This document shows positions 1 through 64,000 of a DNA stretch of 64,000 bases, in pieces. The translations under genes and the position numbers were made by a program. The stretch covers positions 248,001 through 312,000 of the forward strand of contig NZ_JAAGOA010000001.1 of the NCBI RefSeq assembly GCF_010550675.1. Direction: 5' to 3'. Under the pieces are notes generated by a model. That model was given only the letters and a program-made list of their open reading frames with translations, was not told the origin of the DNA and made no database searches. The stretch is from Phytoactinopolyspora halotolerans (GTDB taxonomy: Bacteria; Actinomycetota; Actinomycetes; Jiangellales; Jiangellaceae). Position 1 is the first letter of the stretch. Each line of letters opens with the position of its first letter.

Positions 1-1163
1 AGCAATCCGATGGCGGCTCCGAGGATCGGCGCGACCACAGCGAGGCGGTAGTCCAGCAACGGCGTCCATTCGCGCAGTGCAGAGACGCCGACGGTGGCCA
101 GCACACCGGACGCGGCCCCGATCAGGCCGCCGAGGAAGCCGATGACGACGCTCTCCACGACGAACTGGCCGGCGACGTGAGCCCTGGCGGCACCGACAGA
201 ACGCCGGAGCCCGATTTCCGACGTTCGCTCCATGACCGAGAGTAATGTGACGTTCGCGATACCGAGACCTCCGACTAGCAGGGCGAGTCCGCCCAGGGCG
301 AGGAAGAGTAGGTTCACGTCGCCGGACACGTCGTCTCGCAATGTCCCCGGCGCGGGCGGAACGTCGACACTCAGCAGCTCGGGGTTGTTCGGTGCTACCG
401 CCAACGGTGCCTGAGCTCCGATGAGCTGCGCGGCGCCCAGTTCGGTGCGGATCTCGAGCGCGGACGGCGCGTCGAGTTCATACAGGTCCTGTGCCGTGCC
501 GATCGGCATGATCACCGCATCCAACAGCTCCGTGCGGTGCGATGTGCTGTCGAGCACGCCGATGACCGTGAACGGGCGATCACCGATGAAGATCGATGGT
601 TGCGCGTCCACCCGGGTGATGCCGAGCCGGTCCGCGGCGTATCGACCGAGAACGACGACCTGATCAGCGCGACCGTCATGGCCGGCGTCGAAGAACCGTC
701 CGGTGGACAGGATCGCGTTGACGGCGCTGAACAAGCCGGTAGACGCGGCCGCGACCGGGATGTCATGGTCCACGGTGCCGCCCGGATCAGCGACCGGAAG
801 GCCGCGTATCGCGGCGTCACCGGTGTCGACCTGGGCGAAGACTCCTGCCACTGCTACGCCGGCCAGACGGGCGACACGTTCGTCTGCGTCCCACGGGAGC
901 ACCGTGATCCGGACACTGCTGTCTCCGGTGTCCCGCTCACTCGCTTCTACGACGACGCGCGTGGCGTTGGCGGCGTCGAAGCGCCCGGAGATCTGACCCG
1001 ATGCCGTCTGGCCGAGGCCGACGGTGGCGACCAGCGCCGCGATCCCCATCACGGTGCCGAGCGTGGTCAGTGCCAACCGGGACGGCCGGGCGGCCACTCC
1101 GGCCAGCGCCTCGCGGAGCAGGTCACGTACGGACAGCCGGCGACGCAGTGATGCCCGCCTCAT
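1..1163 (-). CDS. MacB/FtsX-type ABC transporter permease (3' part beyond window)
   Basis: This is the membrane subunit of a MacB-like exporter that moves substrates from the membrane or cell surface outward. The frame is open from an ATG at 1163 to the left edge, so the C-terminus is missing. An N-terminal membrane helix (about residues 22-45) is followed by a periplasmic-type MacB_PCD region. The FtsX core then starts near residue 290 with a membrane helix and the typical pattern ending ERTSEIGLRRSVGA around residues 315-330. The ATG overlaps the TGA of the ATPase gene by 4 nt (ATGA), so the two are translationally coupled. It is the last visible gene of the operon that runs leftward from 4813. 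Confidence 0.9.
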   Translation of the reverse strand, partial: MRRASLRRRLSVRDLLREALAGVAARPSRLALTTLGTVMGIAALVATVGLGQTASGQISGRFDAANATRVVVEASERDTGDSSVRITVLPWDADERVARLAGVAVAGVFAQVDTGDAAIRGLPVADPGGTVDHDIPVAAASTGLFSAVNAILSTGRFFDAGHDGRADQVVVLGRYAADRLGITRVDAQPSIFIGDRPFTVIGVLDSTSHRTELLDAVIMPIGTAQDLYELDAPSALEIRTELGAAQLIGAQAPLAVAPNNPELLSVDVPPAPGTLRDDVSGDVNLLFLALGGLALLVGGLGIANVTLLSVMERTSEIGLRRSVGAARAHVAGQFVVESVVIGFLGGLIGAASGVLATVGVSALREWTPLLDYRLAVVAPILGAAIGL

Positions 1164-1951
1164 CGCTCCACCCCGTCCACATCACGGTGTCCTAGCGCGT
1201 GCGGCCGCTGAACCACATCGTGCAGAACGTCCGGGTGATCTACGACCTGGGACAGGGTGCCGTCGGTGATTCGGACGCGGCGGTCCGCCCGCTTGCTGAC
1301 GTCGTCGTCATGGGTGATCACGGCCAAGGTGAGACCCTCCATGTGGAGCTTGTCGAATACGTCGAGTACGGCGTCGGCGTTCACCGAGTCCAGGTTGCCG
1401 GTCGGTTCGTCGGCGAGCAGCAGGCTCGGTGCCGGAGCGAGGGCACGAGCGATCGCCACTCGCTGCCGCTCCCCGCCGGACAGGGTCTGTGGGCTGAACT
1501 CGACGCGGTGTGCCAGCCCTACCCGCTCCAGCGTCCGGCGGGCGCGCTCCGCTCGTTCGCGGCGCGGGATGCGCCCGTAGAGCATCGAGAGCTCCACGTT
1601 CTCCAGCACGCTGCGGTGTGGAAGCAGGTGGAACGCCTGGAAGACGAAGCCGATCCGCTCACCGCGCAACTGCGACCGTTGCCGTTCGGAGAGCCGGCTG
1701 ACGTCGACGCCGTCCAGCCGGTAGGTGCCGGCGCTCGGCCGGTCGAGCAGCCCCAGCAGGTGCAGCAGGGTGGACTTGCCCGAACCGGAGGGTCCGACGA
1801 TCGACAGGTACTCGCCGTCGGCGATGGTCAGGTCGATATCGCGTACCGCGTCGACCTTCGGCGGGCCGGTGAAGGAGCGGCCAACGCCGACCATCTCCAC
1901 GACGGGCGGGCGGAGGAATGCTCCGCCGCGACCGGCATCACTCCGCGTCAT
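1160..1951 (-). CDS. ABC transporter ATP-binding protein, MacB/LolD family
   Basis: This is the cytoplasmic ATPase that powers the neighbouring FtsX-type permease. Visible motifs are Walker A (GPSGSGKST), the Q-loop region (GFVFQAFHLLPH), the signature [15 protein letters not shown] and Walker B ([13 protein letters not shown]) with a switch histidine in ITHDD. That is the complete set for an active ABC ATPase, and the GNLDS and FNLLP/FHLLP signatures are typical of LolD/MacB. The frame is open up to 2035, but the ATG at 1951 (MTRSDAGRGG) is preferred because it leaves only a 14 nt overlap with the upstream adaptor gene and removes a low-complexity extension. It gives about 263 residues. Confidence 0.93.
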   Translation of the reverse strand: MTRSDAGRGGAFLRPPVVEMVGVGRSFTGPPKVDAVRDIDLTIADGEYLSIVGPSGSGKSTLLHLLGLLDRPSAGTYRLDGVDVSRLSERQRSQLRGERIGFVFQAFHLLPHRSVLENVELSMLYGRIPRRERAERARRTLERVGLAHRVEFSPQTLSGGERQRVAIARALAPAPSLLLADEPTGNLDSVNADAVLDVFDKLHMEGLTLAVITHDDDVSKRADRRVRITDGTLSQVVDHPDVLHDVVQRPHALGHRDVDGVER

Positions 1952-3650
1952 CGGTCGTCGCCTCATCGTCCGACTCGGACCGGTCGCCGGAGCCGTCGTC
2001 CTTGCTGGGCCCGTCATCGTCGGGTTCGTCCTCATCTAGCCCGTCGTCGTCGCCGGGCTCGTCGTCGCCGGTTTCGCTGTCCGGGGTGGAGTCGTCGCCG
2101 GTGGGTTCCTCATCGCCGGACCGGCTGTCGTCCGCCTCCTCGGTATCGTCGGCGGCCGCCGACGCGCCCTCGCTGCCGACCACCACCAGATCGCCCTCCG
2201 CCACCGCACCGTCCTCCACCGGCGTGATCTCGGCATAGCCCTCGGCCGTCAGCCCGACCTCGACCTCCACAAGCTCCGTGGTCGCCCCGTGGTCGCCGCT
2301 CCCGCCGTCATTCCCGTCGGACGGCCGCTGGACCTCGACTCTCGCCTCGCCGCCGGTGCCGGCGGTCAGCGCAGCCAGCGGAACGGCCAGCACCTCGCCG
2401 TCGGTGCTCGCCACCGGGATGGTGACCCGCACATTCGCCGACCGCAGCGCCTCGACCTGCTCGTTGTTCAGGTCATCCGGCGAGATCCGCACGTCGTATC
2501 CGGACGCATCCTCGCCGGACGCCTCGCGGATGCTCGTGATCGGCGCGGTGACCTGTTCTCCGTTCGGGAGATCGACCACCGTGTCCATCCCTTCATCCAG
2601 CAGCTCGCGGCTCGCGGCGTCCACGTTGACCGTCACCACCATGTCGGTGCCGCTGATTGACATCACCGCACCGTCCACCTCGTCGCCGCGGCCCACGTTC
2701 ACCTCGTCGACGCGGCGCGGCAGGGACGGGACGAACACCACCTCCGACGCCGGCAGCGGGGTTCCGGCGCGAACAGCCGCCTGGTCCCGCTCCTGCTGCG
2801 CCTCTGTCAGCCGGCTCCGCGCGGCGTCGAGAGCCGCCCGTTCGGCCGAGACGTCCGGCCCGGCCTCGACCTCGTCCAGATTCGTCCGTGCCAGCTTGAG
2901 CTGGAGCTCGGCGTCCGCGATCGCATCGGCGTCGCCGTCGGTCTTCGCCTGCTCAAGCTGACGCTCGGCAGTGTCCACGTCGTGCTGCGCCTGGAGCTTC
3001 TCCGCCTCGCTTGCCCCCTTCGACGCGGCCTGGAGTGCCGACTCGGCGTTGCGAACCTCGTCTTCCGCCGCGTCCAGATTCTCGTCGGCGGCATCAAGAG
3101 CCGCTTGGATGTCGGGGTCGACCGCGGGCGGTTCGTATCCCTTGTCCTGGAACAGCTCCTCAACCGCGCGGCTCGTGGAACCGGTGAAGTCGTCGTCTAC
3201 CTCACCCGGATCGAAGCCGAGCTTGTCCAGCGCCTTCTCGAGCTGCTCGATATCCGGGCCGCTCATCCCGGGGCGGAGCGTCCGGTACATCGGGACCTCA
3301 CCCGGCAGCGCGATCACCGGGCGTCCGACGACCTCCAGCAGCACATCGCCGCGCCGTACCGTGTCCCCGACGTCCGGCACGCTCCCGGTGACCACGGGCG
3401 TGGACTCCAGCCCCGGGAACTGTGGCTCGACGTTGACCGCGCCGGTGTACGACACGTCTCCGCGGGTCACCACCTGGCTCTGCAGCTCGCGGAGCTCGAC
3501 CGGGACGGTGACGTCAGACGCGGCCGGTGGCTCCGCGCGGGCCGCCGCGTCCGCCGGTGAGGTGATACGCGTACCAGCGAATACGCCGGCGGCGAGCGCC
3601 CCTGCGGCGATGCCGACGATCATCAGCAGGGTTCTGGTGCGGGGGTGCAT
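1938..3650 (-). CDS. HlyD/MacA-like efflux adaptor with peptidoglycan-binding domain
   Basis: This is the extracytoplasmic adaptor of the exporter. It has an N-terminal membrane anchor (about residues 9-28), then a lipoyl-like half motif (VGDTVRRGDVLLEV). A PG_binding_1 domain follows (about 124-172, LRPGMSGPDIEQLEKAL), then a long heptad-rich coiled coil (about 180-295), the second lipoyl/beta-barrel half, and an Asp/Glu/Ser-rich tail from about 490 to the end (570 aa). Peptidoglycan-binding adaptors of this layout accompany MacB-like pumps in actinobacteria. The ATG at 3650 shares one base with the stop of the lipoprotein gene (TGATG); a TTG one codon upstream is less likely. The acidic tail, over 80 residues, is unusual and may bind cations. 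Confidence 0.88.
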   Translation of the reverse strand: MHPRTRTLLMIVGIAAGALAAGVFAGTRITSPADAAARAEPPAASDVTVPVELRELQSQVVTRGDVSYTGAVNVEPQFPGLESTPVVTGSVPDVGDTVRRGDVLLEVVGRPVIALPGEVPMYRTLRPGMSGPDIEQLEKALDKLGFDPGEVDDDFTGSTSRAVEELFQDKGYEPPAVDPDIQAALDAADENLDAAEDEVRNAESALQAASKGASEAEKLQAQHDVDTAERQLEQAKTDGDADAIADAELQLKLARTNLDEVEAGPDVSAERAALDAARSRLTEAQQERDQAAVRAGTPLPASEVVFVPSLPRRVDEVNVGRGDEVDGAVMSISGTDMVVTVNVDAASRELLDEGMDTVVDLPNGEQVTAPITSIREASGEDASGYDVRISPDDLNNEQVEALRSANVRVTIPVASTDGEVLAVPLAALTAGTGGEARVEVQRPSDGNDGGSGDHGATTELVEVEVGLTAEGYAEITPVEDGAVAEGDLVVVGSEGASAAADDTEEADDSRSGDEEPTGDDSTPDSETGDDEPGDDDGLDEDEPDDDGPSKDDGSGDRSESDDEATTDDAE

Positions 3651-4813
3651 CAACCGACACCACCGGACTCAGCGGCCCAGTCCCGGTAGCGCTCGAGTTC
3701 CGCTTGATTGTCATCGACGAACTCCTGCTCCAACTCGAAAGCCACCTCTCGGTGGACGTCCTCATAATGGTCCTGCCGGCAGGCGTAATCGGCGGTGGCG
3801 ATCTCCACCTCACGCTCCCGCAGCTCGGCCAGCTTCTCCGGGTCGACATCGGCGAGGTCAGGGCCTCCGGCGGGGCCGCCGGCGGGTCCGCCGGCGATGA
3901 CGGTTTCGGATGCGCCGTCCTGTCCCTGGCCCTGCAGCTCGAGAAGTTCGTCGAAGATCTCGCTCTGTGGATCATCCGGCGTCTCGTACCCCGGATAGCC
4001 GGCCTCGGCCATGCAACTCGCCCATTCCTCGGTGGCCGCGACGACGCGGGGGTCGTTCTGGATGCGTTCCTGCAACGCGAAGATGTCCTCGAACAGTGAC
4101 TGGAACCCTTCGCCCGCCTCGACGTGCGTGGCCTGGTCGCCGTAGACCTCGGTCGACGCCTTCCCCTGGCAACCCAGATCACCCGGCTCGGTCGTCAGGT
4201 CAGCGCCGGTGCCGCCGTCCTCGGTGCCTTCTCCGTCGGATATGGCCATCCCACCGAGGTCGCCCCACAGAGCGCGGTCGTACTCCTCCTGCGCCGCCTC
4301 GGACAACTCGTCGCGGATCTTCGAGTTCGGATCGGTGCTCTCGTCGCCGGCATCGGGGGAACCGGACATGAGCGTACTGACGCCGTAGCCGTACTGCTCG
4401 GCGAAGTCTTCCGGCTCGAGGGCGTACGCGTCCTCGTGTGCCGAGGACTGGACATCGTCGAGCGAGACCGGCACGTATTCGAAGCCCTCGTCGCGCATGC
4501 ACTCCGCGATGGCTTCCTCCATCCGCCGGAAGTCCTGCCGCTGCTGCTCGGATAACTCCGGGCCGTCGGATGACACGGCATGGACAGACATCATTCCGCT
4601 GCTCGAGAACGTCATCCCGGGCATGTACTCGGACAGCGGGCTCTCCGGCTGGTCGCCGCTGCCGCTGCCCTCGGCGGACCTGCCGTCATCGCCGGCCGAG
4701 CTGCCCTCACCCTGGTCGGTGGTACTACCGTCATCGCCGGCCGAGCCGCCGGAACAGCTTGCGACGGCGAGACCGGCGGCTCCGACCGCCGTGATCACAG
4801 TCCTGACACGCAT
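3650..4813 (-). CDS. Secreted lipoprotein with a four-cysteine domain
   Basis: The family is not one I can name. The product starts with a lipoprotein signal (lipobox LAVASC, Cys20), followed by a Gly/Ser/Asp-rich linker to about residue 60. The folded part has four further cysteines, at about 105, 215, 267 and 345, in the contexts ECMRDEGFEY, GCQGKAS, SCMAEAGYPG and ACRQDHYED, which suggests two disulfides. A Gly-Pro repeat (GGPAGGPAGGPD) lies near 308-319. It is the first gene of the exporter operon and is divergent from the two-component pair. The same Cys pattern (ECLDEAGVPY and similar) occurs in the extracellular part of the kinase at 5708-7714. A role as a sensing or substrate-handling partner is inference. 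Confidence 0.85.
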   Translation of the reverse strand: MRVRTVITAVGAAGLAVASCSGGSAGDDGSTTDQGEGSSAGDDGRSAEGSGSGDQPESPLSEYMPGMTFSSSGMMSVHAVSSDGPELSEQQRQDFRRMEEAIAECMRDEGFEYVPVSLDDVQSSAHEDAYALEPEDFAEQYGYGVSTLMSGSPDAGDESTDPNSKIRDELSEAAQEEYDRALWGDLGGMAISDGEGTEDGGTGADLTTEPGDLGCQGKASTEVYGDQATHVEAGEGFQSLFEDIFALQERIQNDPRVVAATEEWASCMAEAGYPGYETPDDPQSEIFDELLELQGQGQDGASETVIAGGPAGGPAGGPDLADVDPEKLAELREREVEIATADYACRQDHYEDVHREVAFELEQEFVDDNQAELERYRDWAAESGGVG

Positions 4814-4907
4814 AGGGTCCTCCGTGAGATCGTCTGCTGGGTTCGCACCGGGGCAGACCAGGCAGCATCCGCCGCGGCACGCTGTCGAGCGTCGTGGATC
4901 GGCGGTT

Positions 4908-4958
4908 AAGAACCGATGAAGGACAGGTCAGGGCTATGTTCTTCACAGGTTCTTGACG
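4908..4958. promoter_or_regulatory. Candidate OmpR-type binding sites in the divergent promoter region
   Basis: GTTCTT occurs at 4938-4943 and again at 4949-4954, exactly 11 bp apart (one helical turn), and overlaps a TTGACG at 4953-4958. A third copy on the other strand (AAGAAC, 4908-4913) lies inside the palindrome GGTTAAGAACC. OmpR-family regulators bind 6 bp direct repeats with 5 bp spacers, so this is a likely autoregulatory site between the response regulator and the lipoprotein/exporter operon. No convincing -10 box was found. Confidence 0.45.
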
Positions 4959-4980
4959 AAATGCTGGGACACTCTCCTGC

Positions 4981-5718
4981 ATGGGAGCACGCATCCTGGT
5001 GGCCGAGGATGATCACAAGCAGGCGGACCTCGTCCGTCGGTATCTGGAGCGGGACGGGCACGCCGTCGTCGTGGTCCGCGACGGGCGGGCGGCGCTGGAC
5101 GAGGCGCGACGTCGCGCTCCTGATCTGCTGGTGCTGGATGTGATGATGCCGCGGGTCGACGGACTCGATGTGTGCCGGATTCTCCGCTCGGAGACCGACG
5201 TGCCCATCGTCATGCTGACCGCACGCTCGACCGAGGACGACCTGCTTCTCGGCCTCGACCTGGGAGCCGACGACTACATCACCAAGCCTTACAGCCCTCG
5301 GGAGCTGGTGGCCCGGGTCCGCACAGTGCTCCGCCGAACCGCCCGTTTCGCGACGGCGGTCGATCAGCCGCATCAGATCGGAGAGCTGCAGGTCGACCCC
5401 GTCCGGCACGAGGTCCGGCTGGGCGGGCGCCGCATCGACCTGACTCCCGCCGAGTTCAAGATCCTTGAGTGTCTGGCGGCGTCTCCGGGGCGGGCATTCA
5501 CGCGCCAGTATCTGCTGGAGCAGGCATTCGGCTTCGAGCACTACGTGCTCGACCGCACGATCGACGTGCATGTGATGAACCTGCGTCGCAAGATCGAGCC
5601 CGACCCAGCGGAGCCGATGTACGTGCAGACGGTCTACGGCGTGGGTTACCGGATGGCCGACCCGGCCGGCGACGGCGCGGGCTCCACCGGGCGGATGGAG
5701 GCATCCGATGCGACGTAG
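4981..5718 (+). CDS. OmpR/PhoB-family response regulator
   Basis: This is the transcription factor half of a two-component system. The receiver domain (about 4-115) has the acidic pair EDD near residue 9, the phosphoacceptor Asp in LLVLDVMMPRVDG (about 53), the switch Thr in VMLTARS and Lys in YITKPYSP. The Trans_reg_C winged helix (about 135-230) includes LTPAEFKILECLA, the recognition-helix region VDVHVMNLRRKIE-like (IDVHVMNLRRKI) and VQTVYGVGYRM. Length (245 aa) is standard apart from a short acidic tail. The ATG at 4981 is the first in frame, and the 3' end overlaps the kinase start by 11 nt. It probably controls the divergent exporter operon and itself. Confidence 0.95.
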   Translation: MGARILVAEDDHKQADLVRRYLERDGHAVVVVRDGRAALDEARRRAPDLLVLDVMMPRVDGLDVCRILRSETDVPIVMLTARSTEDDLLLGLDLGADDYITKPYSPRELVARVRTVLRRTARFATAVDQPHQIGELQVDPVRHEVRLGGRRIDLTPAEFKILECLAASPGRAFTRQYLLEQAFGFEHYVLDRTIDVHVMNLRRKIEPDPAEPMYVQTVYGVGYRMADPAGDGAGSTGRMEASDAT

Positions 5719-7714
5719 TCTCTTTCTGCGGCTGCTCGGCCTGTCCCTGGCCGTCGCGGTCTTCGCGATCGGTGCCACAGCGTGGCTGACCACGCGGGAG
5801 ACGAGCGAACGTTTCCGCGGCGAGTTCGAGCGCACGCTGGAGGCGGACACCTTCCTCTACCTACAGCTGGCCTCCTACGCCTCGGCACATGACTCGTGGG
5901 ACGACGTCGAGCAGACCGTGGCCGAACTGGCCGAGCGGACCGGCCGGAGGGTCGCGTTGACCACGATGGACGGGGACGTCGTGGCCGACTCCGCAGGGGC
6001 CGCCGGGGATGGGGCGCCACCGCTGCCGTCGGCACCGACCGCTGAGATCGATGCCGTGGCTGCTGGAGATTCGGGGTTGAGCGCGACGAGTGTCGCGATC
6101 GATGAGCTGCAGGGGACGGAAATGGAGAGCACGGTGCCGGCCGGCGGTGAGTTGATGTCCCCGCTGCTGGGCACGGCGTCAACCAGCATCGTCGCCGTCG
6201 GTGCTGCGCCCATATACGACGTGTCGCCGACCTGGCGAATGAGCGACGCCGAGTTGGAGCGGAGGAAACGGCTGACCCAGGACGCCGAGGAATGCCTGCA
6301 GAAAGCGTTGGGCACCGACGATGACGTGGTGGTCTCCATCGGCGGTGAGGTGTTCAGCGTGCACACGTCCGGAGACTCCGACGGCACGGCGGACGTGTTC
6401 CAGAGCGTCGAGGACGTGCCAGGCGCGTCCGGAGATGTCCTCGACCGATGCGTCCCGGAGGTCTTGTACGAGCCTAGCGAGCCGGCGCAGGAACTGAACG
6501 ATGATCTCGTGCGGAGGACCTCCGAGTGTCTCGACGAAGCGGGCGTGCCGTACTCGGTCGTCCGCAACGGAAACGGAATGAAAGTGGTGGTACCTGAGGC
6601 GACGACCGGCGGCAGTGACGGCGAAACGGATGGCGCGCCGGTGGCGCCCCCCGGGGCGGTGGATGCGGATCCCGTGGCGATGGAATGCATGAACACCGCG
6701 TGGGAAGAGGCGATGGGTGCGTTCGTCGCCGAGCCGGCGTTGCTGTACACCGGAGGCGAGGAACGGTTCAACCCGTTCGTCGGTGATGGGCTGGGACGGA
6801 CCCTCGTCGCCGGTGGGGCTGTGCTGGCGGTGGTGACGGGGGTGACCGTCTTCGGCGGCCGTCGTCTCACCCGGCCGATCCGCGCCCTGACCGATGCGGC
6901 GCGACGGATGGGCGCGGGCGAATTCGGTACCCGGGTGCACACATCCGGAAAGGACGAAGTGGCGCAGCTGGCCGGAGCCTTCAACTCGATGGCCGCATCG
7001 ATCGAAGCCAACGAGGCCCAGCGGCGGGCGATGATCAGCGACGTCGCGCACGAACTGCGTACGCCGCTGTCCAACGTCCAGGGTTACCTGGAGGCCGCCG
7101 AGGACGGCGTCGTACCGCTCGATCCGGAGTTGGTGCGGTCCTTGCTGGAGGAGTCGGCCCTGCTGCGTCGACTGATCGACGACCTGCAGGACCTCGCGCT
7201 GGCGGATGCGGGCATGTTGCGCTTCGACCCGGAGAGTCGCGACCTGGTGGACCTGGCTCGGCAGGTGGTCGGCTCGCACCGGGCCGGCGCCGACGACGCG
7301 GGCGTGGCACTCTCCGTCGATCAGCCGGATGACGACGGGTCGCCGGTCACCGTCTGGGCCGATCCCGAACGGGTACGGCAGGCGCTGAGCAACCTGGTGG
7401 GCAACGCGGTACGGTTCACCCCGGAAGGTGGCCGGGTGACGGTGTCCGTCCGGCGGGAAGGGGACGCTGCTGTTCTGGCAGTGGACGACAACGGAACCGG
7501 GATCCCCGCCGAACACCTGCCCCGGCTGTTCGACCGGTTCTACCGTGTGGAGGGTTCGCGTAGCCGAGAGACCGGTGGCAGCGGACTGGGGTTAGCCATC
7601 ACGAAACACCTGGTCGAGGCGCAAGGCGGAAGCATCGAAGTGGAAAGCACCGAAGGGGTCGGATCGGTTTTCACCATCACATTGCCGCTGCACAACCCAG
7701 TCGTTGCGGACTGA
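5708..7714 (+). CDS. Sensor histidine kinase with a large four-Cys extracellular domain
   Basis: This membrane kinase (668 aa) is the partner of the preceding regulator. It has TM1 at about 4-28, an unusually long extracytoplasmic region to about 360, TM2 at about 363-384, HAMP at about 384-437, HisKA with His448 in SDVAHELRTPLSN, and HATPase with the N box (SNLVGNAVRF, about 561), G1 (DDNGTGIP) and G2 (GGSGLGLAI). The extracellular part carries cysteines at about 196, 248, 274 and 327 in contexts resembling those of the divergently encoded lipoprotein. This suggests that the two proteins share a sensor fold or sense the same ligand, possibly the substrate of the adjacent exporter (inference). 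Confidence 0.95.
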   Translation: MRRSLFLRLLGLSLAVAVFAIGATAWLTTRETSERFRGEFERTLEADTFLYLQLASYASAHDSWDDVEQTVAELAERTGRRVALTTMDGDVVADSAGAAGDGAPPLPSAPTAEIDAVAAGDSGLSATSVAIDELQGTEMESTVPAGGELMSPLLGTASTSIVAVGAAPIYDVSPTWRMSDAELERRKRLTQDAEECLQKALGTDDDVVVSIGGEVFSVHTSGDSDGTADVFQSVEDVPGASGDVLDRCVPEVLYEPSEPAQELNDDLVRRTSECLDEAGVPYSVVRNGNGMKVVVPEATTGGSDGETDGAPVAPPGAVDADPVAMECMNTAWEEAMGAFVAEPALLYTGGEERFNPFVGDGLGRTLVAGGAVLAVVTGVTVFGGRRLTRPIRALTDAARRMGAGEFGTRVHTSGKDEVAQLAGAFNSMAASIEANEAQRRAMISDVAHELRTPLSNVQGYLEAAEDGVVPLDPELVRSLLEESALLRRLIDDLQDLALADAGMLRFDPESRDLVDLARQVVGSHRAGADDAGVALSVDQPDDDGSPVTVWADPERVRQALSNLVGNAVRFTPEGGRVTVSVRREGDAAVLAVDDNGTGIPAEHLPRLFDRFYRVEGSRSRETGGSGLGLAITKHLVEAQGGSIEVESTEGVGSVFTITLPLHNPVVAD

Positions 7715-7785
7715 TCAGATGCGAGGTGTCATCGCCGGCTCAAAGCAGGTATCATCCATTGCGGTGCCGTTCACTGGACGGCCGC

Positions 7786-7859
7786 GCGGGTGTAGTTCAA
7801 TGGTAGAACTTCAGCTTCCCAAGCTGACAGCGCGGGTTCGATTCCCGTCACCCGCTCCA
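7786..7859 (+). tRNA. tRNA-Gly (anticodon CCC)
   Basis: The cloverleaf is complete: a 7 bp acceptor stem (GCGGGTG with CACCCGC), a D arm with GTTC/GAAC, an anticodon stem TCAGC/GCTGA around loop TTCCCAA (anticodon CCC), a T arm with TTCGATT, discriminator T and an encoded CCA at 7857-7859. It reads GGG glycine codons. No integrase or attachment-site duplication was seen next to it, so there is no sign that it serves as an integration site here. Confidence 0.97.
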
Positions 7860-8026
7860 CAGCAAACATGCAGATCAAGCGCCATATCTCTGCCGATTCG
7901 TATCGAGATCCCGAGGTCATCCTTTCTCTGCGGGCCATTAGTGGGCCATGAGCCGGTCGTCGCCGGAACCCCGGCCGTCCCGTCCCCTCTTTGCCGGAGC
8001 GGTCCCTGCTTCGGTCCCGACGACTG

Positions 8027-8980
8027 CTACATCTCGTGCTCCCAGAAGCCGCGCGTGTCGACGTCCGCGGCATCCGCCAGCGCCTCCAGCTCCGCGATCT
8101 CCTCTTCGGCGAGCGCTATCCCGCGAGCCGTGACCAACCCGTCGATGTAGCCCGCTTTCGTGACCCCGATGATCGGGATGGTCCCCTTGGCGATGGCCCA
8201 GGCGGTGGCGACATCGGCCGCGGACGCGCCTCGGTCCTCGCCGATCGCGCTCATCCTGTCCGTCAGCGCCTGTAGCTGGGGCAGGATGCCGTTGTACACG
8301 GCGGCCCGGCTGCTTCCCTCCGGCAACGGGTTGGCAGGACTGTATCTGCCGGTCAGCGCTCCTTGTTCGAGGACCATGTAGGAGAAGAACCGCACGTCGT
8401 GCTCGCGGCAGTGGTCGAGGATGCCCGCGTGCTCCGAGCTGCGGTATAGGAGGCTGTAGTGGTTCTGGACCGCCTCCACGCGGAAGCCGGCCTCGCCGAG
8501 GATCCGATCGGCAAGAGCGATCTCCTCCATGTTGTGGTTCGAGACGCCGACATGCTTGATCTTGCCGCTCTTGAGCAGCGGGATCAGACGTGGTGTCCAT
8601 CGTTTCACGTCGGCAGGATTATGGATCCAGTAGAGGTCCACGTAGTCCGTGCCCATTCGGTCGAGGCTCTGCTCCAGCATGTCCGCGACCGGATCGTCGC
8701 CGTCGCCCGCTATCTGCGGGGTGAACTTCGTCGACAACTGGTACTCGCTACGGTCATGGCCCGTCAGCGCCTGGGCGAGGACCGTCTCTGCGCGGCCCAT
8801 GCCGTACACCACGGCGGTGTCCCACAGGGTGAACCCGTTGGACAGAGCCTTCTCGACGACCTCTCGCAGACCGGACTCGCTCAGCTGACTGCCGAAGTAG
8901 CCGTCGCCTGCCTCGCCGCTGTCTCCCCAGGCCCACGTGCCCAGCGCCACCGCCGGCACAGTCAGTGCCTTGCTCGTCAT
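8027..8980 (-). CDS. Aldo/keto reductase
   Basis: This is an NADP(H)-dependent oxidoreductase of the AKR superfamily, a cytoplasmic TIM barrel that reduces carbonyl substrates. The catalytic tetrad is visible: Asp54 (TLWDTAVVYG), Tyr59, Lys85 (LSTKF) and His120 (DLYWIHNP). The C-terminal cofactor region is present (PIIGVTKAGYIDGL). At 317 aa it has the usual family length, and the ATG at 8978-8980 is well placed. It is divergent from an MmyB-type regulator across about 147 bp; such regulators commonly sit beside short-chain or aldo/keto reductases and probably control them. The substrate cannot be told from sequence. Confidence 0.93.
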   Translation of the reverse strand: MTSKALTVPAVALGTWAWGDSGEAGDGYFGSQLSESGLREVVEKALSNGFTLWDTAVVYGMGRAETVLAQALTGHDRSEYQLSTKFTPQIAGDGDDPVADMLEQSLDRMGTDYVDLYWIHNPADVKRWTPRLIPLLKSGKIKHVGVSNHNMEEIALADRILGEAGFRVEAVQNHYSLLYRSSEHAGILDHCREHDVRFFSYMVLEQGALTGRYSPANPLPEGSSRAAVYNGILPQLQALTDRMSAIGEDRGASAADVATAWAIAKGTIPIIGVTKAGYIDGLVTARGIALAEEEIAELEALADAADVDTRGFWEHEM

Positions 8981-9127
8981 GTCTGACCTCCATTGCTCGT
9001 TCGTGGGATCGTGTCGGAGCGTTCGATCCCCAGCAGACCGCGATCACCGCCACCGGAGAAGGTCCCGTTTGTCGGGGGCATAACCTCAACCCCCCTCGCG
9101 TCGTGATCAGCGACTACCGTTGACGAC

Positions 9128-10051
9128 ATGGATCAGCAGCCCGGAAACCGCGGTGAGATCCGGGACTTCCTTGCCAGCCGACGCGCCAAAATCACCCCGG
9201 CGCAGGCCGGACTGCCGACCAGCGCCCGTCGCCGGGTCGCAGGCTTGCGGCGTGAGGAGGTCGCCGTCCTTGCCGGGGTGAGCACGGAGTGGTATACGCG
9301 GCTGGAGAAGGGGCACATCGGCGGCGTGTCCGAAGACGTTCTTGATGCGGTCGCTCGCGCCCTGCAATTGGACGACGACGAACGCACCTACCTGTTCGAC
9401 CTTGCCAGGTCATCGCGGCCGAAAAGTCGCATGCCGTCGTCGCGCCGCAGGGATGTCGAGGTCCCGCCTCGGGTCCAGTGGCTGCTCGACTCGATCACGA
9501 CGTCCGCAGCGTTCGTCCGCAACGGCCGCATGGACGTCGTCGCCAGCAACGCCCTGGACCGAGCCCTGTATGCGCCGATGTTCGACAGCGCCACCGTCGA
9601 CAAGCGTGGCCGCCCCAACATCGCCCGCTACATCTTCCTCGACCCCGGCGCAGAGAACTTCTTCGTTGACTGGGAAGCCGCCGGCAACGCTACCGCCGCC
9701 CTACTGCGCGCCGAGGCCGGGCGCGAACCCCGTGACCGGGCGCTGCGCGAACTCGTCGGCGAGCTGTCTACGCTCAGCCCCGTGTTCCGCAGCCAATGGG
9801 CCGCGCAGGACGTACGGATGCGCCTCGACGGCATCAAGCGGCTTCAGCACCCCGACGTCGGCCACCTGGAACTGACTTTCCAGTCCCTTGACCTGCCCCT
9901 GTCCGGCCGAGCCGTGCACGACCTGATCATCTACACCGCCGAGCCCGGCAGCGCGTCTGAAGACCGGCTCAAACTTCTCGCCATCTCGGCAGCCACGCAG
10001 TCTCGGGCGGCGCAGCCCGCCCGCCGCTCTCCTCAGCCCGGGCCGCTCTGA
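9128..10051 (+). CDS. Xre-type regulator with MmyB ligand-binding domain
   Basis: This is a DNA-binding regulator of the MmyB family. The N-terminal HTH (about 8-85) has the hallmark RRVAGLRREEVAVLAGVS followed by TEWYTRLEKG. The remainder is the MmyB-like ligand-binding domain (about 105-280), a PAS-like fold that binds fatty acid in the founding members. The 307 aa length is somewhat longer than usual because of an Arg/Pro tail. It is transcribed away from the aldo/keto reductase gene, so that gene is the likely target. The intergenic region contains a short G5/C5 imperfect palindrome (9074-9095), but the operator is not obvious. Confidence 0.92.
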   Translation: MDQQPGNRGEIRDFLASRRAKITPAQAGLPTSARRRVAGLRREEVAVLAGVSTEWYTRLEKGHIGGVSEDVLDAVARALQLDDDERTYLFDLARSSRPKSRMPSSRRRDVEVPPRVQWLLDSITTSAAFVRNGRMDVVASNALDRALYAPMFDSATVDKRGRPNIARYIFLDPGAENFFVDWEAAGNATAALLRAEAGREPRDRALRELVGELSTLSPVFRSQWAAQDVRMRLDGIKRLQHPDVGHLELTFQSLDLPLSGRAVHDLIIYTAEPGSASEDRLKLLAISAATQSRAAQPARRSPQPGPL

Positions 10052-10184
10052 TCCGTGGCGGTTCGCCCGGCCGAGAGGCCGGATGTGACCACAACCCCCT
10101 GCGGAGCCGAAACACGTGCTGGTAAAGCGCCGTATCTCTGGCGCCGGCGCCGAGTGGTGACCTTGGCGGGATGGACTTCGTTGG

Positions 10185-10751
10185 TCATTGGTTGTCGACG
10201 GACTGACTCAGCCGCGTGGCGTCGGGCCAGGCCATGCGTAGGCCGTGAGGAGTGCCGTTGAGCCGGGCCGGGTCTCCGCCGGGCGGCGGCACCGGCGCCG
10301 ACTCCACGTACGTGGCTCCGTACACGTGGTAGAACTGCTGCGCGGCGGTGTTCTGCTGCAAGACCCACAGGTACATCGCGTTTCCGGTCGCCCGGTCAAG
10401 GACAGCTTGCGCGGCGCGGGCCAGCAGCTGGGTACCGATGCCGGTCCGGTGCTGACTGTGGAGAACGTGCAGGTTGTCGACAAGGCTTCCCCACTTCGGG
10501 TCGTCGTCGAATGCGACGTGCACGAAGCCGACCAGTTGACCGTCGCGCTCGGCGAGAATGGTGTCGGTGTCGGTGTCGGTCGACGCGGCGAGTCTTGTCG
10601 ACCATCTGGCGCGAAGGTCGTCACCGACGTCGCCGTCGAGGTACGAATCGGCGTAGGCGCCCCGATAGTGCCGGCGCCAGCTGTCGGCGTGGAGTAGCGC
10701 GATCTGTTCGGCGTCATCCGCCCTGGCCGATCGGAACCGAAGCGGGTTCAT
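10185..10751 (-). CDS. GNAT family N-acetyltransferase
   Basis: This is a single-domain GNAT acyltransferase (188 aa) that transfers an acetyl group from acetyl-CoA to an unknown amine. The beta4/alpha3 acetyl-CoA-binding loop reads HRTGIGTQLLARA, preceded by the strand VDNLHVLHSQ. The downstream NTAAQQFYHVYGATYVE is the typical alpha4/beta7 segment. A short Thr-Asp repeat (TDTDTDT, from a GTCGGT hexamer run near 10560) sits in a loop and looks harmless. The C-terminal 35 residues extend beyond the core. It stands alone with no operon partner. Confidence 0.88.
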   Translation of the reverse strand: MNPLRFRSARADDAEQIALLHADSWRRHYRGAYADSYLDGDVGDDLRARWSTRLAASTDTDTDTILAERDGQLVGFVHVAFDDDPKWGSLVDNLHVLHSQHRTGIGTQLLARAAQAVLDRATGNAMYLWVLQQNTAAQQFYHVYGATYVESAPVPPPGGDPARLNGTPHGLRMAWPDATRLSQSVDNQ

Positions 10752-10963
10752 GATCCATACGCTATACCGATGCGTGTGGTGGTCTTCAGCACGCTACTCG
10801 GACGCGGAAGCTTGTGCATTGTCGATCTGGAGCGGGAAGCCGGGGAAGCTCCCGGTAATCTGAGCCGTAGCGTCGCGTGTCGGTGGCAGACCGTGTCAGG
10901 CATGGAGGCGCCGGACTGAAGGGAGCATGACGATCGTGATCGTCGTCCCTTCGCCTTTCACCC

Positions 10964-11434
10964 GTGGGTGAGGGCGAGAAGACCAGGTTGGTTGCCTGGA
11001 GCCGAGAGCTGCGCACTGTCCACGACAGGCTGCGTGAAGCATTGAGAGTGACCCGGCAAGCCGTGTCCGCAGGCGCGCCGGCGGAGCCGTCGACACGAGA
11101 CCTGCTGCTGTTCTGTCGCGGGTTCTGCACCGCCCTGACCGCCCACCACGAGGGCGAAGACCGTGCCCTGTTCCCCGCGATCGCCGAACAGCACCCCGAG
11201 CTCCGCGAAACGCTACACAATCTGCAGCAGGACCACTCGATGATTGCGCATCTGCTGGTCGAGCTGGAGGCCGCCGTGGCCCGTGCCGCCTCGCCCACGG
11301 AATTGGACCGGCATCTGGAAGGGGTGGCTGCGATCATGGAGTCGCACTTCAGGTACGAAGAACGCCGACTCCTCTCGGTGCTCGAGACCTTGGCGCTGGA
11401 CGCGGATCCCGACTTCGTGCTGGGACCTTTGTGA
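10964..11434 (+). CDS. Hemerythrin domain-containing protein
   Basis: This is a four-helix non-haem di-iron protein that may bind oxygen or nitric oxide or sense redox state. The iron-ligand pattern is present: His in ELRTVHDRL, HHEGE (TAHHEGEDRALFP), His in LQQDHSMIAHLL, and HFRYEE near residue 129. The 156 aa length is normal for single-domain bacterial hemerythrins. The start is uncertain: the GTG at 10964 is the first in frame but has no clear ribosome binding site, and the core would be intact with a start a few codons later. No flanking partner gene indicates the role. Confidence 0.85.
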   Translation: MGEGEKTRLVAWSRELRTVHDRLREALRVTRQAVSAGAPAEPSTRDLLLFCRGFCTALTAHHEGEDRALFPAIAEQHPELRETLHNLQQDHSMIAHLLVELEAAVARAASPTELDRHLEGVAAIMESHFRYEERRLLSVLETLALDADPDFVLGPL

Positions 11435-11486
11435 TCGCCCCGGCACGCGACAAGGACACGGCGCCCTGCGCGTGTCTCCCGCTCGG

Positions 11487-11972
11487 TCAGCGGCGGAGGA
11501 TCTTTGCTGCCACACCGAGGACGGCGAACAGCGGACCTTGCACGATGGGTGGCGGTTTCGTCAGGCGCATCTCTGCAGAGTGCGCACGCACGACGGGAGC
11601 GAGGTCGAGCAGCGAACCGCCGCGCCTGTGGGCGTCCGCCAACCCGGCGAAGAGCTGCTCGGTGCGCAGGGCGGGCGCCGTCTGCCAGATGGCGCGGGTA
11701 CGACCTTCGGCCGCGGCCATCGCGTGCTCGACGCCGCGCGGGATGTCGAAAACGTCGCCCGCCCGCATCAGCCGTTCCGCGCCGCCAATGAGCACCCTCA
11801 GTGCACCCTCGACGACTTCGAAGTGCTCGTCCTGCGCAGGGTGCAGGTGTGTGGGTGGCATTTTCGCAGCGCTCACCCAGGTTGACTCCACCTCCAGCAT
11901 CGTGCCGCCCGTGTCGGCAGTGGACTGGCGGACCGTCAACGTCTGGTGCTCAGAGATGCGGTACCTGATCAT
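11487..11972 (-). CDS. Cupin domain-containing protein
   Basis: This is a small beta-barrel protein (161 aa) of the RmlC-like cupin superfamily. The metal-binding motif 1 reads THLHPAQDEHFEVVEG, with His, His and Glu ligands. Motif 2 (GDVFDIPRGVEHAM) supplies the last His. The C-terminal third is helical and extends the cupin core. The ATG at 11972 is chosen because GAGAGG lies about 10 nt upstream; the frame stays open to an ATG at 12011, which lacks a binding site. Function (enzyme, sugar binding or regulation) cannot be assigned. Confidence 0.86.
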   Translation of the reverse strand: MIRYRISEHQTLTVRQSTADTGGTMLEVESTWVSAAKMPPTHLHPAQDEHFEVVEGALRVLIGGAERLMRAGDVFDIPRGVEHAMAAAEGRTRAIWQTAPALRTEQLFAGLADAHRRGGSLLDLAPVVRAHSAEMRLTKPPPIVQGPLFAVLGVAAKILRR

Positions 11973-12092
11973 TGTCGGCGCGCCTCTCGTGAATAGATCG
12001 TCTCGGCCCATTATCGCCGCAACCCACGCCTGGGGCTGAGACCGCAGCCAGTTCAGTCCTGGGGAGCGGTCCCCCGACCAGCGCCTGGCGGT

Positions 12093-12563
12093 TCAGCGGC
12101 CTTGACGGCCGAGCGCATTGTCGATACCGCGGTTGGCCAACTCGTCGGCCCTCTCGTTGCCAGGGTTCCCGGCATGGCCTTTGACCCAGAGCCACTCGAC
12201 TTGATGTCTGCTGGCGGCACCCTCGAGCTGCCGCCACAGGTCGGCGTTCCTCACGGGTTTCTTCTCGGCAGTCATCCAGCCGTTGCGTTGCCACCCGGCC
12301 AGCCATCTTGTGATGCCGTTGCGGAGGTATGAGCTGTCGGTATGGATGCGCACGACGGCCGGTCGCGTGAGCGCCATCAATGCTTGAATCGCCGCCATGA
12401 GTTCCATGCGGTTGTTGGTGGTGTCGCCTGGTTCGCCGCCGAAGAGTTCCTTGCGGTGCTTGCCGTACTGCAGGACCGCACCCCAGCCTCCAGGGCCGGG
12501 GTTTCCACGGCACGCTCCGTCCGTATAGATCTCCACGACGTTGCGGTCAGCCTTACCTGGCAC
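12093..12563 (-). CDS. rnhA: Ribonuclease HI
   Basis: This enzyme degrades the RNA strand of RNA-DNA hybrids in the cytoplasm. All four catalytic acids are visible: Asp in [16 protein letters not shown], Glu in NNRMELMAA, Asp in [12 protein letters not shown], and Asp in NERADELA. The basic protrusion and handle region ([20 protein letters not shown]) is present, so this is the bacterial type HI rather than a minimal form. The GTG at 12563 gives 156 aa, the standard size; the open frame continues upstream to 12686 but that part has no homology features. Confidence 0.96.
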
Positions 12564-12707
12564 ACGCCTAACGTATCGAGAAGCGCTGCGCGCTCTCCCC
12601 CGGAGGTCGACGCTTCTTTCCTCGGCGGCGCAACCACGCACTCTGTCGGTACCCGCTGATAGGCATGACGGTAGACGGCGCTGCACCCTTGGAGGGGCGG
12701 ATTCGAG

Positions 12708-13520
12708 ATGGCCACGGCGACTGAAACCACTGATCAGGGCAGACCGCGGGTCGTGGTCTCGGTGGGGATGTCGGTGGACGCGCGCGTCACACTCAGCCGC
12801 GATCGTTTACTCATGGACCAGGACACCGGGCGGATCTGGGCATCCTTATGGCCCGCTGGCTCCCACGCGCTCGGGGACGTGCGTTCATCGCTGATCGCCG
12901 ATCTCTACCGACCGCAGGCTGTGCTCGAGGGGAGCGGTTCGCTCGTTCACGATTCGGCTGGTCCACTGACCGGGCTATCGATGGAGATCGACGAGCCGGC
13001 AGCCGAGCTTTTCACCGACTTCCTGCCCGAAGAGGTCGTCGGTCGGCCAGGGCACGAGATGTGGTTCACAGTGGTCGACAGCCGCGGGCGAGTGCATTGG
13101 CATACGAAGAGTAACGGAGAGTACGACGCTCTGGTGCTCGTGGCTCGTGCCACACCGCCGGAGTACCTTTCCTACCTTCGCCGGGAACGCATCTCCTACC
13201 TGGTCGCGGGTGAGACACGGGTCGATCTGGCTGCGGCGCTCCGCCGGATGCGGGATCGGTTGGGTGTCACCTGCGTGATGTCCACGGCCGGAGGCGGGCT
13301 CAACGGTGCGTTGCTCCGAGCCGGACTCATCGATGAGATTCACCTTTCTGTGTGCCCTGCGGCCATTGGCGGGCGAGGAACACCGACGGTGTTCGACGGC
13401 CCGGAGCTCGCCCACGGCGAGTCGCCCACTCGGTTGCGACTGCTGACCGCTCAGGTGGAGACCGACGGTACTCTCTGGTTGCGGTACGACGTCGTCCACG
13501 ACGGCTCATCGGGCCCGTGA
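12708..13520 (+). CDS. RibD C-terminal-like (dihydrofolate reductase fold) protein
   Basis: This protein belongs to the RibD_C/DHFR-like reductase family, which uses NADPH to reduce pteridine- or pyrimidine-type rings. The pattern is seen in [18 protein letters not shown] near the N-terminus, followed by the central segment [22 protein letters not shown] and the nucleotide-binding [37 protein letters not shown] region (recognised by its GGGLNGALL and PAAIGG parts). It is longer (270 aa) than typical stand-alone members, with an insert around 60-110. There is no riboflavin operon nearby, so a role in riboflavin synthesis is unlikely; many actinobacterial homologues are of unknown substrate. 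Confidence 0.85.
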
Positions 13521-13552
13521 ATCACCACCGTGCCGTGGTCTCCGGCGGGCGC

Positions 13553-13816
13553 TCAGTCGGTCTTACTGCCTTGTCGGTTGGACATACCTTCGGCCACGCC
13601 GATCAGCAGTACCGCGGCGATGACAGCCACGACGAAGCCGAGGAAATTCAGCTCGAAGATGTCGCCTGTGCCGAGCAAGTTGGCGACCGTGCCGCCGATG
13701 ACCGAACCGACCAGGCCGAGCAGCAACGTCGCGAGGATGCCGAGGTCTTGTTTGCCACGCTTGATGAGCCGGGCGAGCGCTCCGATGATCAACCCGGCCA
13801 CGAGGAATCCGATCAC
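13553..13816 (-). CDS. GlsB/YeaQ/YmgE family membrane protein
   Basis: This is a small (87 aa) integral membrane protein of the transglycosylase-associated (YeaQ/YmgE) family, often stress induced. Three hydrophobic helices are visible (about 2-14, 27-46 and 57-76). The Gly-rich motifs (FLVAGLIIGALARLI and LLGLVGSVIGG) match the family. A GTG at 13816 starts it. The molecular role is unknown in the family as a whole; the gene stands alone between convergent and divergent neighbours. Confidence 0.9.
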   Translation of the reverse strand: MIGFLVAGLIIGALARLIKRGKQDLGILATLLLGLVGSVIGGTVANLLGTGDIFELNFLGFVVAVIAAVLLIGVAEGMSNRQGSKTD

Positions 13817-13929
13817 GTCTCTACTCCCATCATCCGCTCCGCTCCTGCCGTCAGTATGGCGGCTGCGGCGTCACACGACCTCCGTCTTCGGCGAGTCGTT
13901 GACACCGTGTCGCTGTACTGTCCTTACCC

Positions 13930-15042
13930 ATGACGGCTCAGTTGACCACCCGGGGCCTGAATCGGACGCTGCTGAAACGGCAGCTGCTGCTGGCGCGGGA
14001 GACTCGTGCGGCCGAAGACGCCATCGAGCACCTCGTCGGCTTGCAGGCGCAGAATCCGCTGGACCCGCACTATGCGCTGTGGTCTCGGTTGACCGGGTTC
14101 GCGCACGATCACCTCGACCGGCTACTCGTCGACCGGCGGACAGTTCGATGTTGGCCGATGCGCCGGACCGTCCATCTGGTGACCGCCCGGGACGCTCGTG
14201 TGCTGTTGCCCCTGACGAGACCCGTTGCGGAACGTGCGTTGCGTGGCACCTTCGGTCGTCAGCTGGACGGGCTGAACCTCGACGAGATCGCCGAGATGGG
14301 GCGGAAGCTTCTGGAGGAAGAACCCCGATCCATGGGTGAACTCATCCCGCACCTGTCGGAGCGCTGGCCGGAGCGAGACCGGCAGGCTCTTGGCTACGCG
14401 GCGACCATCCCGCTGCCGCTGGTCCAGCTCCCGCCACGCGGGCTGTGGGGCCAGACCGGCAAGGCCGTGCTCACCCTGGCCGAGGTCTGGTTGGGAACCC
14501 CGTTGGAGAGTGACCCCGCTCCGGACGAGATCGTCCTGCGCTACCTAGCCGCCTTCGGCCCGGCCGGCACCGCCGATATCCGGACCTGGTCAGGTCTGAC
14601 CGGAATCAAGGAGATCACGGAACGGCTGCGGCCGCGTTTGCGGACCTTTCGCGACGAGAACGGGCGCGAGCTGTTCGATGTGCCCGACGCGCCGCATGCC
14701 GACTCCGATGTGGAGGCACCGCCGCGGTTTCTGCCGGAGTTCGACAACGTGTTCCTCTCCCACAATGACCGGGCCCGAATCGTCAGTCCCCGCGTGCGGC
14801 GGGTCGGATCGATCACGACTGCGCGCACGGTCCGCAAGCTCCTCATCGACGGGTTCGTCGATGCCGAATGGAGTTTCACCACGGCGGATGGAAACACGAC
14901 GTTGACCATCCAGCCGTACCGGTCGCTCGCCGCCGCCGAGCAGGAAGCCGTCGCCGCCGAGGGCGCTGGACTTCTCGAGTTCGCGGCTCCCGCTGATCGG
15001 CACGACATCGTCATCCTTCCACCGGCTTCCCCGGACCGGTAG
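13930..15042 (+). CDS. Winged-helix protein of the AlkZ/YcaQ (HTH_42) family
   Basis: Members of this family include DNA glycosylases that remove alkylated or cross-linked bases (AlkZ, YcaQ). The 370 aa product has the tandem winged-helix layout and the family segment IEHLVGLQAQNPLDPHYALW. There a Gln-x-Gln (QAQ) sits where known glycosylases have their catalytic QxQ or QxD. Later segments (WPMRRTVHLVTARD and VFLSHNDRARI) also match. By motif, base-excision repair is plausible, but many actinobacterial paralogues are uncharacterised. The ATG at 13930 follows a short leader. It is the first gene of a probable rightward series that continues with the peptidase and HAD genes. Confidence 0.85.
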   Translation: MTAQLTTRGLNRTLLKRQLLLARETRAAEDAIEHLVGLQAQNPLDPHYALWSRLTGFAHDHLDRLLVDRRTVRCWPMRRTVHLVTARDARVLLPLTRPVAERALRGTFGRQLDGLNLDEIAEMGRKLLEEEPRSMGELIPHLSERWPERDRQALGYAATIPLPLVQLPPRGLWGQTGKAVLTLAEVWLGTPLESDPAPDEIVLRYLAAFGPAGTADIRTWSGLTGIKEITERLRPRLRTFRDENGRELFDVPDAPHADSDVEAPPRFLPEFDNVFLSHNDRARIVSPRVRRVGSITTARTVRKLLIDGFVDAEWSFTTADGNTTLTIQPYRSLAAAEQEAVAAEGAGLLEFAAPADRHDIVILPPASPDR

Positions 15043-15159
15043 CTTCTCGACTGCGTCGATGGCACGAGGCCTGCAATTGCCGCCCCACGGACGAGACGGG
15101 CCGCGCGGCTGGGCGTGTGCGCCCGGGCTTTCGGGTGCCCGGTGGCAGACTCACGCCTT

Positions 15160-16128
15160 ATGGTCGCCGCGGACGGTCTCACAGAGTTTCGCCAATCCAC
15201 CACCAGGCTTCCGCCAGCGTCGGACGACGTACTCACCTGGCCGCGTCTCGAGGCGGGGGATCGAGTCCGGTTCGTCTCTCCCGCGAGTCCGCCGTCCCGG
15301 GAGCATGTCGACCAGATGGTCGAGCTGCTGACCGGCTGGGGGCTGCGGCCGGAGATCGGTGATCACGCCTTCGATCAGGTCGGCTACTTGGCCGGCACGG
15401 ACGAGCAGCGGCTGGCCGATCTCGATGATGCCTTCCGCGACCCCGGCGTTCGAGCCGTCTTCGCGACGCGTGGCGGCAAGGGCGCCTACCGGATCTCCCA
15501 CCAGATGGACTTCGCGGCGGTGCGACGCGACCCGAAGCCTCTGATCGGGTTCAGCGACATCACCATCATGCACATGGCGCTGTGGAAATTCTGCCGTCTC
15601 GGAGGTGTGCACGGCTATGCCGGCGCGGAGCGTACCCGTCACGCGCTCATGACAACTGATCCGATCGTGATCTGTGCTGATCCCGATGCTTTGTCGGCGG
15701 CAACCACGACGGCCGGCACAGCCACCGGTTTCCTGCTGGGTGGCAACCTCGGCACTGTACGGACGTCGCTGGGATGCGAGCTTCCGTCGCTCGACGGGGC
15801 GATCTGGCTCGTCGAAGATCTCATGGGCACCGGCCTGGGCGAGATCGACCGGGAGCTGACCCAGCTGTTGAAGTCGGGTGCGCTGGACGGCGTACGTGGC
15901 GTCGCCGTGGGGCATTTCACCGGCTTCGAGGCTACGCACGAGGATGAGACGCTCGGCGGATGGACGGTCGTCGACGTGTTGAACGAACGCCTGTCGCACC
16001 TCGGTGTCCCCGTGCTGGGCGGGCTGCCTCTCGGACATGGTGACAAAGCGTGGTCCGTGCCGCTGGGCGAGATAGCGACGATCGACGCCGGCGCCGGGAC
16101 CCTGACCGTGCGGCCGGTGTTTCGTTGA
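15160..16128 (+). CDS. LD-carboxypeptidase (peptidase family S66)
   Basis: S66 enzymes cut the L,D bond between meso-DAP and the terminal D-Ala of murein tetrapeptides during cell-wall recycling; some relatives (MccF type) hydrolyse other acyl-amino compounds. The catalytic triad is visible: Ser in LIGFSDITIMH, Glu in IWLVEDLMGTG, His in LPLGHGDKAWS. The early motif FATRGGKGAYRI matches the conserved RGGxGxxR segment. The ATG at 15160 gives 322 aa; the frame is open upstream to 15115 but that extension lacks family features. The physiological substrate (murein or an antibiotic-like compound) is not decided by sequence. Confidence 0.92.
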   Translation: MVAADGLTEFRQSTTRLPPASDDVLTWPRLEAGDRVRFVSPASPPSREHVDQMVELLTGWGLRPEIGDHAFDQVGYLAGTDEQRLADLDDAFRDPGVRAVFATRGGKGAYRISHQMDFAAVRRDPKPLIGFSDITIMHMALWKFCRLGGVHGYAGAERTRHALMTTDPIVICADPDALSAATTTAGTATGFLLGGNLGTVRTSLGCELPSLDGAIWLVEDLMGTGLGEIDRELTQLLKSGALDGVRGVAVGHFTGFEATHEDETLGGWTVVDVLNERLSHLGVPVLGGLPLGHGDKAWSVPLGEIATIDAGAGTLTVRPVFR

Positions 16129-16200
16129 CGGCCGATGGTGCGCGACGCGAACAGTGCAGTTAGGCCGAATGGGGCGATGCACTCCTATGGTGCACCGTAT

Positions 16201-16860
16201 ATGGTCGTGCCCGTGAGTCTGCTCCTCGTGGATCTCGACGACACCTTGATCGACCGGACGGCTGCCGTGCGTGCGTGGCTGGAAGGGTTCATCGGCGACG
16301 TCGGCGCTCCGATATCGGACGTCGACTACTTGCTCGACATCGACGCGGGCGCACGTGGCCTGGCGGTCGAGTTCGCGCGGACTCTGCAAGAGCGCTACGG
16401 TCTCGGTCGACCGATCGAGGACATCGCCGAGGACATCCGGGCCGGTGTGCTCGACGGGATCGAGTTGACCCCTGCGGATCGGCAGGCGCTCGAGGCCGTC
16501 CGTGCGGCCGGCTGGTCGACCGTCGTCGTCACCAACGGAGGCGTCGCGAGCCAAGAACGCAAGATCCGGAGCAGCGGTATCGACCAATTGGTCGACGGGT
16601 GGATCGTATCCGCAGCGGTGGACGTCTGGAAGCCGGACCCACTCATCTTCGAGCTCGCGGCGAAACGCGCCGGAAGACCGCTCGCCGACGCGTGGATGAT
16701 CGGCGACAACCCGGAGGCGGACATCGCCGGCGCCCACAATGCGGGCATCTCCAGCGTATGGCTGCACCACGGTCGGCCGTGGCCCGATCTGCCATACCGG
16801 CCCACCCGCTCCGCGGACAGCTGCGCGGACGCCATCCGATCAGTGCTCGCCGACGGCTGA
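16201..16860 (+). CDS. HAD-superfamily hydrolase
   Basis: This is a phosphatase-type HAD enzyme with an alpha-helical cap. The four motifs are present: DxDxT in LLVDLDDTLID (nucleophile and acid Asp), motif II Thr in VVVTNGG, the Lys in VWKPDPLIF, and motif IV in MIGDNPEADIAGA. The length of about 219 aa and the cap between motifs I and II place it in the subfamily I group with pyrophosphatase- or phosphoglycolate-like members; the substrate is unknown. Start choice: ATG at 16201 or GTG at 16213; the open frame reaches 16135 but that part is not conserved-looking. Confidence 0.9.
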   Translation: MVVPVSLLLVDLDDTLIDRTAAVRAWLEGFIGDVGAPISDVDYLLDIDAGARGLAVEFARTLQERYGLGRPIEDIAEDIRAGVLDGIELTPADRQALEAVRAAGWSTVVVTNGGVASQERKIRSSGIDQLVDGWIVSAAVDVWKPDPLIFELAAKRAGRPLADAWMIGDNPEADIAGAHNAGISSVWLHHGRPWPDLPYRPTRSADSCADAIRSVLADG

Positions 16861-16999
16861 CGTCGTTGTCTCAGGTAACGCATGTCGTCGTCACGAGCGT
16901 TCCAAGCGTTACGCCAGCCAACGAGGTAGGAGTCATGGTCGCCGACCGGCGGTAGCATTCCGGGATCGGGCCGGCTCGTCTAGCGTTCGGGACAAGGGA

Positions 17000-17026
17000 T
17001 GTCGAGAATGCGCCGCGTGCTCCGAT
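17000..17026 (+). promoter_or_regulatory. Candidate ECF42-dependent promoter
   Basis: TGTCGA at 17000-17005 is followed after exactly 17 bp by CGAT at 17023-17026, about 50 bp before the DGPF gene. ECF42 sigma factors have been reported to recognise TGTCGA at -35 and a CGA-type -10, and to act mainly on their linked DGPF genes. The placement directly upstream of the DGPF/sigma pair supports autoregulation. Confidence 0.55.
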
Positions 17027-17075
17027 GTAACCACAAGAGCGCTGACGAGGGCGCGGTACCGAGAGGAGCCGGAAC

Positions 17076-17486
17076 ATGAAGTACATGCTGCTGATGACCT
17101 ACGGTGTGCCAGCGGATGTGGACGAGAAGCACGGTGAGATCAGCACGTGGCCGCCGGAAGACATCAAGGCGCACCACCAGTTCCAGCGTGATATGAATCA
17201 GGAGCTCGTCGATTCCGGTGAGCTCGCCGACGCCCAAGGGCTAGCCAGCCCGGAACAGGCCAAGATCGTCCGGTTCGCCGGGCACGGTGCGCCGGTCGTC
17301 ACGGACGGTCCGTTTCCGGAGTCCAAGGAGCTCCTGGCCGGGTATCGCATCGTGGACGTGGAGTCGGAGCAGCGCGCGATCGACATCGCCGCGAAGATGT
17401 CGGCCGCGCCCGGACGTGGCGGTGAGCCGCTCAACCTCCCGATCGAGGTCCGCCAGGTGATGTCCGCCCCGGACGTGGACGTGTGA
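17076..17486 (+). CDS. YCII-related DGPF domain protein
   Basis: This is a small cytoplasmic protein (136 aa) of the DGPF/YCII-like family that accompanies ECF42 sigma factors. It begins MKYMLLMTYG and contains the name-giving motif in VVTDGPFPESKELLAGYRIVDVES. The conserved YCII-like fold is shared with DUF1330-type ferredoxin-like proteins. A GAGAGGAGCC ribosome site precedes the ATG. The stop overlaps the GTG of the sigma factor gene (GTGA). Its biochemical role is unknown; it is the usual target and partner of ECF42. Confidence 0.93.
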   Translation: MKYMLLMTYGVPADVDEKHGEISTWPPEDIKAHHQFQRDMNQELVDSGELADAQGLASPEQAKIVRFAGHGAPVVTDGPFPESKELLAGYRIVDVESEQRAIDIAAKMSAAPGRGGEPLNLPIEVRQVMSAPDVDV

Positions 17487-18751
17487 GGTCAGTGCCGGCC
17501 CGCGCCGACGTCGAGAACCTGCTGCGTGAGCTGACGCCGCAGGTGCTCGGCGCGGTGGTGCGCCGTTACGGCGACTTCGACTCCGCTGAGGACGCCGTCC
17601 AGGAAGCATTGCTGGCGGCCGTGACGCAGTGGGCCGATGACGGCGTGCCTCAGGACCCTCGCGGCTGGCTGATCCGGGTCGCGTCGAGGCGCATGATCGA
17701 TCAGTACCGCAGCGAGGAGGCGCGTCGCCGGCGAGAAGAGCTGGCCGCCGCGCAGCAGCCCAGCGACGCCCGGGTGGCGCAGGCCGCCGACGGTGACGTC
17801 TCGGCCGACCACGACGACACGCTGACGCTGCTGTTCCTGTGCTGCCACCCGGTACTGACGCCGGGGTCGGCGATCCCGTTGACCTTGCGTGCGGTCGGTG
17901 GTCTGACCACGGCGGAGATCGCCCGGGCGTTCATGATTCCGGAAGGCACGATGGCACAGCGGGTCAGCCGCGCGAAGCAACGCATCAAGGCCTCGGATAT
18001 CCCGTTCCAGATGCCGGCCGGGGATGATCACGCCAAGCGGCTCGACTCGGTGCTGCACGTTCTGTACCTGATCTTCAACGAGGGCTACACGGCCTCGGCC
18101 GGCACGTCGCTGAGCCGGGCCGACCTCACCGCCGAGGCGATCCGCCTGGCGAGGATGCTCCATTCACGTGCGCCGGAGGAGGCCGAGGTGGCAGGCCTGC
18201 TGGCACTCATGCTGCTGACCGACGCACGCAGAGCGGCGCGCACGGACGACGAGGGTTGGCTCGTGCCGCTGTCCGAGCAGCGCCGAGAGCTGTGGGACCA
18301 CGCGCAGATCGAGGAGGGCATCACCTTGCTGACCCGGACGCTGGGCACGGCGCCGACGGGTCTGTACCAGGTACAGGCGGCCATCGCCGCGGTGCACGAT
18401 GAGGCACCGAGCACGGACGACACGGATTGGCCGCAGATCGTCGCGCTGTACGAGGTACTGGAGCAGGTATCGCCGGGGCCCATGGTCACCCTCAATCGGG
18501 CGGCGGCCGTCGCGATGGTTCATGGCCCGCGTGCCGGCCTCGCGCTACTCGGCACTCTCGACGATGACGAACGGATGGTCCAGACCCACCGGTTGGAAGC
18601 CGTCCGTGGCCACTTGCTCGAGCTGGCCGGGGACGAGCGCGCTGCCCGCGAGGCATACCAGAAAGCGGCGAAGATGACCGCCAGCATCCCCGAGCAGCAC
18701 TATCTGACGCTCAAGGCTGCTCGTCTCGGCGCCGCCGATCAGGGCGCTTAG
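17483..18751 (+). CDS. RNA polymerase sigma factor, ECF42 group, with C-terminal TPR-like domain
   Basis: This is an ECF sigma factor without a conventional anti-sigma partner. Region 2 (about 12-75) has YGDFDSAEDAVQEALLAAV and PRGWLIRVASRRMIDQYR. Region 4 (about 130-175) contains LTTAEIARAFMIPEGTMAQRVSRAKQRIK. A C-terminal extension of about 230 residues is alpha-helical (DUF6596/TPR-like); it includes LYQVQAAIAAVHDEA and LNRAAAVAMVHGP. This extension is diagnostic of ECF42 and is thought to be required for activity. The GTG start at 17483 overlaps the DGPF stop. The organisation is conserved across actinobacteria; the signal is unknown. Confidence 0.94.
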   Translation: MRSVPARADVENLLRELTPQVLGAVVRRYGDFDSAEDAVQEALLAAVTQWADDGVPQDPRGWLIRVASRRMIDQYRSEEARRRREELAAAQQPSDARVAQAADGDVSADHDDTLTLLFLCCHPVLTPGSAIPLTLRAVGGLTTAEIARAFMIPEGTMAQRVSRAKQRIKASDIPFQMPAGDDHAKRLDSVLHVLYLIFNEGYTASAGTSLSRADLTAEAIRLARMLHSRAPEEAEVAGLLALMLLTDARRAARTDDEGWLVPLSEQRRELWDHAQIEEGITLLTRTLGTAPTGLYQVQAAIAAVHDEAPSTDDTDWPQIVALYEVLEQVSPGPMVTLNRAAAVAMVHGPRAGLALLGTLDDDERMVQTHRLEAVRGHLLELAGDERAAREAYQKAAKMTASIPEQHYLTLKAARLGAADQGA

Positions 18752-18764
18752 TCCGGCCGCCCTC

Positions 18765-19334
18765 TCAGACGTGCTCCGAGACGAGCACGGCGGCGGTGTC
18801 CGGTTCGAGTGCCTGGAAGACATGCGCGACGTCGCCGGGATAGGCGAGGTAGTCGCCTGGATTGAGTTCCACGGGCTCCTCGGCGACACCGACGAGCGCT
18901 CGGCCGGCGCCCAGGACGACGTGTTCGACGACCCCGGGCATGTGCGGATCCGACTCCCGTGGGGTGCCTGGCTGCGCGGAGATGCGATAGATGTCGCGCC
19001 GGGCGTGCGGCGGGCAGGACGCGAGGATGGTGGCGACATAGTCAGCGCGTTCGGAGGCGACGGCGGGCCCCTCACCGGCGCGTATCACCTGCACCCTGGG
19101 TCGTTGTGGCTCGACGAGCTGGGAGAACGGCACATCGAGCGCGACACCCAACGCCCACAGTGTCTCGACACTGGGGTTGCCGGTGCCGGACTCCAGTTGT
19201 GACAGCGTCGACTTCGCCACACCGGCGCGGCGTGCCACCTCGGCTAACGAGAGCCCGGCGCGCCGGCGCTCGCGCTGCAAGGAGGCGGCGATGACCTCGA
19301 GCGGCGCCTTGCTCCGGCTGACATCGTCGGCCAT
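18765..19334 (-). CDS. Xre-family regulator with C-terminal cupin domain
   Basis: This is a transcription factor (189 aa) with an N-terminal HTH_3 (about 13-67: RRRAGLSLAEVARRAGVAKSTLSQLESG) and a C-terminal cupin (about 110-180: HVVLGAGRALVG, PGDYLAYPGDVAHVFQAL). Such Xre-cupin proteins often repress a neighbouring transporter or amino-acid gene. The ATG at 19334 (MADDVSRSK) is preferred; a longer open frame to 19643 would run across the divergent azlC gene. It is divergent from azlCD, and this family is commonly paired with AzlC, so control of branched-chain amino acid export is the likely role. Confidence 0.92.
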   Translation of the reverse strand: MADDVSRSKAPLEVIAASLQRERRRAGLSLAEVARRAGVAKSTLSQLESGTGNPSVETLWALGVALDVPFSQLVEPQRPRVQVIRAGEGPAVASERADYVATILASCPPHARRDIYRISAQPGTPRESDPHMPGVVEHVVLGAGRALVGVAEEPVELNPGDYLAYPGDVAHVFQALEPDTAAVLVSEHV

Positions 19335-19401
19335 GCGTTCGCTCCATCGGTACGATCGTTCATCTTGACGAACGCCTGTGCGGCGTCCACTATGGAATCC
19401 T

Positions 19402-20106
19402 ATGCGTTCGATATGGCGAACACTGGACCGGGCGCTGGCCCGTGATATCGCGTTGGTATGCGCCGCCGGCGCGGTGGTCGGTGCGTCGTTCGGAGCCATC
19501 ACGGTCAGCGCTGGCCTGCCGCTGTGGCTGCCGATGTTGCTCTCGGTGCTGGTCTTTGCCGGTGCCGCGCAATTCATGTTCGTCGGAATCGTCGCCTCGG
19601 GAGGAAACCCGGTCGCCGCCGTCGTCGCCGGTCTGCTGCTCAACGCGCGGCACCTGCCGTTCGGTTTCGCGATCGGCGATGTCCTGGGCGGCAGCCGGGC
19701 ACGTCGTCTCGTCGGAAGTCATCTGATGATCGACGAATCCGTCGCCTTCGCCCTGGCGCAGGAAGGTACCGAACGACGACGTTCCGCGTACTGGGCGTGC
19801 GGCGTCGGCCTGTTCGTGTGCTGGAACATCGGCGTGGTGGCAGGCGCGTTCGCCGGTACGGCGGTCAACGACACCGATGCGTTGGGGCTCGACGCCGCGT
19901 TCCCGGCGGTCTTGCTGGCCCTGATCCTGCCGTCGCTGCGGGATGCCGCGACGCGCCGTGCCGCGCTCATCGGCACTGCGATCGCACTGCTCAGCACCCC
20001 GTTCCTGCCCGCCGGGCTGCCCGTGCTGATGGCGCTGATCGGAGTGCTGGTGATGCTCCTGGGCCGGGATCAGGCGGGTTCTCGTCTACCGGAGCGTGCA
20101 CCGTGA
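19402..20106 (+). CDS. azlC: AzlC family branched-chain amino acid exporter subunit
   Basis: This is the large membrane subunit of the AzlCD (BrnFE-type) exporter for branched-chain amino acids. About seven hydrophobic helices are visible. The family hallmark region FAGAAQFMFVGIVASGGNP is followed by LLLNARHLPFGFAIG, which matches AzlC. The ATG at 19402 (MRSIWRTLD) gives 234 aa; a GTG at 19378 is an alternative. The stop overlaps the azlD start (GTGA). The Xre-cupin gene is divergent and probably regulates it. Confidence 0.92.
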   Translation: MRSIWRTLDRALARDIALVCAAGAVVGASFGAITVSAGLPLWLPMLLSVLVFAGAAQFMFVGIVASGGNPVAAVVAGLLLNARHLPFGFAIGDVLGGSRARRLVGSHLMIDESVAFALAQEGTERRRSAYWACGVGLFVCWNIGVVAGAFAGTAVNDTDALGLDAAFPAVLLALILPSLRDAATRRAALIGTAIALLSTPFLPAGLPVLMALIGVLVMLLGRDQAGSRLPERAP

Positions 20107-20426
20107 CCGGCGCCGCGGCGTTGATCGTCGCCACCGTGGTGCTGGCGGCGGGGACGTTCGCCTTCCGGTTCGCCGGGCCGATCCTGCGCGAGCGCGTCGA
20201 GCTCTCGCCACGTGTCGAGCAGCTGCTCGCCGTCGCCGCCGTCGTGCTGCTGGCCGCTCTGGTCGGCACCAGTGCTCTCGTCGAGGACCAAGAGTTCGTC
20301 GGTTTCGCCCGCCCGGCCGGGGTCGCGGTCGGCGGCGTCCTGGCGTGGCGCAAGGTGCCGTTCGTCGTCGTGGTGGTCGCCGCGGCCGGTACCGCCGCTG
20401 TGCTCCGGATGCTCGGAGTGCCCTAA
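20103..20426 (+). CDS. azlD: AzlD family branched-chain amino acid transporter subunit
   Basis: This is the small (107 aa) membrane subunit paired with AzlC. It has four hydrophobic segments and the AzlD signature FAFRFAGPILRERVELSPRVEQLL near residues 20-43, then FARPAGVAVGGVLAWRKVPF. The GTG at 20103 overlaps the azlC stop, indicating coupling. At its 3' end the TAA overlaps the stop codon of the convergent nuclease candidate by 3 nt, so there is no room for a dedicated terminator between the two. Confidence 0.92.
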   Translation: MTGAAALIVATVVLAAGTFAFRFAGPILRERVELSPRVEQLLAVAAVVLLAALVGTSALVEDQEFVGFARPAGVAVGGVLAWRKVPFVVVVVAAAGTAAVLRMLGVP

Positions 20427-21334
20427 CCGCCGAGTTCATCGAGCTTGATCAGCGCGCCGGTGTCCGGCTCCTCCAGCGGGAGTTCGCGGTGTTCGCGCCG
20501 TTCCCGGACTTCCACGTGCATCTCCACCGGTGTCCGGGTCAGCACCGCCTCGATCAGCGTGCGCAGGAAACGGTCGGCGGAGAGATCGTCGGGTACCTGA
20601 TCCGTGCGGATCCTCACCCCGTCGAACGCGTCGTCGCTCCACTCGGCCAGGACGACACAGGTCGCGTCGTACGCGTCCGCCTCGCCTTGCAGCTTGCGGA
20701 GCATGTCGACGGCCTTCTCGAAGGCGCCGGGATCGTCCAGGATGGTGGATCGCATGACAAAGAGGAACCCCATCGAGACCAGCGGATACCGGCCGCGGAG
20801 ATTCTTCGCGTCGCCGTAGGACTCCTCAAACCGGTTCGGCAGGTTGTTCCGGAACGACGAGACCATCGACTTGGTGGAGACGAGCAGCTCCGGCCCGCGC
20901 GCCCACTGCGACACCAGCACGTCCACCTGTTTCACGTAGGCACGACCGAGCACGCGCGCCTCGGACGGTGCCACGGTCTTGTTCTTCAGCAGATGTGCAT
21001 GCACGTCGTTCCGCAGCGACTTGGGCAGCCGGTCGAGGAAGATCCCCACCTCCCGCGGTAGGACGCGTGGCTTGGTCAGCCGGGGCCAGACCTCGTCTGC
21101 CGGGAAACCTGCTCGCCGAAGCTCATGCGCGACCCACGCGTCGATCCCCTTCGCCAGCCGGCCGGATTCGGATCCGCGGCCCTCCCGCAACGGGATGGCG
21201 AGCAATGCGGCGAGCAGTTCATAGTCCGGGTGGTAGACCCGGTGCCCCGACGCGCTCTCCTCCCACGGGTTCGTGGCCCCGCGCTCGCTGATGACGGCCT
21301 CGAACGAGTCGAAGACGTCGTCCTTGCTGACCAT
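20423..21334 (-). CDS. Putative type II restriction endonuclease partner of the adjacent methyltransferase
   Basis: I do not recognise the family by name. The 303 aa product is encoded directly after an N6-adenine methyltransferase, with stop and start sharing one base (TGATG), the arrangement of a type II restriction-modification pair. A possible PD-(D/E)XK-like core is visible: Asp near 138 (KQVDVLVSQWARG) and Ser-Thr-Lys at 153-155 (GPELLVSTKSM), then SSFRNNLPNRFEESYGDAKNL. The usual acid before the Lys would be replaced by Ser or supplied elsewhere, as in some variant nucleases. There are no membrane segments. The nuclease assignment is inference from context plus this weak motif. Confidence 0.6.
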   Translation of the reverse strand: MVSKDDVFDSFEAVISERGATNPWEESASGHRVYHPDYELLAALLAIPLREGRGSESGRLAKGIDAWVAHELRRAGFPADEVWPRLTKPRVLPREVGIFLDRLPKSLRNDVHAHLLKNKTVAPSEARVLGRAYVKQVDVLVSQWARGPELLVSTKSMVSSFRNNLPNRFEESYGDAKNLRGRYPLVSMGFLFVMRSTILDDPGAFEKAVDMLRKLQGEADAYDATCVVLAEWSDDAFDGVRIRTDQVPDDLSADRFLRTLIEAVLTRTPVEMHVEVRERREHRELPLEEPDTGALIKLDELGG

Positions 21335-23019
21335 CAACGCACCCTTCGGGGGTCAGCGCCGCGGGCGACGCGGCGGGCGTTCAACTCCGCGTGGGCCTCT
21401 CGCAACGCCGCGACCTCGGTCGCCTTCAGCCCGAGACGTCGCACGAGTAGCACCTCGTCGACGATCTCCGCGGCATCGGTCACACGGCCGTTCGCCAGAG
21501 CGCGACTGAGGTGCGGCTTGGCGCGCATCAACTCGGACCGCGCGCTGAGCAGCAGCTCGCTGGATGGCACGGGCAGCAGGTCGGCCTCCTTGGGCTCGAT
21601 CTTCAGCATGCCGCCACCGTAGGCCCGTCCGACCGTCTCGGCGCTCAGCAGTGTCATCGAGTTCAGCGAACCGATCGGCAGCAGGTCCATACCCGCCGTC
21701 CTCAGCTCCGGCCGCAGGTAGACGCCGTGTACCGAGTTCAGATGGTGGACGCGCGCGCGGTTGGTCGACAGCCGGGGCGTGTCGGCGTTCATGTACGTCA
21801 GGAACAGGTCCGCCGGCGGCACCAGCGGCACCCGCCACCAGGGATTGCGCACCCGGCATTTGTACGCGTGGTGGACATCGACCGCCTCACCGGATGCGAT
21901 GTACTGTTTCGCCTCCGGCGTCGGCGCTCCGGGCGGGCGGAACAGGTACGTCCCGCTGTCTGCCGCGCCGAGGCGCTGCCACGCCGCCCGGGAGAACGTG
22001 AGCTTGCGAAGGTGCCGGGAGCCCGGTGGCGAGATCCGCAGGAGCTCCGCCTCGCCGATGCCGTGCCGTTCGGCGTCGGCCGGCGACATGGTGAAATAGC
22101 GGTTGTTGCCGGTCACCATGCCGAGCGTCGTCTCGCCCCACTCGAGCAGAGCACCGAACTGCCCATGCTCGGTCAGGCGCTCCACCGTCGCGAGCGCGTC
22201 GGTCGACAGCAAAGACGCCGTCCACTTGCTCTCCGGCGCCACCGGCCGCCACAGCCTCCCCACCGCCTGCGGTAGATCCGCGACGTTCCTGGCCTGGTAG
22301 AGCTCGCAGTGGTCGGTGGGACCTTCATCGAACCCGTCGGCCAGCAGCAGGACGACCTCCTCCAGCACGCCTGGAAAGACCCGCTCGGTGAACAGGACCA
22401 GACGCACCACACGGAAGCGTTCCATCAGGAATCGGCGGACCTCTGCGGCGTAGTTGACCGTCAGCAGCTCCGCCGGAAGCACCAGTCCCAGCCGGCCTCC
22501 TGGCCGCAGAAACAGCGCAGAGTGGACCACGAACGCCGCCCAGGACGACGCCAGTCCGGTCAGTGACACCCCGGCACGCATGGCCGCGGCCCGCGCCCTG
22601 GTGCGGTTGTCGCCGCTGAAGCCTTGGTAGCGGACGTACGGCGGGTTGCCGACCACCGCGTCATAGACGGGATGCGGCTCGACGGTGAAGAAGTCATCGA
22701 CCCGGACCCGCGCGTCGTGCCCTGCCGCGCGGAGCACGCCGAGTGCGTGCGTGGCGCTGTCTTCGTGCAGCTCCACGCCGTGGAGTTCACCCGCGGCAGG
22801 TGACGCGGACGCCGCCTGTAGACGCGCCAGTCGCTGCGCCGCCGATACCAGAAAGGCGGCCTCGCCGCAGGAGGGCTCCAAGACGAGGTCGTCCGCGGAC
22901 CGGATCGCCCAGTCGACCACGTAGTCGCACAGGGCCGACGGGGTGAAGAATGCGCCACGAGCCTTGCGCTGCTCCGCGGTGTCGTCGCCGCGCACGCTCG
23001 GGGTGCTCACGTGGGCCAT
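21334..23019 (-). CDS. N6-adenine DNA methyltransferase (Eco57I/TaqI-like)
   Basis: This enzyme methylates adenine in a specific DNA sequence using S-adenosylmethionine. Motif I (VLEPSCGEAAFL, about 46-57), motif IV NPPY (VVGNPPYVRYQGF, Asn125) and a motif VIII/Eco57I-type stretch (RPGGRLGLVLPAELLTVNYAAEVRRFL) are clear. The C-terminal half is a target-recognition region with a TaqI_C-like appearance. The ATG at 23019 (MAHVSTPSVR) gives 561 aa; the frame stays open to 23178 through a repetitive His/Ala/Cys stretch that is not expected to be coding. With the following gene it forms a restriction-modification operon. Confidence 0.93.
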   Translation of the reverse strand: MAHVSTPSVRGDDTAEQRKARGAFFTPSALCDYVVDWAIRSADDLVLEPSCGEAAFLVSAAQRLARLQAASASPAAGELHGVELHEDSATHALGVLRAAGHDARVRVDDFFTVEPHPVYDAVVGNPPYVRYQGFSGDNRTRARAAAMRAGVSLTGLASSWAAFVVHSALFLRPGGRLGLVLPAELLTVNYAAEVRRFLMERFRVVRLVLFTERVFPGVLEEVVLLLADGFDEGPTDHCELYQARNVADLPQAVGRLWRPVAPESKWTASLLSTDALATVERLTEHGQFGALLEWGETTLGMVTGNNRYFTMSPADAERHGIGEAELLRISPPGSRHLRKLTFSRAAWQRLGAADSGTYLFRPPGAPTPEAKQYIASGEAVDVHHAYKCRVRNPWWRVPLVPPADLFLTYMNADTPRLSTNRARVHHLNSVHGVYLRPELRTAGMDLLPIGSLNSMTLLSAETVGRAYGGGMLKIEPKEADLLPVPSSELLLSARSELMRAKPHLSRALANGRVTDAAEIVDEVLLVRRLGLKATEVAALREAHAELNARRVARGADPRRVR

Positions 23020-23104
23020 CCTCTCGTACCTGCTCGGGACTCGGGTGCAGGACTCTCGGTGTGCCGCTGCGGCGGCCATCCGGTCCAAGCGTCGCCCAGC
23101 ATCG

Positions 23105-23159
23105 CATGCGGCACCGACAGCATGTGCGGCACAGCCGACGGCACGTGCGGCACAGCCGG
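23105..23159. repeat. Three imperfect repeats with core TGCGGCAC
   Basis: The octamer TGCGGCAC occurs at 23107, 23124 and 23145, each preceded by CA or CACG/CATG, with the last two units sharing about 16 of 18 bases. They lie between the divergent starts of the methyltransferase (23019) and the aminoglycoside acetyltransferase (23209). They could be operator sites controlling either gene; no controller (C) protein gene is present in the window. Confidence 0.4.
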
Positions 23160-23208
23160 CCGTCGCCGTCGTACACATCGGGGCGGTGGATATGCCAACC
23201 TGGGCGGC

Positions 23209-23748
23209 GTGCTCGATGTCACACAGTCACACACCGCAGACCTGGAATCCGGTGAACGTGAAGCGATCCGCCGACTGCTCAACGGTGCCTTCAAGGGTGA
23301 CTTCTCGGCGGAGGACTGGGACCACACCCTAGGCGGTGTTCACGTCATCGGCTGGGACGGCCACGACGTCGTCGCGCATGTGGCCGTCGTGCAACGGCGG
23401 CTGGTCCATCGTGAGATGCCGATCCGGACCGGCTACGTCGAAGGTCTGGCTGTGCGCAAGGACCGGCGCCGACGTGGATACGCGGCCGCGATGATGAAGG
23501 CGGCGGAACAGATCACGGCGAGCGCCTACGATCTGGGCGCACTGTCGGACGGGACCGGGATCGACGGTTTCTACCAGCGGCGCGGCTGGCTGACCTGGCA
23601 GGGACCCACGTGGGCGCTGACCCCCGACGGCATCCGGCGTACGCGCGACGATGACGGCGGTGTGATGGTCTTCAAGACACCCACCAGCCCGGAACTCGGC
23701 CTCGATGAGGCGATCGTCTGTGATTGGCGGTCGGGCGACGTGTGGTGA
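23209..23748 (+). CDS. aac(2')-I: Aminoglycoside 2'-N-acetyltransferase, AAC(2')-I family
   Basis: This is a GNAT enzyme that acetylates the 2'-amino group of aminoglycosides such as gentamicin and tobramycin, using acetyl-CoA. From memory of the mycobacterial AAC(2')-Ic sequence, the match runs the full length: HTADL at the start, LLNGAFKGDFSAEDWDHTLGG, VIQRRL-like VVQRRLVHRE, GYVEGLAVRKD, YDLGALSDG, RRGWLTWQGPT and the C-terminal CDWRSGDVW. The GTG at 23209 gives 179 aa (family about 181) with GGGCGG just upstream. In mycobacteria such genes are chromosomal and may have a cell-envelope role, so clinical-type resistance is not implied by presence alone. Confidence 0.95.
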   Translation: MLDVTQSHTADLESGEREAIRRLLNGAFKGDFSAEDWDHTLGGVHVIGWDGHDVVAHVAVVQRRLVHREMPIRTGYVEGLAVRKDRRRRGYAAAMMKAAEQITASAYDLGALSDGTGIDGFYQRRGWLTWQGPTWALTPDGIRRTRDDDGGVMVFKTPTSPELGLDEAIVCDWRSGDVW

Positions 23749-23855
23749 TCGACGCTTCCTATCCGGCTTCCTGACCGCGTCGTGCGTGATTTCTCCAAGA
23801 CGGTGGCCGCAGCGGCAGTCATGCTGAATTGGCCATGAGGTGAGAGGAGAGCACG

Positions 23856-24197
23856 ATGCCGACCTGGGAGGACGTCGTGTCGATTGCGTCGGCGCTGCCC
23901 GGCGTAGAGGAGTCCACGTGGTACCGGACGCCGTCGCTCAAGGTAGCCGGAAGAGGCTTCGTGCGGCTGCGGACGGAGGCCGAAGGTGGCCTAGTGTTGA
24001 TGTGTGATCTGGCGGAGAAGGAAGCCTTGCTGGCATCCGGGAATCCGGCGTTCTATACGACGCCGCATTACGACGGATACGGAGCCATCCTCGTCGACCT
24101 CGACCGCATCGACCTCGACCAGTTGTCAGAGCTGATCGAGGAGTCGTGGCGGATCAAGGCGCCGGCCCGGCTCGGCAAGACGCGAGACAGCAGTTAG
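23856..24197 (+). CDS. MmcQ/YjbR family protein
   Basis: This is a small protein (113 aa) of the MmcQ/YjbR family, which has a double-wing DNA-binding-like fold but an unknown role. The family pattern is clear: an early ALPGVEESTWYRTPSLKVAGRGFVRL region (residues about 12-37), then LASGNPAFYTTPHYDGYGAILVDLDRID and a C-terminal helix with RIKAPARL. The ATG follows a strong GAGAGGAG ribosome site. A second member of the same family lies about 0.7 kb downstream (24879), separated by a GNAT gene on the other strand. Confidence 0.9.
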   Translation: MPTWEDVVSIASALPGVEESTWYRTPSLKVAGRGFVRLRTEAEGGLVLMCDLAEKEALLASGNPAFYTTPHYDGYGAILVDLDRIDLDQLSELIEESWRIKAPARLGKTRDSS

Positions 24198-24240
24198 CTG
24201 CGGAGATACGGACAGGCTCCATGGTCACCGCGGTGCTCGG

Positions 24241-24792
24241 TCAGCGAAGCTCGTCGCGCAGCATACCCATGATGAGCGTGTCGTACCGCTCGCCGTCCCA
24301 CAGCAGCGCGTCACGCATCCGGCCCTCCCGAACGAAACCGCACTTCTCGTAGGACCGGATGGCACGCTCGTTGAACGAGAAGACCTCGAGCCTCACCCGG
24401 TGCAGGCCTATGGCGTCGAATGCGTACTTCAGAATGAGCCGGGTGGCTTCCGGGCCGAGTCCCCGGCCGAGGTGCTCCGAGTTCAACGCGATCCGGAAAC
24501 CGGCCGACTCGTTGTCGCCGTCGATCTCGTTCAGGCTGAGCTCACCCAGGTACTCGCCGGTCTGGCGGTCTTCGACCACCAGATCTATGCGATCCGTCTG
24601 TTCGGCACGCGTCGCACACCAGCGTTCGATTTGGGCGCGGGTGAAAACAGCGTGGGTGCCGGTGAGCCGGAGGACCTCTGCGTCCTGGAGTGACTGGTAG
24701 GTCGCGTCGGCATGGCGTGGCCCAAGAGGGACCAGTTCGACGCGCTCACCGGTGAGCGTGGGTTTGGCGACGATGGCCTCGGTGTTGATCAC
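24241..24792 (-). CDS. GNAT N-acetyltransferase, RimJ/RimL type
   Basis: This is an acetyltransferase of the RimJ/RimL subgroup (183 aa). It begins with the typical PTLTGERVELVPLGPRHADA segment, and the acetyl-CoA loop reads HLGRGLGPEATRLIL. The C-terminal part, LHRVRLEVFSFNERAIRSYEKCGFVREG, is diagnostic of the subgroup. The GTG at 24792 is the best start; the frame remains open to 24924 over the divergent gene. Targets may be protein N-termini or a small molecule. Confidence 0.92.
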   Translation of the reverse strand: MINTEAIVAKPTLTGERVELVPLGPRHADATYQSLQDAEVLRLTGTHAVFTRAQIERWCATRAEQTDRIDLVVEDRQTGEYLGELSLNEIDGDNESAGFRIALNSEHLGRGLGPEATRLILKYAFDAIGLHRVRLEVFSFNERAIRSYEKCGFVREGRMRDALLWDGERYDTLIMGMLRDELR

Positions 24793-24878
24793 CAGACATG
24801 AGTAACACGTCGGGCCGGACGTGGCGAGTGAATTCGTCCGAAGCCGATTAGCGGGCGCCGACCGGGCACAATAAAGGC

Positions 24879-25244
24879 ATGAACGACGGCCCATTGGGAC
24901 GGCTGCGGCGACTCTGCCTGGCATTGCCCGAAACCAACGAACGGATGAGCCACGGTGAACCGGCGTGGTTCGTGCGGGACAAGAAGCTGTTCGTCATGTA
25001 CGCCGATCACCACCACGACGACCGGCTCGCCTTCTGGTGCGCCGCACCCCAGGGCGCGCAGGAGGAGTTGGTCAGCTCGGATGCCGCACGGTTCTTCCGG
25101 CCACCGTATGTAGGTCATCGAGGTTGGCTCGGCGTGTATCTGGATGTCGAGGTGGACTGGCAGGAGATCGCGGAGTTGGTGAACGATGCCTACCGCGCCG
25201 TCGCGCCGAAGACGCTGGCCGCGAGACTCGACACTGCCGGCTGA
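24879..25244 (+). CDS. MmcQ/YjbR family protein
   Basis: This is the second MmcQ/YjbR-type protein in the window (121 aa). Key segments are LCLALPETNERMSHGEPAWFVRDKKLF near the N-terminus (about 12-38) and the later FFRPPYVGHRGWLGVYLDVEVDW, which matches the other paralogue's TPHYDGYGAILVDLD. The C-terminal helix YRAVAPKTLAARL closes the fold. The two paralogues are only distantly similar, so this is not a recent duplication. Function is unknown. Confidence 0.9.
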   Translation: MNDGPLGRLRRLCLALPETNERMSHGEPAWFVRDKKLFVMYADHHHDDRLAFWCAAPQGAQEELVSSDAARFFRPPYVGHRGWLGVYLDVEVDWQEIAELVNDAYRAVAPKTLAARLDTAG

Positions 25245-25364
25245 CGGTCACGGCAAGCTTCTGGAGATCCGTCGCGGAACTGGACTGTTCATCGACGCCC
25301 CGCAGGAGGGGTGATGCGCGCGGCTGGACAGCCAAGCCTGCAGAGCGGCGCGTAGGCTGATGGT

Positions 25365-26486
25365 GTGGATCAAGAAGACCGCCTGGCCGTGTTTCTCGAC
25401 TACGAGAACCTGGCCCTTGGCGCCCGCGAACATCTCGGTGGCATGCAGTTCGAGTTCCGGCCGATCGCCGACGCGCTCGCCGAGCGAGGCCGGCTGGTGT
25501 TCCGCCGGGCCTACGCGGACTGGTCCTTCTTCGATGAGGACCGCCGGATGCTGACCCGAGCGCACGTGGAACTGATCGAGATGCCGCAGCGCATGGGCGG
25601 GTCACGGAAGAACGCCGCGGACATCAAGATGGCCATCGACGCTGTGGAGATGGCCTTCGAACGCGACTACATCTCCACGTTCGTCATCTGTACCGGTGAC
25701 AGCGACTTCACGCCGCTGGTGCACAAGCTCCGGGAACTCAACAAGCGCGTCATCGGGGTCGGTGTGGAGCAGTCGACGGCGAGGCTGTTGCCGCCCGCAT
25801 GTGACGAGTTCCTGTATTACGACCGGCTGGAGGGCATCGAGATCCCGGCGAAGAGCACCGAGCGGCGCCGCGCTCCGCAGGCAGCGGCCCGTCCCGCCCC
25901 GGAACCCGCGGCCACGGAGGCCGACACGGAGGCGGAAGCGAAGGCAGCGGCCGAAGCAGAGGCGGAAGCGGAAGCCGAAGCCGGGGCGACCGAAGCCGGA
26001 GACGTCGACTCTCTTGCCGTCGTCGTCGCCCAGACGGTGGCCGGGCTGCAACAGAGCACGAGCGGCCAGGTGAACGCCTCGACCCTGAAACGCACGCTGC
26101 TGCGCAAGGACCCCACATTCAACGAACTCGACTACGGGTTCCGCGCCTTCGGGGAGTTGCTCCGTCATCTGGCGGAGCGGAACGTCGTGGAGCTGGCCGA
26201 AGGGCCGGCGAAGGGGGATCCGGAGGTGTCGCTTCCGGAGCACGGCGATCGCGAGGATGCGTTCAAGCTGTTGCGCGCTGTCCTGTCAGATCACGGCGAC
26301 GGCTCGGCTGCGCTGTCCGGCCTGAAGAACCTGCTGCGCAAGGTCCGGCCGGCGTTCAGCGAGAAGAAGCTCGGCTATCGCAGCTTCCTTCAGTTCTGCA
26401 AGGCGGCGGAGACCAGCGGCGCGGTCCAACTGACCTGGGATCCCAAGCTCGACGACTACGTACTCACGGTCCGGCCGGACCGCTGA
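25365..26486 (+). CDS. NYN-domain nuclease with two OST-HTH/LOTUS domains
   Basis: This is a predicted RNA-processing protein (373 aa). The N-terminal NYN/PIN-like domain (about 1-155) has the metal-binding acids in FLDYENLAL (Asp12), KNAADIKMAID (Asp86) and ICTGDSDFTPLV (Asp112, Asp114). An Ala/Glu-rich linker (about 160-212) joins two LOTUS/OST-HTH units (about 214-278 and 295-370). The units align with each other (LKRTLLRKDPTFNELDYGFRAFGELL and LKNLLRKVRPAFSEKKLGYRSFLQF share spacing). LOTUS domains bind RNA, including G-quadruplexes. A TAGGCT box 7 nt before the GTG start suggests a leaderless transcript. Confidence 0.92.
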   Translation: MDQEDRLAVFLDYENLALGAREHLGGMQFEFRPIADALAERGRLVFRRAYADWSFFDEDRRMLTRAHVELIEMPQRMGGSRKNAADIKMAIDAVEMAFERDYISTFVICTGDSDFTPLVHKLRELNKRVIGVGVEQSTARLLPPACDEFLYYDRLEGIEIPAKSTERRRAPQAAARPAPEPAATEADTEAEAKAAAEAEAEAEAEAGATEAGDVDSLAVVVAQTVAGLQQSTSGQVNASTLKRTLLRKDPTFNELDYGFRAFGELLRHLAERNVVELAEGPAKGDPEVSLPEHGDREDAFKLLRAVLSDHGDGSAALSGLKNLLRKVRPAFSEKKLGYRSFLQFCKAAETSGAVQLTWDPKLDDYVLTVRPDR

Positions 26487-26520
26487 CCGGTATTCGGACC
26501 CGTCGCCTCCCAGCGCCCCA

Positions 26521-26614
26521 CCTAAATGATCATGTGAAGTGGGTTTTCTCGTGCACTACCATGCCTGCAGACCTGTTGAGGCACGAGAAAGCCCACTTCA
26601 CATGATCATTTAGG
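26521..26614. repeat. Long hairpin (34 bp arms) between convergent genes
   Basis: Left arm 26521-26554 and right arm 26581-26614 are complementary at 33 of 34 positions, the exception being a G-T wobble; the loop is 26 nt with a CTGCAG palindrome. The arms start CCTAAATGATCATG and end TTTCTCGTGC. It sits between the stops of the NYN-LOTUS gene and the acetolactate synthase gene, so it can act as a bidirectional terminator. Its length and AT-rich arms are unlike ordinary terminators and suggest a dispersed extragenic palindrome. Confidence 0.85.
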
Positions 26615-26623
26615 GCGGGTGGG

Positions 26624-28288
26624 TTATAGGGCGGCGTCGAGTTGGCCGAGGCGCTGGATGAGCTGGAGGTTCTCCCGGTAGTCGACGGGGCAGTTGATGA
26701 TCGAGACGCCGTCGTCATCCAGCGCGGCACGCAGCGTCGGCAGCAGCTCGTCGGCGGTGCTGATCTGGTAACCCTTGGCACCGAAGCTCTCCGCATAACG
26801 CACGACGTCAGGGTTGGTGAACGCCGTGTTGCTGTGTTCGCCCATTTCCATCTGCATTTTCCACTCAATGAGGCCGTAGCCGTTGTCCTCCCAGATCAGC
26901 ACCGTAAGCGGGATACCCTCCCGGACCGCGGTCTCGATCTCCTGGGAATGCATCAGCCACGCACCGTCGCCGACGACGGCGAGCACCTTGGCCTCGGGAC
27001 GGGCGAGCGCAACCGCCAGCGCGCCTGGAAGGGCGAACCCCATCGTGGATAGGCCGTTGGAGATCAGGCAGGTGTTCGGTGCGTAGGTCGGGTAGAGCCG
27101 TGCCATCCACATCTTCACCGCACCGGTGTCCACCAGAGCGATGTCCTCACGTCCCAGTGCCGCTCGCGTATCGGCGACGATGCGTTGCGGTGTCAACGGG
27201 TACCGGTCGTCGCGCCGCCCGCTCTCCAGTTCCTCGGCCAGCAGCGTGTTGGACGGGGTCGGCTCCGCGGGCGGGCAGCCGTGGTCTCCCAGCTCGGTGA
27301 GGAGCGCGTCGAGCGACGCGCTGATGTCGGCGATGATCCCGACGTCCACCGAGTAGTGCGCGTCCACCTCCGCGGGGAATCGGTGCACGTGGATGATCTG
27401 CTTGTCGCCGTCCGGGTTGACACGTTCCGGGTCGAACTCCTGCAGTTCGTAGCCGACGGAGATGATTACGTCGGCCTTCTCGAAGCCGAAGTTCGCATAG
27501 TCGCGAGTCATGAAGCCGATGGTTCCGACCGAGTTGGGGTGGTCGTCCGGGAAGACGCCCTTGCCGTGGAACGTCGTGGCGACGGGAACTCCAAGCGACT
27601 CCGCGAAGCGGACCAGTGCGTGGGCGGCGTGACCCCGCGCCGCGCCGTGTCCGGCCAGGACGATCGGCTGCCGCGCGCCTCGGATCACCTCGGCGGCCCG
27701 CTGGACCTGGTTCGACGACGGAGCCTCCGGCCGGACGACGTTGCGCGGCAGCGGCGCGAGATCCGGGCTCGCCGCGGCGTCGTCGACGTCCTCGGGCACC
27801 GCCAGGTACACCGCGCCGGGCCGTTCGGTCTCGGCGGTCTTGAAGGCCTTCCGGACGATCTCGGGAATCGCCTCGGGACTGGGGACGGCGGCCGACCACT
27901 TGGTGATCGGCTGGAACATGCTGACCAGGTCGACGAACTGGTGCGACTCCTTGTAGTTGCGGTCGCGCCCCACCTGGGCGGAGATGGCGACCAGCGGCGT
28001 GCTGTTCGTCATCGCGTCGGCGACGCCTAGCTGGAGGTTGATCGCGCCAGGCCCCAGCGTCGCGGAGACGACCCCGGCGGAGCCGGTCACCCGCCCGTAC
28101 ATCTCGGCCATGAACGACGCCGCCTGCTCGTGCCGGGTGAGCACGTACCGGATGCCGGACCGCTCGAGCGCCTGCGTGAGGTAGATGTTCTCCTCGCCGG
28201 GGATGCCGAAGACAATGGTGACGCCTTCGTTCTCCAGGCACCGGACGAGCAGTTCGGCCGCGCCGGCCGATTCGACGGGTTGGGTCAT
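26624..28288 (-). CDS. Acetolactate synthase-like thiamine diphosphate enzyme
   Basis: This enzyme is of the acetohydroxyacid synthase/AlsS type, which condenses pyruvate to acetolactate. It has three domains: N-terminal PYR with the catalytic Glu54 in LTRHEQAASFMAE, a central nucleotide-binding-like domain, and C-terminal PP with the ThDP motif GDGAWLMHSQEIETAVREG ending in EDNGYG. At 554 aa it is the size of the catalytic subunit. No small regulatory subunit (ilvN) or ilvC follows, so it is more likely a catabolic AlsS-type or an oxidase/decarboxylase relative than the biosynthetic IlvB. The substrate needs experimental proof. A DHA2 pump gene lies upstream on the same strand, 74 bp away. 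Confidence 0.87.
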   Translation of the reverse strand: MTQPVESAGAAELLVRCLENEGVTIVFGIPGEENIYLTQALERSGIRYVLTRHEQAASFMAEMYGRVTGSAGVVSATLGPGAINLQLGVADAMTNSTPLVAISAQVGRDRNYKESHQFVDLVSMFQPITKWSAAVPSPEAIPEIVRKAFKTAETERPGAVYLAVPEDVDDAAASPDLAPLPRNVVRPEAPSSNQVQRAAEVIRGARQPIVLAGHGAARGHAAHALVRFAESLGVPVATTFHGKGVFPDDHPNSVGTIGFMTRDYANFGFEKADVIISVGYELQEFDPERVNPDGDKQIIHVHRFPAEVDAHYSVDVGIIADISASLDALLTELGDHGCPPAEPTPSNTLLAEELESGRRDDRYPLTPQRIVADTRAALGREDIALVDTGAVKMWMARLYPTYAPNTCLISNGLSTMGFALPGALAVALARPEAKVLAVVGDGAWLMHSQEIETAVREGIPLTVLIWEDNGYGLIEWKMQMEMGEHSNTAFTNPDVVRYAESFGAKGYQISTADELLPTLRAALDDDGVSIINCPVDYRENLQLIQRLGQLDAAL

Positions 28289-28362
28289 GATCGCCTCACA
28301 GTGTCGTACCCGATGGGCTGAGCCGGCGGGCGCTCCTATACGGCGCCCGCCGACTCGGCCGA

Positions 28363-30057
28363 TCAGTTCGGTCGCGTCCCTGCAACCGTATCGGGGACTG
28401 GATTCGGTGCGGGTATGACCTCGGTCGGCACGATCTCGGACGCGGACACCGAGTCGGACGCGGACGACGACGCCGACGTGGGTTGCGGGTCCCGCACCTG
28501 CTCATCGGCCGAGGTGTCCACTTCTGCGTCCGTAGGCCGCTGATGCGGAGGCAGGTGGCGCAGCAGGACGGCCATCAGCCCGGACACCACCACCATCAGT
28601 GCCGCACTCACCACCGCAACGGTGTGGAAGCCCGCGGTGAAGGCGGCCTGGGCGGCATCGAGCAACGGCTCGGCGACGCCGGTGGGCAGCTCACCGGTCG
28701 CGGACACGGCCCCGGCCAGGGTGTCGCGTGACGCGTCGGCTGCAGCGTCGGGCGTTCCGGGCGGGACCGTACCGGACAACTGGTTGCGGTAGACGGCGAC
28801 GCCGATGCTGCCCAGGATCGCCAGCCCGAGCGCGCCGCCGAACTCCTGGCTGGTCTCCGACACCGCCGACGCCGCACCCGCACGCTCCGGCGGCGTAGCG
28901 CCGATGATCAGATCGGTGCCCAGCGCCGCGGCCGGTGCGAAACCGCCGGCCATCAGCGACGCCCCGGTGATGAGCGGAGCGATACTGCCCTCGGCGTCGA
29001 CCAGCAGGAACGACGCGACTCCGACGGCACCCAGGGCCAGACCGGTCGCGATCAGGAAGGCCGGCCGGATGTGCCGGACCAGGACGGGAGCCAGCATCAT
29101 CCCGATCATGCCCGCCACGGTCGACGGCAGTACCCACAGCCCGGCCCGCCACGGCGAGAGCCCGTACACCAACTGCAGGTACTGCATGACGAAGAGGTTG
29201 AGCCCCATCATCACGAACACGGCCGCCGTCATGGCGCCGAGCGAGACGCTGAACGAGGGGTTGCGGAACAGTTCGACGTCGATCAGCGGGTCGTCCAGCC
29301 GTCGCTGGCGACGGAGGAACCCGACGCCGACGACGATCCCCGCCGCGATCGTGACGACGGGCACGACCGCCCAGCCGTCCTTGGCCAGCTCCTTGATCCC
29401 GTAAATGACCGGCAGCGTCGTCGCGAGCAACAGCAACGCGCTGACCAGGTCCAGGCGGCCTGCGTCGGCGCTGCGGTACTCGGGCAGCAGGAAGGGGCCG
29501 ACCACGAGCAGTAGCACCATGACCGGCACACCCAGCAGGAAGACCGACCCCCACCAGAAGTTGTCCAGCAGCGCGCCGCCGACCAGCGGTCCGATCGACC
29601 CGCCGACCATGAAGCTCATCGCCCACACCGAGATCGCCGTCGTGCGCTGTTGCGGGTCGAGGAACATATTGCGGATCAGTGACAGCGTCGACGGCATCAG
29701 CGTCGCGCCCGCCACGCCCAGCAGCGCCCGGGTCGCGATGAGCATCTCGGGACTCGTGGAATAGGCGGCCAGCACGGACGCGATGCCGAACGCGGCGGAG
29801 CCGATGAACAGTAACCGGCGTCGCCCGATCCGGTCACCGAGGCTTCCCATGGTGATCAGGAAGCCCGCGATGAGGAACCCGTAGATGTCGGTGATCCAGA
29901 GCAGCTGTGTGCTGCTGGGCTGCAGGTCGGCGCTCAGGTGCGGCACGGCGAGATGCAACACCGTGAGATCCATGATGACGAGCATGGCCGGAAGTGCGAG
30001 GACGGCCAGCCCGATCCATTCTCGAACCCCGGCCCGGGGTGGCGCGGTCGTGGTCAT
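28363..30057 (-). CDS. DHA2-family (14-TM) major facilitator efflux pump
   Basis: This is a drug:H+ antiporter of the EmrB/QacA type in the cytoplasmic membrane. About 14 hydrophobic helices are seen. Motif A is GSLGDRIGRRRLL (about 72-84), and the DHA signature ALLGVAGATLMPSTLSLIRNMF marks helix 4. The N-terminal LTVLHLAVPHLSADLQPSSTQLLWITDIYGF is typical (motif D1). A Ser/Asp-rich C-terminal tail of about 60 residues extends into the cytoplasm. The promoter at 30110-30140 has the geometry of MerR-family control, which fits inducible efflux. Acetolactate synthase-like gene follows in the same direction. Confidence 0.94.
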   Translation of the reverse strand: MTTTAPPRAGVREWIGLAVLALPAMLVIMDLTVLHLAVPHLSADLQPSSTQLLWITDIYGFLIAGFLITMGSLGDRIGRRRLLFIGSAAFGIASVLAAYSTSPEMLIATRALLGVAGATLMPSTLSLIRNMFLDPQQRTTAISVWAMSFMVGGSIGPLVGGALLDNFWWGSVFLLGVPVMVLLLVVGPFLLPEYRSADAGRLDLVSALLLLATTLPVIYGIKELAKDGWAVVPVVTIAAGIVVGVGFLRRQRRLDDPLIDVELFRNPSFSVSLGAMTAAVFVMMGLNLFVMQYLQLVYGLSPWRAGLWVLPSTVAGMIGMMLAPVLVRHIRPAFLIATGLALGAVGVASFLLVDAEGSIAPLITGASLMAGGFAPAAALGTDLIIGATPPERAGAASAVSETSQEFGGALGLAILGSIGVAVYRNQLSGTVPPGTPDAAADASRDTLAGAVSATGELPTGVAEPLLDAAQAAFTAGFHTVAVVSAALMVVVSGLMAVLLRHLPPHQRPTDAEVDTSADEQVRDPQPTSASSSASDSVSASEIVPTEVIPAPNPVPDTVAGTRPN

Positions 30058-30109
30058 CCTGAGGGTCCTCTCTGTACGTGGGAGCCGTCGGTGCGACGAC
30101 CCGAGAAGA

Positions 30110-30140
30110 ACCGTAGAAACTCAACCAAAGTTGAGGTCAA
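30110..30140 (-). promoter_or_regulatory. MerR-type promoter with 19 bp spacer and central palindrome
   Basis: On the minus strand a -35 TTGACC (30140-30135) and a -10 TACGGT (30115-30110) are separated by 19 bp, two more than optimal. The palindrome CTCAAC-TTTG-GTTGAG (30135-30120) fills the spacer. MerR-family activators bind exactly such palindromes and untwist an overlong spacer. The start of the efflux pump gene lies about 50 nt downstream. No merR-like gene is in the window, so the regulator is encoded elsewhere. Confidence 0.7.
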
Positions 30141-30277
30141 TTGCGTGCGACGATCATCACACCAGCTCGGACGCCGACCAGCGCATCGGCTCAGGCGCGG
30201 GCCGGCCGCATCGGCTCAGGCGCGGGACCACGGCGGTTCGGGTGCCGTCGAACCACACCGGCAGCGCGCCGGGCGGC

Positions 30278-32413
30278 TCAACGGGACCAGTGGATCTGGG
30301 TGTCCGGCCGGTAGCTGCAGGCGATCCCGGTGGACACCGAGGAGCGCAGGTGTTCGGCGAGCTCTGGGTGCCGATCGTCCAATCGGCGCAGCGTATCGCG
30401 TATCCGGGCGGTGACCGTCTTCCGCGAACGCTCCGCCTGATCACCGAGGTGACGGGTGCGCCCGCCCAGCCCCGCCGCGGTGCGCAGCTCCTCCAGCAGC
30501 GCGTCACGCTCTCGGTCCAGCTCGTCCGCGCGTACGTCATCCCCGCGGTCCACCGCCCGCTCGATCTCGCCGTTCAGCTGGGCGAGCCGGCGACGGTACT
30601 GCTCCTTGGCGGTGTCGTCCAGCACCGGGTCACCGCCGAGCCGGCGTCCGGCCAGCGCCTCGGCGTCGCCGCCGGCGGTCAGCAGCTCGGAGGCGAGGAT
30701 CTCCGAACCCGGGTTGCTCAACAGCACGTGCAGGTCACGTAGCCCTTTCGCGTCCGGCAGATGCACAGTCCGGCCGGCGAACGTCAGCGTCCAGACCGCC
30801 CCATCGAACCGGAACTCGTTGCTGCCGGCGTCCCCGGGTGCGGCTCCGGCCGCGGCCCGATCGGGCGCGGGGTGGATGGCCTCACTCCGGCGGTCCACAG
30901 CACCGTCGGAAGCCTGCGCCGGGTGGCTGGAATCGAGCTCGGCATCGGACTCGACCGGCTCCGTGGCCGCCGTCAGTTCGCCGAGGGTTGCGGTGGCGCG
31001 CCCGCGTAGCTCCTCGTCGCCGAGATGGTCGGCGAGTTCGACGACGGCGTCCAGCCGCTGCCGCGCCGCGTCGGCGTCACCGATCCGGCGGTACTGGTCG
31101 GCCAGGGCGAGCAACACCGACGCCCGGCTGCGCGGCTCGTCGTCGGCGACCAGCTCCAATGCGCGCTGGTAGTGCGTGCTCGCCTCCTCCGACGCCAGCC
31201 GGCAGGCGGCCTCCCGGCCGGCCGCGAGCAGGTACCGCATCGCTTCTCGCACCGGCACGTCAGGCACCGCATGGTAGGCGTGGTAAGCCAAGTGCGCCGG
31301 CTCGGTCTTCCCGCCGTCCCGCGCCTGCAGCGCGCGGACCACGTCGGCGTGTCCCCGCCGGCGTCGCTCGGGATCGAGCCCGTCGTACAGGATCTCCCTC
31401 ACCAGATCGTGCGCGAACCGGAACCGTCCCGACTCCAGCGGAACGACCAGCCGCGTCAGCGCCGCCTGCTGCAGAAGCTGGTGTGCCTCGGCGGCCGGCA
31501 TGCCGGAGACGGAGGCCAACACTTGCCGGTGGAACTCCGGTCCGATGACCGCGGCATCGGCCAGCATCTCCACCACCGCCTTCGGCAGGTAGGAGAGGTG
31601 CCGATCGACGGCGTCACGCAGGCTGGGCGGGGCGGTCTCGAGCGTCCCACCGATCAGCCACAGCCGCGCCATCTGCTCCACGAAAAGCGGGTTCCCGCCG
31701 GTGCGGCGGTGTATCTGTGCCGCCAGCTCGTCGTCCGGCTGCTCCCCCGTCACCTGCGTGACGAGGGCAGCGACACCGGGCTCGTCCAGGCCGGTCAGGG
31801 TGATGGTGGTGGCCTTCATCTCCAGCGGTCGCAGCAGCTCGCGCAGCGGATGGTCCGGCGTCTCCACCTCGACGTCGCGATAGGTCCCGACGACGAGCAC
31901 CCGCTCGAACCAGGTGTGCCGGACCACGAAGTCCAACATCTGCAGCGACGACGAGTCGGCCCAGTGCAGGTCGTCCAGCGCCACGATCAGCGGATGCCGC
32001 CGCGCGATGGTGGACAGCAGCGTGGTGACCGAATCACACAGCCGGAACGCCGCGTCGTCCAGATCGCCCATGGGCGGCGGCTCGGAGATGTCGCCCACCA
32101 GAAAGGTCAGTCCGTCGCCGGCGGAGCGCACCGCCGCCGCCCATTCGGCAGGGTCGACCTGGCGCTCCAGGCTGCGCACCGCCTGAACCCAGGGCCAGTA
32201 GCCGGGTGCGCCTTCGCGATCCCAGCAGGTGCCGCCGACCACCAGGGCGCCCTGCCGGTCGGCGTCATGCAACACCTGGGCCACCAGCGTGGTCTTTCCG
32301 ACGCCCGGCTCTCCCGCGACCAGCACGAAGCCGCCATGGCTGCCCAGCGTGCGCTGCACCTCGGCACGGAGCAGCTGGGCCGGGCGCTCGCGCCCGATGA
32401 GCGCAGGTGTCAC
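30278..32413 (-). CDS. Large AAA ATPase regulator (LuxR-type ATPase architecture)
   Basis: This is a STAND-like ATPase (711 aa) of the kind seen in large actinobacterial regulators. Walker A is GEPGVGKTT (34-42), Walker B is PLIVALDDLHWAD (about 141-153), and sensor-like segments RRTGGNPLFVEQMARL follow. Residues about 330-480 form helical TPR-like repeats. Instead of a classical LuxR HTH, the C-terminus (about 545-711) has FRFDGAVWTLTFAGRTVHLPDAKGLRDL, a coiled stretch, and a helix ending SSVSTGIACSYRPD; this C-terminal module recurs in mycobacterial and actinomycete ATPase regulators. It is divergent from the FMN reductase/DrrAB genes, which it may control (inference). GTG start at 32413. 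Confidence 0.85.
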   Translation of the reverse strand: MTPALIGRERPAQLLRAEVQRTLGSHGGFVLVAGEPGVGKTTLVAQVLHDADRQGALVVGGTCWDREGAPGYWPWVQAVRSLERQVDPAEWAAAVRSAGDGLTFLVGDISEPPPMGDLDDAAFRLCDSVTTLLSTIARRHPLIVALDDLHWADSSSLQMLDFVVRHTWFERVLVVGTYRDVEVETPDHPLRELLRPLEMKATTITLTGLDEPGVAALVTQVTGEQPDDELAAQIHRRTGGNPLFVEQMARLWLIGGTLETAPPSLRDAVDRHLSYLPKAVVEMLADAAVIGPEFHRQVLASVSGMPAAEAHQLLQQAALTRLVVPLESGRFRFAHDLVREILYDGLDPERRRRGHADVVRALQARDGGKTEPAHLAYHAYHAVPDVPVREAMRYLLAAGREAACRLASEEASTHYQRALELVADDEPRSRASVLLALADQYRRIGDADAARQRLDAVVELADHLGDEELRGRATATLGELTAATEPVESDAELDSSHPAQASDGAVDRRSEAIHPAPDRAAAGAAPGDAGSNEFRFDGAVWTLTFAGRTVHLPDAKGLRDLHVLLSNPGSEILASELLTAGGDAEALAGRRLGGDPVLDDTAKEQYRRRLAQLNGEIERAVDRGDDVRADELDRERDALLEELRTAAGLGGRTRHLGDQAERSRKTVTARIRDTLRRLDDRHPELAEHLRSSVSTGIACSYRPDTQIHWSR

Positions 32414-32535
32414 GTTCGCATCCCCTGTGTGTCCGGCGTCGGCGGTCCCGCGATCCGGCGCGCTGGATCGAATCTCGCGGCCGCGAGACGAGGACTAGCG
32501 CCTATGCGGATGAGAACACGTTACCGGAGGTACTG

Positions 32536-33156
32536 ATGGACACGATCGTCACCGGTGAGACCACCGGCGGTGGGAGGACGGCGCGGATCGGCGAACCGCC
32601 GCTACGCACGGCGGTCATTGTCGGAAGCACCCGGGAGGGACGGGCCGGCGAGTCGATCGCGCGATGGCTCGTCGGCCACGCCGAGGAGGACGAACGCCTC
32701 GACGTGGATGTCGTCGATCTCGCCGACTTCTCCTTCCCGAGCCGCTATCCCCGCCGGCCGGCGCCGGCCATGACCGAGTTCGCGTCCCGGGTGGAACGTG
32801 CCGACGCCTTCGTCGTCGTGACCCCGGAGTACAACCACGGCTATCCGGCGTCATTGAAGCAGGCGATCGACTACGGCTGCGACGAGTGGTTCGCCAAGCC
32901 CGCCGGATTCGTCGCATACGGCATGAGCGGCCGCGGTCTGCGCGCCGTGGAGCAGCTCCGCCAGGTCTTCACCTCGCTGCACATGGTCACCGTGCCGGAC
33001 GTGGTCAGCTTCGACCTGTTCGACGGGAGCGTCGTCGACGGACGGCCGCGGGATGCGGAGGCTGCCGAGATGGCCGCGCGCCGGATGCTCGACCAGCTCG
33101 CGTGGTGGGCGCATGCGTTGCGCGCCGCGCGCGCCGCCCACGCCTACGCCGCCTGA
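32536..33156 (+). CDS. NADPH-dependent FMN reductase family protein
   Basis: This is a flavodoxin-fold reductase (206 aa) that uses NADPH to reduce FMN, azo dyes or quinones. The family motif AVIVGSTREGRAGESIARWL (residues about 26-45) binds the FMN phosphate, and VVVTPEYNHGYPASLKQAIDYG is the second diagnostic segment, followed by GFVAYGMSGRGLRAVEQLRQV. The ATG at 32536 is fixed by an upstream GGAGG; the frame is open to 32407 but unsupported. It may be co-transcribed with the ABC exporter genes downstream (61 bp gap). Confidence 0.92.
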   Translation: MDTIVTGETTGGGRTARIGEPPLRTAVIVGSTREGRAGESIARWLVGHAEEDERLDVDVVDLADFSFPSRYPRRPAPAMTEFASRVERADAFVVVTPEYNHGYPASLKQAIDYGCDEWFAKPAGFVAYGMSGRGLRAVEQLRQVFTSLHMVTVPDVVSFDLFDGSVVDGRPRDAEAAEMAARRMLDQLAWWAHALRAARAAHAYAA

Positions 33157-33217
33157 CGTTCCGGCTCGGGCGGCCACACCGACACCCACACAACTCACTC
33201 ACCACCTGGAGGAAAGA

Positions 33218-34171
33218 ATGATCCACGCGCAGAACCTGACCCGCCGATTCCAGCTGAAGAACGAGACGGTCGAGGCGGTGCGCGGCATCGATATCGACAT
33301 CGCCCCCGGCGAGATCGTCGCGTTCCTCGGACCGAACGGCGCCGGCAAGAGTACGACGTTGCGGATGCTCACCACGTTGCTGCCGCCCAGCGACGGCACC
33401 GCCACCGTGGCCGGTTTCGATGTCCGCCGTGACCCGGTCGAGGTGCGCCGACGCATCGGCCACATCGGGCAGGGCAACGGTTCCTTCGACGGCCTGCGCG
33501 TCAGCGAGGAGCTGTACACGCAGGGCCGGTTCTACGGCCTGGACCGCGGCACCGCCCGGGCGCGGGCGGCCGAGCTGCTGGATCAGCTCGACCTGTCCGA
33601 GCAGGCCGAGCGCGACGTCGCCCGCCTCTCGGGAGGGCAGCGGAGGCGTCTGGACATCGCGATGGGACTTATCCACCGGCCCGGGCTCGTCTTCCTGGAC
33701 GAGCCGTCGTCCGGCCTGGACCCGCAGAGCCGGGCCAACCTGCTGGATCACATCCGGCGGCTGCACCGGGACGAGGACGTGACCATCGTGCTCACGACCC
33801 ACTACCTCGACGAGGCGGATGCTGTCGCGGAGCGGGTGATCGTCATCGACCACGGCACGATCATCGCCGACGGCACACCGGACCAGCTCAAGTCCAAGGT
33901 CTCAGGCGACCTCATCACCGTGACCCTGCAGGATCCCGGCCAAGCGTCGGCGGCGGTCGACGTGGCGCACCGGATCCCCACCGCGCACGAGATCCAGCCG
34001 CAATCAGACGGCGTGGCCTTCCGCGTGGAACACGGTGACATCGCGATGCCGGAGCTGGTCCGGGCGCTCGACCGCGCCGGCCTCGCCATGAGCGGTGTTC
34101 AGGTGCAGCGGCCCACGCTCGACGACGTCTTCCTGAACCTGACCGGCCGGAGCCTCCGCGAGGAGGACTAG
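33218..34171 (+). CDS. DrrA-like ABC transporter ATP-binding protein
   Basis: This is the ATPase of an ABC-2 type (daunorubicin-resistance-like) exporter, 317 aa. Walker A (GPNGAGKST, about 38-46), signature (RLSGGQRRRLDIAMGL) and Walker B (LVFLDEPSSGLDPQSR) are intact, and the switch His is in TTHYLDEAD. The C-terminal domain ending PTLDDVFLNLTGRSLRE is the DrrA-type accessory domain. The ATG at 33218 is fixed by GGAGGAAAG just upstream. It pairs with the permease 81 bp downstream. Confidence 0.95.
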   Translation: MIHAQNLTRRFQLKNETVEAVRGIDIDIAPGEIVAFLGPNGAGKSTTLRMLTTLLPPSDGTATVAGFDVRRDPVEVRRRIGHIGQGNGSFDGLRVSEELYTQGRFYGLDRGTARARAAELLDQLDLSEQAERDVARLSGGQRRRLDIAMGLIHRPGLVFLDEPSSGLDPQSRANLLDHIRRLHRDEDVTIVLTTHYLDEADAVAERVIVIDHGTIIADGTPDQLKSKVSGDLITVTLQDPGQASAAVDVAHRIPTAHEIQPQSDGVAFRVEHGDIAMPELVRALDRAGLAMSGVQVQRPTLDDVFLNLTGRSLREED

Positions 34172-34252
34172 CGCCGCGCACCCCCCTTCGTCAAGACGAC
34201 TTTGGGGCCCTCCAGCACCACAAACTCGCATCCATTCGAAAGGACGAATCCC

Positions 34253-35014
34253 ATGACACTACTCAACTCGACCAGCTCGGTACTCGACCGGGAGCTACGT
34301 GCCAAGCTCCGTACGCCGTGGCCGTACATCGAAGCCCTGGCCGACCCCCTGCTCCTGCTCATCCTGTTCGCGCCGCTGGTGGCCGGGCTCGGCGACGTGC
34401 CGGGTCTGCCGAGCACGGATACCGTGCAATGGTTCGTGCCCGGCATGTTGGTGCTGATGACCTTCACCACCAGCGCGTTCATCGGCTCTGGCCTGCAGGA
34501 GGAACGCCAGGCCGGCTCGTTCGAACGGATGTTGGTCACCCCCGTCAACCGGGCAGCGTTGCTACTGGGGCGGGTGCTCCGGGTGGTGACCATCGTCGCC
34601 GTGCAGGCCGTCGTCGTGATCGCGGCCACCGTGCCGTTCGGACTGAAGCTGCACCCGGACGGAATCCTGGTGGCGATCGTCCAGCTCGCAGTGCTCGCCG
34701 CCGCGCTCGGCATCGCCTCGCTCGTCACCGGGCTGGTGTTGAAGAACGCGTACGCCTTCTGGGGCGTGATCGCGATCTTCTACACCCCGATCATCGTCAC
34801 CTCCGGCGCGCTGCTGCCGATGGATCTGGCACCGGACTGGCTGTTCGCGATATCCCGGATCAACCCGCTCGCGCACGTCGTCGAGGCACAGCGCCACCTG
34901 TTCATCGGCGACCTCGCCGACCCCTCGATCGTGCTCGGCTTCGTCGTCGCCCTCGCGGTCGCCGCCATCGGCCTCGCAATCGGCACCCGCGCCATGAACC
35001 GCATCCGCCTCTGA
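34253..35014 (+). CDS. DrrB-like ABC-2 transporter permease
   Basis: This is the membrane subunit of the drug exporter (253 aa). Six hydrophobic helices are seen, for example PLLLLILFAPLVAGLG, FVPGMLVLMTFTTSAFIGSG, and AFWGVIAIFYTPIIVTSGALLP. The ABC-2 motif ISRINPLAHVVEAQRHL near residue 200 matches DrrB. The ATG at 34253 has GAAAGGA upstream. The ~105 bp palindromic element (35062-35168) lies right after the gene. Substrate is unknown; hydrophobic drugs are typical for the family. Confidence 0.93.
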   Translation: MTLLNSTSSVLDRELRAKLRTPWPYIEALADPLLLLILFAPLVAGLGDVPGLPSTDTVQWFVPGMLVLMTFTTSAFIGSGLQEERQAGSFERMLVTPVNRAALLLGRVLRVVTIVAVQAVVVIAATVPFGLKLHPDGILVAIVQLAVLAAALGIASLVTGLVLKNAYAFWGVIAIFYTPIIVTSGALLPMDLAPDWLFAISRINPLAHVVEAQRHLFIGDLADPSIVLGFVVALAVAAIGLAIGTRAMNRIRL

Positions 35015-35061
35015 TTCAGGCGAACCGAGGCAGCGCGAGACGAAGCGCGCAGACCAAAAGA

Positions 35062-35168
35062 GGTGGGGAGGGAGAATTCCCCGGCCAGGGTAGGCTCGGG
35101 CGTCGGCCTGTGAGGAGCTCCGCGACGATCTGGCCGCGGGCGGGGCCGGGGAATTCTCCCTGCCCACC
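35062..35168 (+). repeat. Palindromic repeat element, copy A
   Basis: Arms of 25 bp (35062-35086 and 35144-35168; 24 of 25 complementary, outer ends GGTGGGG and TGCCCACC) flank a 57 bp interior. The interior matches the reverse complement of the interior of copy B at 50715-50818 at about 49 of 57 positions, and the arms of both copies share GGAGA-TTCCCCGGCC. It is therefore a repeat family with a conserved non-palindromic middle, not just a terminator. It lies between a permease stop and a response regulator stop, tail to tail. Confidence 0.85.
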
Positions 35169-35240
35169 GGTTCTGGGGCGGAACGGCGTGGCGTTCGCCG
35201 TCGGTGGGCGACGATCTGGCGGCGGCACCGCAGGCCATTG

Positions 35241-35999
35241 TCAGCCGTTCGGCTTCACCAGGCCGGTCTGATAGGCGACGACGACGGCCTGCACGCGATC
35301 CCGTGAACCGAGCTTGGCGAGGATGCGGCCGACGTGCGTCTTCACCGTCGCCTCGGAGACCACGAAGAGTCTGGCGATCTCTGAGTTGGAGAGCCCGTGC
35401 GCCATCTGGACGAGGACCTCACGCTCGCGCTCGGTCAGCGTGTCGAGCACCTCGGCGCCCGCTTCGGGTTCTTCTTCACGCAGCATCGGTGCGACGTGAT
35501 TGAGCAGCCGCCGGGTGGTGCTCGGCGCGATGACGGCATCACCGCGGTACACGGTGCGGACCGCGCCGAGCAGTTCCTCCGGCGGCGCGTCCTTGAGCAG
35601 AAACCCGCTGGCGCCGGCCTTGATGGCGGCCAGCGCGTACTCGTCCAGATCGAACGTGGTCAGGACGATCACCTTGGGTGCCGGCGCGTAGCGGGCATCG
35701 CCCAGCAGATGTCGCGTGGTGTCGATGCCGTCCAGCCGCGGCATCCGCACATCCATCAGCACCACGTCGCAACCGGTCACGCTCAGCTTCTGCAGCGCCT
35801 CGGCACCGTTGTCCGCTTCGGCGACGAGCTCCAGGTCGGGCTGCGAGTTGATCACCATGCCCAGACCGGCGCGGACGAGTTGCTGGTCATCGACGAGGGC
35901 CACCCGGATCGGTCCGGTGCGTGGCGACGCGTCGGCCGAGCCGTCGCCGTCGTCGTCGCCGCCGGGGTGGCCGGCTGGGGGTATCGAGGCTTCCGTCAC
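35241..35999 (-). CDS. NarL/FixJ-family response regulator
   Basis: This is the DNA-binding half of a two-component system (252 aa). The receiver (about 32-148) has VALVDDQQLVRAGL and phosphoacceptor Asp in VVLMDVRMPRLDGID, Thr in IVLTTFDLDE and Lys in FLLKDAPPEEL. The LuxR-type HTH (about 185-245) reads LTEREREVLVQMAHGLSNSEIARLF followed by VKTHVGRILAKLGSRDRVQA. A 30 residue Asp/Gly-rich N-terminal extension precedes the receiver. GTG at 35999 overlaps the kinase stop (GTGA). Confidence 0.95.
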   Translation of the reverse strand: MTEASIPPAGHPGGDDDGDGSADASPRTGPIRVALVDDQQLVRAGLGMVINSQPDLELVAEADNGAEALQKLSVTGCDVVLMDVRMPRLDGIDTTRHLLGDARYAPAPKVIVLTTFDLDEYALAAIKAGASGFLLKDAPPEELLGAVRTVYRGDAVIAPSTTRRLLNHVAPMLREEEPEAGAEVLDTLTEREREVLVQMAHGLSNSEIARLFVVSEATVKTHVGRILAKLGSRDRVQAVVVAYQTGLVKPNG

Positions 36000-37414
36000 C
36001 GTCGCATTCTCTCTCCACTCGGGTAGGGAAGGTGGGCGCGAACCGCGAATCCGCCGCCCGGGACGGGTCCGGCCTGCAGCTTGCCGCCGTACAGGGCGGC
36101 GCGCTCGGTCATGCCGGGAATGCCGTGTCCGGATCCGCCCTGCGGCTCGTCCTTGAGCGCGCTGTCCGCGGCCGCACCGCGCCCGTCGTCGACGACGGCG
36201 ATCATCAACCCGGCCGGCGTCCAGTCCAGCCGGACGTCGGCGCGCGCATCCGGACCGGCGTGCTTCATGACGTTGGTCAGCGCCTCCTGGACGATGCGGT
36301 AGGCGGTCAGCCCCACTCCGGAGGAGACCTCGCGGGGCTCGCCCATGGTAGTGAACCCGACGTCCAGTCCGCTGTCCCGGACCGCGGCGATGAGTTCTTC
36401 CATCTCCGCCAGACCCGGCGTCGGCGCACGGGAGGCGCCGTCGTCGGTACGCAACACACCGAGCAGCTGGCGCATGTCGGTCAGGGCGGCGCGGCCGGTC
36501 TGCGAGATGGTTTCGCAGGCCCGGACCGCGGCCTTCGGGTCGCTGTCGCTCGCGTACCGCCCACCGTCCGCCTGCGCGATCACGATCGACAGCGAATGTG
36601 CCACCACATCGTGCATCTCGCGGGCGATCCGCGCCCGCTCGTCGGCAGCGGCCAGCCGAGCCTCCTGCTCCCGTTCCACCTCGAGGCGCCGCGCGCGATC
36701 GCGTAGCGCCTCGAGCTGCTGCCGACGGACGCGCTGCAGGTCACCGAGCGCCCATGCGGCCAGCACCAGAGCAGTGATGCCGACGAACACGATCAAGACG
36801 TCGTCGACGAAGGTGAAGTACCGGACGCCCACCATGAGCGCGCCGGCCATCCCGAGCGCCAGCCCGCCGCGGCTGGCCCAGCGGGGCGCGTACGCGGCCA
36901 GGCCGTGCAACGCGACCAGGACCCCGATCTGGGCACCCTGGATCGGCAGAGCGAGGGCCCACTGCACGATGGCGGTGGCTGCGACCAGGCCGCCGCACCA
37001 CACCGGTCGCACGCGCCGCAGCGCCAGTGGCAGTGTCAGCCCGGCCGTGACCACCGGCGCGCCGACCGTCGCAAGCAGGCGATCAAGGCCCGTGCTGACC
37101 GCCCACAGGGCGGACGAACCGGCGGACATGAATTGCGGATCGATGAGGACCGGCCAGCCGGTAAGGCCGACGAGCACGAAAAGAGTCAGCGCGAACGCGG
37201 AGTCGACGACCAGCGGATGGTCCCGCAGCCACAGGTAGATCCGGTCACGTCGGCGCACAGCGTTCGACCATACGCGGTGCGCCACGTTCAGGTGGCGAAA
37301 TGGCGTCCATGCCACCCAATGGTCAGCGCGACCCTGCCGTTCCGGCGTCATCCCGTGGGGTGACATGAGGGCGCGCGCGTACGGCGACGGACTGATCCGG
37401 ATCTGAGCCCGCAC
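35996..37414 (-). CDS. Sensor histidine kinase (HisKA_3/NarX type)
   Basis: This is the membrane kinase partner of the NarL-type regulator (up to 472 aa). About five to six membrane helices occupy residues 68-222. HisKA_3 follows with His268 in RIAREMHDVVAHSLSIVI, then HATPase with VGLTAYRIVQEALTNVMKHAG and VDDGRGA. No extracytoplasmic sensor domain is seen, as in the DesK/LiaS-like kinases that respond to membrane state or associated exporters. The start is unclear: GTG 37414 is first; ATGs at 37366 and 37351 are also possible and none has a clear ribosome site. It is divergent from the LolD/FtsX exporter operon. Confidence 0.93.
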   Translation of the reverse strand: MRAQIRISPSPYARALMSPHGMTPERQGRADHWVAWTPFRHLNVAHRVWSNAVRRRDRIYLWLRDHPLVVDSAFALTLFVLVGLTGWPVLIDPQFMSAGSSALWAVSTGLDRLLATVGAPVVTAGLTLPLALRRVRPVWCGGLVAATAIVQWALALPIQGAQIGVLVALHGLAAYAPRWASRGGLALGMAGALMVGVRYFTFVDDVLIVFVGITALVLAAWALGDLQRVRRQQLEALRDRARRLEVEREQEARLAAADERARIAREMHDVVAHSLSIVIAQADGGRYASDSDPKAAVRACETISQTGRAALTDMRQLLGVLRTDDGASRAPTPGLAEMEELIAAVRDSGLDVGFTTMGEPREVSSGVGLTAYRIVQEALTNVMKHAGPDARADVRLDWTPAGLMIAVVDDGRGAAADSALKDEPQGGSGHGIPGMTERAALYGGKLQAGPVPGGGFAVRAHLPYPSGERMRR

Positions 37415-37478
37415 GCCGACGCCGGGGCGCCCGCTGCCTGCCTACTGTCTCCTTGACCTTGGAAAACAGGAGGAACTC

Positions 37479-38282
37479 ATGTCCATATCGGCGACGTCCG
37501 GCACAGGGGTCCACCAGGACACCACCGGCGATCGGCGGCACGCCATCACCGCGATGAGCGTGACCAAAATCTACGGCGACGGTGACACGGCGGTCCGTGC
37601 GCTGCACGAGGTCGACATCGCCTTCGAGGCCGGCCGCTTCAGCGCCATCATGGGGCCGTCAGGCTCGGGGAAGTCGACGCTGATGCACTGTCTCGCAGGT
37701 CTGGATACCGTGACGTCGGGGCGGATCTGGCTGGGCAGCACCGAGCTGACCGAACTCGGTGACCATGCCCTGACCCTGCTGCGCCGGGAGCGTGTCGGCT
37801 TCGTCTTTCAGTCGTTCAACCTGCTGCCGATGTTGACCGCGCGGCAGAACATCGAGCTGCCGCTGGAGCTGGCCGGGGCGCGGGTGGATCGGGCCTGGCT
37901 CGACGAACTTGCCGACACGTTGGGCATCGCCGACCGGCTGGGCCATCTGCCGTCGCAGATGTCCGGGGGGCAGCAGCAGCGGGTGGCGATCGCGCGTGCA
38001 CTGATCACCCGGCCGGATGTCGTCTTCGCCGACGAGCCCACCGGGAACCTCGACTCGCGCGCAGGCGCGCAAGTGCTCGACTTTCTGCGGCGCAGCGCCC
38101 GAGAGCTCGGGCAGACCGTCGTGATGGTCACGCATGATCCGGTGGCCGCCTCGTATGCGCAGCGAGTCGTGCTGCTCGCCGACGGGGGGCTGGCCGGCGA
38201 GATCATCGACCCGACCGCGGAGCGGGTGATGACCGCGTTGGATCAATTGCGCACGTCGGCTGACGGCGAGGTGGAGCGGTAA
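37479..38282 (+). CDS. ABC transporter ATP-binding protein (LolD/MacB type)
   Basis: This is the ATPase of an FtsX-type exporter (267 aa). Walker A is [12 protein letters not shown] (about 64-75), the Q loop is [13 protein letters not shown], the signature is [15 protein letters not shown] and Walker B is [13 protein letters not shown]. An N-terminal extension of about 25 residues precedes the domain. The ATG is preceded by CAGGAGGAA. The permease gene starts on the base after its stop codon, so the two are co-translated. The divergent two-component system probably controls this operon, as is common for such exporters in Gram-positive bacteria. Confidence 0.95.
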
Positions 38283-40922
38283 ATGCTGCGCACCACGGTA
38301 AGGCAGATGCGCGCGCACCTGGGCCGGCTGATCGCGGCCGGGGTGGCGATCACCATCGCGAGCGCGTTCGTGACGGCCACATTGCTCAGCACCGGCGTGA
38401 TCGAGCGGACGGTGCACAATGCGGTGCTGACCGCGTACGGGGGCGCGGACGTCATCGTCGACGGTCCGGACATCCCGGCGGATGCTCTTGACGACGTCCG
38501 CTCGATACCGGAGGTAGCCGGAGCCGACGGTCGGGTGATGGCTCCGGTGACGCTGCGCACCGGCGCGCGTTCCGATTACCAGGCCGCGGCGCCGATACCC
38601 GGAACGCCCGAGCTTCAGATTGAATTGTCCGACGGCGCGTTCCCGGACCAGCCCGGGGAGATCGTGGTGTCCGAGCCGACGGCGAAGCGACTCGATCTCG
38701 ACGTCGGATCGTCAGTCCAGGTCGGGTTCGACTCGTGGACACCGGACGGTGGTTGGGCCGAGGAGAGCACGACGGTCACCGTCTCCGGGATATCCGTCGA
38801 CCCGGGAGCCGCGTTCGACTCGGACATCCCGGGCGTGCTGGCCGACGTCGCGGACGTGCGGGACTGGTCCACGCCGGGCGACGACGGCATGACCTACGAA
38901 AAGCTGATGGTGGTCGGCGACGCGAACGTGTCCGACGCGGAGCTGGTCGAGAGGGTGCGTCCGGCGCTGGACCAGGTGAACGCCGAGGTGCTGACCGCGG
39001 ACGAGTACGCCCGGGAGGTGACCGCGGAGTTCACGTCGGGGACCTACCTGCTCAGTGCCGTGCTCGCCGGGTTCGGCGCGGTCGCGCTGTTCGCCGCGGG
39101 GATGGTCATCTCGAATACGTTCGCCGTCCTGGTGGCGCAGCGCACCCGGAACCTGGCTCTGCTGCGCTGTGTGGGTGCCACCCGGCGACAGGTGCACCGC
39201 GGGGTCCTCGCGGAAGCCACGCTGACCGGCGCTGTGGCGTCGCTGCTGGGATTGGGCGCGGGATTGGGGCTTGCGCAAGCCGCGGTGGCCGTGTTGAACC
39301 AGGTGTCCGGTGCCTCATGGCTACCGGACAGCGTGCCGGTGCCGCTCATCGCCGTGGTGGTGCCGCTCGTGACCGGCACCGGCGTGACCGTGCTCGCCGC
39401 GCTCTCGCCCGCGCGGGCCGCGACCCGGGTGGCGCCGCTGGCGGCATTGCGGCCGCTGCTGCCGCCGGCGTTCCGGTCCAAGGCCTCGCGCCGTCGTATC
39501 GCGATCACCACTGCGCTGCTCTTGACCGGTGGCGCGTTGCTGGCGCTGGGCACCGTCATGGCGTCCGGCGGAGCGAGCGTGGGGTTGGCGCTGGCCACCG
39601 GCATGCTCGGCGGTGCGGTGTCGTTCCTGGGCGTGGTGGTCGGCGCGGTGGTGATCGTGCCACCCGCGGTGGCCGCGCTGGGGCGTCTGTTCGCCCGGGT
39701 GGGCGGCGTGCCGGCTCGGATGGCGGCCGCGAACAGCGTGCGGCACCCGCGCCGGACCGCATCGACGGCTGCCGCCTTGCTCATCGGGGTCACCTTGGTG
39801 GCGATGATGTCGGTGGGTGCGGCGTCGACCCAGGCCACGCTCGACGACGAACTCGACCAGCGATATGCGGTCGACATCTCGGTGGGTCAGGAACCGGTCT
39901 GGCCCGGGATGGGCGAGCTCCGCGCCGAACCGGAGTTGTCCCGGGCAGCCGCGGAGGCGGCGGGCGGGATCAGTGGCGTGACCGGCATGGTCGCGCTGCA
40001 TGGTGTCCGCGCCACGGTGGCACCGGTCGGCGCGGGCGAGACAGCCGAGACGGCCGGAACGGATGTGAGTGTGCACGGACTCGATCCGGACGCCGCCCGC
40101 AGAGTGGTGCGTTCGGAGTCCAGCCTCAGCGAGCTGGCATCCGGGACGGCGGTCGTGCCGACGAGCATCGCCGACGACCTCCGGGTGAGTACGGGCGACA
40201 CGATCACGGTGAGCAGCGGCGACACGCGTGGTTCCGGGGGTACGGCCGGCACAGACGGCACGGGCGGCTCGTCGATCGAGCTCGACGTCGCCGTCGCCCC
40301 CGTGCCGGATTCGGCGGTGCTCGTCACCGAGCAGGACCTGTGGGCACTGGACACGCAGCCCCCGCTCACCCGGGTGTGGCTGGGGCTGTCGGAGACGGCC
40401 GACCCCGGTGTGGTGATCCGCGACGTGCAGGACGCGGTGAGCCTGGCGGTGGGGTCGGATCAGTCGGTTCCGGTGGACGGGGCGGCCGCGGAGCGCGCGG
40501 AGATCTCGGACGTGCTGGACACCATGCTGGCCGTGGTCACCGGTCTGCTCGCGGTCGCGGTGCTGATCGCGCTGATCGGTGTGAGCAACACGCTGTCGTT
40601 GTCCGTGATCGAGCGCACCAGGGAATCGGCCACGATGCGGGCGCTCGGCCTGACCCGGCGGCAGCTCCGATCGATGCTGGCGCTCGAAGGTGTGCTGGTG
40701 GCACTGGCCGGAGCCATCTTGGGGATCGGGCTCGGTCTGGTCTACGGGTGGCTGGGCACGGCGACGACGCTCGGCGCCGTGTGGGAGACACAGCTCACCG
40801 TGCCGTGGGCCAGGCTCGCGGCGATCGTGGTGATCGCGATCCTGGCCGGCCTGGTGGCGAGCGCACTTCCCGGGCGCCGGGCCGCGAAGGCGGCTCCGGT
40901 CGCGGCGCTCGCGGCGGAGTGA
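38283..40922 (+). CDS. FtsX-family ABC transporter permease (two-repeat type)
   Basis: This is the 879 aa membrane subunit of the exporter. The layout is TM1 (about 15-40), a long extracytoplasmic domain (about 42-250), three TMs (about 255-385), four or more hydrophobic segments around 400-470, a second extracytoplasmic domain (about 490-755), and three final TMs. FtsX cores occur twice: AVLVAQRTRNLALLRCVGATRRQ and SLSVIERTRESATMRALGLTRRQ. Actinobacterial members of this kind export peptides or lipids or confer resistance to membrane-active compounds. Stop at 40922 is followed by an 11 bp stem terminator-like hairpin. Confidence 0.94.
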   Translation: MLRTTVRQMRAHLGRLIAAGVAITIASAFVTATLLSTGVIERTVHNAVLTAYGGADVIVDGPDIPADALDDVRSIPEVAGADGRVMAPVTLRTGARSDYQAAAPIPGTPELQIELSDGAFPDQPGEIVVSEPTAKRLDLDVGSSVQVGFDSWTPDGGWAEESTTVTVSGISVDPGAAFDSDIPGVLADVADVRDWSTPGDDGMTYEKLMVVGDANVSDAELVERVRPALDQVNAEVLTADEYAREVTAEFTSGTYLLSAVLAGFGAVALFAAGMVISNTFAVLVAQRTRNLALLRCVGATRRQVHRGVLAEATLTGAVASLLGLGAGLGLAQAAVAVLNQVSGASWLPDSVPVPLIAVVVPLVTGTGVTVLAALSPARAATRVAPLAALRPLLPPAFRSKASRRRIAITTALLLTGGALLALGTVMASGGASVGLALATGMLGGAVSFLGVVVGAVVIVPPAVAALGRLFARVGGVPARMAAANSVRHPRRTASTAAALLIGVTLVAMMSVGAASTQATLDDELDQRYAVDISVGQEPVWPGMGELRAEPELSRAAAEAAGGISGVTGMVALHGVRATVAPVGAGETAETAGTDVSVHGLDPDAARRVVRSESSLSELASGTAVVPTSIADDLRVSTGDTITVSSGDTRGSGGTAGTDGTGGSSIELDVAVAPVPDSAVLVTEQDLWALDTQPPLTRVWLGLSETADPGVVIRDVQDAVSLAVGSDQSVPVDGAAAERAEISDVLDTMLAVVTGLLAVAVLIALIGVSNTLSLSVIERTRESATMRALGLTRRQLRSMLALEGVLVALAGAILGIGLGLVYGWLGTATTLGAVWETQLTVPWARLAAIVVIAILAGLVASALPGRRAAKAAPVAALAAE

Positions 40923-40940
40923 CCATCCAGGCGTGGTGAT

Positions 40941-40975
40941 GGTGGGGTCGCAGCCGTCACGGGCGCGACCCCACC
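40941..40975. terminator. Hairpin between convergent genes
   Basis: GGTGGGGTCGC (40941-40951) and GCGACCCCACC (40965-40975) form a perfect 11 bp stem with a 13 nt loop, 19 nt after the permease stop and before the stop of the convergent META lipoprotein gene. There is no U-rich tail, as is usual in actinobacteria, and it may serve both directions. Confidence 0.7.
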
Positions 40976-41012
40976 GCCACGAACCGGTCGATGTGCGCGT
41001 GTACCGGGTGCC

Positions 41013-41618
41013 CTACTCGTCGTCGGAGGGCACGTCTTCGTTGAAGGAGATGGTCGGCGGCTCCTCGTCGCCGTCCTCGGAATCGTCGACGGCGTTGTCG
41101 GCGTCCGGGGAGCCCTCGTCCTCCGGCGCGTCCGTCGGCGGCTCCTGATCGGTGGCGCGCAGCTCGAGGGCGTTCCCGCTCTCCGGCGTCAGGGTCAGGA
41201 CGTCACCGCTGATCTCGATGGTCGCCTCGCCCTCCAGCGCGCCGAGCATCGCCTGGTCGATCTCTCCGCGCTCTCCGGTGCATGCCTTGGTGGTGGCGAT
41301 CACCTGGCTGAAGGTGACCGTGCCGGCCTCCTCGTCGACCTCGGCATCTCCACCGAAGCTGTTGCATCCGGTGTTGCCGGACACCTCGCCGTCTTCGATC
41401 ACGAACATCGCCTCGGCCGGGGGATCCGACGGCAGGTCGTCGACGGAGGCGACGTTGTGCAGTTTCCAGGTGGTGCCCACCACCGGGACGCCTTCCGTCT
41501 CCGACCCGGAGCCGTTGTCCTCGGGGACGACTGTGGTGTCGTCGTCTTCGCCGTTTCCACACGCAGTCAGAGCGACGGATGTGGCAACCGCCGCAACCAT
41601 AAGTCCAAGTCGTCTCAT
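41013..41618 (-). CDS. META (HslJ-like) domain lipoprotein
   Basis: This is a secreted lipoprotein (201 aa). The signal peptide MRRLGLMVAAVATSVALTAC ends in lipobox LTAC. After an Asp/Glu linker comes a META domain (about 45-145): WKLHNVAS, the GNTGCNSFGGD motif that defines the family, and ATTKACTG. The C-terminal 55 residues are strongly acidic (PEDEGSPDADNAVDDSEDGD region). META domains (heat-shock HslJ) are found in outer or extracytoplasmic proteins of unclear role. The ATG at 41618 is set by the signal peptide; the frame is open further upstream to 41750. Confidence 0.92.
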   Translation of the reverse strand: MRRLGLMVAAVATSVALTACGNGEDDDTTVVPEDNGSGSETEGVPVVGTTWKLHNVASVDDLPSDPPAEAMFVIEDGEVSGNTGCNSFGGDAEVDEEAGTVTFSQVIATTKACTGERGEIDQAMLGALEGEATIEISGDVLTLTPESGNALELRATDQEPPTDAPEDEGSPDADNAVDDSEDGDEEPPTISFNEDVPSDDE

Positions 41619-41691
41619 GTCCTTGAGACGTACCCCGGGCGCGTCCCGTTCCATCGGATTTGCGCGCATCGCCGGCTCGATCATGGACTCG

Positions 41692-44600
41692 TCAGCGGCG
41701 GCCCAGCACGCGCGTGACCGCGGCTCCGATCGTGGTGGCCAAGACCGCACCCATCAACATCAATCCGTAGGCGACGAACAGGTCGGTGCTGCGCGGATCC
41801 CAGGCGGCCTGCTGACCCAGCCGGATCACCGGGATCAGCAGGTCGATGGTGTAGCCGAACGGGTTGTAGGTCGGGTGTGCGTCCGCTTCGATCGGTTCGA
41901 TCTCGCGCCCGGAGAAGTAGAGGGTGCCCAGCGCGACCAAGCCCGCGAACCAGAATGCGGCGAGCCCGGGGCGGTAGCCGTATCCGACCGTGACGTCCTG
42001 GAGGTATCCCCAGGCCTTCATCAGCCACTGTCCGAAGGATCTGCGTCCGAGCAGGTCACGACGGTGCCGATGGCGGGCGAGCAGTACCGTCCGGGCAGCG
42101 GCGTCGTCGCCGACCCGCCGGTAGTGCGCGGCGAGTTGTTCGTATGCCTGGTGCTGGTAGCCGGTGGGGTCGCGACGGAGCCAGGCCAGCGCGGTTGCCA
42201 CGTCGGCACCGCCAGGATCGTCGAAACTGAGCCCGGAGAGCAGCACGGTGGTGGTGTCCGAGGGGTCGAGGACCAACGTGCGGATCACGGCGTCGCGGAG
42301 GTCCACGGCACACTCGCCTTGCGGGAGGTCGACGGAGCCGGCGCTGACCGCGGACAGGTCGATGTCCATGGGCCCGGCGAGCGCACGCGGTGCGGCGACC
42401 TCGACGCCGTCCAGCGAGAGCCGGCGGGCGATCTCCGCCTCACGGATCGCGATCAACGGCCGGTTCTCGCCGCGCACGGAGAGGCCGCTGCAGATCAGGT
42501 CTCCGCTCACCTTGCTGCGCGCCAGCACGAGGATGCCGGAGACGGCGAGGTCGGACAGCCGTATCACCCCGCAGGTGAGGTCGGACGCGGCGATGGCGGT
42601 ACTGTTCCCGGCATCGATCGTCGCCTCCTTCACGCTCACCCCGGAGGCGAACACCGAATCGCTGAGCCGGACCGCCCCGTGGAAGGTCCCGCCGTCGATC
42701 AGCAGGTCGTCCGCGGTGGTCTGCAGCGCGCTGAACACCACAGGACCGTCGGCCGACTCCACGCCGTCGCCGGTGAAGGTGGAGCCGGTCACGACGATGC
42801 GGCGACGGACCCGAGCCTGATCGAGGCCGGCGGTGCCGGTGACCGTGGTGCGCCGGAGCGACACCTTCCCCCCGACGTCGATACCGGTGCAGTCCAGCGC
42901 ATGGTGGCCGGGGGTGCGGAGTACGCCACCGTCGAGAATGACGTCCCCGCCCACGGTGGCGTCCCGGAAGATGACCCTGCCGTCCGCCCAGAACGAGCCG
43001 GCGTTGGCCGAGTACGGGTCGTCTCCGGCGACAAGGTCTCCGCGGATCTGAGCCCGGGATGCGATCAGCGCGTTGGCCTGCGGGTTGGCGATTCGAGCGC
43101 CGGTCAGCACGAGGCTGTCGGTGGTGATCGCGGTGAGCCGGACCGCGCCGGCGGCTTTCAGGCCTCGTGCGGTCAGCCGGCCGTCCACCCGGAGCCCGAT
43201 CGCGTCGATGACGATCCCGCGGCCTTCTACCTGGGCGTGCCGGAGCAGGACATCGCTGCGAACCCGGGCCCGGAAGAGGCGCAGTCTGCCGACGACGCGG
43301 ACTCCGTCCATCGCCAGGCTCTTGCCGATGTCGGCATGGGAGAGATCGATGTCGCCGTTGGCCTGGAAGGTGTCCCCGAAGGTCAGTCGGCCGCCGACGA
43401 CGATCCGGGACGCACTGAGCGACGCCGCCCGGCCGCCGTCGAGGTTGGCGCCGGTGAGAACCATCATGGTCCCGACCCGGAGCCCGTAGGCGTTGACGGT
43501 GCCTTCGTTCCGCATACCTTCGCAGTTGAGCTCGCGCCGGACCGTCGCGGACTGAAGGTTGACCGACCAGGCGTCGTGTGGCCAGCTGATCCGGGTGTCG
43601 GAGAGCCGGATGTAGGTCGCCTCGGCCTCGTCGAGCGCGAGCTGTCCCGTGAAGGAGGCGGCGTCGGCGACGATGTTGGTGATGTGCGCACCGCTGGCGA
43701 CGAGGGCTCGGCCGCCGGTGTCGTGCACGCTGAGCCCGCGCAGTGCCAGCGTGTCGCGGATCAGGCTGCGCGGCAATGAGATCCCGCCGTGCGCCCGGGC
43801 TCCCTGCTCGATTTCGAACCGGTCCGCGCGGACGTCGCCGGCCGACAGGGCGTATCCGCCCGGGCAGGCGAGCACCGCACGGTTGAACGAGATCGTGCCG
43901 GTGATGGTGGCATGCCGGAGGTCGAGCGTGCCGGTACAGCGCATCCCGTCGCCTGCCAGACCGGCCGCCTTGAGCCGTTTGGCGTCGAGTGCTGTGCCGT
44001 TGCCGTTGCGGATGACGGCGTCGGTCATGTCGATCCTGCCGTCGACGGACGACGCCCCGGAGAAGATGATCGCGCCGCGAGCGCGCATTCCGGCCATGCC
44101 GAGCCGCCCGCCCACCACGAACCGTTCCGCGGTCAGCGCCTCCCCACTGGTGGCGAACATCCTGGTGCGGTCGAAGAGCAGGTTGCCCCAGACGTTGAAG
44201 TTGTGCGCCCGGAACGGCGTCTCCGTCGTCACGAACCGCGTGTCCTCGAACGACATCGAGCGATGGATGCGGGTGTCGGCGATGACGGTGGTGCCGACGT
44301 GGCAGTCGCGCACCGTCAGGCCACCCTCGATGTCGATCGACTCGGTCCGCAGGCTGGGCAACCGGCATCGCACCAGCTCGATGCCGACGGCGGTGAGCTC
44401 GGAGAACCCCACGGACTCGTCGATCCAGCACAGATCCAGCCGCAGTGGACGTCCCAGCCGTCCGTAGCGGAACCGCATGTCGCCGGTGATGCGGGCACCG
44501 ACCAGCCGGACCGCGGCGCCGTACGCCGCGGTGCCGTCGCGCAGCAGCTCGGCGAGGAAGTCGGCGCGGACGGTGCGTTCCTCGGACCAGACGGCGCCGT

Positions 44601-44730
44601 CGCGGGTCGACCGGGGATCGATGTCCAGGCCGAGGATGGCCTCGTCGCCCTGTTCCACGGCGTCGCGCAGCAGTTTCTCGGCGGTGGTGAGCCTCTCGCG
44701 CGGCACGCGGTCCTCCCCGTTGTCGGCCAT
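41692..44730 (-). CDS. Large membrane-anchored protein with predicted right-handed beta-helix
   Basis: The 1012 aa product has no enzymatic motif I recognise. From about residue 40 to 830 it consists of many degenerate repeats of roughly 20 residues, with a hydrophobic residue every few positions and phrases such as GRLTARGLKAAGAVRLTAI, GGRLTFGDTFQANGDIDLSHADI and GDVILDGGVLRTPG, the look of a pentapeptide-like or parallel beta-helix. A helical stretch (about 840-890) leads to two C-terminal membrane helices (about 920-940, LAAFWFAGLVALGTLYF, and 980-1005, YGLMLMGAVLATTIGAAV). Homologues are often labelled membrane-associated oxidoreductase, which the sequence does not support. The ATG at 44730 (MADNGEDR) is chosen over an open frame to 44811. 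Confidence 0.8.
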   Translation of the reverse strand: MADNGEDRVPRERLTTAEKLLRDAVEQGDEAILGLDIDPRSTRDGAVWSEERTVRADFLAELLRDGTAAYGAAVRLVGARITGDMRFRYGRLGRPLRLDLCWIDESVGFSELTAVGIELVRCRLPSLRTESIDIEGGLTVRDCHVGTTVIADTRIHRSMSFEDTRFVTTETPFRAHNFNVWGNLLFDRTRMFATSGEALTAERFVVGGRLGMAGMRARGAIIFSGASSVDGRIDMTDAVIRNGNGTALDAKRLKAAGLAGDGMRCTGTLDLRHATITGTISFNRAVLACPGGYALSAGDVRADRFEIEQGARAHGGISLPRSLIRDTLALRGLSVHDTGGRALVASGAHITNIVADAASFTGQLALDEAEATYIRLSDTRISWPHDAWSVNLQSATVRRELNCEGMRNEGTVNAYGLRVGTMMVLTGANLDGGRAASLSASRIVVGGRLTFGDTFQANGDIDLSHADIGKSLAMDGVRVVGRLRLFRARVRSDVLLRHAQVEGRGIVIDAIGLRVDGRLTARGLKAAGAVRLTAITTDSLVLTGARIANPQANALIASRAQIRGDLVAGDDPYSANAGSFWADGRVIFRDATVGGDVILDGGVLRTPGHHALDCTGIDVGGKVSLRRTTVTGTAGLDQARVRRRIVVTGSTFTGDGVESADGPVVFSALQTTADDLLIDGGTFHGAVRLSDSVFASGVSVKEATIDAGNSTAIAASDLTCGVIRLSDLAVSGILVLARSKVSGDLICSGLSVRGENRPLIAIREAEIARRLSLDGVEVAAPRALAGPMDIDLSAVSAGSVDLPQGECAVDLRDAVIRTLVLDPSDTTTVLLSGLSFDDPGGADVATALAWLRRDPTGYQHQAYEQLAAHYRRVGDDAAARTVLLARHRHRRDLLGRRSFGQWLMKAWGYLQDVTVGYGYRPGLAAFWFAGLVALGTLYFSGREIEPIEADAHPTYNPFGYTIDLLIPVIRLGQQAAWDPRSTDLFVAYGLMLMGAVLATTIGAAVTRVLGRR

Positions 44731-44870
44731 CCCGGCTGCGTGGCAACCGCTTCCCGCGGTCTGACCCGCGCAACCTGTACTGAGAATCCCCGACCTGCCC
44801 CGGATGATCAAGGCCCAGCGGACGCGGAACGCGTCACTTGCAAAAGTTACCCGCCGGTAGCATCATGGGG

Positions 44871-44888
44871 GGTTACTGGCGAGTAACC
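44871..44888. promoter_or_regulatory. Palindromic operator upstream of the acyl-CoA dehydrogenase
   Basis: GGTTACT-GGCG-AGTAACC is a perfect palindrome with 7 bp arms, 27 bp before the ATG at 44916. TetR-family regulators of fatty-acid genes typically bind such sites. A further GTTAC occurs at 44846-44850. No TetR gene is adjacent, so the regulator is encoded elsewhere. Confidence 0.6.
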
Positions 44889-44915
44889 AACATCGGCGGC
44901 CTTCACGGAGGAAGC

Positions 44916-46775
44916 ATGGGCCACTACAGGTCGAACCTTCGAGACATCGAGTTCACCCTCTTTGACGTGCTGGAACGGGACAAGTTGCTGGGGCGCGAGC
45001 CGTTCGGAGACTTCGACGTGGACACTGTGCGAAGCATCCTGGCCGAAGTGGATCGGATGAGCCGGGAGGAGCTGGCGGAGTCGTATGAAGACTCCGACCG
45101 CAATCCGCCGCATTACGATCCTCAGCAGCGGACGGTCACGGTTCCCGAGTCGTTCAAGAAGAGCTACCAGGCCTACATCGACTCCGAGGTATGGCGGTTC
45201 GCGCTGCCCGAAGGGCTGGGCGGAACCCCGCTGCCGCGCTCGGTCTACTGGGCCATCGCGGAGATGGTCACCGGGTCCAACGCGGCCGTGTGGATGTACG
45301 GCTGCGGTCCCGCGTTCGCCAGCGTGATCTGGCAGAACGGCACGGACGTACAGAAGCGCCTCGCCGAGATCATGATCGAACGGCGCTGGGCGGCCACGAT
45401 GGTGCTGACCGAACCGGACGCCGGCTCCGATGTGGGTGCCGGCCGTGCCAAGGCGTACGCCCAGGACGACGGGACGTGGCACATCGAGGGCGTCAAGCGG
45501 TTCATCACCTCCGGCGAGCACGACCTGGCGGAGAACATCATCCACCTCGTCCTCGCCCGTCCGGTGGGCGTCGAGGGTGCGGGCGGGCCCGGGACCAAGG
45601 GGCTGTCGCTGTTCGTCGTGCCGAAGGTGCGATTCGATCCGCAGACGGGCGAACTCGGCGACCGGAACGGCGTCTACGCCACCAACGTCGAGAAGAAGAT
45701 GGGCCTGAAAGTCTCGTCCACCTGTGAGCTCACCTTCGGCGAATCCGAGCCTGCGGTCGGGTACCTGCTGGGCGATGTGCATGACGGCATCGCGCAGATG
45801 TTCCAGGTCATCGAGTTCGCGCGGATGATGGTCGGCACCAAGGCGATCGCCACCCTGTCCACCGGCTACCTGAACGCGCTGGAATTCGCCAAGGAGCGCG
45901 TCCAAGGCGCCGACCTGACGCGCGCATCGGACAAGACGGCACCGCGGGTGACCATCACGCACCACCCGGATGTGCGCCGCTCGTTGCTGACGCAGAAGGC
46001 GTACGCCGAGGGATTGCGTGCGTTGGCGCTGTACACCGCCACCATGCAGGACAGGGTGATGGAGGCCGAGGCACGCGGGGAGACCGACGCCGTGGCCGAG
46101 CGGGTCAATGACCTGCTACTTCCGATTGTGAAGGGCTACGGGTCGGAACGCTCCTGGGTGCTGCTCGGCTCGGAATCCCTGCAGACCCTGGGCGGCTCCG
46201 GCTTCCTGCAGGACTACCCGTTGGAGCAGTACGTACGCGACGCCAAGATCGACACCTTGTACGAAGGCACCACGGCCATCCAGGGCCAGGACTTCTTCTT
46301 CCGCAAGATCGTCAGAGACAACGGTCAGGCGCTCGGCTGGATGTCGGAGCAGATCCAGAGCACGCTGGCGGCGGAGATCGGCGGCGATGAGCTCAAGGTC
46401 GAGCGGGAGGCGCTCGCTACCGCGACGGAAGACCTGCAGGGCATGCTGTCCGCGCTCATCGGTTTCTTGATGTCGGCGGACCCGTCCGCGGAGGGTGGCG
46501 ACGCGCGCAACGTCTACAAGGTCGGGCAGAACACCACGCGGCTGTTGCTCGCGGCCGGGGACGTCGTCGTCGGCTGGCTGCTGCTGCGGCAGGCTGCTGT
46601 CGCGCTGGAGAAGTCGGCCTCCGCCGTGAAACCGGCGGATCGGGCGTTCTATGAGGGCAAGGTCGCTGCCGCCCGATTCTTCGCGCGCCAGGTTCTGCCC
46701 CGGCTCTCCGTGGAGCGGGCCATCGTGCAGAGCACGGACAACACCCTGATGGACATCGACGAGCAGGCGTTCTAG
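44916..46775 (+). CDS. Acyl-CoA dehydrogenase (large FadE5-like type)
   Basis: This is an FAD enzyme of fatty-acid beta-oxidation that makes the trans-2-enoyl-CoA (619 aa, the long class with C-terminal extension, like mycobacterial FadE5). Visible features are the FAD-binding segment [13 protein letters not shown] followed by [11 protein letters not shown], the substrate-region helix [22 protein letters not shown], the catalytic Glu in [16 protein letters not shown], and [19 protein letters not shown]. The ATG at 44916 is fixed by GGAGGAAGC just upstream; an open frame begins at 44838. It is transcribed alone, behind a palindromic operator; its stop overlaps the convergent methyltransferase stop by 4 nt. 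Confidence 0.95.
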
Positions 46776-47428
46776 GGAACGGCCGCGGCCTGTCCGTTCT
46801 CGTCGAGGCGGGCCAGCAGGTGGGCGTCGAGGAAGCCGCGCTCAGAGGCCGGATCGTGGAGCAACCGCGCGAACGTGACGAGCCCGGCCTCGGCCAGCAG
46901 CTCGGCGAACCGATCCACCGGCCAGCTGTAGGCGGGCGCCACCTTGTGGTCGAACCAGACCGGTTCGGGGCTGTCGGTCGCGTAGAACGAGACCAACAGC
47001 AGGCCATCCGGCGCCAGGACACGCGCCTGCTCGGCAAGCAAAGCGGGCAGTTCCCCGGGAGGGGTGTGGATCGTCGAGTAGTGGGCCAGCACGCCGCCGA
47101 GCGCGCCGTCCTCCACCGGCAGGGCCTCCATCCGGGCCTCGTCGAACCGCAGATCCGGATGGGCCTGCCGGGCGTGGTCGACCATGGCCGGAGAGAGATC
47201 GAGCCCGAAGGCGTTCAGCCCCGAGTCGCGCAGGATGGCCGTCAGATGTCCGGGCCCGCACCCGACGTCGGCCGCCCGCAGGTTTCCCGTCTCACGCACG
47301 AGTTCGGCGAAGCTGCTGACCATGGCCAGCGTGAACGGGCGAGTCTCCAGCCGATCAGCGAACATCGACGCATACAGCTCGACGACCCCGTCGTAGGCCG
47401 CCTTGGTCTCGTCCTGGTGGTCCACCAC
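46772..47428 (-). CDS. Class I SAM-dependent methyltransferase
   Basis: This is a small-molecule methyltransferase of the Methyltransf_11/25 type (about 218 aa). Motif I reads [16 protein letters not shown], followed by [22 protein letters not shown] (motif II region) and [35 protein letters not shown] (motifs III and IV). The substrate is unknown. The start is uncertain: GTG codons at 47428 and 47425 are proposed because the sequence upstream is Pro/Arg-rich and non-conserved, although the frame continues to 47584. Confidence 0.9.
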
Positions 47429-47584
47429 GGGAGAGAAGCTAACACCCGGCCGCGGCCGCGGTGCGCGGCGAAACGCCGCGGGAACCTTGTGGGTTCGTGG
47501 GGCGTTGTTCGCGGGTAAGTGGTCACGTGCGGGTCGCGGCTCGGTCTCGTTGTCGCGGGCTGCACGTCGTCCCACGCCTGACAT

Positions 47585-49924
47585 GTGGAAGCATCTGACA
47601 CCGTGGTTCCGTCCTTCTTACGTCGTCGTCCGCCGGGGCCGGTCTGTCGCGCCGGGCATGCGGGCGGTCGCCCCGGAGCGGGACGTTGGCAGCTGTTCGT
47701 CGTGCTGATCACCATGCTTCTGGCCCCGGTCCTGCTGGCCGCTCCGGCCATCGCATCCGACCAGCCGGAGCAGCCGGCCGGGACCGATCAGCCCCGCGTG
47801 GTCTTCGCCGGGGTCGCCGGCTTGGCCTGGGAAGACGTCACCGCGGAGGACATGCCCACGCTGCATGGCCTGGCCGGTACGGACGCGGCGGCGTCGCTGA
47901 CGGCCCGGACGATCCGATCGCGTACGTGTGCGGTCGACGGGTGGCTCACCGTGGGGGCCGGCCGTCGGGCCACCGACGTGGTCGACTCGGATGGCGACGG
48001 CAGCGCGGACCGGTACTGCCGTCCGGCACCGACGCCGTCCCGGGGCGAACAGGGCGGTGCGACGGTTCCAGGCTGGCAGCAGTACGTCGCCGAACAGGAG
48101 AACCACGCCTACGGCGCCGTCCCCGGACTTCTGGGTGAGCGGCTCAACGAGCATGGACTGTGCGGCACGGCCGTCGGGCCCGGCGCGGCGCTCGCGCTGG
48201 CGGACGAGTCGGGCCGGGTGGGCTCGTACTACCCGAACGCCGCCGAGGTGAACCGCGATCTGATGCACGACTGCCCGGTGACGGTGGTGGATCTCGGCGC
48301 CCTGCCCCCGCCCGCCGCTGCCGGCAGCGACGAATCGGCACGGCAGTCGGCACTCGAGGAACGCCGCCAGGTGGCCCGCGGCATCGACGAGTTGATCCAC
48401 CAGATTCTGGACCGGCTACCCGCGAACACGGCGTTGATCATCGCCGGCGTCTCGGACAGTGGACCGACCGCGATCCCCCTGCACAACGACCCGACCCGGG
48501 TGGCCAGCTCGGCGCTGCGGGTGGCCGTCGCGCACGGGCCGACCGCGGACGGTGACGAGTACGGGCCGCGCTGGCTCACCTCCGGCTCCACCCAGTGGTC
48601 CGGAATCGTGCAGCTCACCGACGTCGCCTCCACGCTGCTGGACTATGCCGGGCTCGAGGAGCCGACGGAAGGGTCCGTCGGGCGGCCGTTCCAGACGGCC
48701 GGTCAGCACCCCGCCGCGGCGACCGATACCGTGGACAAACTGCTGAGCAACAACACGGCCGCGCAGATCTACCGGACGCAGTCGGGTCCGTTCTTTCAGT
48801 TGCTGGGGGTCGCTCAACTCGTCTTCTTCGGCCTCGCGCTGCTGTGGATCCGGCTGCGCCCGGCCGAACGTTCCCCCGTGTTGCGTCTCGTGCGCGCCGG
48901 GGCCATCACGGTGGCGTCCTTCCCGGTGGCGTCGTTCTTGGCCAATGCGTTCGACTGGGCGCGCTTCGACCGCCCGGCGATCGCCCTGTGGACGATCATC
49001 ACGCTACTGACGGCGGTGGTGGCCGCGGTCGCGCTGGGCGGCCCCTGGCGGCGTCACGCCTATGGTCCGGCCGGGGTGGTAGGCGGGATCACCGCCGGGG
49101 TGATGGCGCTGGACGTGTCCACCGGGTCCCACCTGCAACAGCTCAGCCTGCTCGGGTTGTCTCCGGTGGTGGCAGGCCGGTTCTACGGGCTGGGCAACAT
49201 CCCGTTCGCCATCTTCATCGTCGCGTGCCTCGTCGCGGCGGGTGCGCTTGCGCAATGGCTGATCGATCGGGGCACATCCCGGCGAGCCGCGGGTGCCACC
49301 ACCGTCGCCATCGGATTGGCGGCGACCGTCGTCGTGGGCTCGCCGCAAGCCGGTGCCGATGTGGGCGGCATCCTGGCCGCCATCCCGGCGTTCACGGTGC
49401 TGGCTATCGGCGTCCTCGGCGTCCGGCTGACCGTCACCAAGGTGGTCGGCGCCGGTGTGGCGGCGCTGGGCGTGTTCCTCGCGGTCGCCTGGCTCGACTG
49501 GCAACGTCCGGCCGGCTCGCGGACCCATTTCGGAGCCTTCTTCGAGGACCTTGTCAGCGGCGAGGCATGGAGCGTGGTGTGGCGGAAGTTCGAAGCCTCG
49601 CTCGGGACGCTGGACCGGCTGCCGTACTACGCCTGGACCGTGCCGATCGCCTACGCGCTCATCCTGTGGCTGACCCTGCGTCCGCCGATCAGTGGACTGC
49701 GGGAGGCGCTCCGCAGCTGGCCGACCATGACCTATGTCGTGTGGTCGGCGCTGCTGGCCGGCGCCGCGGGCTTCGCCGCCAACGACTCGGGCATCATCAT
49801 TCCGGCGCTGTTGCTCACGGTGGGGGTTCCGCTCGTCGTCTCGGCGATCGCCGCAGCGAGCCGTGCGGACGGCGAGACCGACCGTCCGGAGGAACTGGCC
49901 GGCGTCTCAGGTACCGCGACGTAG
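47585..49924 (+). CDS. Polytopic membrane protein with alkaline phosphatase-like extracytoplasmic domain
   Basis: The 779 aa product has a signal/TM segment (about 36-57), then an extracytoplasmic region (58-390) resembling the alkaline-phosphatase/sulfatase fold in its VVFAGVAGLAWEDV, PTLHGL and SGTQWSGIVQLTDVASTLLDYAG-like segments (residue stretch around 340-360 includes WSGIVQLTDVASTLLDYAG). No clear nucleophile or full metal set is visible, so activity is doubtful. About ten membrane helices follow (from about 400, GVAQLVFFGLALLWI). It is convergent with, and overlaps by 18 nt, a GT2 gene; this pair recurs in actinobacteria and suggests envelope polysaccharide work (inference). GTG start at 47585; other starts near the signal segment are possible. 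Confidence 0.85.
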   Translation: MEASDTVVPSFLRRRPPGPVCRAGHAGGRPGAGRWQLFVVLITMLLAPVLLAAPAIASDQPEQPAGTDQPRVVFAGVAGLAWEDVTAEDMPTLHGLAGTDAAASLTARTIRSRTCAVDGWLTVGAGRRATDVVDSDGDGSADRYCRPAPTPSRGEQGGATVPGWQQYVAEQENHAYGAVPGLLGERLNEHGLCGTAVGPGAALALADESGRVGSYYPNAAEVNRDLMHDCPVTVVDLGALPPPAAAGSDESARQSALEERRQVARGIDELIHQILDRLPANTALIIAGVSDSGPTAIPLHNDPTRVASSALRVAVAHGPTADGDEYGPRWLTSGSTQWSGIVQLTDVASTLLDYAGLEEPTEGSVGRPFQTAGQHPAAATDTVDKLLSNNTAAQIYRTQSGPFFQLLGVAQLVFFGLALLWIRLRPAERSPVLRLVRAGAITVASFPVASFLANAFDWARFDRPAIALWTIITLLTAVVAAVALGGPWRRHAYGPAGVVGGITAGVMALDVSTGSHLQQLSLLGLSPVVAGRFYGLGNIPFAIFIVACLVAAGALAQWLIDRGTSRRAAGATTVAIGLAATVVVGSPQAGADVGGILAAIPAFTVLAIGVLGVRLTVTKVVGAGVAALGVFLAVAWLDWQRPAGSRTHFGAFFEDLVSGEAWSVVWRKFEASLGTLDRLPYYAWTVPIAYALILWLTLRPPISGLREALRSWPTMTYVVWSALLAGAAGFAANDSGIIIPALLLTVGVPLVVSAIAAASRADGETDRPEELAGVSGTAT

Positions 49925-50659
49925 CTGTGCCGGCAGCGACGGCCGTACCCCGCGGGTGGTGAGCGCGCGCATCACCCCGGCGTACTGACGGCCGCGGTGC
50001 AGCTGGGCCTTCCAATCGGTGCCGGTCACCCGGTGATGCAGGTCCGCCTCGACCTCGAGCACCCGGTAGCCCTGGCGGAGCAGGTCGATGGTCATGCCGG
50101 TCTCGACCCCCCAGCCGGGCGCCAGCGGCAGCGCGGCGGTGAAGGCGGCGCGGGTCAGACAGCGTTGACCGGACAGCGGCTGGCGCGGCGTCCAACCGGT
50201 GGCGCGTTCGATCCCGGTGCGGGACAGATCCACCACAAGACCGCGGCCGCCGCCGGGGTTGCGTTGCGGCGGCAACACGGCGATGGTCAGATCTGCCGTG
50301 CCGGCCAGTACCGGATCGATCAGCGGCCGGACGCGAGCCGCCGACTCCTCGAGGTCGGCGTCGATGAACAGCAGCGCGCGCGGAGCGTTGCGGGACGGCT
50401 CCCGGGACTCGATCGCGCTGACCGCCATCGCGCCGGTCTCCATCGCCGCCGCTTTCCCGCGGTTCCGGGCATGACCGACGACGGTGGCGCCGGCGTCCGC
50501 GGCGACGGCAGCCGTGCGGTCCGTGGAGCCGTCGTCCACCACGATCACGATGTCCGCCGCCGGGATCTCCGCCGCGGCCCGTACCGTGGCCGCGATCCGA
50601 TCCTGCTCGTCCTTGGCGGGAATGACAATGGCAACGTCGGAGGTGTCCGTCTCGCTCAC
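49907..50659 (-). CDS. Family 2 glycosyltransferase
   Basis: This is a cytoplasmic GT-A fold glycosyltransferase (250 aa) that uses nucleotide sugars. Motifs are [36 protein letters not shown], and the metal-binding D-x-D in [12 protein letters not shown]. The region [28 protein letters not shown] is typical of GT2 enzymes related to glucosyl-3-phosphoglycerate synthase. No transmembrane segment is seen. GTG start at 50659. It overlaps the 3' end of the membrane protein gene by 18 nt on the opposite strand. Confidence 0.92.
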
Positions 50660-50714
50660 CCGGCCACTCTATAGCGGGCCGTCCACGGGAACCGCCCCCA
50701 CGATCGATCGTGTC

Positions 50715-50818
50715 GGTGGGATGGAGATTTCCCCGGCCCCGCCCGCGGCGAGGTCGTCGCGGGGCTCCTCCCACGCCGATGCCCGGCCAACCCTGGCCGG
50801 GGAAATCTCCATCCCACC
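50715..50818 (-). repeat. Palindromic repeat element, copy B
   Basis: Perfectly complementary 24 bp arms (50715-50738 and 50795-50818; GGTGGGATGGAG at the outer end, TTTCCCCGGCC at the inner) enclose 56 bp. Its interior is in the opposite orientation to copy A (35062-35168) and matches it at about 49 positions out of 57 with one indel. It lies in the 250 bp between the divergent GT2 and arginine deiminase genes, so here it is not a terminator position. Confidence 0.85.
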
Positions 50819-50909
50819 TGGGCGGGTCGGCCGACGGTTGGCGGCTCCCCTGCTCCCCGCGCGACGTGTGTCCGGGTGGGCGGGTGGCACCTCGCTTAGA
50901 GTGCGAGTG

Positions 50910-52145
50910 ATGGATGAGACGACGAGGGTGTGGGGTGCGGACTCGGAGGTCGGCCGGTTGCGCTCGGTGCTGTTGCACCGGCCCGGAGCCGAGTTGAAGA
51001 GGCTGACGCCGCGAAACAACGACGCGCTGCTCTTCGACGGGATTCCCTGGGTCGGCCGGGCACAGGATGAGCACGACGTCTTCGCGCAGACCTTGCGGGA
51101 TCAGGGCGTGCGGGTGCTGTACCTGAGGGATCTGCTGGTAGAGACGTTGGCGTCGGAGGTGGCTCGGCGGGAGTGCATCGATGTGGTGCTGACCGATCCA
51201 CGGTTGGGCGACACCCTGCGAGGTCGGCTGCGCGTGTATCTCGAAGGGTTGCATCCGGAAGATCTGGCGCACGTGCTGATCGCCGGACTCGCACACGAGG
51301 AGTTCACTTCCGGTCGTGGCCTCGGTTACGTGTTGATGGAACGTAGCGAATTCGTCATTGACCCGTTACCCAACCTCTTGTTTACCCGCGATTCGAGCGT
51401 GTGGGTCGGTGATCGGGTCGCGGTCAGCAGCCTGGCCATGCATGCGCGCCGGCGGGAAACCAGCCTGACCGAGGCGGTGTACGCACATCATCCCCGTTTC
51501 GCGGGTGTCGGGCGCATCTACTCACCGGATCTGGAACGTCTCGAAGGCGGCGACGTGCTTCTGCTCGCGCCGGGTGTCGTCGCGGTCGGCACCGGCGAGC
51601 GCACCACGCCGGCCGGCGTCGAGAGGCTGGCCAGGCACGTACTGGGAGCCGGTCTCGCGCATACCGTGCTGGCCGTGCCGGTGGCGCAGGATCGGGCGAC
51701 GATGCATCTGGACACGGTGTGCACGATGGTCGATACGGGTGCGGTGGTGATGTACCCGAAGGTCGCCCATGAGCTGCGTGCGATCGGCTTGACGCTGGAG
51801 GATGACGAGCTGCTGGTGGGTGAGCCGGGCGCTTTCCTCGAGGTGGCGGCCGAAGCGATGGGTATCGACCGGCTGCGCACGATCGACACCGGGCTGGACC
51901 CGGTCACCGCGGAGCGGGAGCAGTGGGACGACGGCAACAACACCCTGGCCGTCGCCCCCCGGCTGGCCGTTGCGTACGAGCGGAACGTGGAAACCAACGC
52001 ACGCCTGGAGGAAGCAGGGATCGAGGTGCTCAGAATCCCGGGCAGCGAACTTGGAACCGGACGTGGCGGACCGAGATGCATGTCATGTCCGCTCGAACGT
52101 GACTTCCTGGGCGACGAATGGAAAAAAAGTTGCTACGGCAAATGA
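50910..52145 (+). CDS. arcA: Arginine deiminase
   Basis: This enzyme converts L-arginine to citrulline and ammonia (411 aa). The catalytic residues are visible: Asp161 in [10 protein letters not shown], Glu in LEGGDVLLL, His in [11 protein letters not shown] with the adjacent Asp, and the nucleophile Cys in [13 protein letters not shown] near 390. It starts at the ATG 50910; no strong ribosome site is seen. No arcB, arcC or arginine antiporter gene is adjacent, so the full ATP-yielding pathway is not encoded here; roles in acid or nitrogen response are possible. A strong hairpin follows the stop. Confidence 0.96.
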
Positions 52146-52176
52146 CGCATCACGCCCAGAGAATGTAATCTTGTGC

Positions 52177-52221
52177 AAGCCCCGGTCGCACATGTTCCCC
52201 CGTCATGTGTGACCGGGGTTT
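52177..52221. terminator. Strong intrinsic terminator hairpin
   Basis: Arms 52177-52194 (AAGCCCCGGTCGCACATG) and 52204-52221 pair along 18 bp, with two G-T wobbles, around a 9 nt loop. It stands 32 nt after the arginine deiminase stop, ends in TTTCT on the plus strand, and lies before the convergent DUF5926 gene, so it can stop transcription from both sides. Confidence 0.88.
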
Positions 52222-52250
52222 CTCTGTCGAGGCTCTTGTCAGGTCGGTGG

Positions 52251-53171
52251 TCACCGGATCGTGACTTGCCGATTCGCCAGCCCGGCGCGGGCGCGTCGCT
52301 GTGCCCCGTCGAGCGGCGTCGTGTCGGCCACCGCCTCGGCCAGTCGCTTCTCCATGGCGGCGACCGGTTCCTCCACCTCCGCGGCCTCGGTACCGTCCGG
52401 CAGGTCCCAGACGGGCACCAGCAAGCCGTGTGCGCGGAACGTGCCCAGCAGACGCGTCCCGGGTGCCAGCACGTCGTCGCCGCGCACATGCAGCCGGGAG
52501 AGCGCATCCAGCAGCGGTTCTTCGTCGTAGGGAAGCACCCAGCGCACCTGGTCGCGGTCGCCGAGCCGACACCAGTACGCGGCCTCCGCGCTGGACAGCC
52601 TGGCAGTGGGCACGACCGCCTCGTTGGCCGACTCCAGAAGCGAACTCTCCTGAGCCGTGGGCTCTGAGTCCGGGTCGGTCCAGAAGTCGAACCCTTCGTG
52701 GACGGTCACCTCGAACGGCGATTCCTCCGCCACCAGATCCTGCAGGCGCGGTGCATCCGCCGGCCGCGGACCGACCGTCACCGGAGCGCCCGGCTCGGCC
52801 TCAAGGGCCGTGCTGAGCGCGTGTCCGAGATCGGCGCTCGGGTCGCCGCTGGACGTGACGGTCTGCAGACCGAGCAGCACCTGCCCGTTCTCCCGCACCA
52901 ACGCGGGGTAGGCACCGGGCAGGACGGTGGCGACGACGACGTCCCGGTCGGCGTGGGGGGCACGCAGCCGGATCGGCACCGTGGCGGCCGAGACGATCTC
53001 GCGGAGAGCCACCCAGTCGCACTCGCCGGGCAGGCCCTGAAACGGGCGGGTGACGTGGCGGCGTCCGGCTGCCTTCGCCTTCTTGCCGTGACAGACCTTG
53101 TATCGCTTGCCGGAACCACACGGGCAGGGCTCGCGCGGACCGACGACGGGAATCTCTACGCTTGCATTCAC
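52251..53171 (-). CDS. SEC-C motif protein of the DUF5926 family
   Basis: The product is 306 aa. The N-terminal SEC-C zinc-binding motif, PCPCGSGKRYKVCHG (residues about 16-30), has the C-x-C-x8-C-H pattern also found at the end of SecA. The rest matches the DUF5926 family seen throughout actinobacteria; a possible metal or nucleic-acid binding role is not proven. The central region is acidic (residues 165-190, WTDPDSEPTAQESSLLESA). GTG start at 53171; the gene is followed on the minus strand by the terminator hairpin. Confidence 0.9.
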   Translation of the reverse strand: MNASVEIPVVGPREPCPCGSGKRYKVCHGKKAKAAGRRHVTRPFQGLPGECDWVALREIVSAATVPIRLRAPHADRDVVVATVLPGAYPALVRENGQVLLGLQTVTSSGDPSADLGHALSTALEAEPGAPVTVGPRPADAPRLQDLVAEESPFEVTVHEGFDFWTDPDSEPTAQESSLLESANEAVVPTARLSSAEAAYWCRLGDRDQVRWVLPYDEEPLLDALSRLHVRGDDVLAPGTRLLGTFRAHGLLVPVWDLPDGTEAAEVEEPVAAMEKRLAEAVADTTPLDGAQRRARAGLANRQVTIR

Positions 53172-53182
53172 GAGTACAGAGA

Positions 53183-53641
53183 CTAACTCGCGTTACCCGG
53201 CTCCCACGGCCCGACGACGGCTTGTACGGTCACCCGATCGTCGGCGGAACGGACGGACCAGTTGCGCGCGACGGCCTCGACGATGGCCAGACCGCGCCCT
53301 TCTGGTTCGGCGGACTCGGGCCGCTTGACGCGTGGCGTGTCCGCGCTGCCGCCGTCCGTCACGTCGATGAGCACGTGCCGATCACTCACCGTCCACCGCA
53401 GAATCACCCCGACCTCTGCCTCGCTGAGCTGGATCGGCTTGGCGTGCAGGATCGCGTTCGAGACGAGCTCGGTGACGACGAGCAGCACGTTGTCCAGCAC
53501 GCTTTGCGGCACCCCAACGGAATGGAGATCCGCGGCCACCGCATGGCGGGCCTTGGGTACGCTGCTGACGACGTTTCCCAGCTCGAGGGCGCGTGCCTGG
53601 GTCGGTTCGGCCGAGCGGTAGGCGGTCGCGGTCTGAGGCAC
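53183..53641 (-). CDS. Anti-sigma-type ATP-binding protein (HATPase_c_2)
   Basis: This is a single-domain kinase-like ATPase related to RsbW/SpoIIAB anti-sigma factors (152 aa). The N box is VVTELVSNAILHA, G1 is VDVTDGGS-like (IDVTDGGSADTP), and G2 is EPEGRGLAIVEAVA. In actinobacteria many such proteins partner with STAS-domain anti-anti-sigma factors and SigB/F-type sigma factors, none of which is in the window. The GTG at 53641 is chosen because GGGAGG lies 8 nt upstream; the frame is open to 53716. A GTTT-N16-GGGCA sequence lies upstream. Confidence 0.9.
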   Translation of the reverse strand: MPQTATAYRSAEPTQARALELGNVVSSVPKARHAVAADLHSVGVPQSVLDNVLLVVTELVSNAILHAKPIQLSEAEVGVILRWTVSDRHVLIDVTDGGSADTPRVKRPESAEPEGRGLAIVEAVARNWSVRSADDRVTVQAVVGPWEPGNAS

Positions 53642-54074
53642 TGGTGCGCCTCCCTTCGAGCTGTCGATGTGCGCTGCCGTCCGTGTGCATTGGTGCCCGC
53701 TCAGCGGTCCGGTCAAACCTCAAGAGGCGCACTGTTCGAAGACAGTTGCATCTGTAGCACGGGTACAGCGCGTGCCATCTGATCTGAGAAGAATAGTGAC
53801 AATGACCACTTTGTCGAGATTGCCGGAAGCAACCTTTCCGCATATTGAGACGGTCATCGACTTTTTGTACAAGAAAATAGTTGTCGGCGGCGACGGCTGC
53901 CAAAGGCTCTCAAAGTACCGGCTCACCTGCGGATCCAGGTTTCTCGCCGACCGGCATGGCGATGCCGTTTGTCCATCCGCGATGCCCTCATCGCCTACAT
54001 ATGTCCCGCAGACCTCACAGCATCCTTACGTAACCGGGGGGTTGGGCGCTAGGTTAAGCACCGGGGCGGAGAGG
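53642..54074. other. 433 bp divergent intergenic region, locally AT-rich
   Basis: Between the anti-sigma ATPase and the globin-reductase genes lies sequence that is clearly richer in A/T than the surroundings (53745-53905, for example GAATAGTGACAATGACC and TTTTTGTACAAGAAAATAG). Minus-strand GTTT (53718-53715) and GGGCA (53698-53694) with a 16 nt spacer resemble the GTTT-N14-16-GGGTA sites of SigB/SigF-type factors, which would suit an anti-sigma gene. Open frames in this stretch are short and lack homology features, so I see no gene. Confidence 0.5.
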
Positions 54075-55616
54075 ATGACGATGTGGACTCACTCCCGGAC
54101 AGCGGGGAAACGGGAAACCACGGCACGCCATGTGGAGGATGCCGCGGCAGAGGGGTCGGAGCCGGGTGCGCCCGGCCTGGCGCCGGCGAGTCCTGCCGAC
54201 GAGAACACGCGTGTCGACGGAGATCGCTTTGGTGGTGACGCGCCGCAGGTCGGCAACGGTATGGTTGCTTCCCATCCAGCCCACAGGGGTGCGGAACACC
54301 CGTGGTCGGACGGCACAGTCAATGGGGTTAGTCATGAGCAGTCCAATGGGCCGCTCGCGGCGGTACCGAATGCGGTGGAAACCGCTGCGGAATACGAGGC
54401 AGGTGAGTTGACGTCGCCACCCGAGCCCGAAGGGCCGGTGCCCGAGTCACAGCAAACCACTGATGCGCCGGCCCGACTTCACCCGGTGCCCAGCCATCCG
54501 CTGGGATTCGACTCGGTTGCGCTGCGGGCCACGATCACCCTGGCCGACGGCCGTCATGACCAGCTTGCCCAGCGGTTCTACGCCAACCTCTTCGCCAGTA
54601 ATCCGGAGCTCCGCGACCTCTTTCCCGCCAGCATGGAGACGCAGCGCTCTCGACTGGTCTCGGCGTTGATCCGGATCGTCGGAAGTGCCGAGAACCGCGA
54701 GGACCTGGTCGCCTACCTGGAGGGACTCGGCCGGGACCACCGGAAGTTCGGCGTGATCACGGAGCACTACGCACCGCTGGGATCCGCCCTGGTCCTCGCC
54801 TTCCGGCAGGAGCTCGGCGAGCAATGGACCGAACGGCATGAGAAGGCCTGGATTCAGGCGTACGACACGATGGCGATGATCATGGCGGAGAGCGCCGAGC
54901 GAGACGCCGTCATCTCGCCGGCATGGTGGGATGCCGAGGTCGTCTTCCATCGTCGCCTGCTTGATGATCTGGCCATCATCCAGGCCAGGCCACACACGGA
55001 TTATCCGTACCGTCCGGGTCAGTACGCCTATGTGATGTCGCCCCGGCGCCCGAAGATGTGGCGTGCTTACTCGATGGCTTCGGCGCCTCGGGACGACGGC
55101 CTGGTCGAGTTCCACGTGCGTGCCGTCGGTGCGGGCTGGGTCAGCAGTGCGCTGGTGTGGCGGACCGAGGCCGGAGATGTGCTGCGGCTCGGCGCACCAC
55201 AGGGTTTCGACCTGGCCAATCCGCGGTCGGAGCGTGACCTGCTCTGTATCGCGGGCGGTGTTGGGATCGCTCCCATCCTCTCTGGCCTCCAGGAACTGGA
55301 GCAACGCCTGGATGGACGCCGGGTGCACGTGTTCTATGCCGGGCGTGACCGCGACAGCCTGTACGCGTTGCCGCATCTGGAGTCGATCGGCGTGCGCTAC
55401 CGGCGCCTGACCGTGGTGCCGGTGGTGTCCCCGGACGGGCCGGAAGACCGCAGTCCGGATCTGATGGGCAACATCGTCTCGGCATACGGGGACTGGCGGG
55501 AGCATGACGTCTACCTCGCCGGGCCTACCCGCATGGTGCAGGCCGCCCTGGATCGGCTTCGAGAGCAGCAGATTCCCGAAGAGCAGATCGTCTGCGACGA
55601 CTACGGCACCTGGTAA
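54075..55616 (+). CDS. Globin-reductase fusion (flavohemoglobin-like)
   Basis: This is a two-domain haem and flavin protein (513 aa) with an NO-dioxygenase-like layout. Residues 1-about 140 are low complexity and likely disordered. The globin domain (about 145-275) includes SNPELRDLFPASME and proximal His in GRDHRKFGVITEHYAPLG. The ferredoxin-reductase part has the FAD motif RAYSMAS, and NADH-binding GGVGIAPI, followed by VYLAGPTRMVQA and a C-terminal DDYGTW. Flavohemoglobins detoxify nitric oxide; the long N-terminal tail is unusual. ATG at 54075 or 54081 follows GGAGAGG; the frame extends far upstream but without a matching domain. Confidence 0.9.
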   Translation: MTMWTHSRTAGKRETTARHVEDAAAEGSEPGAPGLAPASPADENTRVDGDRFGGDAPQVGNGMVASHPAHRGAEHPWSDGTVNGVSHEQSNGPLAAVPNAVETAAEYEAGELTSPPEPEGPVPESQQTTDAPARLHPVPSHPLGFDSVALRATITLADGRHDQLAQRFYANLFASNPELRDLFPASMETQRSRLVSALIRIVGSAENREDLVAYLEGLGRDHRKFGVITEHYAPLGSALVLAFRQELGEQWTERHEKAWIQAYDTMAMIMAESAERDAVISPAWWDAEVVFHRRLLDDLAIIQARPHTDYPYRPGQYAYVMSPRRPKMWRAYSMASAPRDDGLVEFHVRAVGAGWVSSALVWRTEAGDVLRLGAPQGFDLANPRSERDLLCIAGGVGIAPILSGLQELEQRLDGRRVHVFYAGRDRDSLYALPHLESIGVRYRRLTVVPVVSPDGPEDRSPDLMGNIVSAYGDWREHDVYLAGPTRMVQAALDRLREQQIPEEQIVCDDYGTW

Positions 55617-55671
55617 GCCGGACGCTCGACGGCCAGCTCCGTGGCCGCCGTTTGAGGTCGTTCTCGCGCCC

Positions 55672-55687
55672 TCTAGTCGTATCTAGT
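55672..55687. promoter_or_regulatory. Pair of TCTAGT sites downstream of the AAA ATPase gene
   Basis: TCTAGT occurs at 55672-55677 and 55682-55687, a 10 bp period. CTAG is rare in this GC-rich sequence, and the same motif is clustered on the other side of the ATPase gene (56961-57044). A TTATAC box follows on the plus strand. Confidence 0.4.
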
Positions 55688-55743
55688 CTCACGCTTATAC
55701 GGCGGTAGACACACGTAGCGGACGTCCAAGCCGCCTCTGGCGC

Positions 55744-56940
55744 CTAGGTGGTGGCGTGCTGACGCAGGTAGATGCCGAAGTGTGGGACGGTGAAGGCGAT
55801 GGTTCCGCGCTCTGCGGAGTAGATCAGTCCCTTCTTGATCAGCGAGTCGCGTGCGGGGGACAACGAGGACGGTTTGCGGCCGAGCTGGACGGCGACGTCC
55901 GAGGTCGCGACCGTCCCGTCGACCTCTCCGGACAGGCTGGCCATCGCCTGCAAGTACTCCCGCTCGGCGGGCGTCGCGCGCTCATACCTGGAGCCGAAGA
56001 ACCCGACCGCCAGCTCCGCCTCGGCGTCCGGGGCGGCGACCCGGACATCGTCCGCCGTGATCGGCACGGCCGGAGCATGGTCCCAGGTGACCTTGCCGTA
56101 CGCCTGGACGAAATACGGGTAACCCTCGGTAGCGGTGTACAGCGCGTCGAGCGCCTCCTGCTCGTACTCCACGCCTTCCTCGGCGGCCGGCGCGACCAGT
56201 GCGAGGTCGGCGGCGTCCCGGTCGAGGCGGTCGATCCGCACATACCGGAACAGCCGCTCCGAGTACGACTTGGAGGCTGACAGCACGGCCGGCAGATGGG
56301 GCAGGCCGGCGCCCACCACCACCAGCGGCAATGCCTGCTGCGACAGCTCGTGGCACGCCGCGCAGAGCGCGGAGACATCCGTCGGCGGGATGTCCTGCAT
56401 TTCGTCGACGAACACGGCGATGCCGACGCCGACATCCCGCGCGACCCCGGCCGCGTCGACGAGCAACTCGACCAGATCGACCTCGATGTCGCCGGTATCC
56501 GCACGGCCGGAGGCGGCGGCCACGTCGATCCCCGGATGCCAGCGATCGCGAAGCTTGGCGCCGTCAGCCGCGGACTTGAGGGCGAACGCCTTCAGGACGG
56601 AGAGAAACTGGTCGACCTGCTCGGGGTCACGGTGCCGGGGTGTGAGCTCCCGTACGGCCATGTGCAGAGCGCTGGCCAGAGGTCGACGGATCGACTGATC
56701 CGGCCGTGCCTCGATCTTGCCGGTTCCCCACAATCGCCGGATCGCCTGTGACCGCAGCGCATTCAGCAGAACCGTCTTGCCGACTCCGCGCAGGCCGGTC
56801 AGCACGAGCGACCGCTCCGGCCGGCCGCGTGCGATCCGTTCCAGGACCACATCGAACTGCTGCAGTTCGCGGTCGCGGCCCGCAAGTTCGGGTGGGCGTT
56901 GACCTGCGCCAGGCGCATAGGGGTTGCGTACCGGATCCAT
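55744..56940 (-). CDS. AAA ATPase with C-terminal winged-helix-like region
   Basis: This is a P-loop ATPase of the AAA_16/archaeal-ATPase type (398 aa). Walker A is GLRGVGKT (49-56), Walker B is VFVDEMQDIP (Asp179, Glu180), and sensor 1 lies in LPLVVVGAGLPHLPAVL. A middle lid region ends in TEGYPYFVQAYG. The C-terminal 75 residues (YLQAMASLSG through GRKPSSLSPARDSLIKKGLI) have the helical pattern of a winged helix. No partner gene is fused. It stands alone, flanked on both sides by clustered TCTAG sites that it could bind (inference). Function unknown; relatives take part in mobile-element or defence systems. Confidence 0.88.
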   Translation of the reverse strand: MDPVRNPYAPGAGQRPPELAGRDRELQQFDVVLERIARGRPERSLVLTGLRGVGKTVLLNALRSQAIRRLWGTGKIEARPDQSIRRPLASALHMAVRELTPRHRDPEQVDQFLSVLKAFALKSAADGAKLRDRWHPGIDVAAASGRADTGDIEVDLVELLVDAAGVARDVGVGIAVFVDEMQDIPPTDVSALCAACHELSQQALPLVVVGAGLPHLPAVLSASKSYSERLFRYVRIDRLDRDAADLALVAPAAEEGVEYEQEALDALYTATEGYPYFVQAYGKVTWDHAPAVPITADDVRVAAPDAEAELAVGFFGSRYERATPAEREYLQAMASLSGEVDGTVATSDVAVQLGRKPSSLSPARDSLIKKGLIYSAERGTIAFTVPHFGIYLRQHATT

Positions 56941-56960
56941 TGTCGGATGTTATCGGGCTT

Positions 56961-57044
56961 TCTAGTCCAGGCGCTAGACCGCTCTAGATTGGGGCATCGT
57001 CGTGCCGCTCGATATTTCTTCGCTTCTCTAGTCGCTGAGCTAGA
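56961..57044. promoter_or_regulatory. Clustered TCTAG operators upstream of the AAA ATPase gene
   Basis: Two palindromes of the form TCTAG-N8-CTAGA lie at 56961-56978 and 57027-57044, with an extra TCTAGA at 56983-56988 between. Their centres are 66 bp apart, about 6 turns. A plus-strand TATACT box (57051-57056) is preceded at 17 bp by the CTAGTC half of the second site, so binding there would also affect rightward transcription. Confidence 0.6.
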
Positions 57045-57238
57045 TGACGCTATACTCCCCCAGACTCCGCTCCTCGACTGCAGCAGTGGCGGCGCACAAG
57101 CGGCAGTGGGTGAGGTTGTTTGGGAGCGTTACCAGCACGTTTCGTAGACATCCTATGACTGGGATGGAACTGACGGAGGCTTCCGTGATTGAATCGGCCT
57201 GAACCCCTCGAAACGTCCGATGTTCTGGAGTGCCGAAC

Positions 57239-57254
57239 GTCGAAGCGCTTCGAC
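57239..57254. promoter_or_regulatory. LacI/GalR-family operator
   Basis: GTCGAAGCGCTTCGAC is a perfect palindrome with the central GCGC and GAAGCGCTTC core typical of LacI-family operators in carbohydrate loci. It lies 32 bp before the binding-protein ATG. The repressor gene is not in the window. Confidence 0.7.
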
Positions 57255-57285
57255 CGACGCCGATGTCAACGAAAGGACGTCACCT

Positions 57286-58620
57286 ATGGCACGCCTCACG
57301 AGCGCGACCACGCGCGCGGGCCACCCATCCCGCCGGTATGCCGGTGTGACAGCCGTGGTCGCGGCCGCGGCCCTGGCGCTGGCTGCCTGCGGATCGGATG
57401 ATGACGACGAAGGCCAGGCAGCAGCCGGTGATTCAGGGCCGGTGACGCTCGAGTTCTGGGGCTGGGTTCCTGATGTTGAGGCCGCGGTGGAGGAGTGGAA
57501 CCAGGCGAACCCAGACATCCAGGTCAACTTCACAAGGATGACCGGCGACGACGGTGACAAGATCCCGTCCGCGGTCGACGCGGGCACCGGGCCGGACATC
57601 GCACAGATGAGTCAGCATCAGCTTCCGGACTATGTGATCAACGAGCGCGTGATCGACATCAGCGAATACGTCGCGGATGCCGAGGATCTGTTCACGGAGA
57701 GCTCGTGGGCGGCAGTCGAGTTCGCCGACGCCATCTACGGCCTTCCCCAGGACAGCGGTCCTGCGGCGATGATGTACCGCACCGACATCTTCGATGAACA
57801 CGGCATCGAGGTGCCGGCCACATGGGACGAGTACGTCGAGGCCGGGCGGAAACTGCAGCAGGCCGATCCAGACGTGTACATCGGTCAGTTCTCTCCGAAC
57901 GAGATGGGCCTGTGGTACCAGGACATGGTGCAGGCCGGCGGGAGCTGGTTCGGCATCGACGGTGATTCCTGGACGGTGTCGATCAACGACGAGGCCGGCC
58001 GGCAGGTCGCGGACAAATGGCAGACGCTGGTCGACGAAGAGCTGGTCAAGACCGTGCAGATGTGGACGCCCGAGTACTGGGCCGACATCAACAACGGCAA
58101 CATCGCGACCATCACCTACGCCGCATGGTTCCCCGCCCTGCTGAAGGAGAACGCCGCTGACCTGACCGGGCAGTGGGCCGTGGCACCGGGGCCGGTCTTC
58201 GAAGGCTCGGACGCCGCAGGCGACACCGGAGGTGCCGTGACGGCGGTGATGGCGGGTGCCGAGCACCCTGAGGCCGCGTCCGCGTTCATCACGTGGTTGA
58301 ACAGCTCCGAGGAGGGCGTCGACCACCTGGTCACCGGCGGCGGCATCTTCCCGGCGGCCAAGATCGGCCTGGAGAACGAGGAACTGGTACAGCCGGACGA
58401 GTACTTCGGCGGCCAGGAGATCCTCGAGGTCTACAAGGAGGCGGCGCTTCGGGTGCCCGGCGATAACCAGGAAGGTCCTGGATACCAACTGATCCAGAAC
58501 GACCTGCTGGACGGTTTCGCGCAGGTGGCCAACGGCAGCACCACGTTCAGCGAGGTCCTCGACGAGGCCCAGGAGAACACCGTTCAGCGCCTGAGTGACC
58601 AAGGGCTCAGCGTCAAGTGA
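57286..58620 (+). CDS. Sugar ABC transporter substrate-binding lipoprotein
   Basis: This is a family 1 (MalE/UgpB-type) extracellular binding protein (444 aa) anchored as a lipoprotein. The N-terminus has a Tat-like twin-Arg region (SRRYAGVTAVVAAAALALAAC) and lipobox LAAC. An acidic linker (GSDDDDEG) precedes the mature domain with VTLEFWGWVPDVEAAVEEWN, and AGTGPDIAQM, AIYGLPQDSGP, GNIATITYAAW, AAGDTGGAVTAVM are typical of the family. The 5' palindrome at 57239-57254 suggests LacI control. The stop overlaps the first permease start (GTGA). The sugar is likely an oligosaccharide, given the GH genes. Confidence 0.95.
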   Translation: MARLTSATTRAGHPSRRYAGVTAVVAAAALALAACGSDDDDEGQAAAGDSGPVTLEFWGWVPDVEAAVEEWNQANPDIQVNFTRMTGDDGDKIPSAVDAGTGPDIAQMSQHQLPDYVINERVIDISEYVADAEDLFTESSWAAVEFADAIYGLPQDSGPAAMMYRTDIFDEHGIEVPATWDEYVEAGRKLQQADPDVYIGQFSPNEMGLWYQDMVQAGGSWFGIDGDSWTVSINDEAGRQVADKWQTLVDEELVKTVQMWTPEYWADINNGNIATITYAAWFPALLKENAADLTGQWAVAPGPVFEGSDAAGDTGGAVTAVMAGAEHPEAASAFITWLNSSEEGVDHLVTGGGIFPAAKIGLENEELVQPDEYFGGQEILEVYKEAALRVPGDNQEGPGYQLIQNDLLDGFAQVANGSTTFSEVLDEAQENTVQRLSDQGLSVK

Positions 58621-59570
58621 GTGCGGCCACCGCATCCACGGCAAGCCGTACCCGCCCCCGCCGCCGTCTGCGCGGCGGCGGCGGGGGCGGCGAACGGACC
58701 GCGCCGTACGTCTTCCTCGCGCCGTTCGTGCTGCTGTTCATCGGCTTCCTGGTCGTGCCGATCGGGCTGGCGATCTGGAACAGCCTGCACACCGTCCGGC
58801 GCAGTGGTCTGGGATTCGGCTCCGCGAGTGAGACCGTCTTCACCGGCCTGTCCAACTACACCGAGGCTTTGACCGATGCGGAGTTTCTCGCGGGCCTCGG
58901 CCGGGTCCTGCTCTACGGCGTCGTGCAGGTGCCCGTCATGCTCGCCCTGGCGCTCACGCTGGCCTTGCTGTTCGACTCCGCCGCCGTGCGGTTCAAGCGG
59001 TTCCTCCAGCTGAGCGTCTTCCTGCCGTACGCGGTACCGGCGGTCGTAGCCGCACTGCTCTGGGGCTTCCTCTACCAGCCGCAGGTGAGTCCCGTCGTCG
59101 ACGTGCTGCGTTCGCTCGGGGCCGACCCGGACTTCCTTGCGCCCGGAACCGTGCTCTGGTCGATCGCCAACGTCACGGTCTGGTCGGTGACCGGCGTCAA
59201 CATGATCATCATCTTCTCCGCATTGCAGACCGTGCCGCGGGACATCTACGAGGCTGCGCGGATCGACGGAGCCGGCGAGTTCCGCACCGCACTGCGGATC
59301 AAGATTCCGATGGTGGCGCCGGCGATCATCCTGACCGCGCTGTTCTCCGTCATCGGCACGCTCCAGCTGTTCAACGAGCCGATGGTGATGCGGTCGGTCA
59401 CCTCCAACGTCTCCAGCGAGTACACGCCGAACATGATGATCTTCTCCACTACCACGCAGGGCGGGAACATCAACCTGGGTTCGGCGATGGCGATCTTGCT
59501 GGGCCTGGTGACCTTCGCGCTCTCGGTGGCGGTCTCCGTGGCGTCGAACCGTCGAGGAGGGAAGCGGTGA
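58617..59570 (+). CDS. Sugar ABC transporter permease (MalF/UgpA type)
   Basis: This is the first membrane subunit of the importer (317 aa, six main helices). Key segments are PYVFLAPFVLLFIGFLVVPIGLAIW and the EAA loop EAARIDGAGEFRTALRIKIPMVAP that contacts the ATPase. The first 25 residues are Arg/Gly-rich (RGGGGGGE), encoded by a GC-only hairpin (58652-58690). GTG at 58617 overlaps the binding-protein stop; its own stop overlaps the second permease start. The importer lacks a dedicated ATPase here, as is common in actinobacteria, where a shared MsiK-type ATPase serves several importers. Confidence 0.95.
   Translation: MSAATASTASRTRPRRRLRGGGGGGERTAPYVFLAPFVLLFIGFLVVPIGLAIWNSLHTVRRSGLGFGSASETVFTGLSNYTEALTDAEFLAGLGRVLLYGVVQVPVMLALALTLALLFDSAAVRFKRFLQLSVFLPYAVPAVVAALLWGFLYQPQVSPVVDVLRSLGADPDFLAPGTVLWSIANVTVWSVTGVNMIIIFSALQTVPRDIYEAARIDGAGEFRTALRIKIPMVAPAIILTALFSVIGTLQLFNEPMVMRSVTSNVSSEYTPNMMIFSTTTQGGNINLGSAMAILLGLVTFALSVAVSVASNRRGGKR
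58652..58690 (+). promoter_or_regulatory. 15 bp GC hairpin at the start of the permease gene
   Basis: CCGCCCCCGCCGCCG (58652-58666) and its perfect complement (58676-58690) form an all-GC stem with a 9 nt loop, 32 nt after the binding-protein stop codon. In malEFG-like operons hairpins after the binding-protein gene lower expression of the permeases and protect upstream mRNA; this one is inside coding sequence. Confidence 0.65.
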
Positions 59571-60493
59571 CGGTGTCCGCAGTCGAACAGCAACGGGTTG
59601 CCTCCGCGCCGGTGCGCACCCGGCGTCGCGGTGGCGGGAGCAGCCACGGTGAGCGTCCGTCGAAACTCGGTGTCGCCGTCGTGTCGGTCTTCATGATCGG
59701 CGTTCTGGTCTACTTCATGCTGCCCGTCTACTGGCTGGTGGTGGCGTCCACCAAGACGGCGTCGGACCTGTTCTCCACGCCCGGGCTCTGGTTCTCCGAG
59801 ATGAACCTCTGGGGGAACCTGTCCCGGCTGAGCACGTATGACGGCGGAATCTTCTGGCGGTGGATGTTCAACTCGTTCATCTACTCCGGCGTCGGCTCGG
59901 TCCTGATGACGTTCGTCAGCGTGATCAGCGGCTACGCGCTGGCGGTCTACCGCTTCCGCGGCCGTGCACTGGTGGTCGGCGCGGTGATGGGCAGCATGCT
60001 GGTGCCACAGACCGTGCTCGCTCAGCCGACGTACCAACTGCTGGTGGAGATCGGGCTGAACAACACGTACGCCGGGGTGCTCATCCCGAGCTTGGTGTAC
60101 CCGTTCGGCGTGATGCTGGGGTTCATCTACGCCCGCTCGTCCATCCCGACCGAGATCCTGGAGGCGGCGAGGCTGGACGGCGCGAGTGAGTGGCGGATCT
60201 TCCTGTCGATCGGCAGCAGGCTGATGGGCACCGGCACGGTGACCATCCTGCTGTTCGCCTTCATCGGGAGTTGGAACAACTTCATGCTGCCGCTGCTGGT
60301 TCTCAACGACCAGAGCCTGATGCCGGTGACGGTAGGGCTGAACGGATGGAGCCAGGCCTCGATCACGGTGCCGGAGTTGCAGACCCTGACCGTGGTGGGC
60401 GCGCTCGTTTCGATCGTCCCCGTGGTGCTGGTCTTCCTGGGTCTGCAGCGCTATTGGCGCAGCGGGCTGGCCGCTGGGGGTGTGCGGTTCTGA
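59567..60493 (+). CDS. Sugar ABC transporter permease (MalG type)
   Basis: This is the second membrane subunit (308 aa). About 35 N-terminal residues precede the first helix FMIGVLVYFMLPVYWLVVAST. The EAA loop reads EAARLDGASEWRIFLSIGSRLMG, and IGSWNNFMLPLLVLND is typical. GTG at 59567 overlaps the first permease stop (GTGA). At its end the TGA (60491-60493) overlaps the likely CTG start of the glycoside hydrolase gene. Confidence 0.95.
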   Translation: MTVSAVEQQRVASAPVRTRRRGGGSSHGERPSKLGVAVVSVFMIGVLVYFMLPVYWLVVASTKTASDLFSTPGLWFSEMNLWGNLSRLSTYDGGIFWRWMFNSFIYSGVGSVLMTFVSVISGYALAVYRFRGRALVVGAVMGSMLVPQTVLAQPTYQLLVEIGLNNTYAGVLIPSLVYPFGVMLGFIYARSSIPTEILEAARLDGASEWRIFLSIGSRLMGTGTVTILLFAFIGSWNNFMLPLLVLNDQSLMPVTVGLNGWSQASITVPELQTLTVVGALVSIVPVVLVFLGLQRYWRSGLAAGGVRF

Positions 60494-62865
60494 GCGCTTC
60501 GCCGCACTCCGCTACCGCCGCCGTCACCGGTCCGACGACGGCCGGTGAATCGCCGTTCTGGTTCGACCGGCCGGCCGAGCATTGGCTGGAGGCGTTGCCG
60601 GTCGGAAACGGCCACATCGCAGCGATGTGTTTCGGCAGGCCGGGTGTCGACCGGCTGCAGATCAACGACCAGACTGCGTGGTCCGGGTCGCCGCGCAGCG
60701 AGGCGGCCGGTGGCCTGGTCTCCGCCGATGTGGCACGGCGGGAACTCGCCGCCGCCCGGGAAGCTCTCGATCGCGCCGACCACGGCGCGGCCGAGCGCCG
60801 GCTCAAGCGCCTCCAACAGCGCTACACGCAGGCCTACCTTCCGTTCGTCGACCTCGAGCTCGGGGTCCTGGCGGGCGGGCGGCAGGTCCGGACGGGCTCG
60901 GCCGGTGGGTATCGTCGCCGGCTGGATCTGGGGCAGGCGGTTGCCGTGCACCGATACACCGTCGACGGGTACACCCTGACCCACACCGTCTTCGCCAGCC
61001 GTCCGGCGGGTGTACTGGTGATCGACGTCGCGTCGGACCATCCCGACGAGATACAACTGGTGCCGGCGCTGACCACGCCGCTGCGCAGCTTGGGCGGCAC
61101 AGAGCGTGCGGACGTCGCAGGACTGCTGGTGCAGCTGCCGTCGGACGTCGCTCCCACACATGAAGACGTCGAGGTCCCCGTCGCGTACTCGGATGAACCG
61201 GGCGCCGCCCTGCGCGGCGCGGCCGCGATGATCACCCGCGGACGTCCGGGCGGTGCCACCCTGTACCTCGCGACCGCGACGACATTCACCGCCATCGGTT
61301 CCCCGCCCGAGGGGGACGAGCACGACTGCTTCGAGCAGGCCGCCGCGCGCGTGCGGGCAGCAGCGGCCCGGGACCTCGGCGAGCTGCGCGCGGAGCACGT
61401 GGCCGCGCACCGCGCGCTGTATGACCGGGTGGTGCTGGAGCTCGGGCCGGCCGGCGCGAAGACGCCGACGCGCCGCCCGATCGAGCGCCGGCTGCAGGAT
61501 CCGGATGCCTGGCGGAGCGAACCGGACCTGGTCGGCCTGCTGTTCCAGTACGGCCGGTACCTGCTCATCTCGTCGTCGCGGCCGGGCGGGCTACCGGCCA
61601 ATCTGCAGGGAATCTGGAACGCGGCGATGCAACCGCCGTGGAGTTCCAACTACACCTTGAACATCAACACCGAGATGAATTACTGGCCGGCGGGGGTCAC
61701 GGCGCTGGCTGAGTGCCACGAGCCGCTGATCGACCTGGTGGAGGCGCTCGCCGAGGCAGGGCGGGAGACGGCGCGCCGGCTGTACGGAGCCGGCGGGTGG
61801 GTCGCGCACCACAACTCGGATGCCTGGGCGTACACGTCACCGGTCGGGATGGGGCGCGGAGACCCGGCCTGGGCGCACTGGCCGATGGCCGGGCCCTGGT
61901 TGTGCCGGTCGCTGTGGGACGCCTACCAGTTCAGCGGAGAACCGGCGCTGTTGCGGCGGATCTGGCCGCTGCTGTGCGGTGCCGCGGAGTTCCTCGTCGA
62001 CTGGCTGGTCGAGACCCCGGACGGTGCGCGGGCCACGTCGCCGTCGGTCTCACCGGAGAACCATTTCGTCGCTGAAGACGGCGAGCCGCGGGCGGTGGCG
62101 ACGTCGTCGGCGATGGACATGGCGCTGTGCCGGGACCTGTTCGAGATCGTCTCCGCAGCCGCCGACACGCTGGGTGAGGACACGGATCTCGTGCACACGG
62201 TGCGTCGGCTGGCAGATCGATTGCCGGGGCCGGCCGTCGGCGCCCGCGGGGAGATCCTGGAGTGGGAGACCGAGCGCGTCGAGTACGAGCCCGCGCATCG
62301 GCACGTCTCGCACCTGTATGCGGCCTATCCCGGGACGGCCTCGCTCAGTGACGAGCAGCTGGCGGCGGTCGGACGTTCTCTCGACCTGCGCGGGGCGGAC
62401 TCCACCGGCTGGTCCTTGGCGTGGAAACTCGCGCTCCGCGCTCGGCTGGGCCAGGGCTCGCATGTGTCCGAGCTGATCTCGTTGGCGTTCCGTCCGGTGC
62501 CGGCCGTCCCGGGCGCCGCCCGCGGACAGTTCGCGGGCGGGCTGTATCCGAACCTGTTCTCCGCGCACCCGCCGTTCCAGATCGACGGCAACCTCGGTTT
62601 CACCGGCGCGCTCGCCGAATGTCTCGTGCAGAGCCATACCGGTCGCATCGTGCTGCTGCCGGCACTGCCGCCGGAGCTCGCCGAGGGCCGGGTCAGCGGC
62701 CTGCGGACCCGGCAAGCGGTCCGGGTCGACCTGGAATGGTCCGGTGGGCGGCTGCGCCGGGCCGGTCTGCGTGCGCCGGCCGAGACCGAGGTGGAGCTGG
62801 TCTACGGCGATGCATGCACCCGGCTGACGCTGCCGGCGGGCACGGTCGTGGAGTACGTTCCGTGA
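60490..62865 (+). CDS. Glycoside hydrolase family 95 (alpha-L-fucosidase/galactosidase)
   Basis: This is a GH95 enzyme (about 791 aa) that removes terminal alpha-1,2-L-fucose, or L-galactose, from oligosaccharides such as xyloglucan. Diagnostic parts are the N-terminal WLEALPVGNGHIAAMCFG and INDQTAWSGSP; the N-x-N that activates water in LNINTEMNYWPAG; the acid Glu in TSPSVSPENHF; and the Asp in FQIDGNLGFTG. No signal peptide is seen, so it acts in the cytoplasm on imported oligosaccharide. No ATG or GTG is found near the expected start; a CTG at 60490 overlapping the permease stop (CTGA) fits the operon pattern. The next ATG lies after conserved residues. Confidence 0.93.
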   Translation: MSASPHSATAAVTGPTTAGESPFWFDRPAEHWLEALPVGNGHIAAMCFGRPGVDRLQINDQTAWSGSPRSEAAGGLVSADVARRELAAAREALDRADHGAAERRLKRLQQRYTQAYLPFVDLELGVLAGGRQVRTGSAGGYRRRLDLGQAVAVHRYTVDGYTLTHTVFASRPAGVLVIDVASDHPDEIQLVPALTTPLRSLGGTERADVAGLLVQLPSDVAPTHEDVEVPVAYSDEPGAALRGAAAMITRGRPGGATLYLATATTFTAIGSPPEGDEHDCFEQAAARVRAAAARDLGELRAEHVAAHRALYDRVVLELGPAGAKTPTRRPIERRLQDPDAWRSEPDLVGLLFQYGRYLLISSSRPGGLPANLQGIWNAAMQPPWSSNYTLNINTEMNYWPAGVTALAECHEPLIDLVEALAEAGRETARRLYGAGGWVAHHNSDAWAYTSPVGMGRGDPAWAHWPMAGPWLCRSLWDAYQFSGEPALLRRIWPLLCGAAEFLVDWLVETPDGARATSPSVSPENHFVAEDGEPRAVATSSAMDMALCRDLFEIVSAAADTLGEDTDLVHTVRRLADRLPGPAVGARGEILEWETERVEYEPAHRHVSHLYAAYPGTASLSDEQLAAVGRSLDLRGADSTGWSLAWKLALRARLGQGSHVSELISLAFRPVPAVPGAARGQFAGGLYPNLFSAHPPFQIDGNLGFTGALAECLVQSHTGRIVLLPALPPELAEGRVSGLRTRQAVRVDLEWSGGRLRRAGLRAPAETEVELVYGDACTRLTLPAGTVVEYVP

Positions 62866-62895
62866 TCGTGTCCGCCCCGGCCGCGCGGTGCGTGC

Positions 62896-64000
62896 TCAGG
62901 CTGTGGTGGACAGGCGCAGCGCGGTCCACGAGGCCTTGGGCAGTGTGACGGACAGGCGGCCACCGTCGTCGAGCCGCGCGGACGTGTTCGGCTGCGGCGT
63001 GATGCGGTCCGGAGCAGTCTCCGTGTTCGACGCGTACAGGTCGTCGCCGTGGATGCCGACGGCCTCCACCACGCGTCGCGGGCCGATCGCCCGGGCGTCC
63101 AGGTCGACCTGGACGTCGTCCGCGGTGGACCGGTTGACCAGGAACACGGAGATGTCGCCGGCGTCGTCGTCGTAGGTCGCCACCGCGTCGACGACCGGCA
63201 CGTCGCCGAATCGCTGCGTGTCGGTCGCCGGCGAGGTGATCTCGGCCTGCAGCACGTCGCCGGTGGCCAGCCGCGAGGTGATGGCGAACGGGTGGAAGGT
63301 GGTCTGCCTCCAGGCGCTGCCCCCGGGCTCGCTGCGGATGGGACCGATCACGTTGACCAGCTGCGCCTGGCAGGCGGCGGCGACCCGGTCGCTGTGCCGG
63401 AGCAGGGAGATGAGCAGGTTGCCGACGACGACGGCGTCCGCCACGTTGTACTCGTCCTCGAGCAGCCGGGGAGCGACCGGCCAGTCGACCGGGTTACCGG
63501 CGTCGCGATGCGCGGTCTGGTACCAGACGTTCCACTCGTCGAAGGAGATCCCGATCCGTTTGCGGCTCTTCTTCTTCGCGGCGACGTAGTCCGCGGTGGC
63601 GACGACGGAACCGATGAAGTGGTCCATGTCGACCGCGGAGGCCAGGAACGAGGCCATGTCGCCGTCGTGTTCCTGGTAGTAGGCGTGGCACGAGATGTAG
63701 TCGACGTAGTCGAACGCCTCATCGAGCACGTCGGCTTCCCAGCTGCCGAAGGTGGGCATGCTGGAGCTGGAGCTGCCGCACGCCACCAACTCCAGATTCG
63801 GGTCGATCATGCGCATCGCCCGGGCCGTCTCGGCGGCGAGCCGCCCATACTCGCGTGCGGTCTTGTGTCCGATCTGCCAGGGTCCATCGAGCTCGTTGCC
63901 GAGGCACCAGAGGGCGAAGCCGTGCGGGTCGGCCACGCCGTGTCGGCGCCGGAGGTCCGAGAGGCGGGTGCCGGACGGATGGTTGCTGTACTCCAGGATG
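62896..64000 (-). CDS. Alpha-L-arabinofuranosidase, GH51 (5' part beyond window)
   Basis: This is a GH51 enzyme that releases arabinose from arabinan, arabinoxylan or xyloglucan side chains. The frame is open to the right edge, so the N-terminus is missing. The visible part starts with EYSNHPSGTRLSDLRRRHG and continues with the acid/base Glu in CLGNELDGPWQIGHKTA and the nucleophile Glu in GISFDEWNVWYQ. A C-terminal beta-domain follows (VFLVNRSTADDVQVDLDARAIG). No signal peptide information is available. It is convergent with the GH95 gene and probably works with it on the same polysaccharide. Confidence 0.94.
   Translation of the reverse strand, partial: ILEYSNHPSGTRLSDLRRRHGVADPHGFALWCLGNELDGPWQIGHKTAREYGRLAAETARAMRMIDPNLELVACGSSSSSMPTFGSWEADVLDEAFDYVDYISCHAYYQEHDGDMASFLASAVDMDHFIGSVVATADYVAAKKKSRKRIGISFDEWNVWYQTAHRDAGNPVDWPVAPRLLEDEYNVADAVVVGNLLISLLRHSDRVAAACQAQLVNVIGPIRSEPGGSAWRQTTFHPFAITSRLATGDVLQAEITSPATDTQRFGDVPVVDAVATYDDDAGDISVFLVNRSTADDVQVDLDARAIGPRRVVEAVGIHGDDLYASNTETAPDRITPQPNTSARLDDGGRLSVTLPKASWTALRLSTTA

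Follow-up and report, generated by a model that had tools for sequence, protein, structure and literature searches.

An actinobacterial AAA+ ATPase gene with conserved TCTA dyads at its own locus, fairly near dnaA, probably encodes an autoregulator

STAND ATPases have become known mainly as immune receptors and as regulators that respond to signals. Short solo proteins with a P-loop core, a lid and a C-terminal winged helix are represented by the archaeal proteins SSO1545 and PABY2304, which we take to be MNS-clade STAND ATPases of the ATPase_2 type (PF01637) and for which we know of no described DNA sites. AAA+ and winged-helix domains are also combined in the archaeal Orc1/Cdc6 initiators, the genes of which have ORB repeats alongside. 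The ParB-parS system consists of a nucleotide-binding protein and palindromic sites that cluster in the origin region and in part occupy gene gaps kilobases apart; ParB is a CTPase, and its fold differs from AAA+. MalT-like regulators and IniR combine a STAND-type ATPase domain with a DNA-binding domain. According to the report on IniR, this protein of 818 aa has a MalT-like sensor domain, an ATPase domain that its authors likened to SSO1545 and a DNA-binding domain likened to that of SdiA, and acts on iniBAC (PMC5760070). A literature search that covered few subscription journals returned no described DNA target of the solo winged-helix STAND ATPases with solved structures, and no description of the ATPase gene analyzed here, its dyads or its near-origin arrangement; the fold of the protein is known, and it is the arrangement of gene, dyads and origin for which that search found no description.

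The analyzed stretch of DNA comprises 64,000 nucleotides (the window, with positions counted from its first letter) of a Jiangellaceae-like host genome of 7.3 Mb. It contains a solitary ATPase gene (Table 1), the nearest named relatives of which are found in Phytoactinopolyspora, Haloactinopolyspora and Jiangella with 88–91% identity. Pfam assigned the protein to AAA_16 (PF13191; 74.9 bits against a curated cut-off of 32.6), which was also matched at E≤0.01 by 41 of 41 aligned relatives, while the score for ATPase_2 was below the Pfam threshold (19.7 against 33.2 bits) and 22 of the 41 relatives matched this model at E≤0.01. The Pfam matches were confined to AAA/ATPase domains, with no ParB or CTPase domain among them. 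Both Walker motifs are intact and hardly vary among relatives. An AlphaFold2 model of the ATPase (mean pLDDT 93.7) contains a predicted C-terminal winged helix, in agreement with a previous reading of the letters without database searches (hereafter the sequence-only reading), which had described the C-terminus as winged-helix-like. In a fold search with the predicted model, PABY2304 (2qen) was the top match (Z 24.6, rmsd 4.0, 324 aligned residues) and SSO1545 (2fna) the second (Z 22.7, rmsd 4.1, 327 aligned residues), followed by Aeropyrum pernix Orc2 (Z 20.9) and NLR-type STAND proteins (Z 16–19). The modeled fold is thus shared with ATPase_2/MNS-clade STAND proteins across the whole protein, including the core, the lid, the winged helix and the short solo architecture, although the identity to SSO1545 and PABY2304 is only 15–18% and the ATPase scores under the cut-off of ATPase_2 and over that of AAA_16. 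Unlike IniR, the ATPase has 398 aa, a predicted winged helix-turn-helix (wHTH) and sites at its own locus. A structured RNA at the locus was dropped as a candidate, with no Rfam match at positions 53000–59000 and no tRNA at 40000–64000.

Table 1. Features of the ATPase locus (positions within the window)
Feature	Position	Strand	Basis or score
AAA+ (AAA_16) ATPase, predicted C-terminal winged helix, 398 aa	55744..56940	-	ORF, Pfam, AlphaFold2 model
ATPase motifs: Walker A GLRGVGKT; Walker B FVDEMQD; predicted wHTH at ~residues 340-385			
-10-like TAACAT, ends 6 nt before ATG, overlaps O1	56947..56952	-	predicted leaderless promoter
O1, promoter dyad, four half-sites TCTAG-N5-TCTAG-N8-CTAGA-N7-ATAAC	56949..56988	-	score 14/16
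O2, second upstream dyad around TCTAGTCGCTGAGCTAGA (core 57027-57044)	57015..57056	.	score 14/16
O3, downstream dyad, between convergent ATPase and flavohaemoprotein-like genes	55672..55709	.	score 15/16

CTAG is depleted in the window, with 22 occurrences against 66 expected from shuffles, and eight of the 22 fall at positions 55673–57043. The sequence-only reading had noticed this gathering of a rare tetranucleotide at the ATPase locus and had pointed out two upstream copies of TCTAG-N8-CTAGA, which are exact (56961–56978 and 57027–57044), plus a half-site, which is present at 56983. The TCTAGT pair that it had placed downstream is present at 55672–55686, but belongs to the larger four-half-site dyad O3 and is not a mere pair. 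In the entire 7.3-Mb genome (G000), TCTAG-N8-CTAGA occurs twice, both times beside the ATPase gene, compared to 11 occurrences of the reversed control pattern. Looser CTAG patterns elsewhere in the genome yielded, among the matches listed, tandem repeats as well as scattered pairs and triples; these include a tandem repeat of the 18-bp unit CTAGGAGCGGAAGGCCGG at G000:C4:163573-163684 and a separate loose CTAG cluster at G000:C4:208279-208371.

Orthologues with approximately 70% identity or more carry a conserved unit close to TCTAN-N5-TCTAN-N8-NTANA-N7-ATANA, in which four half-sites approximately one helical turn apart form a dyad of about 40 bp. Of 87 distinct upstream regions (92 minus five identical ones, with the split G002 copy, L007 and L008, left out), 85 reached a dyad score of at least 12 out of 16, compared to 0.33% of 17,400 windows taken from these loci as background; the 85 of 87 are neither independent nor free of circularity, because some of the scored loci had served to draw up the pattern by eye and many of the regions belong to close relatives, while the background windows and the whole-genome counts are independent of this derivation. 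In 73 of the 85 regions, the dyad covers the -10 element and starts at -48 to -50, the same distance from the start codon as O1. The remaining 12 regions, from Rhodococcus and three f4 genomes, have the dyad just upstream of the -10 element, with a start at -68 to -80. The motif TANNNT was present 6–9 nt before the start codon in all 87 orthologue regions, compared to 34 of 8414 positions drawn at random, and a leaderless transcript is predicted on this basis. Upstream of the dyad, GACACG was detected in 79 of the 87 regions (76 of 4118 background windows), for example approximately 20–30 bp before the promoter dyad at L013; this element was not found in the genome of the window.

When CTAG alone is counted, Streptosporangiaceae seem site-free upstream, where the half-sites of their dyad are mostly TCTAC or TCTAA. 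The promoter dyad of G317 (L025) has a score of 13, though the exact core is missing from that genome. With the 300-bp flanks on either side of the gene taken together, at least three CTAG were present at 72 of the 80 named loci, and none of the 80, two of which have a short flank, had zero. Downstream alone, at least three CTAG within 300 bp were found at 56 of the 80 loci, compared to 2 of 1087 background windows, and CTAG-to-CTAG spacings below 33 bp at the 80 loci were 10, 12, 20, 22 or 32 bp, with a single 13. A conserved dyad with the appearance of an operator is thus present at the gene's own promoter, which is the pattern of an autoregulated DNA-binding protein. By eye, Streptosporangiaceae loci such as L029 and L054 show a -10-like element (TAGATT or TATATT) after the second downstream dyad, approximately 100–150 bp past the ATPase stop codon and pointing into the end of the neighboring gene, which is a possible antisense or small-RNA promoter. 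A REP-like palindrome with TGATCATGAACAC-like arms recurs upstream of the ATPase gene at L009, L010 and L011, with variant arms at L011, and was not found in the window at up to two mismatches.

The sites are largely confined to the surroundings of the gene. In 17 further orthologue-bearing genomes, 20 of 22 copies of TCTAG-N8-CTAGA were located no more than about 16 kb from the gene, compared to 288 matches of the reversed control; the exact core was absent from G317, and G318 and G320 contained one copy each elsewhere. Five stretches of 400 kb from five families, each containing dnaA and the ATPase gene, had 16 dyads scoring at least 14, all within approximately 16 kb of the gene, and the rest of these five genomes was covered with the exact core. 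Both the 17 genomes and the five stretches were picked because the gene is present. An ordinary regulon was rejected as an explanation, as no dyad with a score of at least 14 was located beyond about 16 kb from the gene in the five 400-kb regions. Ten further regions of 38–40 kb round the gene contained 25 dyad matches scoring at least 14 (shuffle mean 0), some of which are two registers of one array; 20 lie within 1.5 kb of the gene and five, at three places, 5.7–9.8 kb away. One of these ten regions, that of G064, had no such dyad within about 20 kb of the gene. Seven sites that were viewed in two genomes are located upstream of gene starts, downstream of genes or in gaps between convergent genes. 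The scanned neighbors of the gene differ between families, indicating that the sites are tied to the ATPase gene rather than to a neighbor. At Jiangella anatolica L012:4240-5909, an AbiEi antitoxin gene (Pfam AbiEi_4/AbiEi_1) and the next ORF lie between the ATPase gene and the downstream dyad array, which stays beside the apparent 3' end of the flavohaemoprotein gene. Both outcomes that the sequence-only reading had named as refuting were looked for, and neither occurred: other parts of gene-bearing genomes do not reach the motif frequency seen at the locus (two of two copies beside the gene here, 20 of 22 near it in the 17 genomes), and homologues do not lack the sites.

The exact core alone is not diagnostic for the ATPase gene. 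In a phylum sample of 296 genomes, nine with an orthologue of at least 70% identity and 287 without, the core was detected in 59 genomes, mostly once, and 52 of these lack such an orthologue. Among the nine orthologue-bearing genomes, the core is located beside the gene in G000, G196, G053 and G247 and 5.8 kb away in G218. In G137 and G264 it occurs on contigs other than that of the gene, and G064 and G086 lack it.

Sequence alone cannot prove which protein binds, and a separate, unlinked DNA-binding protein might own the dyads and control the ATPase gene. We consider this improbable, since it is the less economical explanation for nearly all sites of a genome being at one locus, for their conservation across families and for half-sites that apparently track the ATPase. 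The latter point comes from distant members of the family (30–48% identity, many of them on plasmids), which have other palindromes in the same upstream place. An upstream palindrome was significant (p≤0.05) in 12 of 29 distant members, compared to 2 of 28, 1 of 28, 0 of 29 and 1 of 29 control windows, with 100 shuffles per test window and 30 per control window; the significant palindromes start at approximately -39 to -64, and 17 of the 29 members had none. Two pairs with near-identical recognition helices have common half-sites (L103 and L105 CTTTATT, L106 and L107 CTTATC), a hand-picked observation. These palindromes and helix/half-site pairs fit the ATPase itself as the binder, and we infer its role as binder and autoregulator from them together with the site confinement, the dyad geometry, the differing neighbors and the predicted fold.

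The best reading, which we consider likely on these grounds, is that the ATPase binds the dyads cooperatively and controls its own promoter within a patch at its own locus. The C-terminal winged helix of this STAND/ATPase_2-like AAA+ ATPase would read TCTA half-sites, and their spacing of about one helical turn in dyads of approximately 40 bp would allow cooperative binding by a dimer or larger oligomer. A complex at O1 would cover the predicted leaderless promoter, so that the protein would adjust its own expression, probably by repression, with the ATP state or oligomerization acting as the switch. Dyads on the far side of the gene and in nearby gene gaps might be drawn into this complex through looping or clustering, and the outcome would be a nucleoprotein patch confined to the ATPase's own locus. 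Sites as remote as 5.7–16 kb are a poor fit to simple promoter control.

The sequence-only reading had likewise proposed a self-regulating ATP-dependent DNA-binding unit, and on sequence evidence we retain that part of its interpretation in which an ATPase with a predicted C-terminal winged helix, flanked by private sites upstream and downstream, probably regulates itself. Its further suggestion, a mobile or defense-like module bracketed by recombination or operator sites, would be compatible with the patchy distribution in the phylum, where 34 of 296 genomes have a homologue at E≤1e-30, and with the presence of the family on plasmids (113 of 72,556 records). In this clade, a mobile unit was rejected because presence, absence or copy number do not vary: a single ATPase locus was found in every one of the 22 Jiangellaceae genomes. 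Apart from that, the orthologue at G002:C24:51933-53140 is in two frames with a split at approximately residue 138, either a sequencing error or a broken gene. No recombinase was detected by Pfam among nine neighboring proteins, one of which had no family. A known anti-phage defense system was rejected as well, as PADLOC gave six weak matches, all within residues 40–88 (best E 0.0014, residues 41–88), and none across the protein. Phage cargo was dropped because the viral-contig scan revealed no relative and the sole phage-labeled record is an unverified fecal contig; this 5.9-kb 'Bacteriophage sp.' record (L162, MT837995.1) encodes a 71% identical homologue and may be a bacterial contig. Altogether, we regard a mobile or defense module as very unlikely. 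The dyad arrangement of about 40 bp, the sites kilobases away and the location fairly near dnaA go beyond that reading.

The distance to dnaA was sought for 17 of the 80 named loci, hand-picked mainly for long contigs and with L172 left out for its size; the identity of their contigs was checked by length. In all 32 of 41 genomes that have both genes on one contig, the orthologue is located approximately 41–527 kb from dnaA, with the one-contig requirement favoring short distances; in the remaining nine, the two genes are on different contigs and the orthologue is unplaced. Seven single-contig genomes are free of this bias and have distances of approximately 60–195 kb, where the value for G064 assumes a circular chromosome. 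The largest distance, 527 kb, belongs to Rhodococcoides fascians. The side and strand of the locus relative to dnaA vary between families. As a control for synteny, 221 G000 ORFs more than 45 kb from dnaA were compared with the oriC stretches of four other families (E<1e-25, 60% coverage). Of the 220 ORFs other than the ATPase, 179 had a homologue in none of the stretches, 24 in one, 15 in two, two in three and none in all four, corresponding to 60 of 880 ORF-by-region pairs. Since the stretches were chosen to hold the ATPase, its own presence in them is given in advance, and the informative result is the low figure for the other genes. It indicates that gene order past the oriC core is poorly kept and that the position of the ATPase gene is not due to blanket synteny; the retention of the ATPase gene itself is outside this control. 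Homologues of the neighboring flavohaemoprotein in 16 non-Jiangellaceae genomes were on the dnaA contig in seven and on other contigs in nine, and one of those seven genomes (G196) has the homologue within 300 kb of dnaA. Distant relatives of the ATPase were placed on the dnaA contig in 6 of 17 genomes, 39–200 kb from dnaA in G013, G076, G259 and G234 and far from it in G081 and G211, and were unplaced in 11. G064 contains a pair of family members with 76% and 45% identity to the query (G064:C1:2973174-2974358 and 3005893-3007050), about 32 kb apart; on a circular chromosome, both would be approximately 90–120 kb from dnaA.

Origin-proximal, clustered palindromic sites, as in ParB-parS, are thus present in the placeable genomes, and this proximity could reflect gene dosage only, which is the modest answer; a parS-like role in the origin domain is the bold one. 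In the bold reading, which we regard as possible and rather doubtful, the ATPase would load at the dyads and build or move a nucleoprotein complex in the origin domain with an effect on segregation, compaction or replication timing, and self-control at the promoter would be secondary. The distances to dnaA in the 32 one-contig and seven single-contig genomes speak for it, as do the variable side, strand and scanned neighbors and the low general synteny at this distance from oriC. Extra dyads up to 16 kb away, in differently oriented gene gaps, add to this. However, the comparison regions hold the ATPase by construction, the one-contig rule favors short distances, nine of 41 orthologues are unplaced, Rhodococcoides fascians is far out, and the distant relatives are near dnaA in four and far in two of 17 genomes. 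In addition, most sites are within 1.5 kb of the gene, 262 of the 296 phylum genomes lack a match, and gene dosage alone could explain the proximity. In contrast to ParB-parS, the protein is an AAA+ ATPase. With the same reserve, a STAND-type AAA+ ATPase might be the loader or center of a centromere-like complex in a chromosome-maintenance system, of which the distant plasmid members, each with its own palindrome, would be plasmid-borne versions. Two features would tentatively accord with such a maintenance function, namely that the dyads are nearly absent elsewhere and that the locus is kept tens to hundreds of kb from oriC despite changes of replichore, strand and neighbors.

The similarity to Orc1/Cdc6 raises the question whether the locus is an archaeal-type second origin, at which an Orc1/Cdc6-like initiator would act on ORB-like repeats. 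An AAA+ domain with a winged helix, the A. pernix Orc2 match in the fold search and inverted repeats adjoining an initiator-like gene would agree with this. However, the ATPase scored 19.9 bits with the orc1/cdc6 model TIGR02928 (cut-off 181.3), the GC-skew of G000 changes sign near dnaA, approximately 120 kb from the ATPase gene, and no 50-bp window at positions 55501–57400 exceeds 50% A+T. In G196, the GC-skew change is blurred between dnaA and the ATPase gene. An archaeal-type origin at this locus is therefore unlikely, and we give this explanation hardly any weight.

Autoregulation by cooperative binding of the ATPase at its own locus is accordingly the reading that we prefer. Comparison of genomes supplies a precise predicted target, and with the half-site geometry and the promoter at hand, binding, ATP-dependence and autoregulation are directly testable. 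An origin-near ATPase with private sites points, on the sequence evidence, to an undescribed self-controlling and possibly chromosome-organizing system. A parS-like function, if true, would be categorically new. Since the distance to oriC is kept in the placeable genomes despite changes of neighbors, replichore and strand, the ATPase and its dyads may represent an unrecognized origin-region system in several actinobacterial families.
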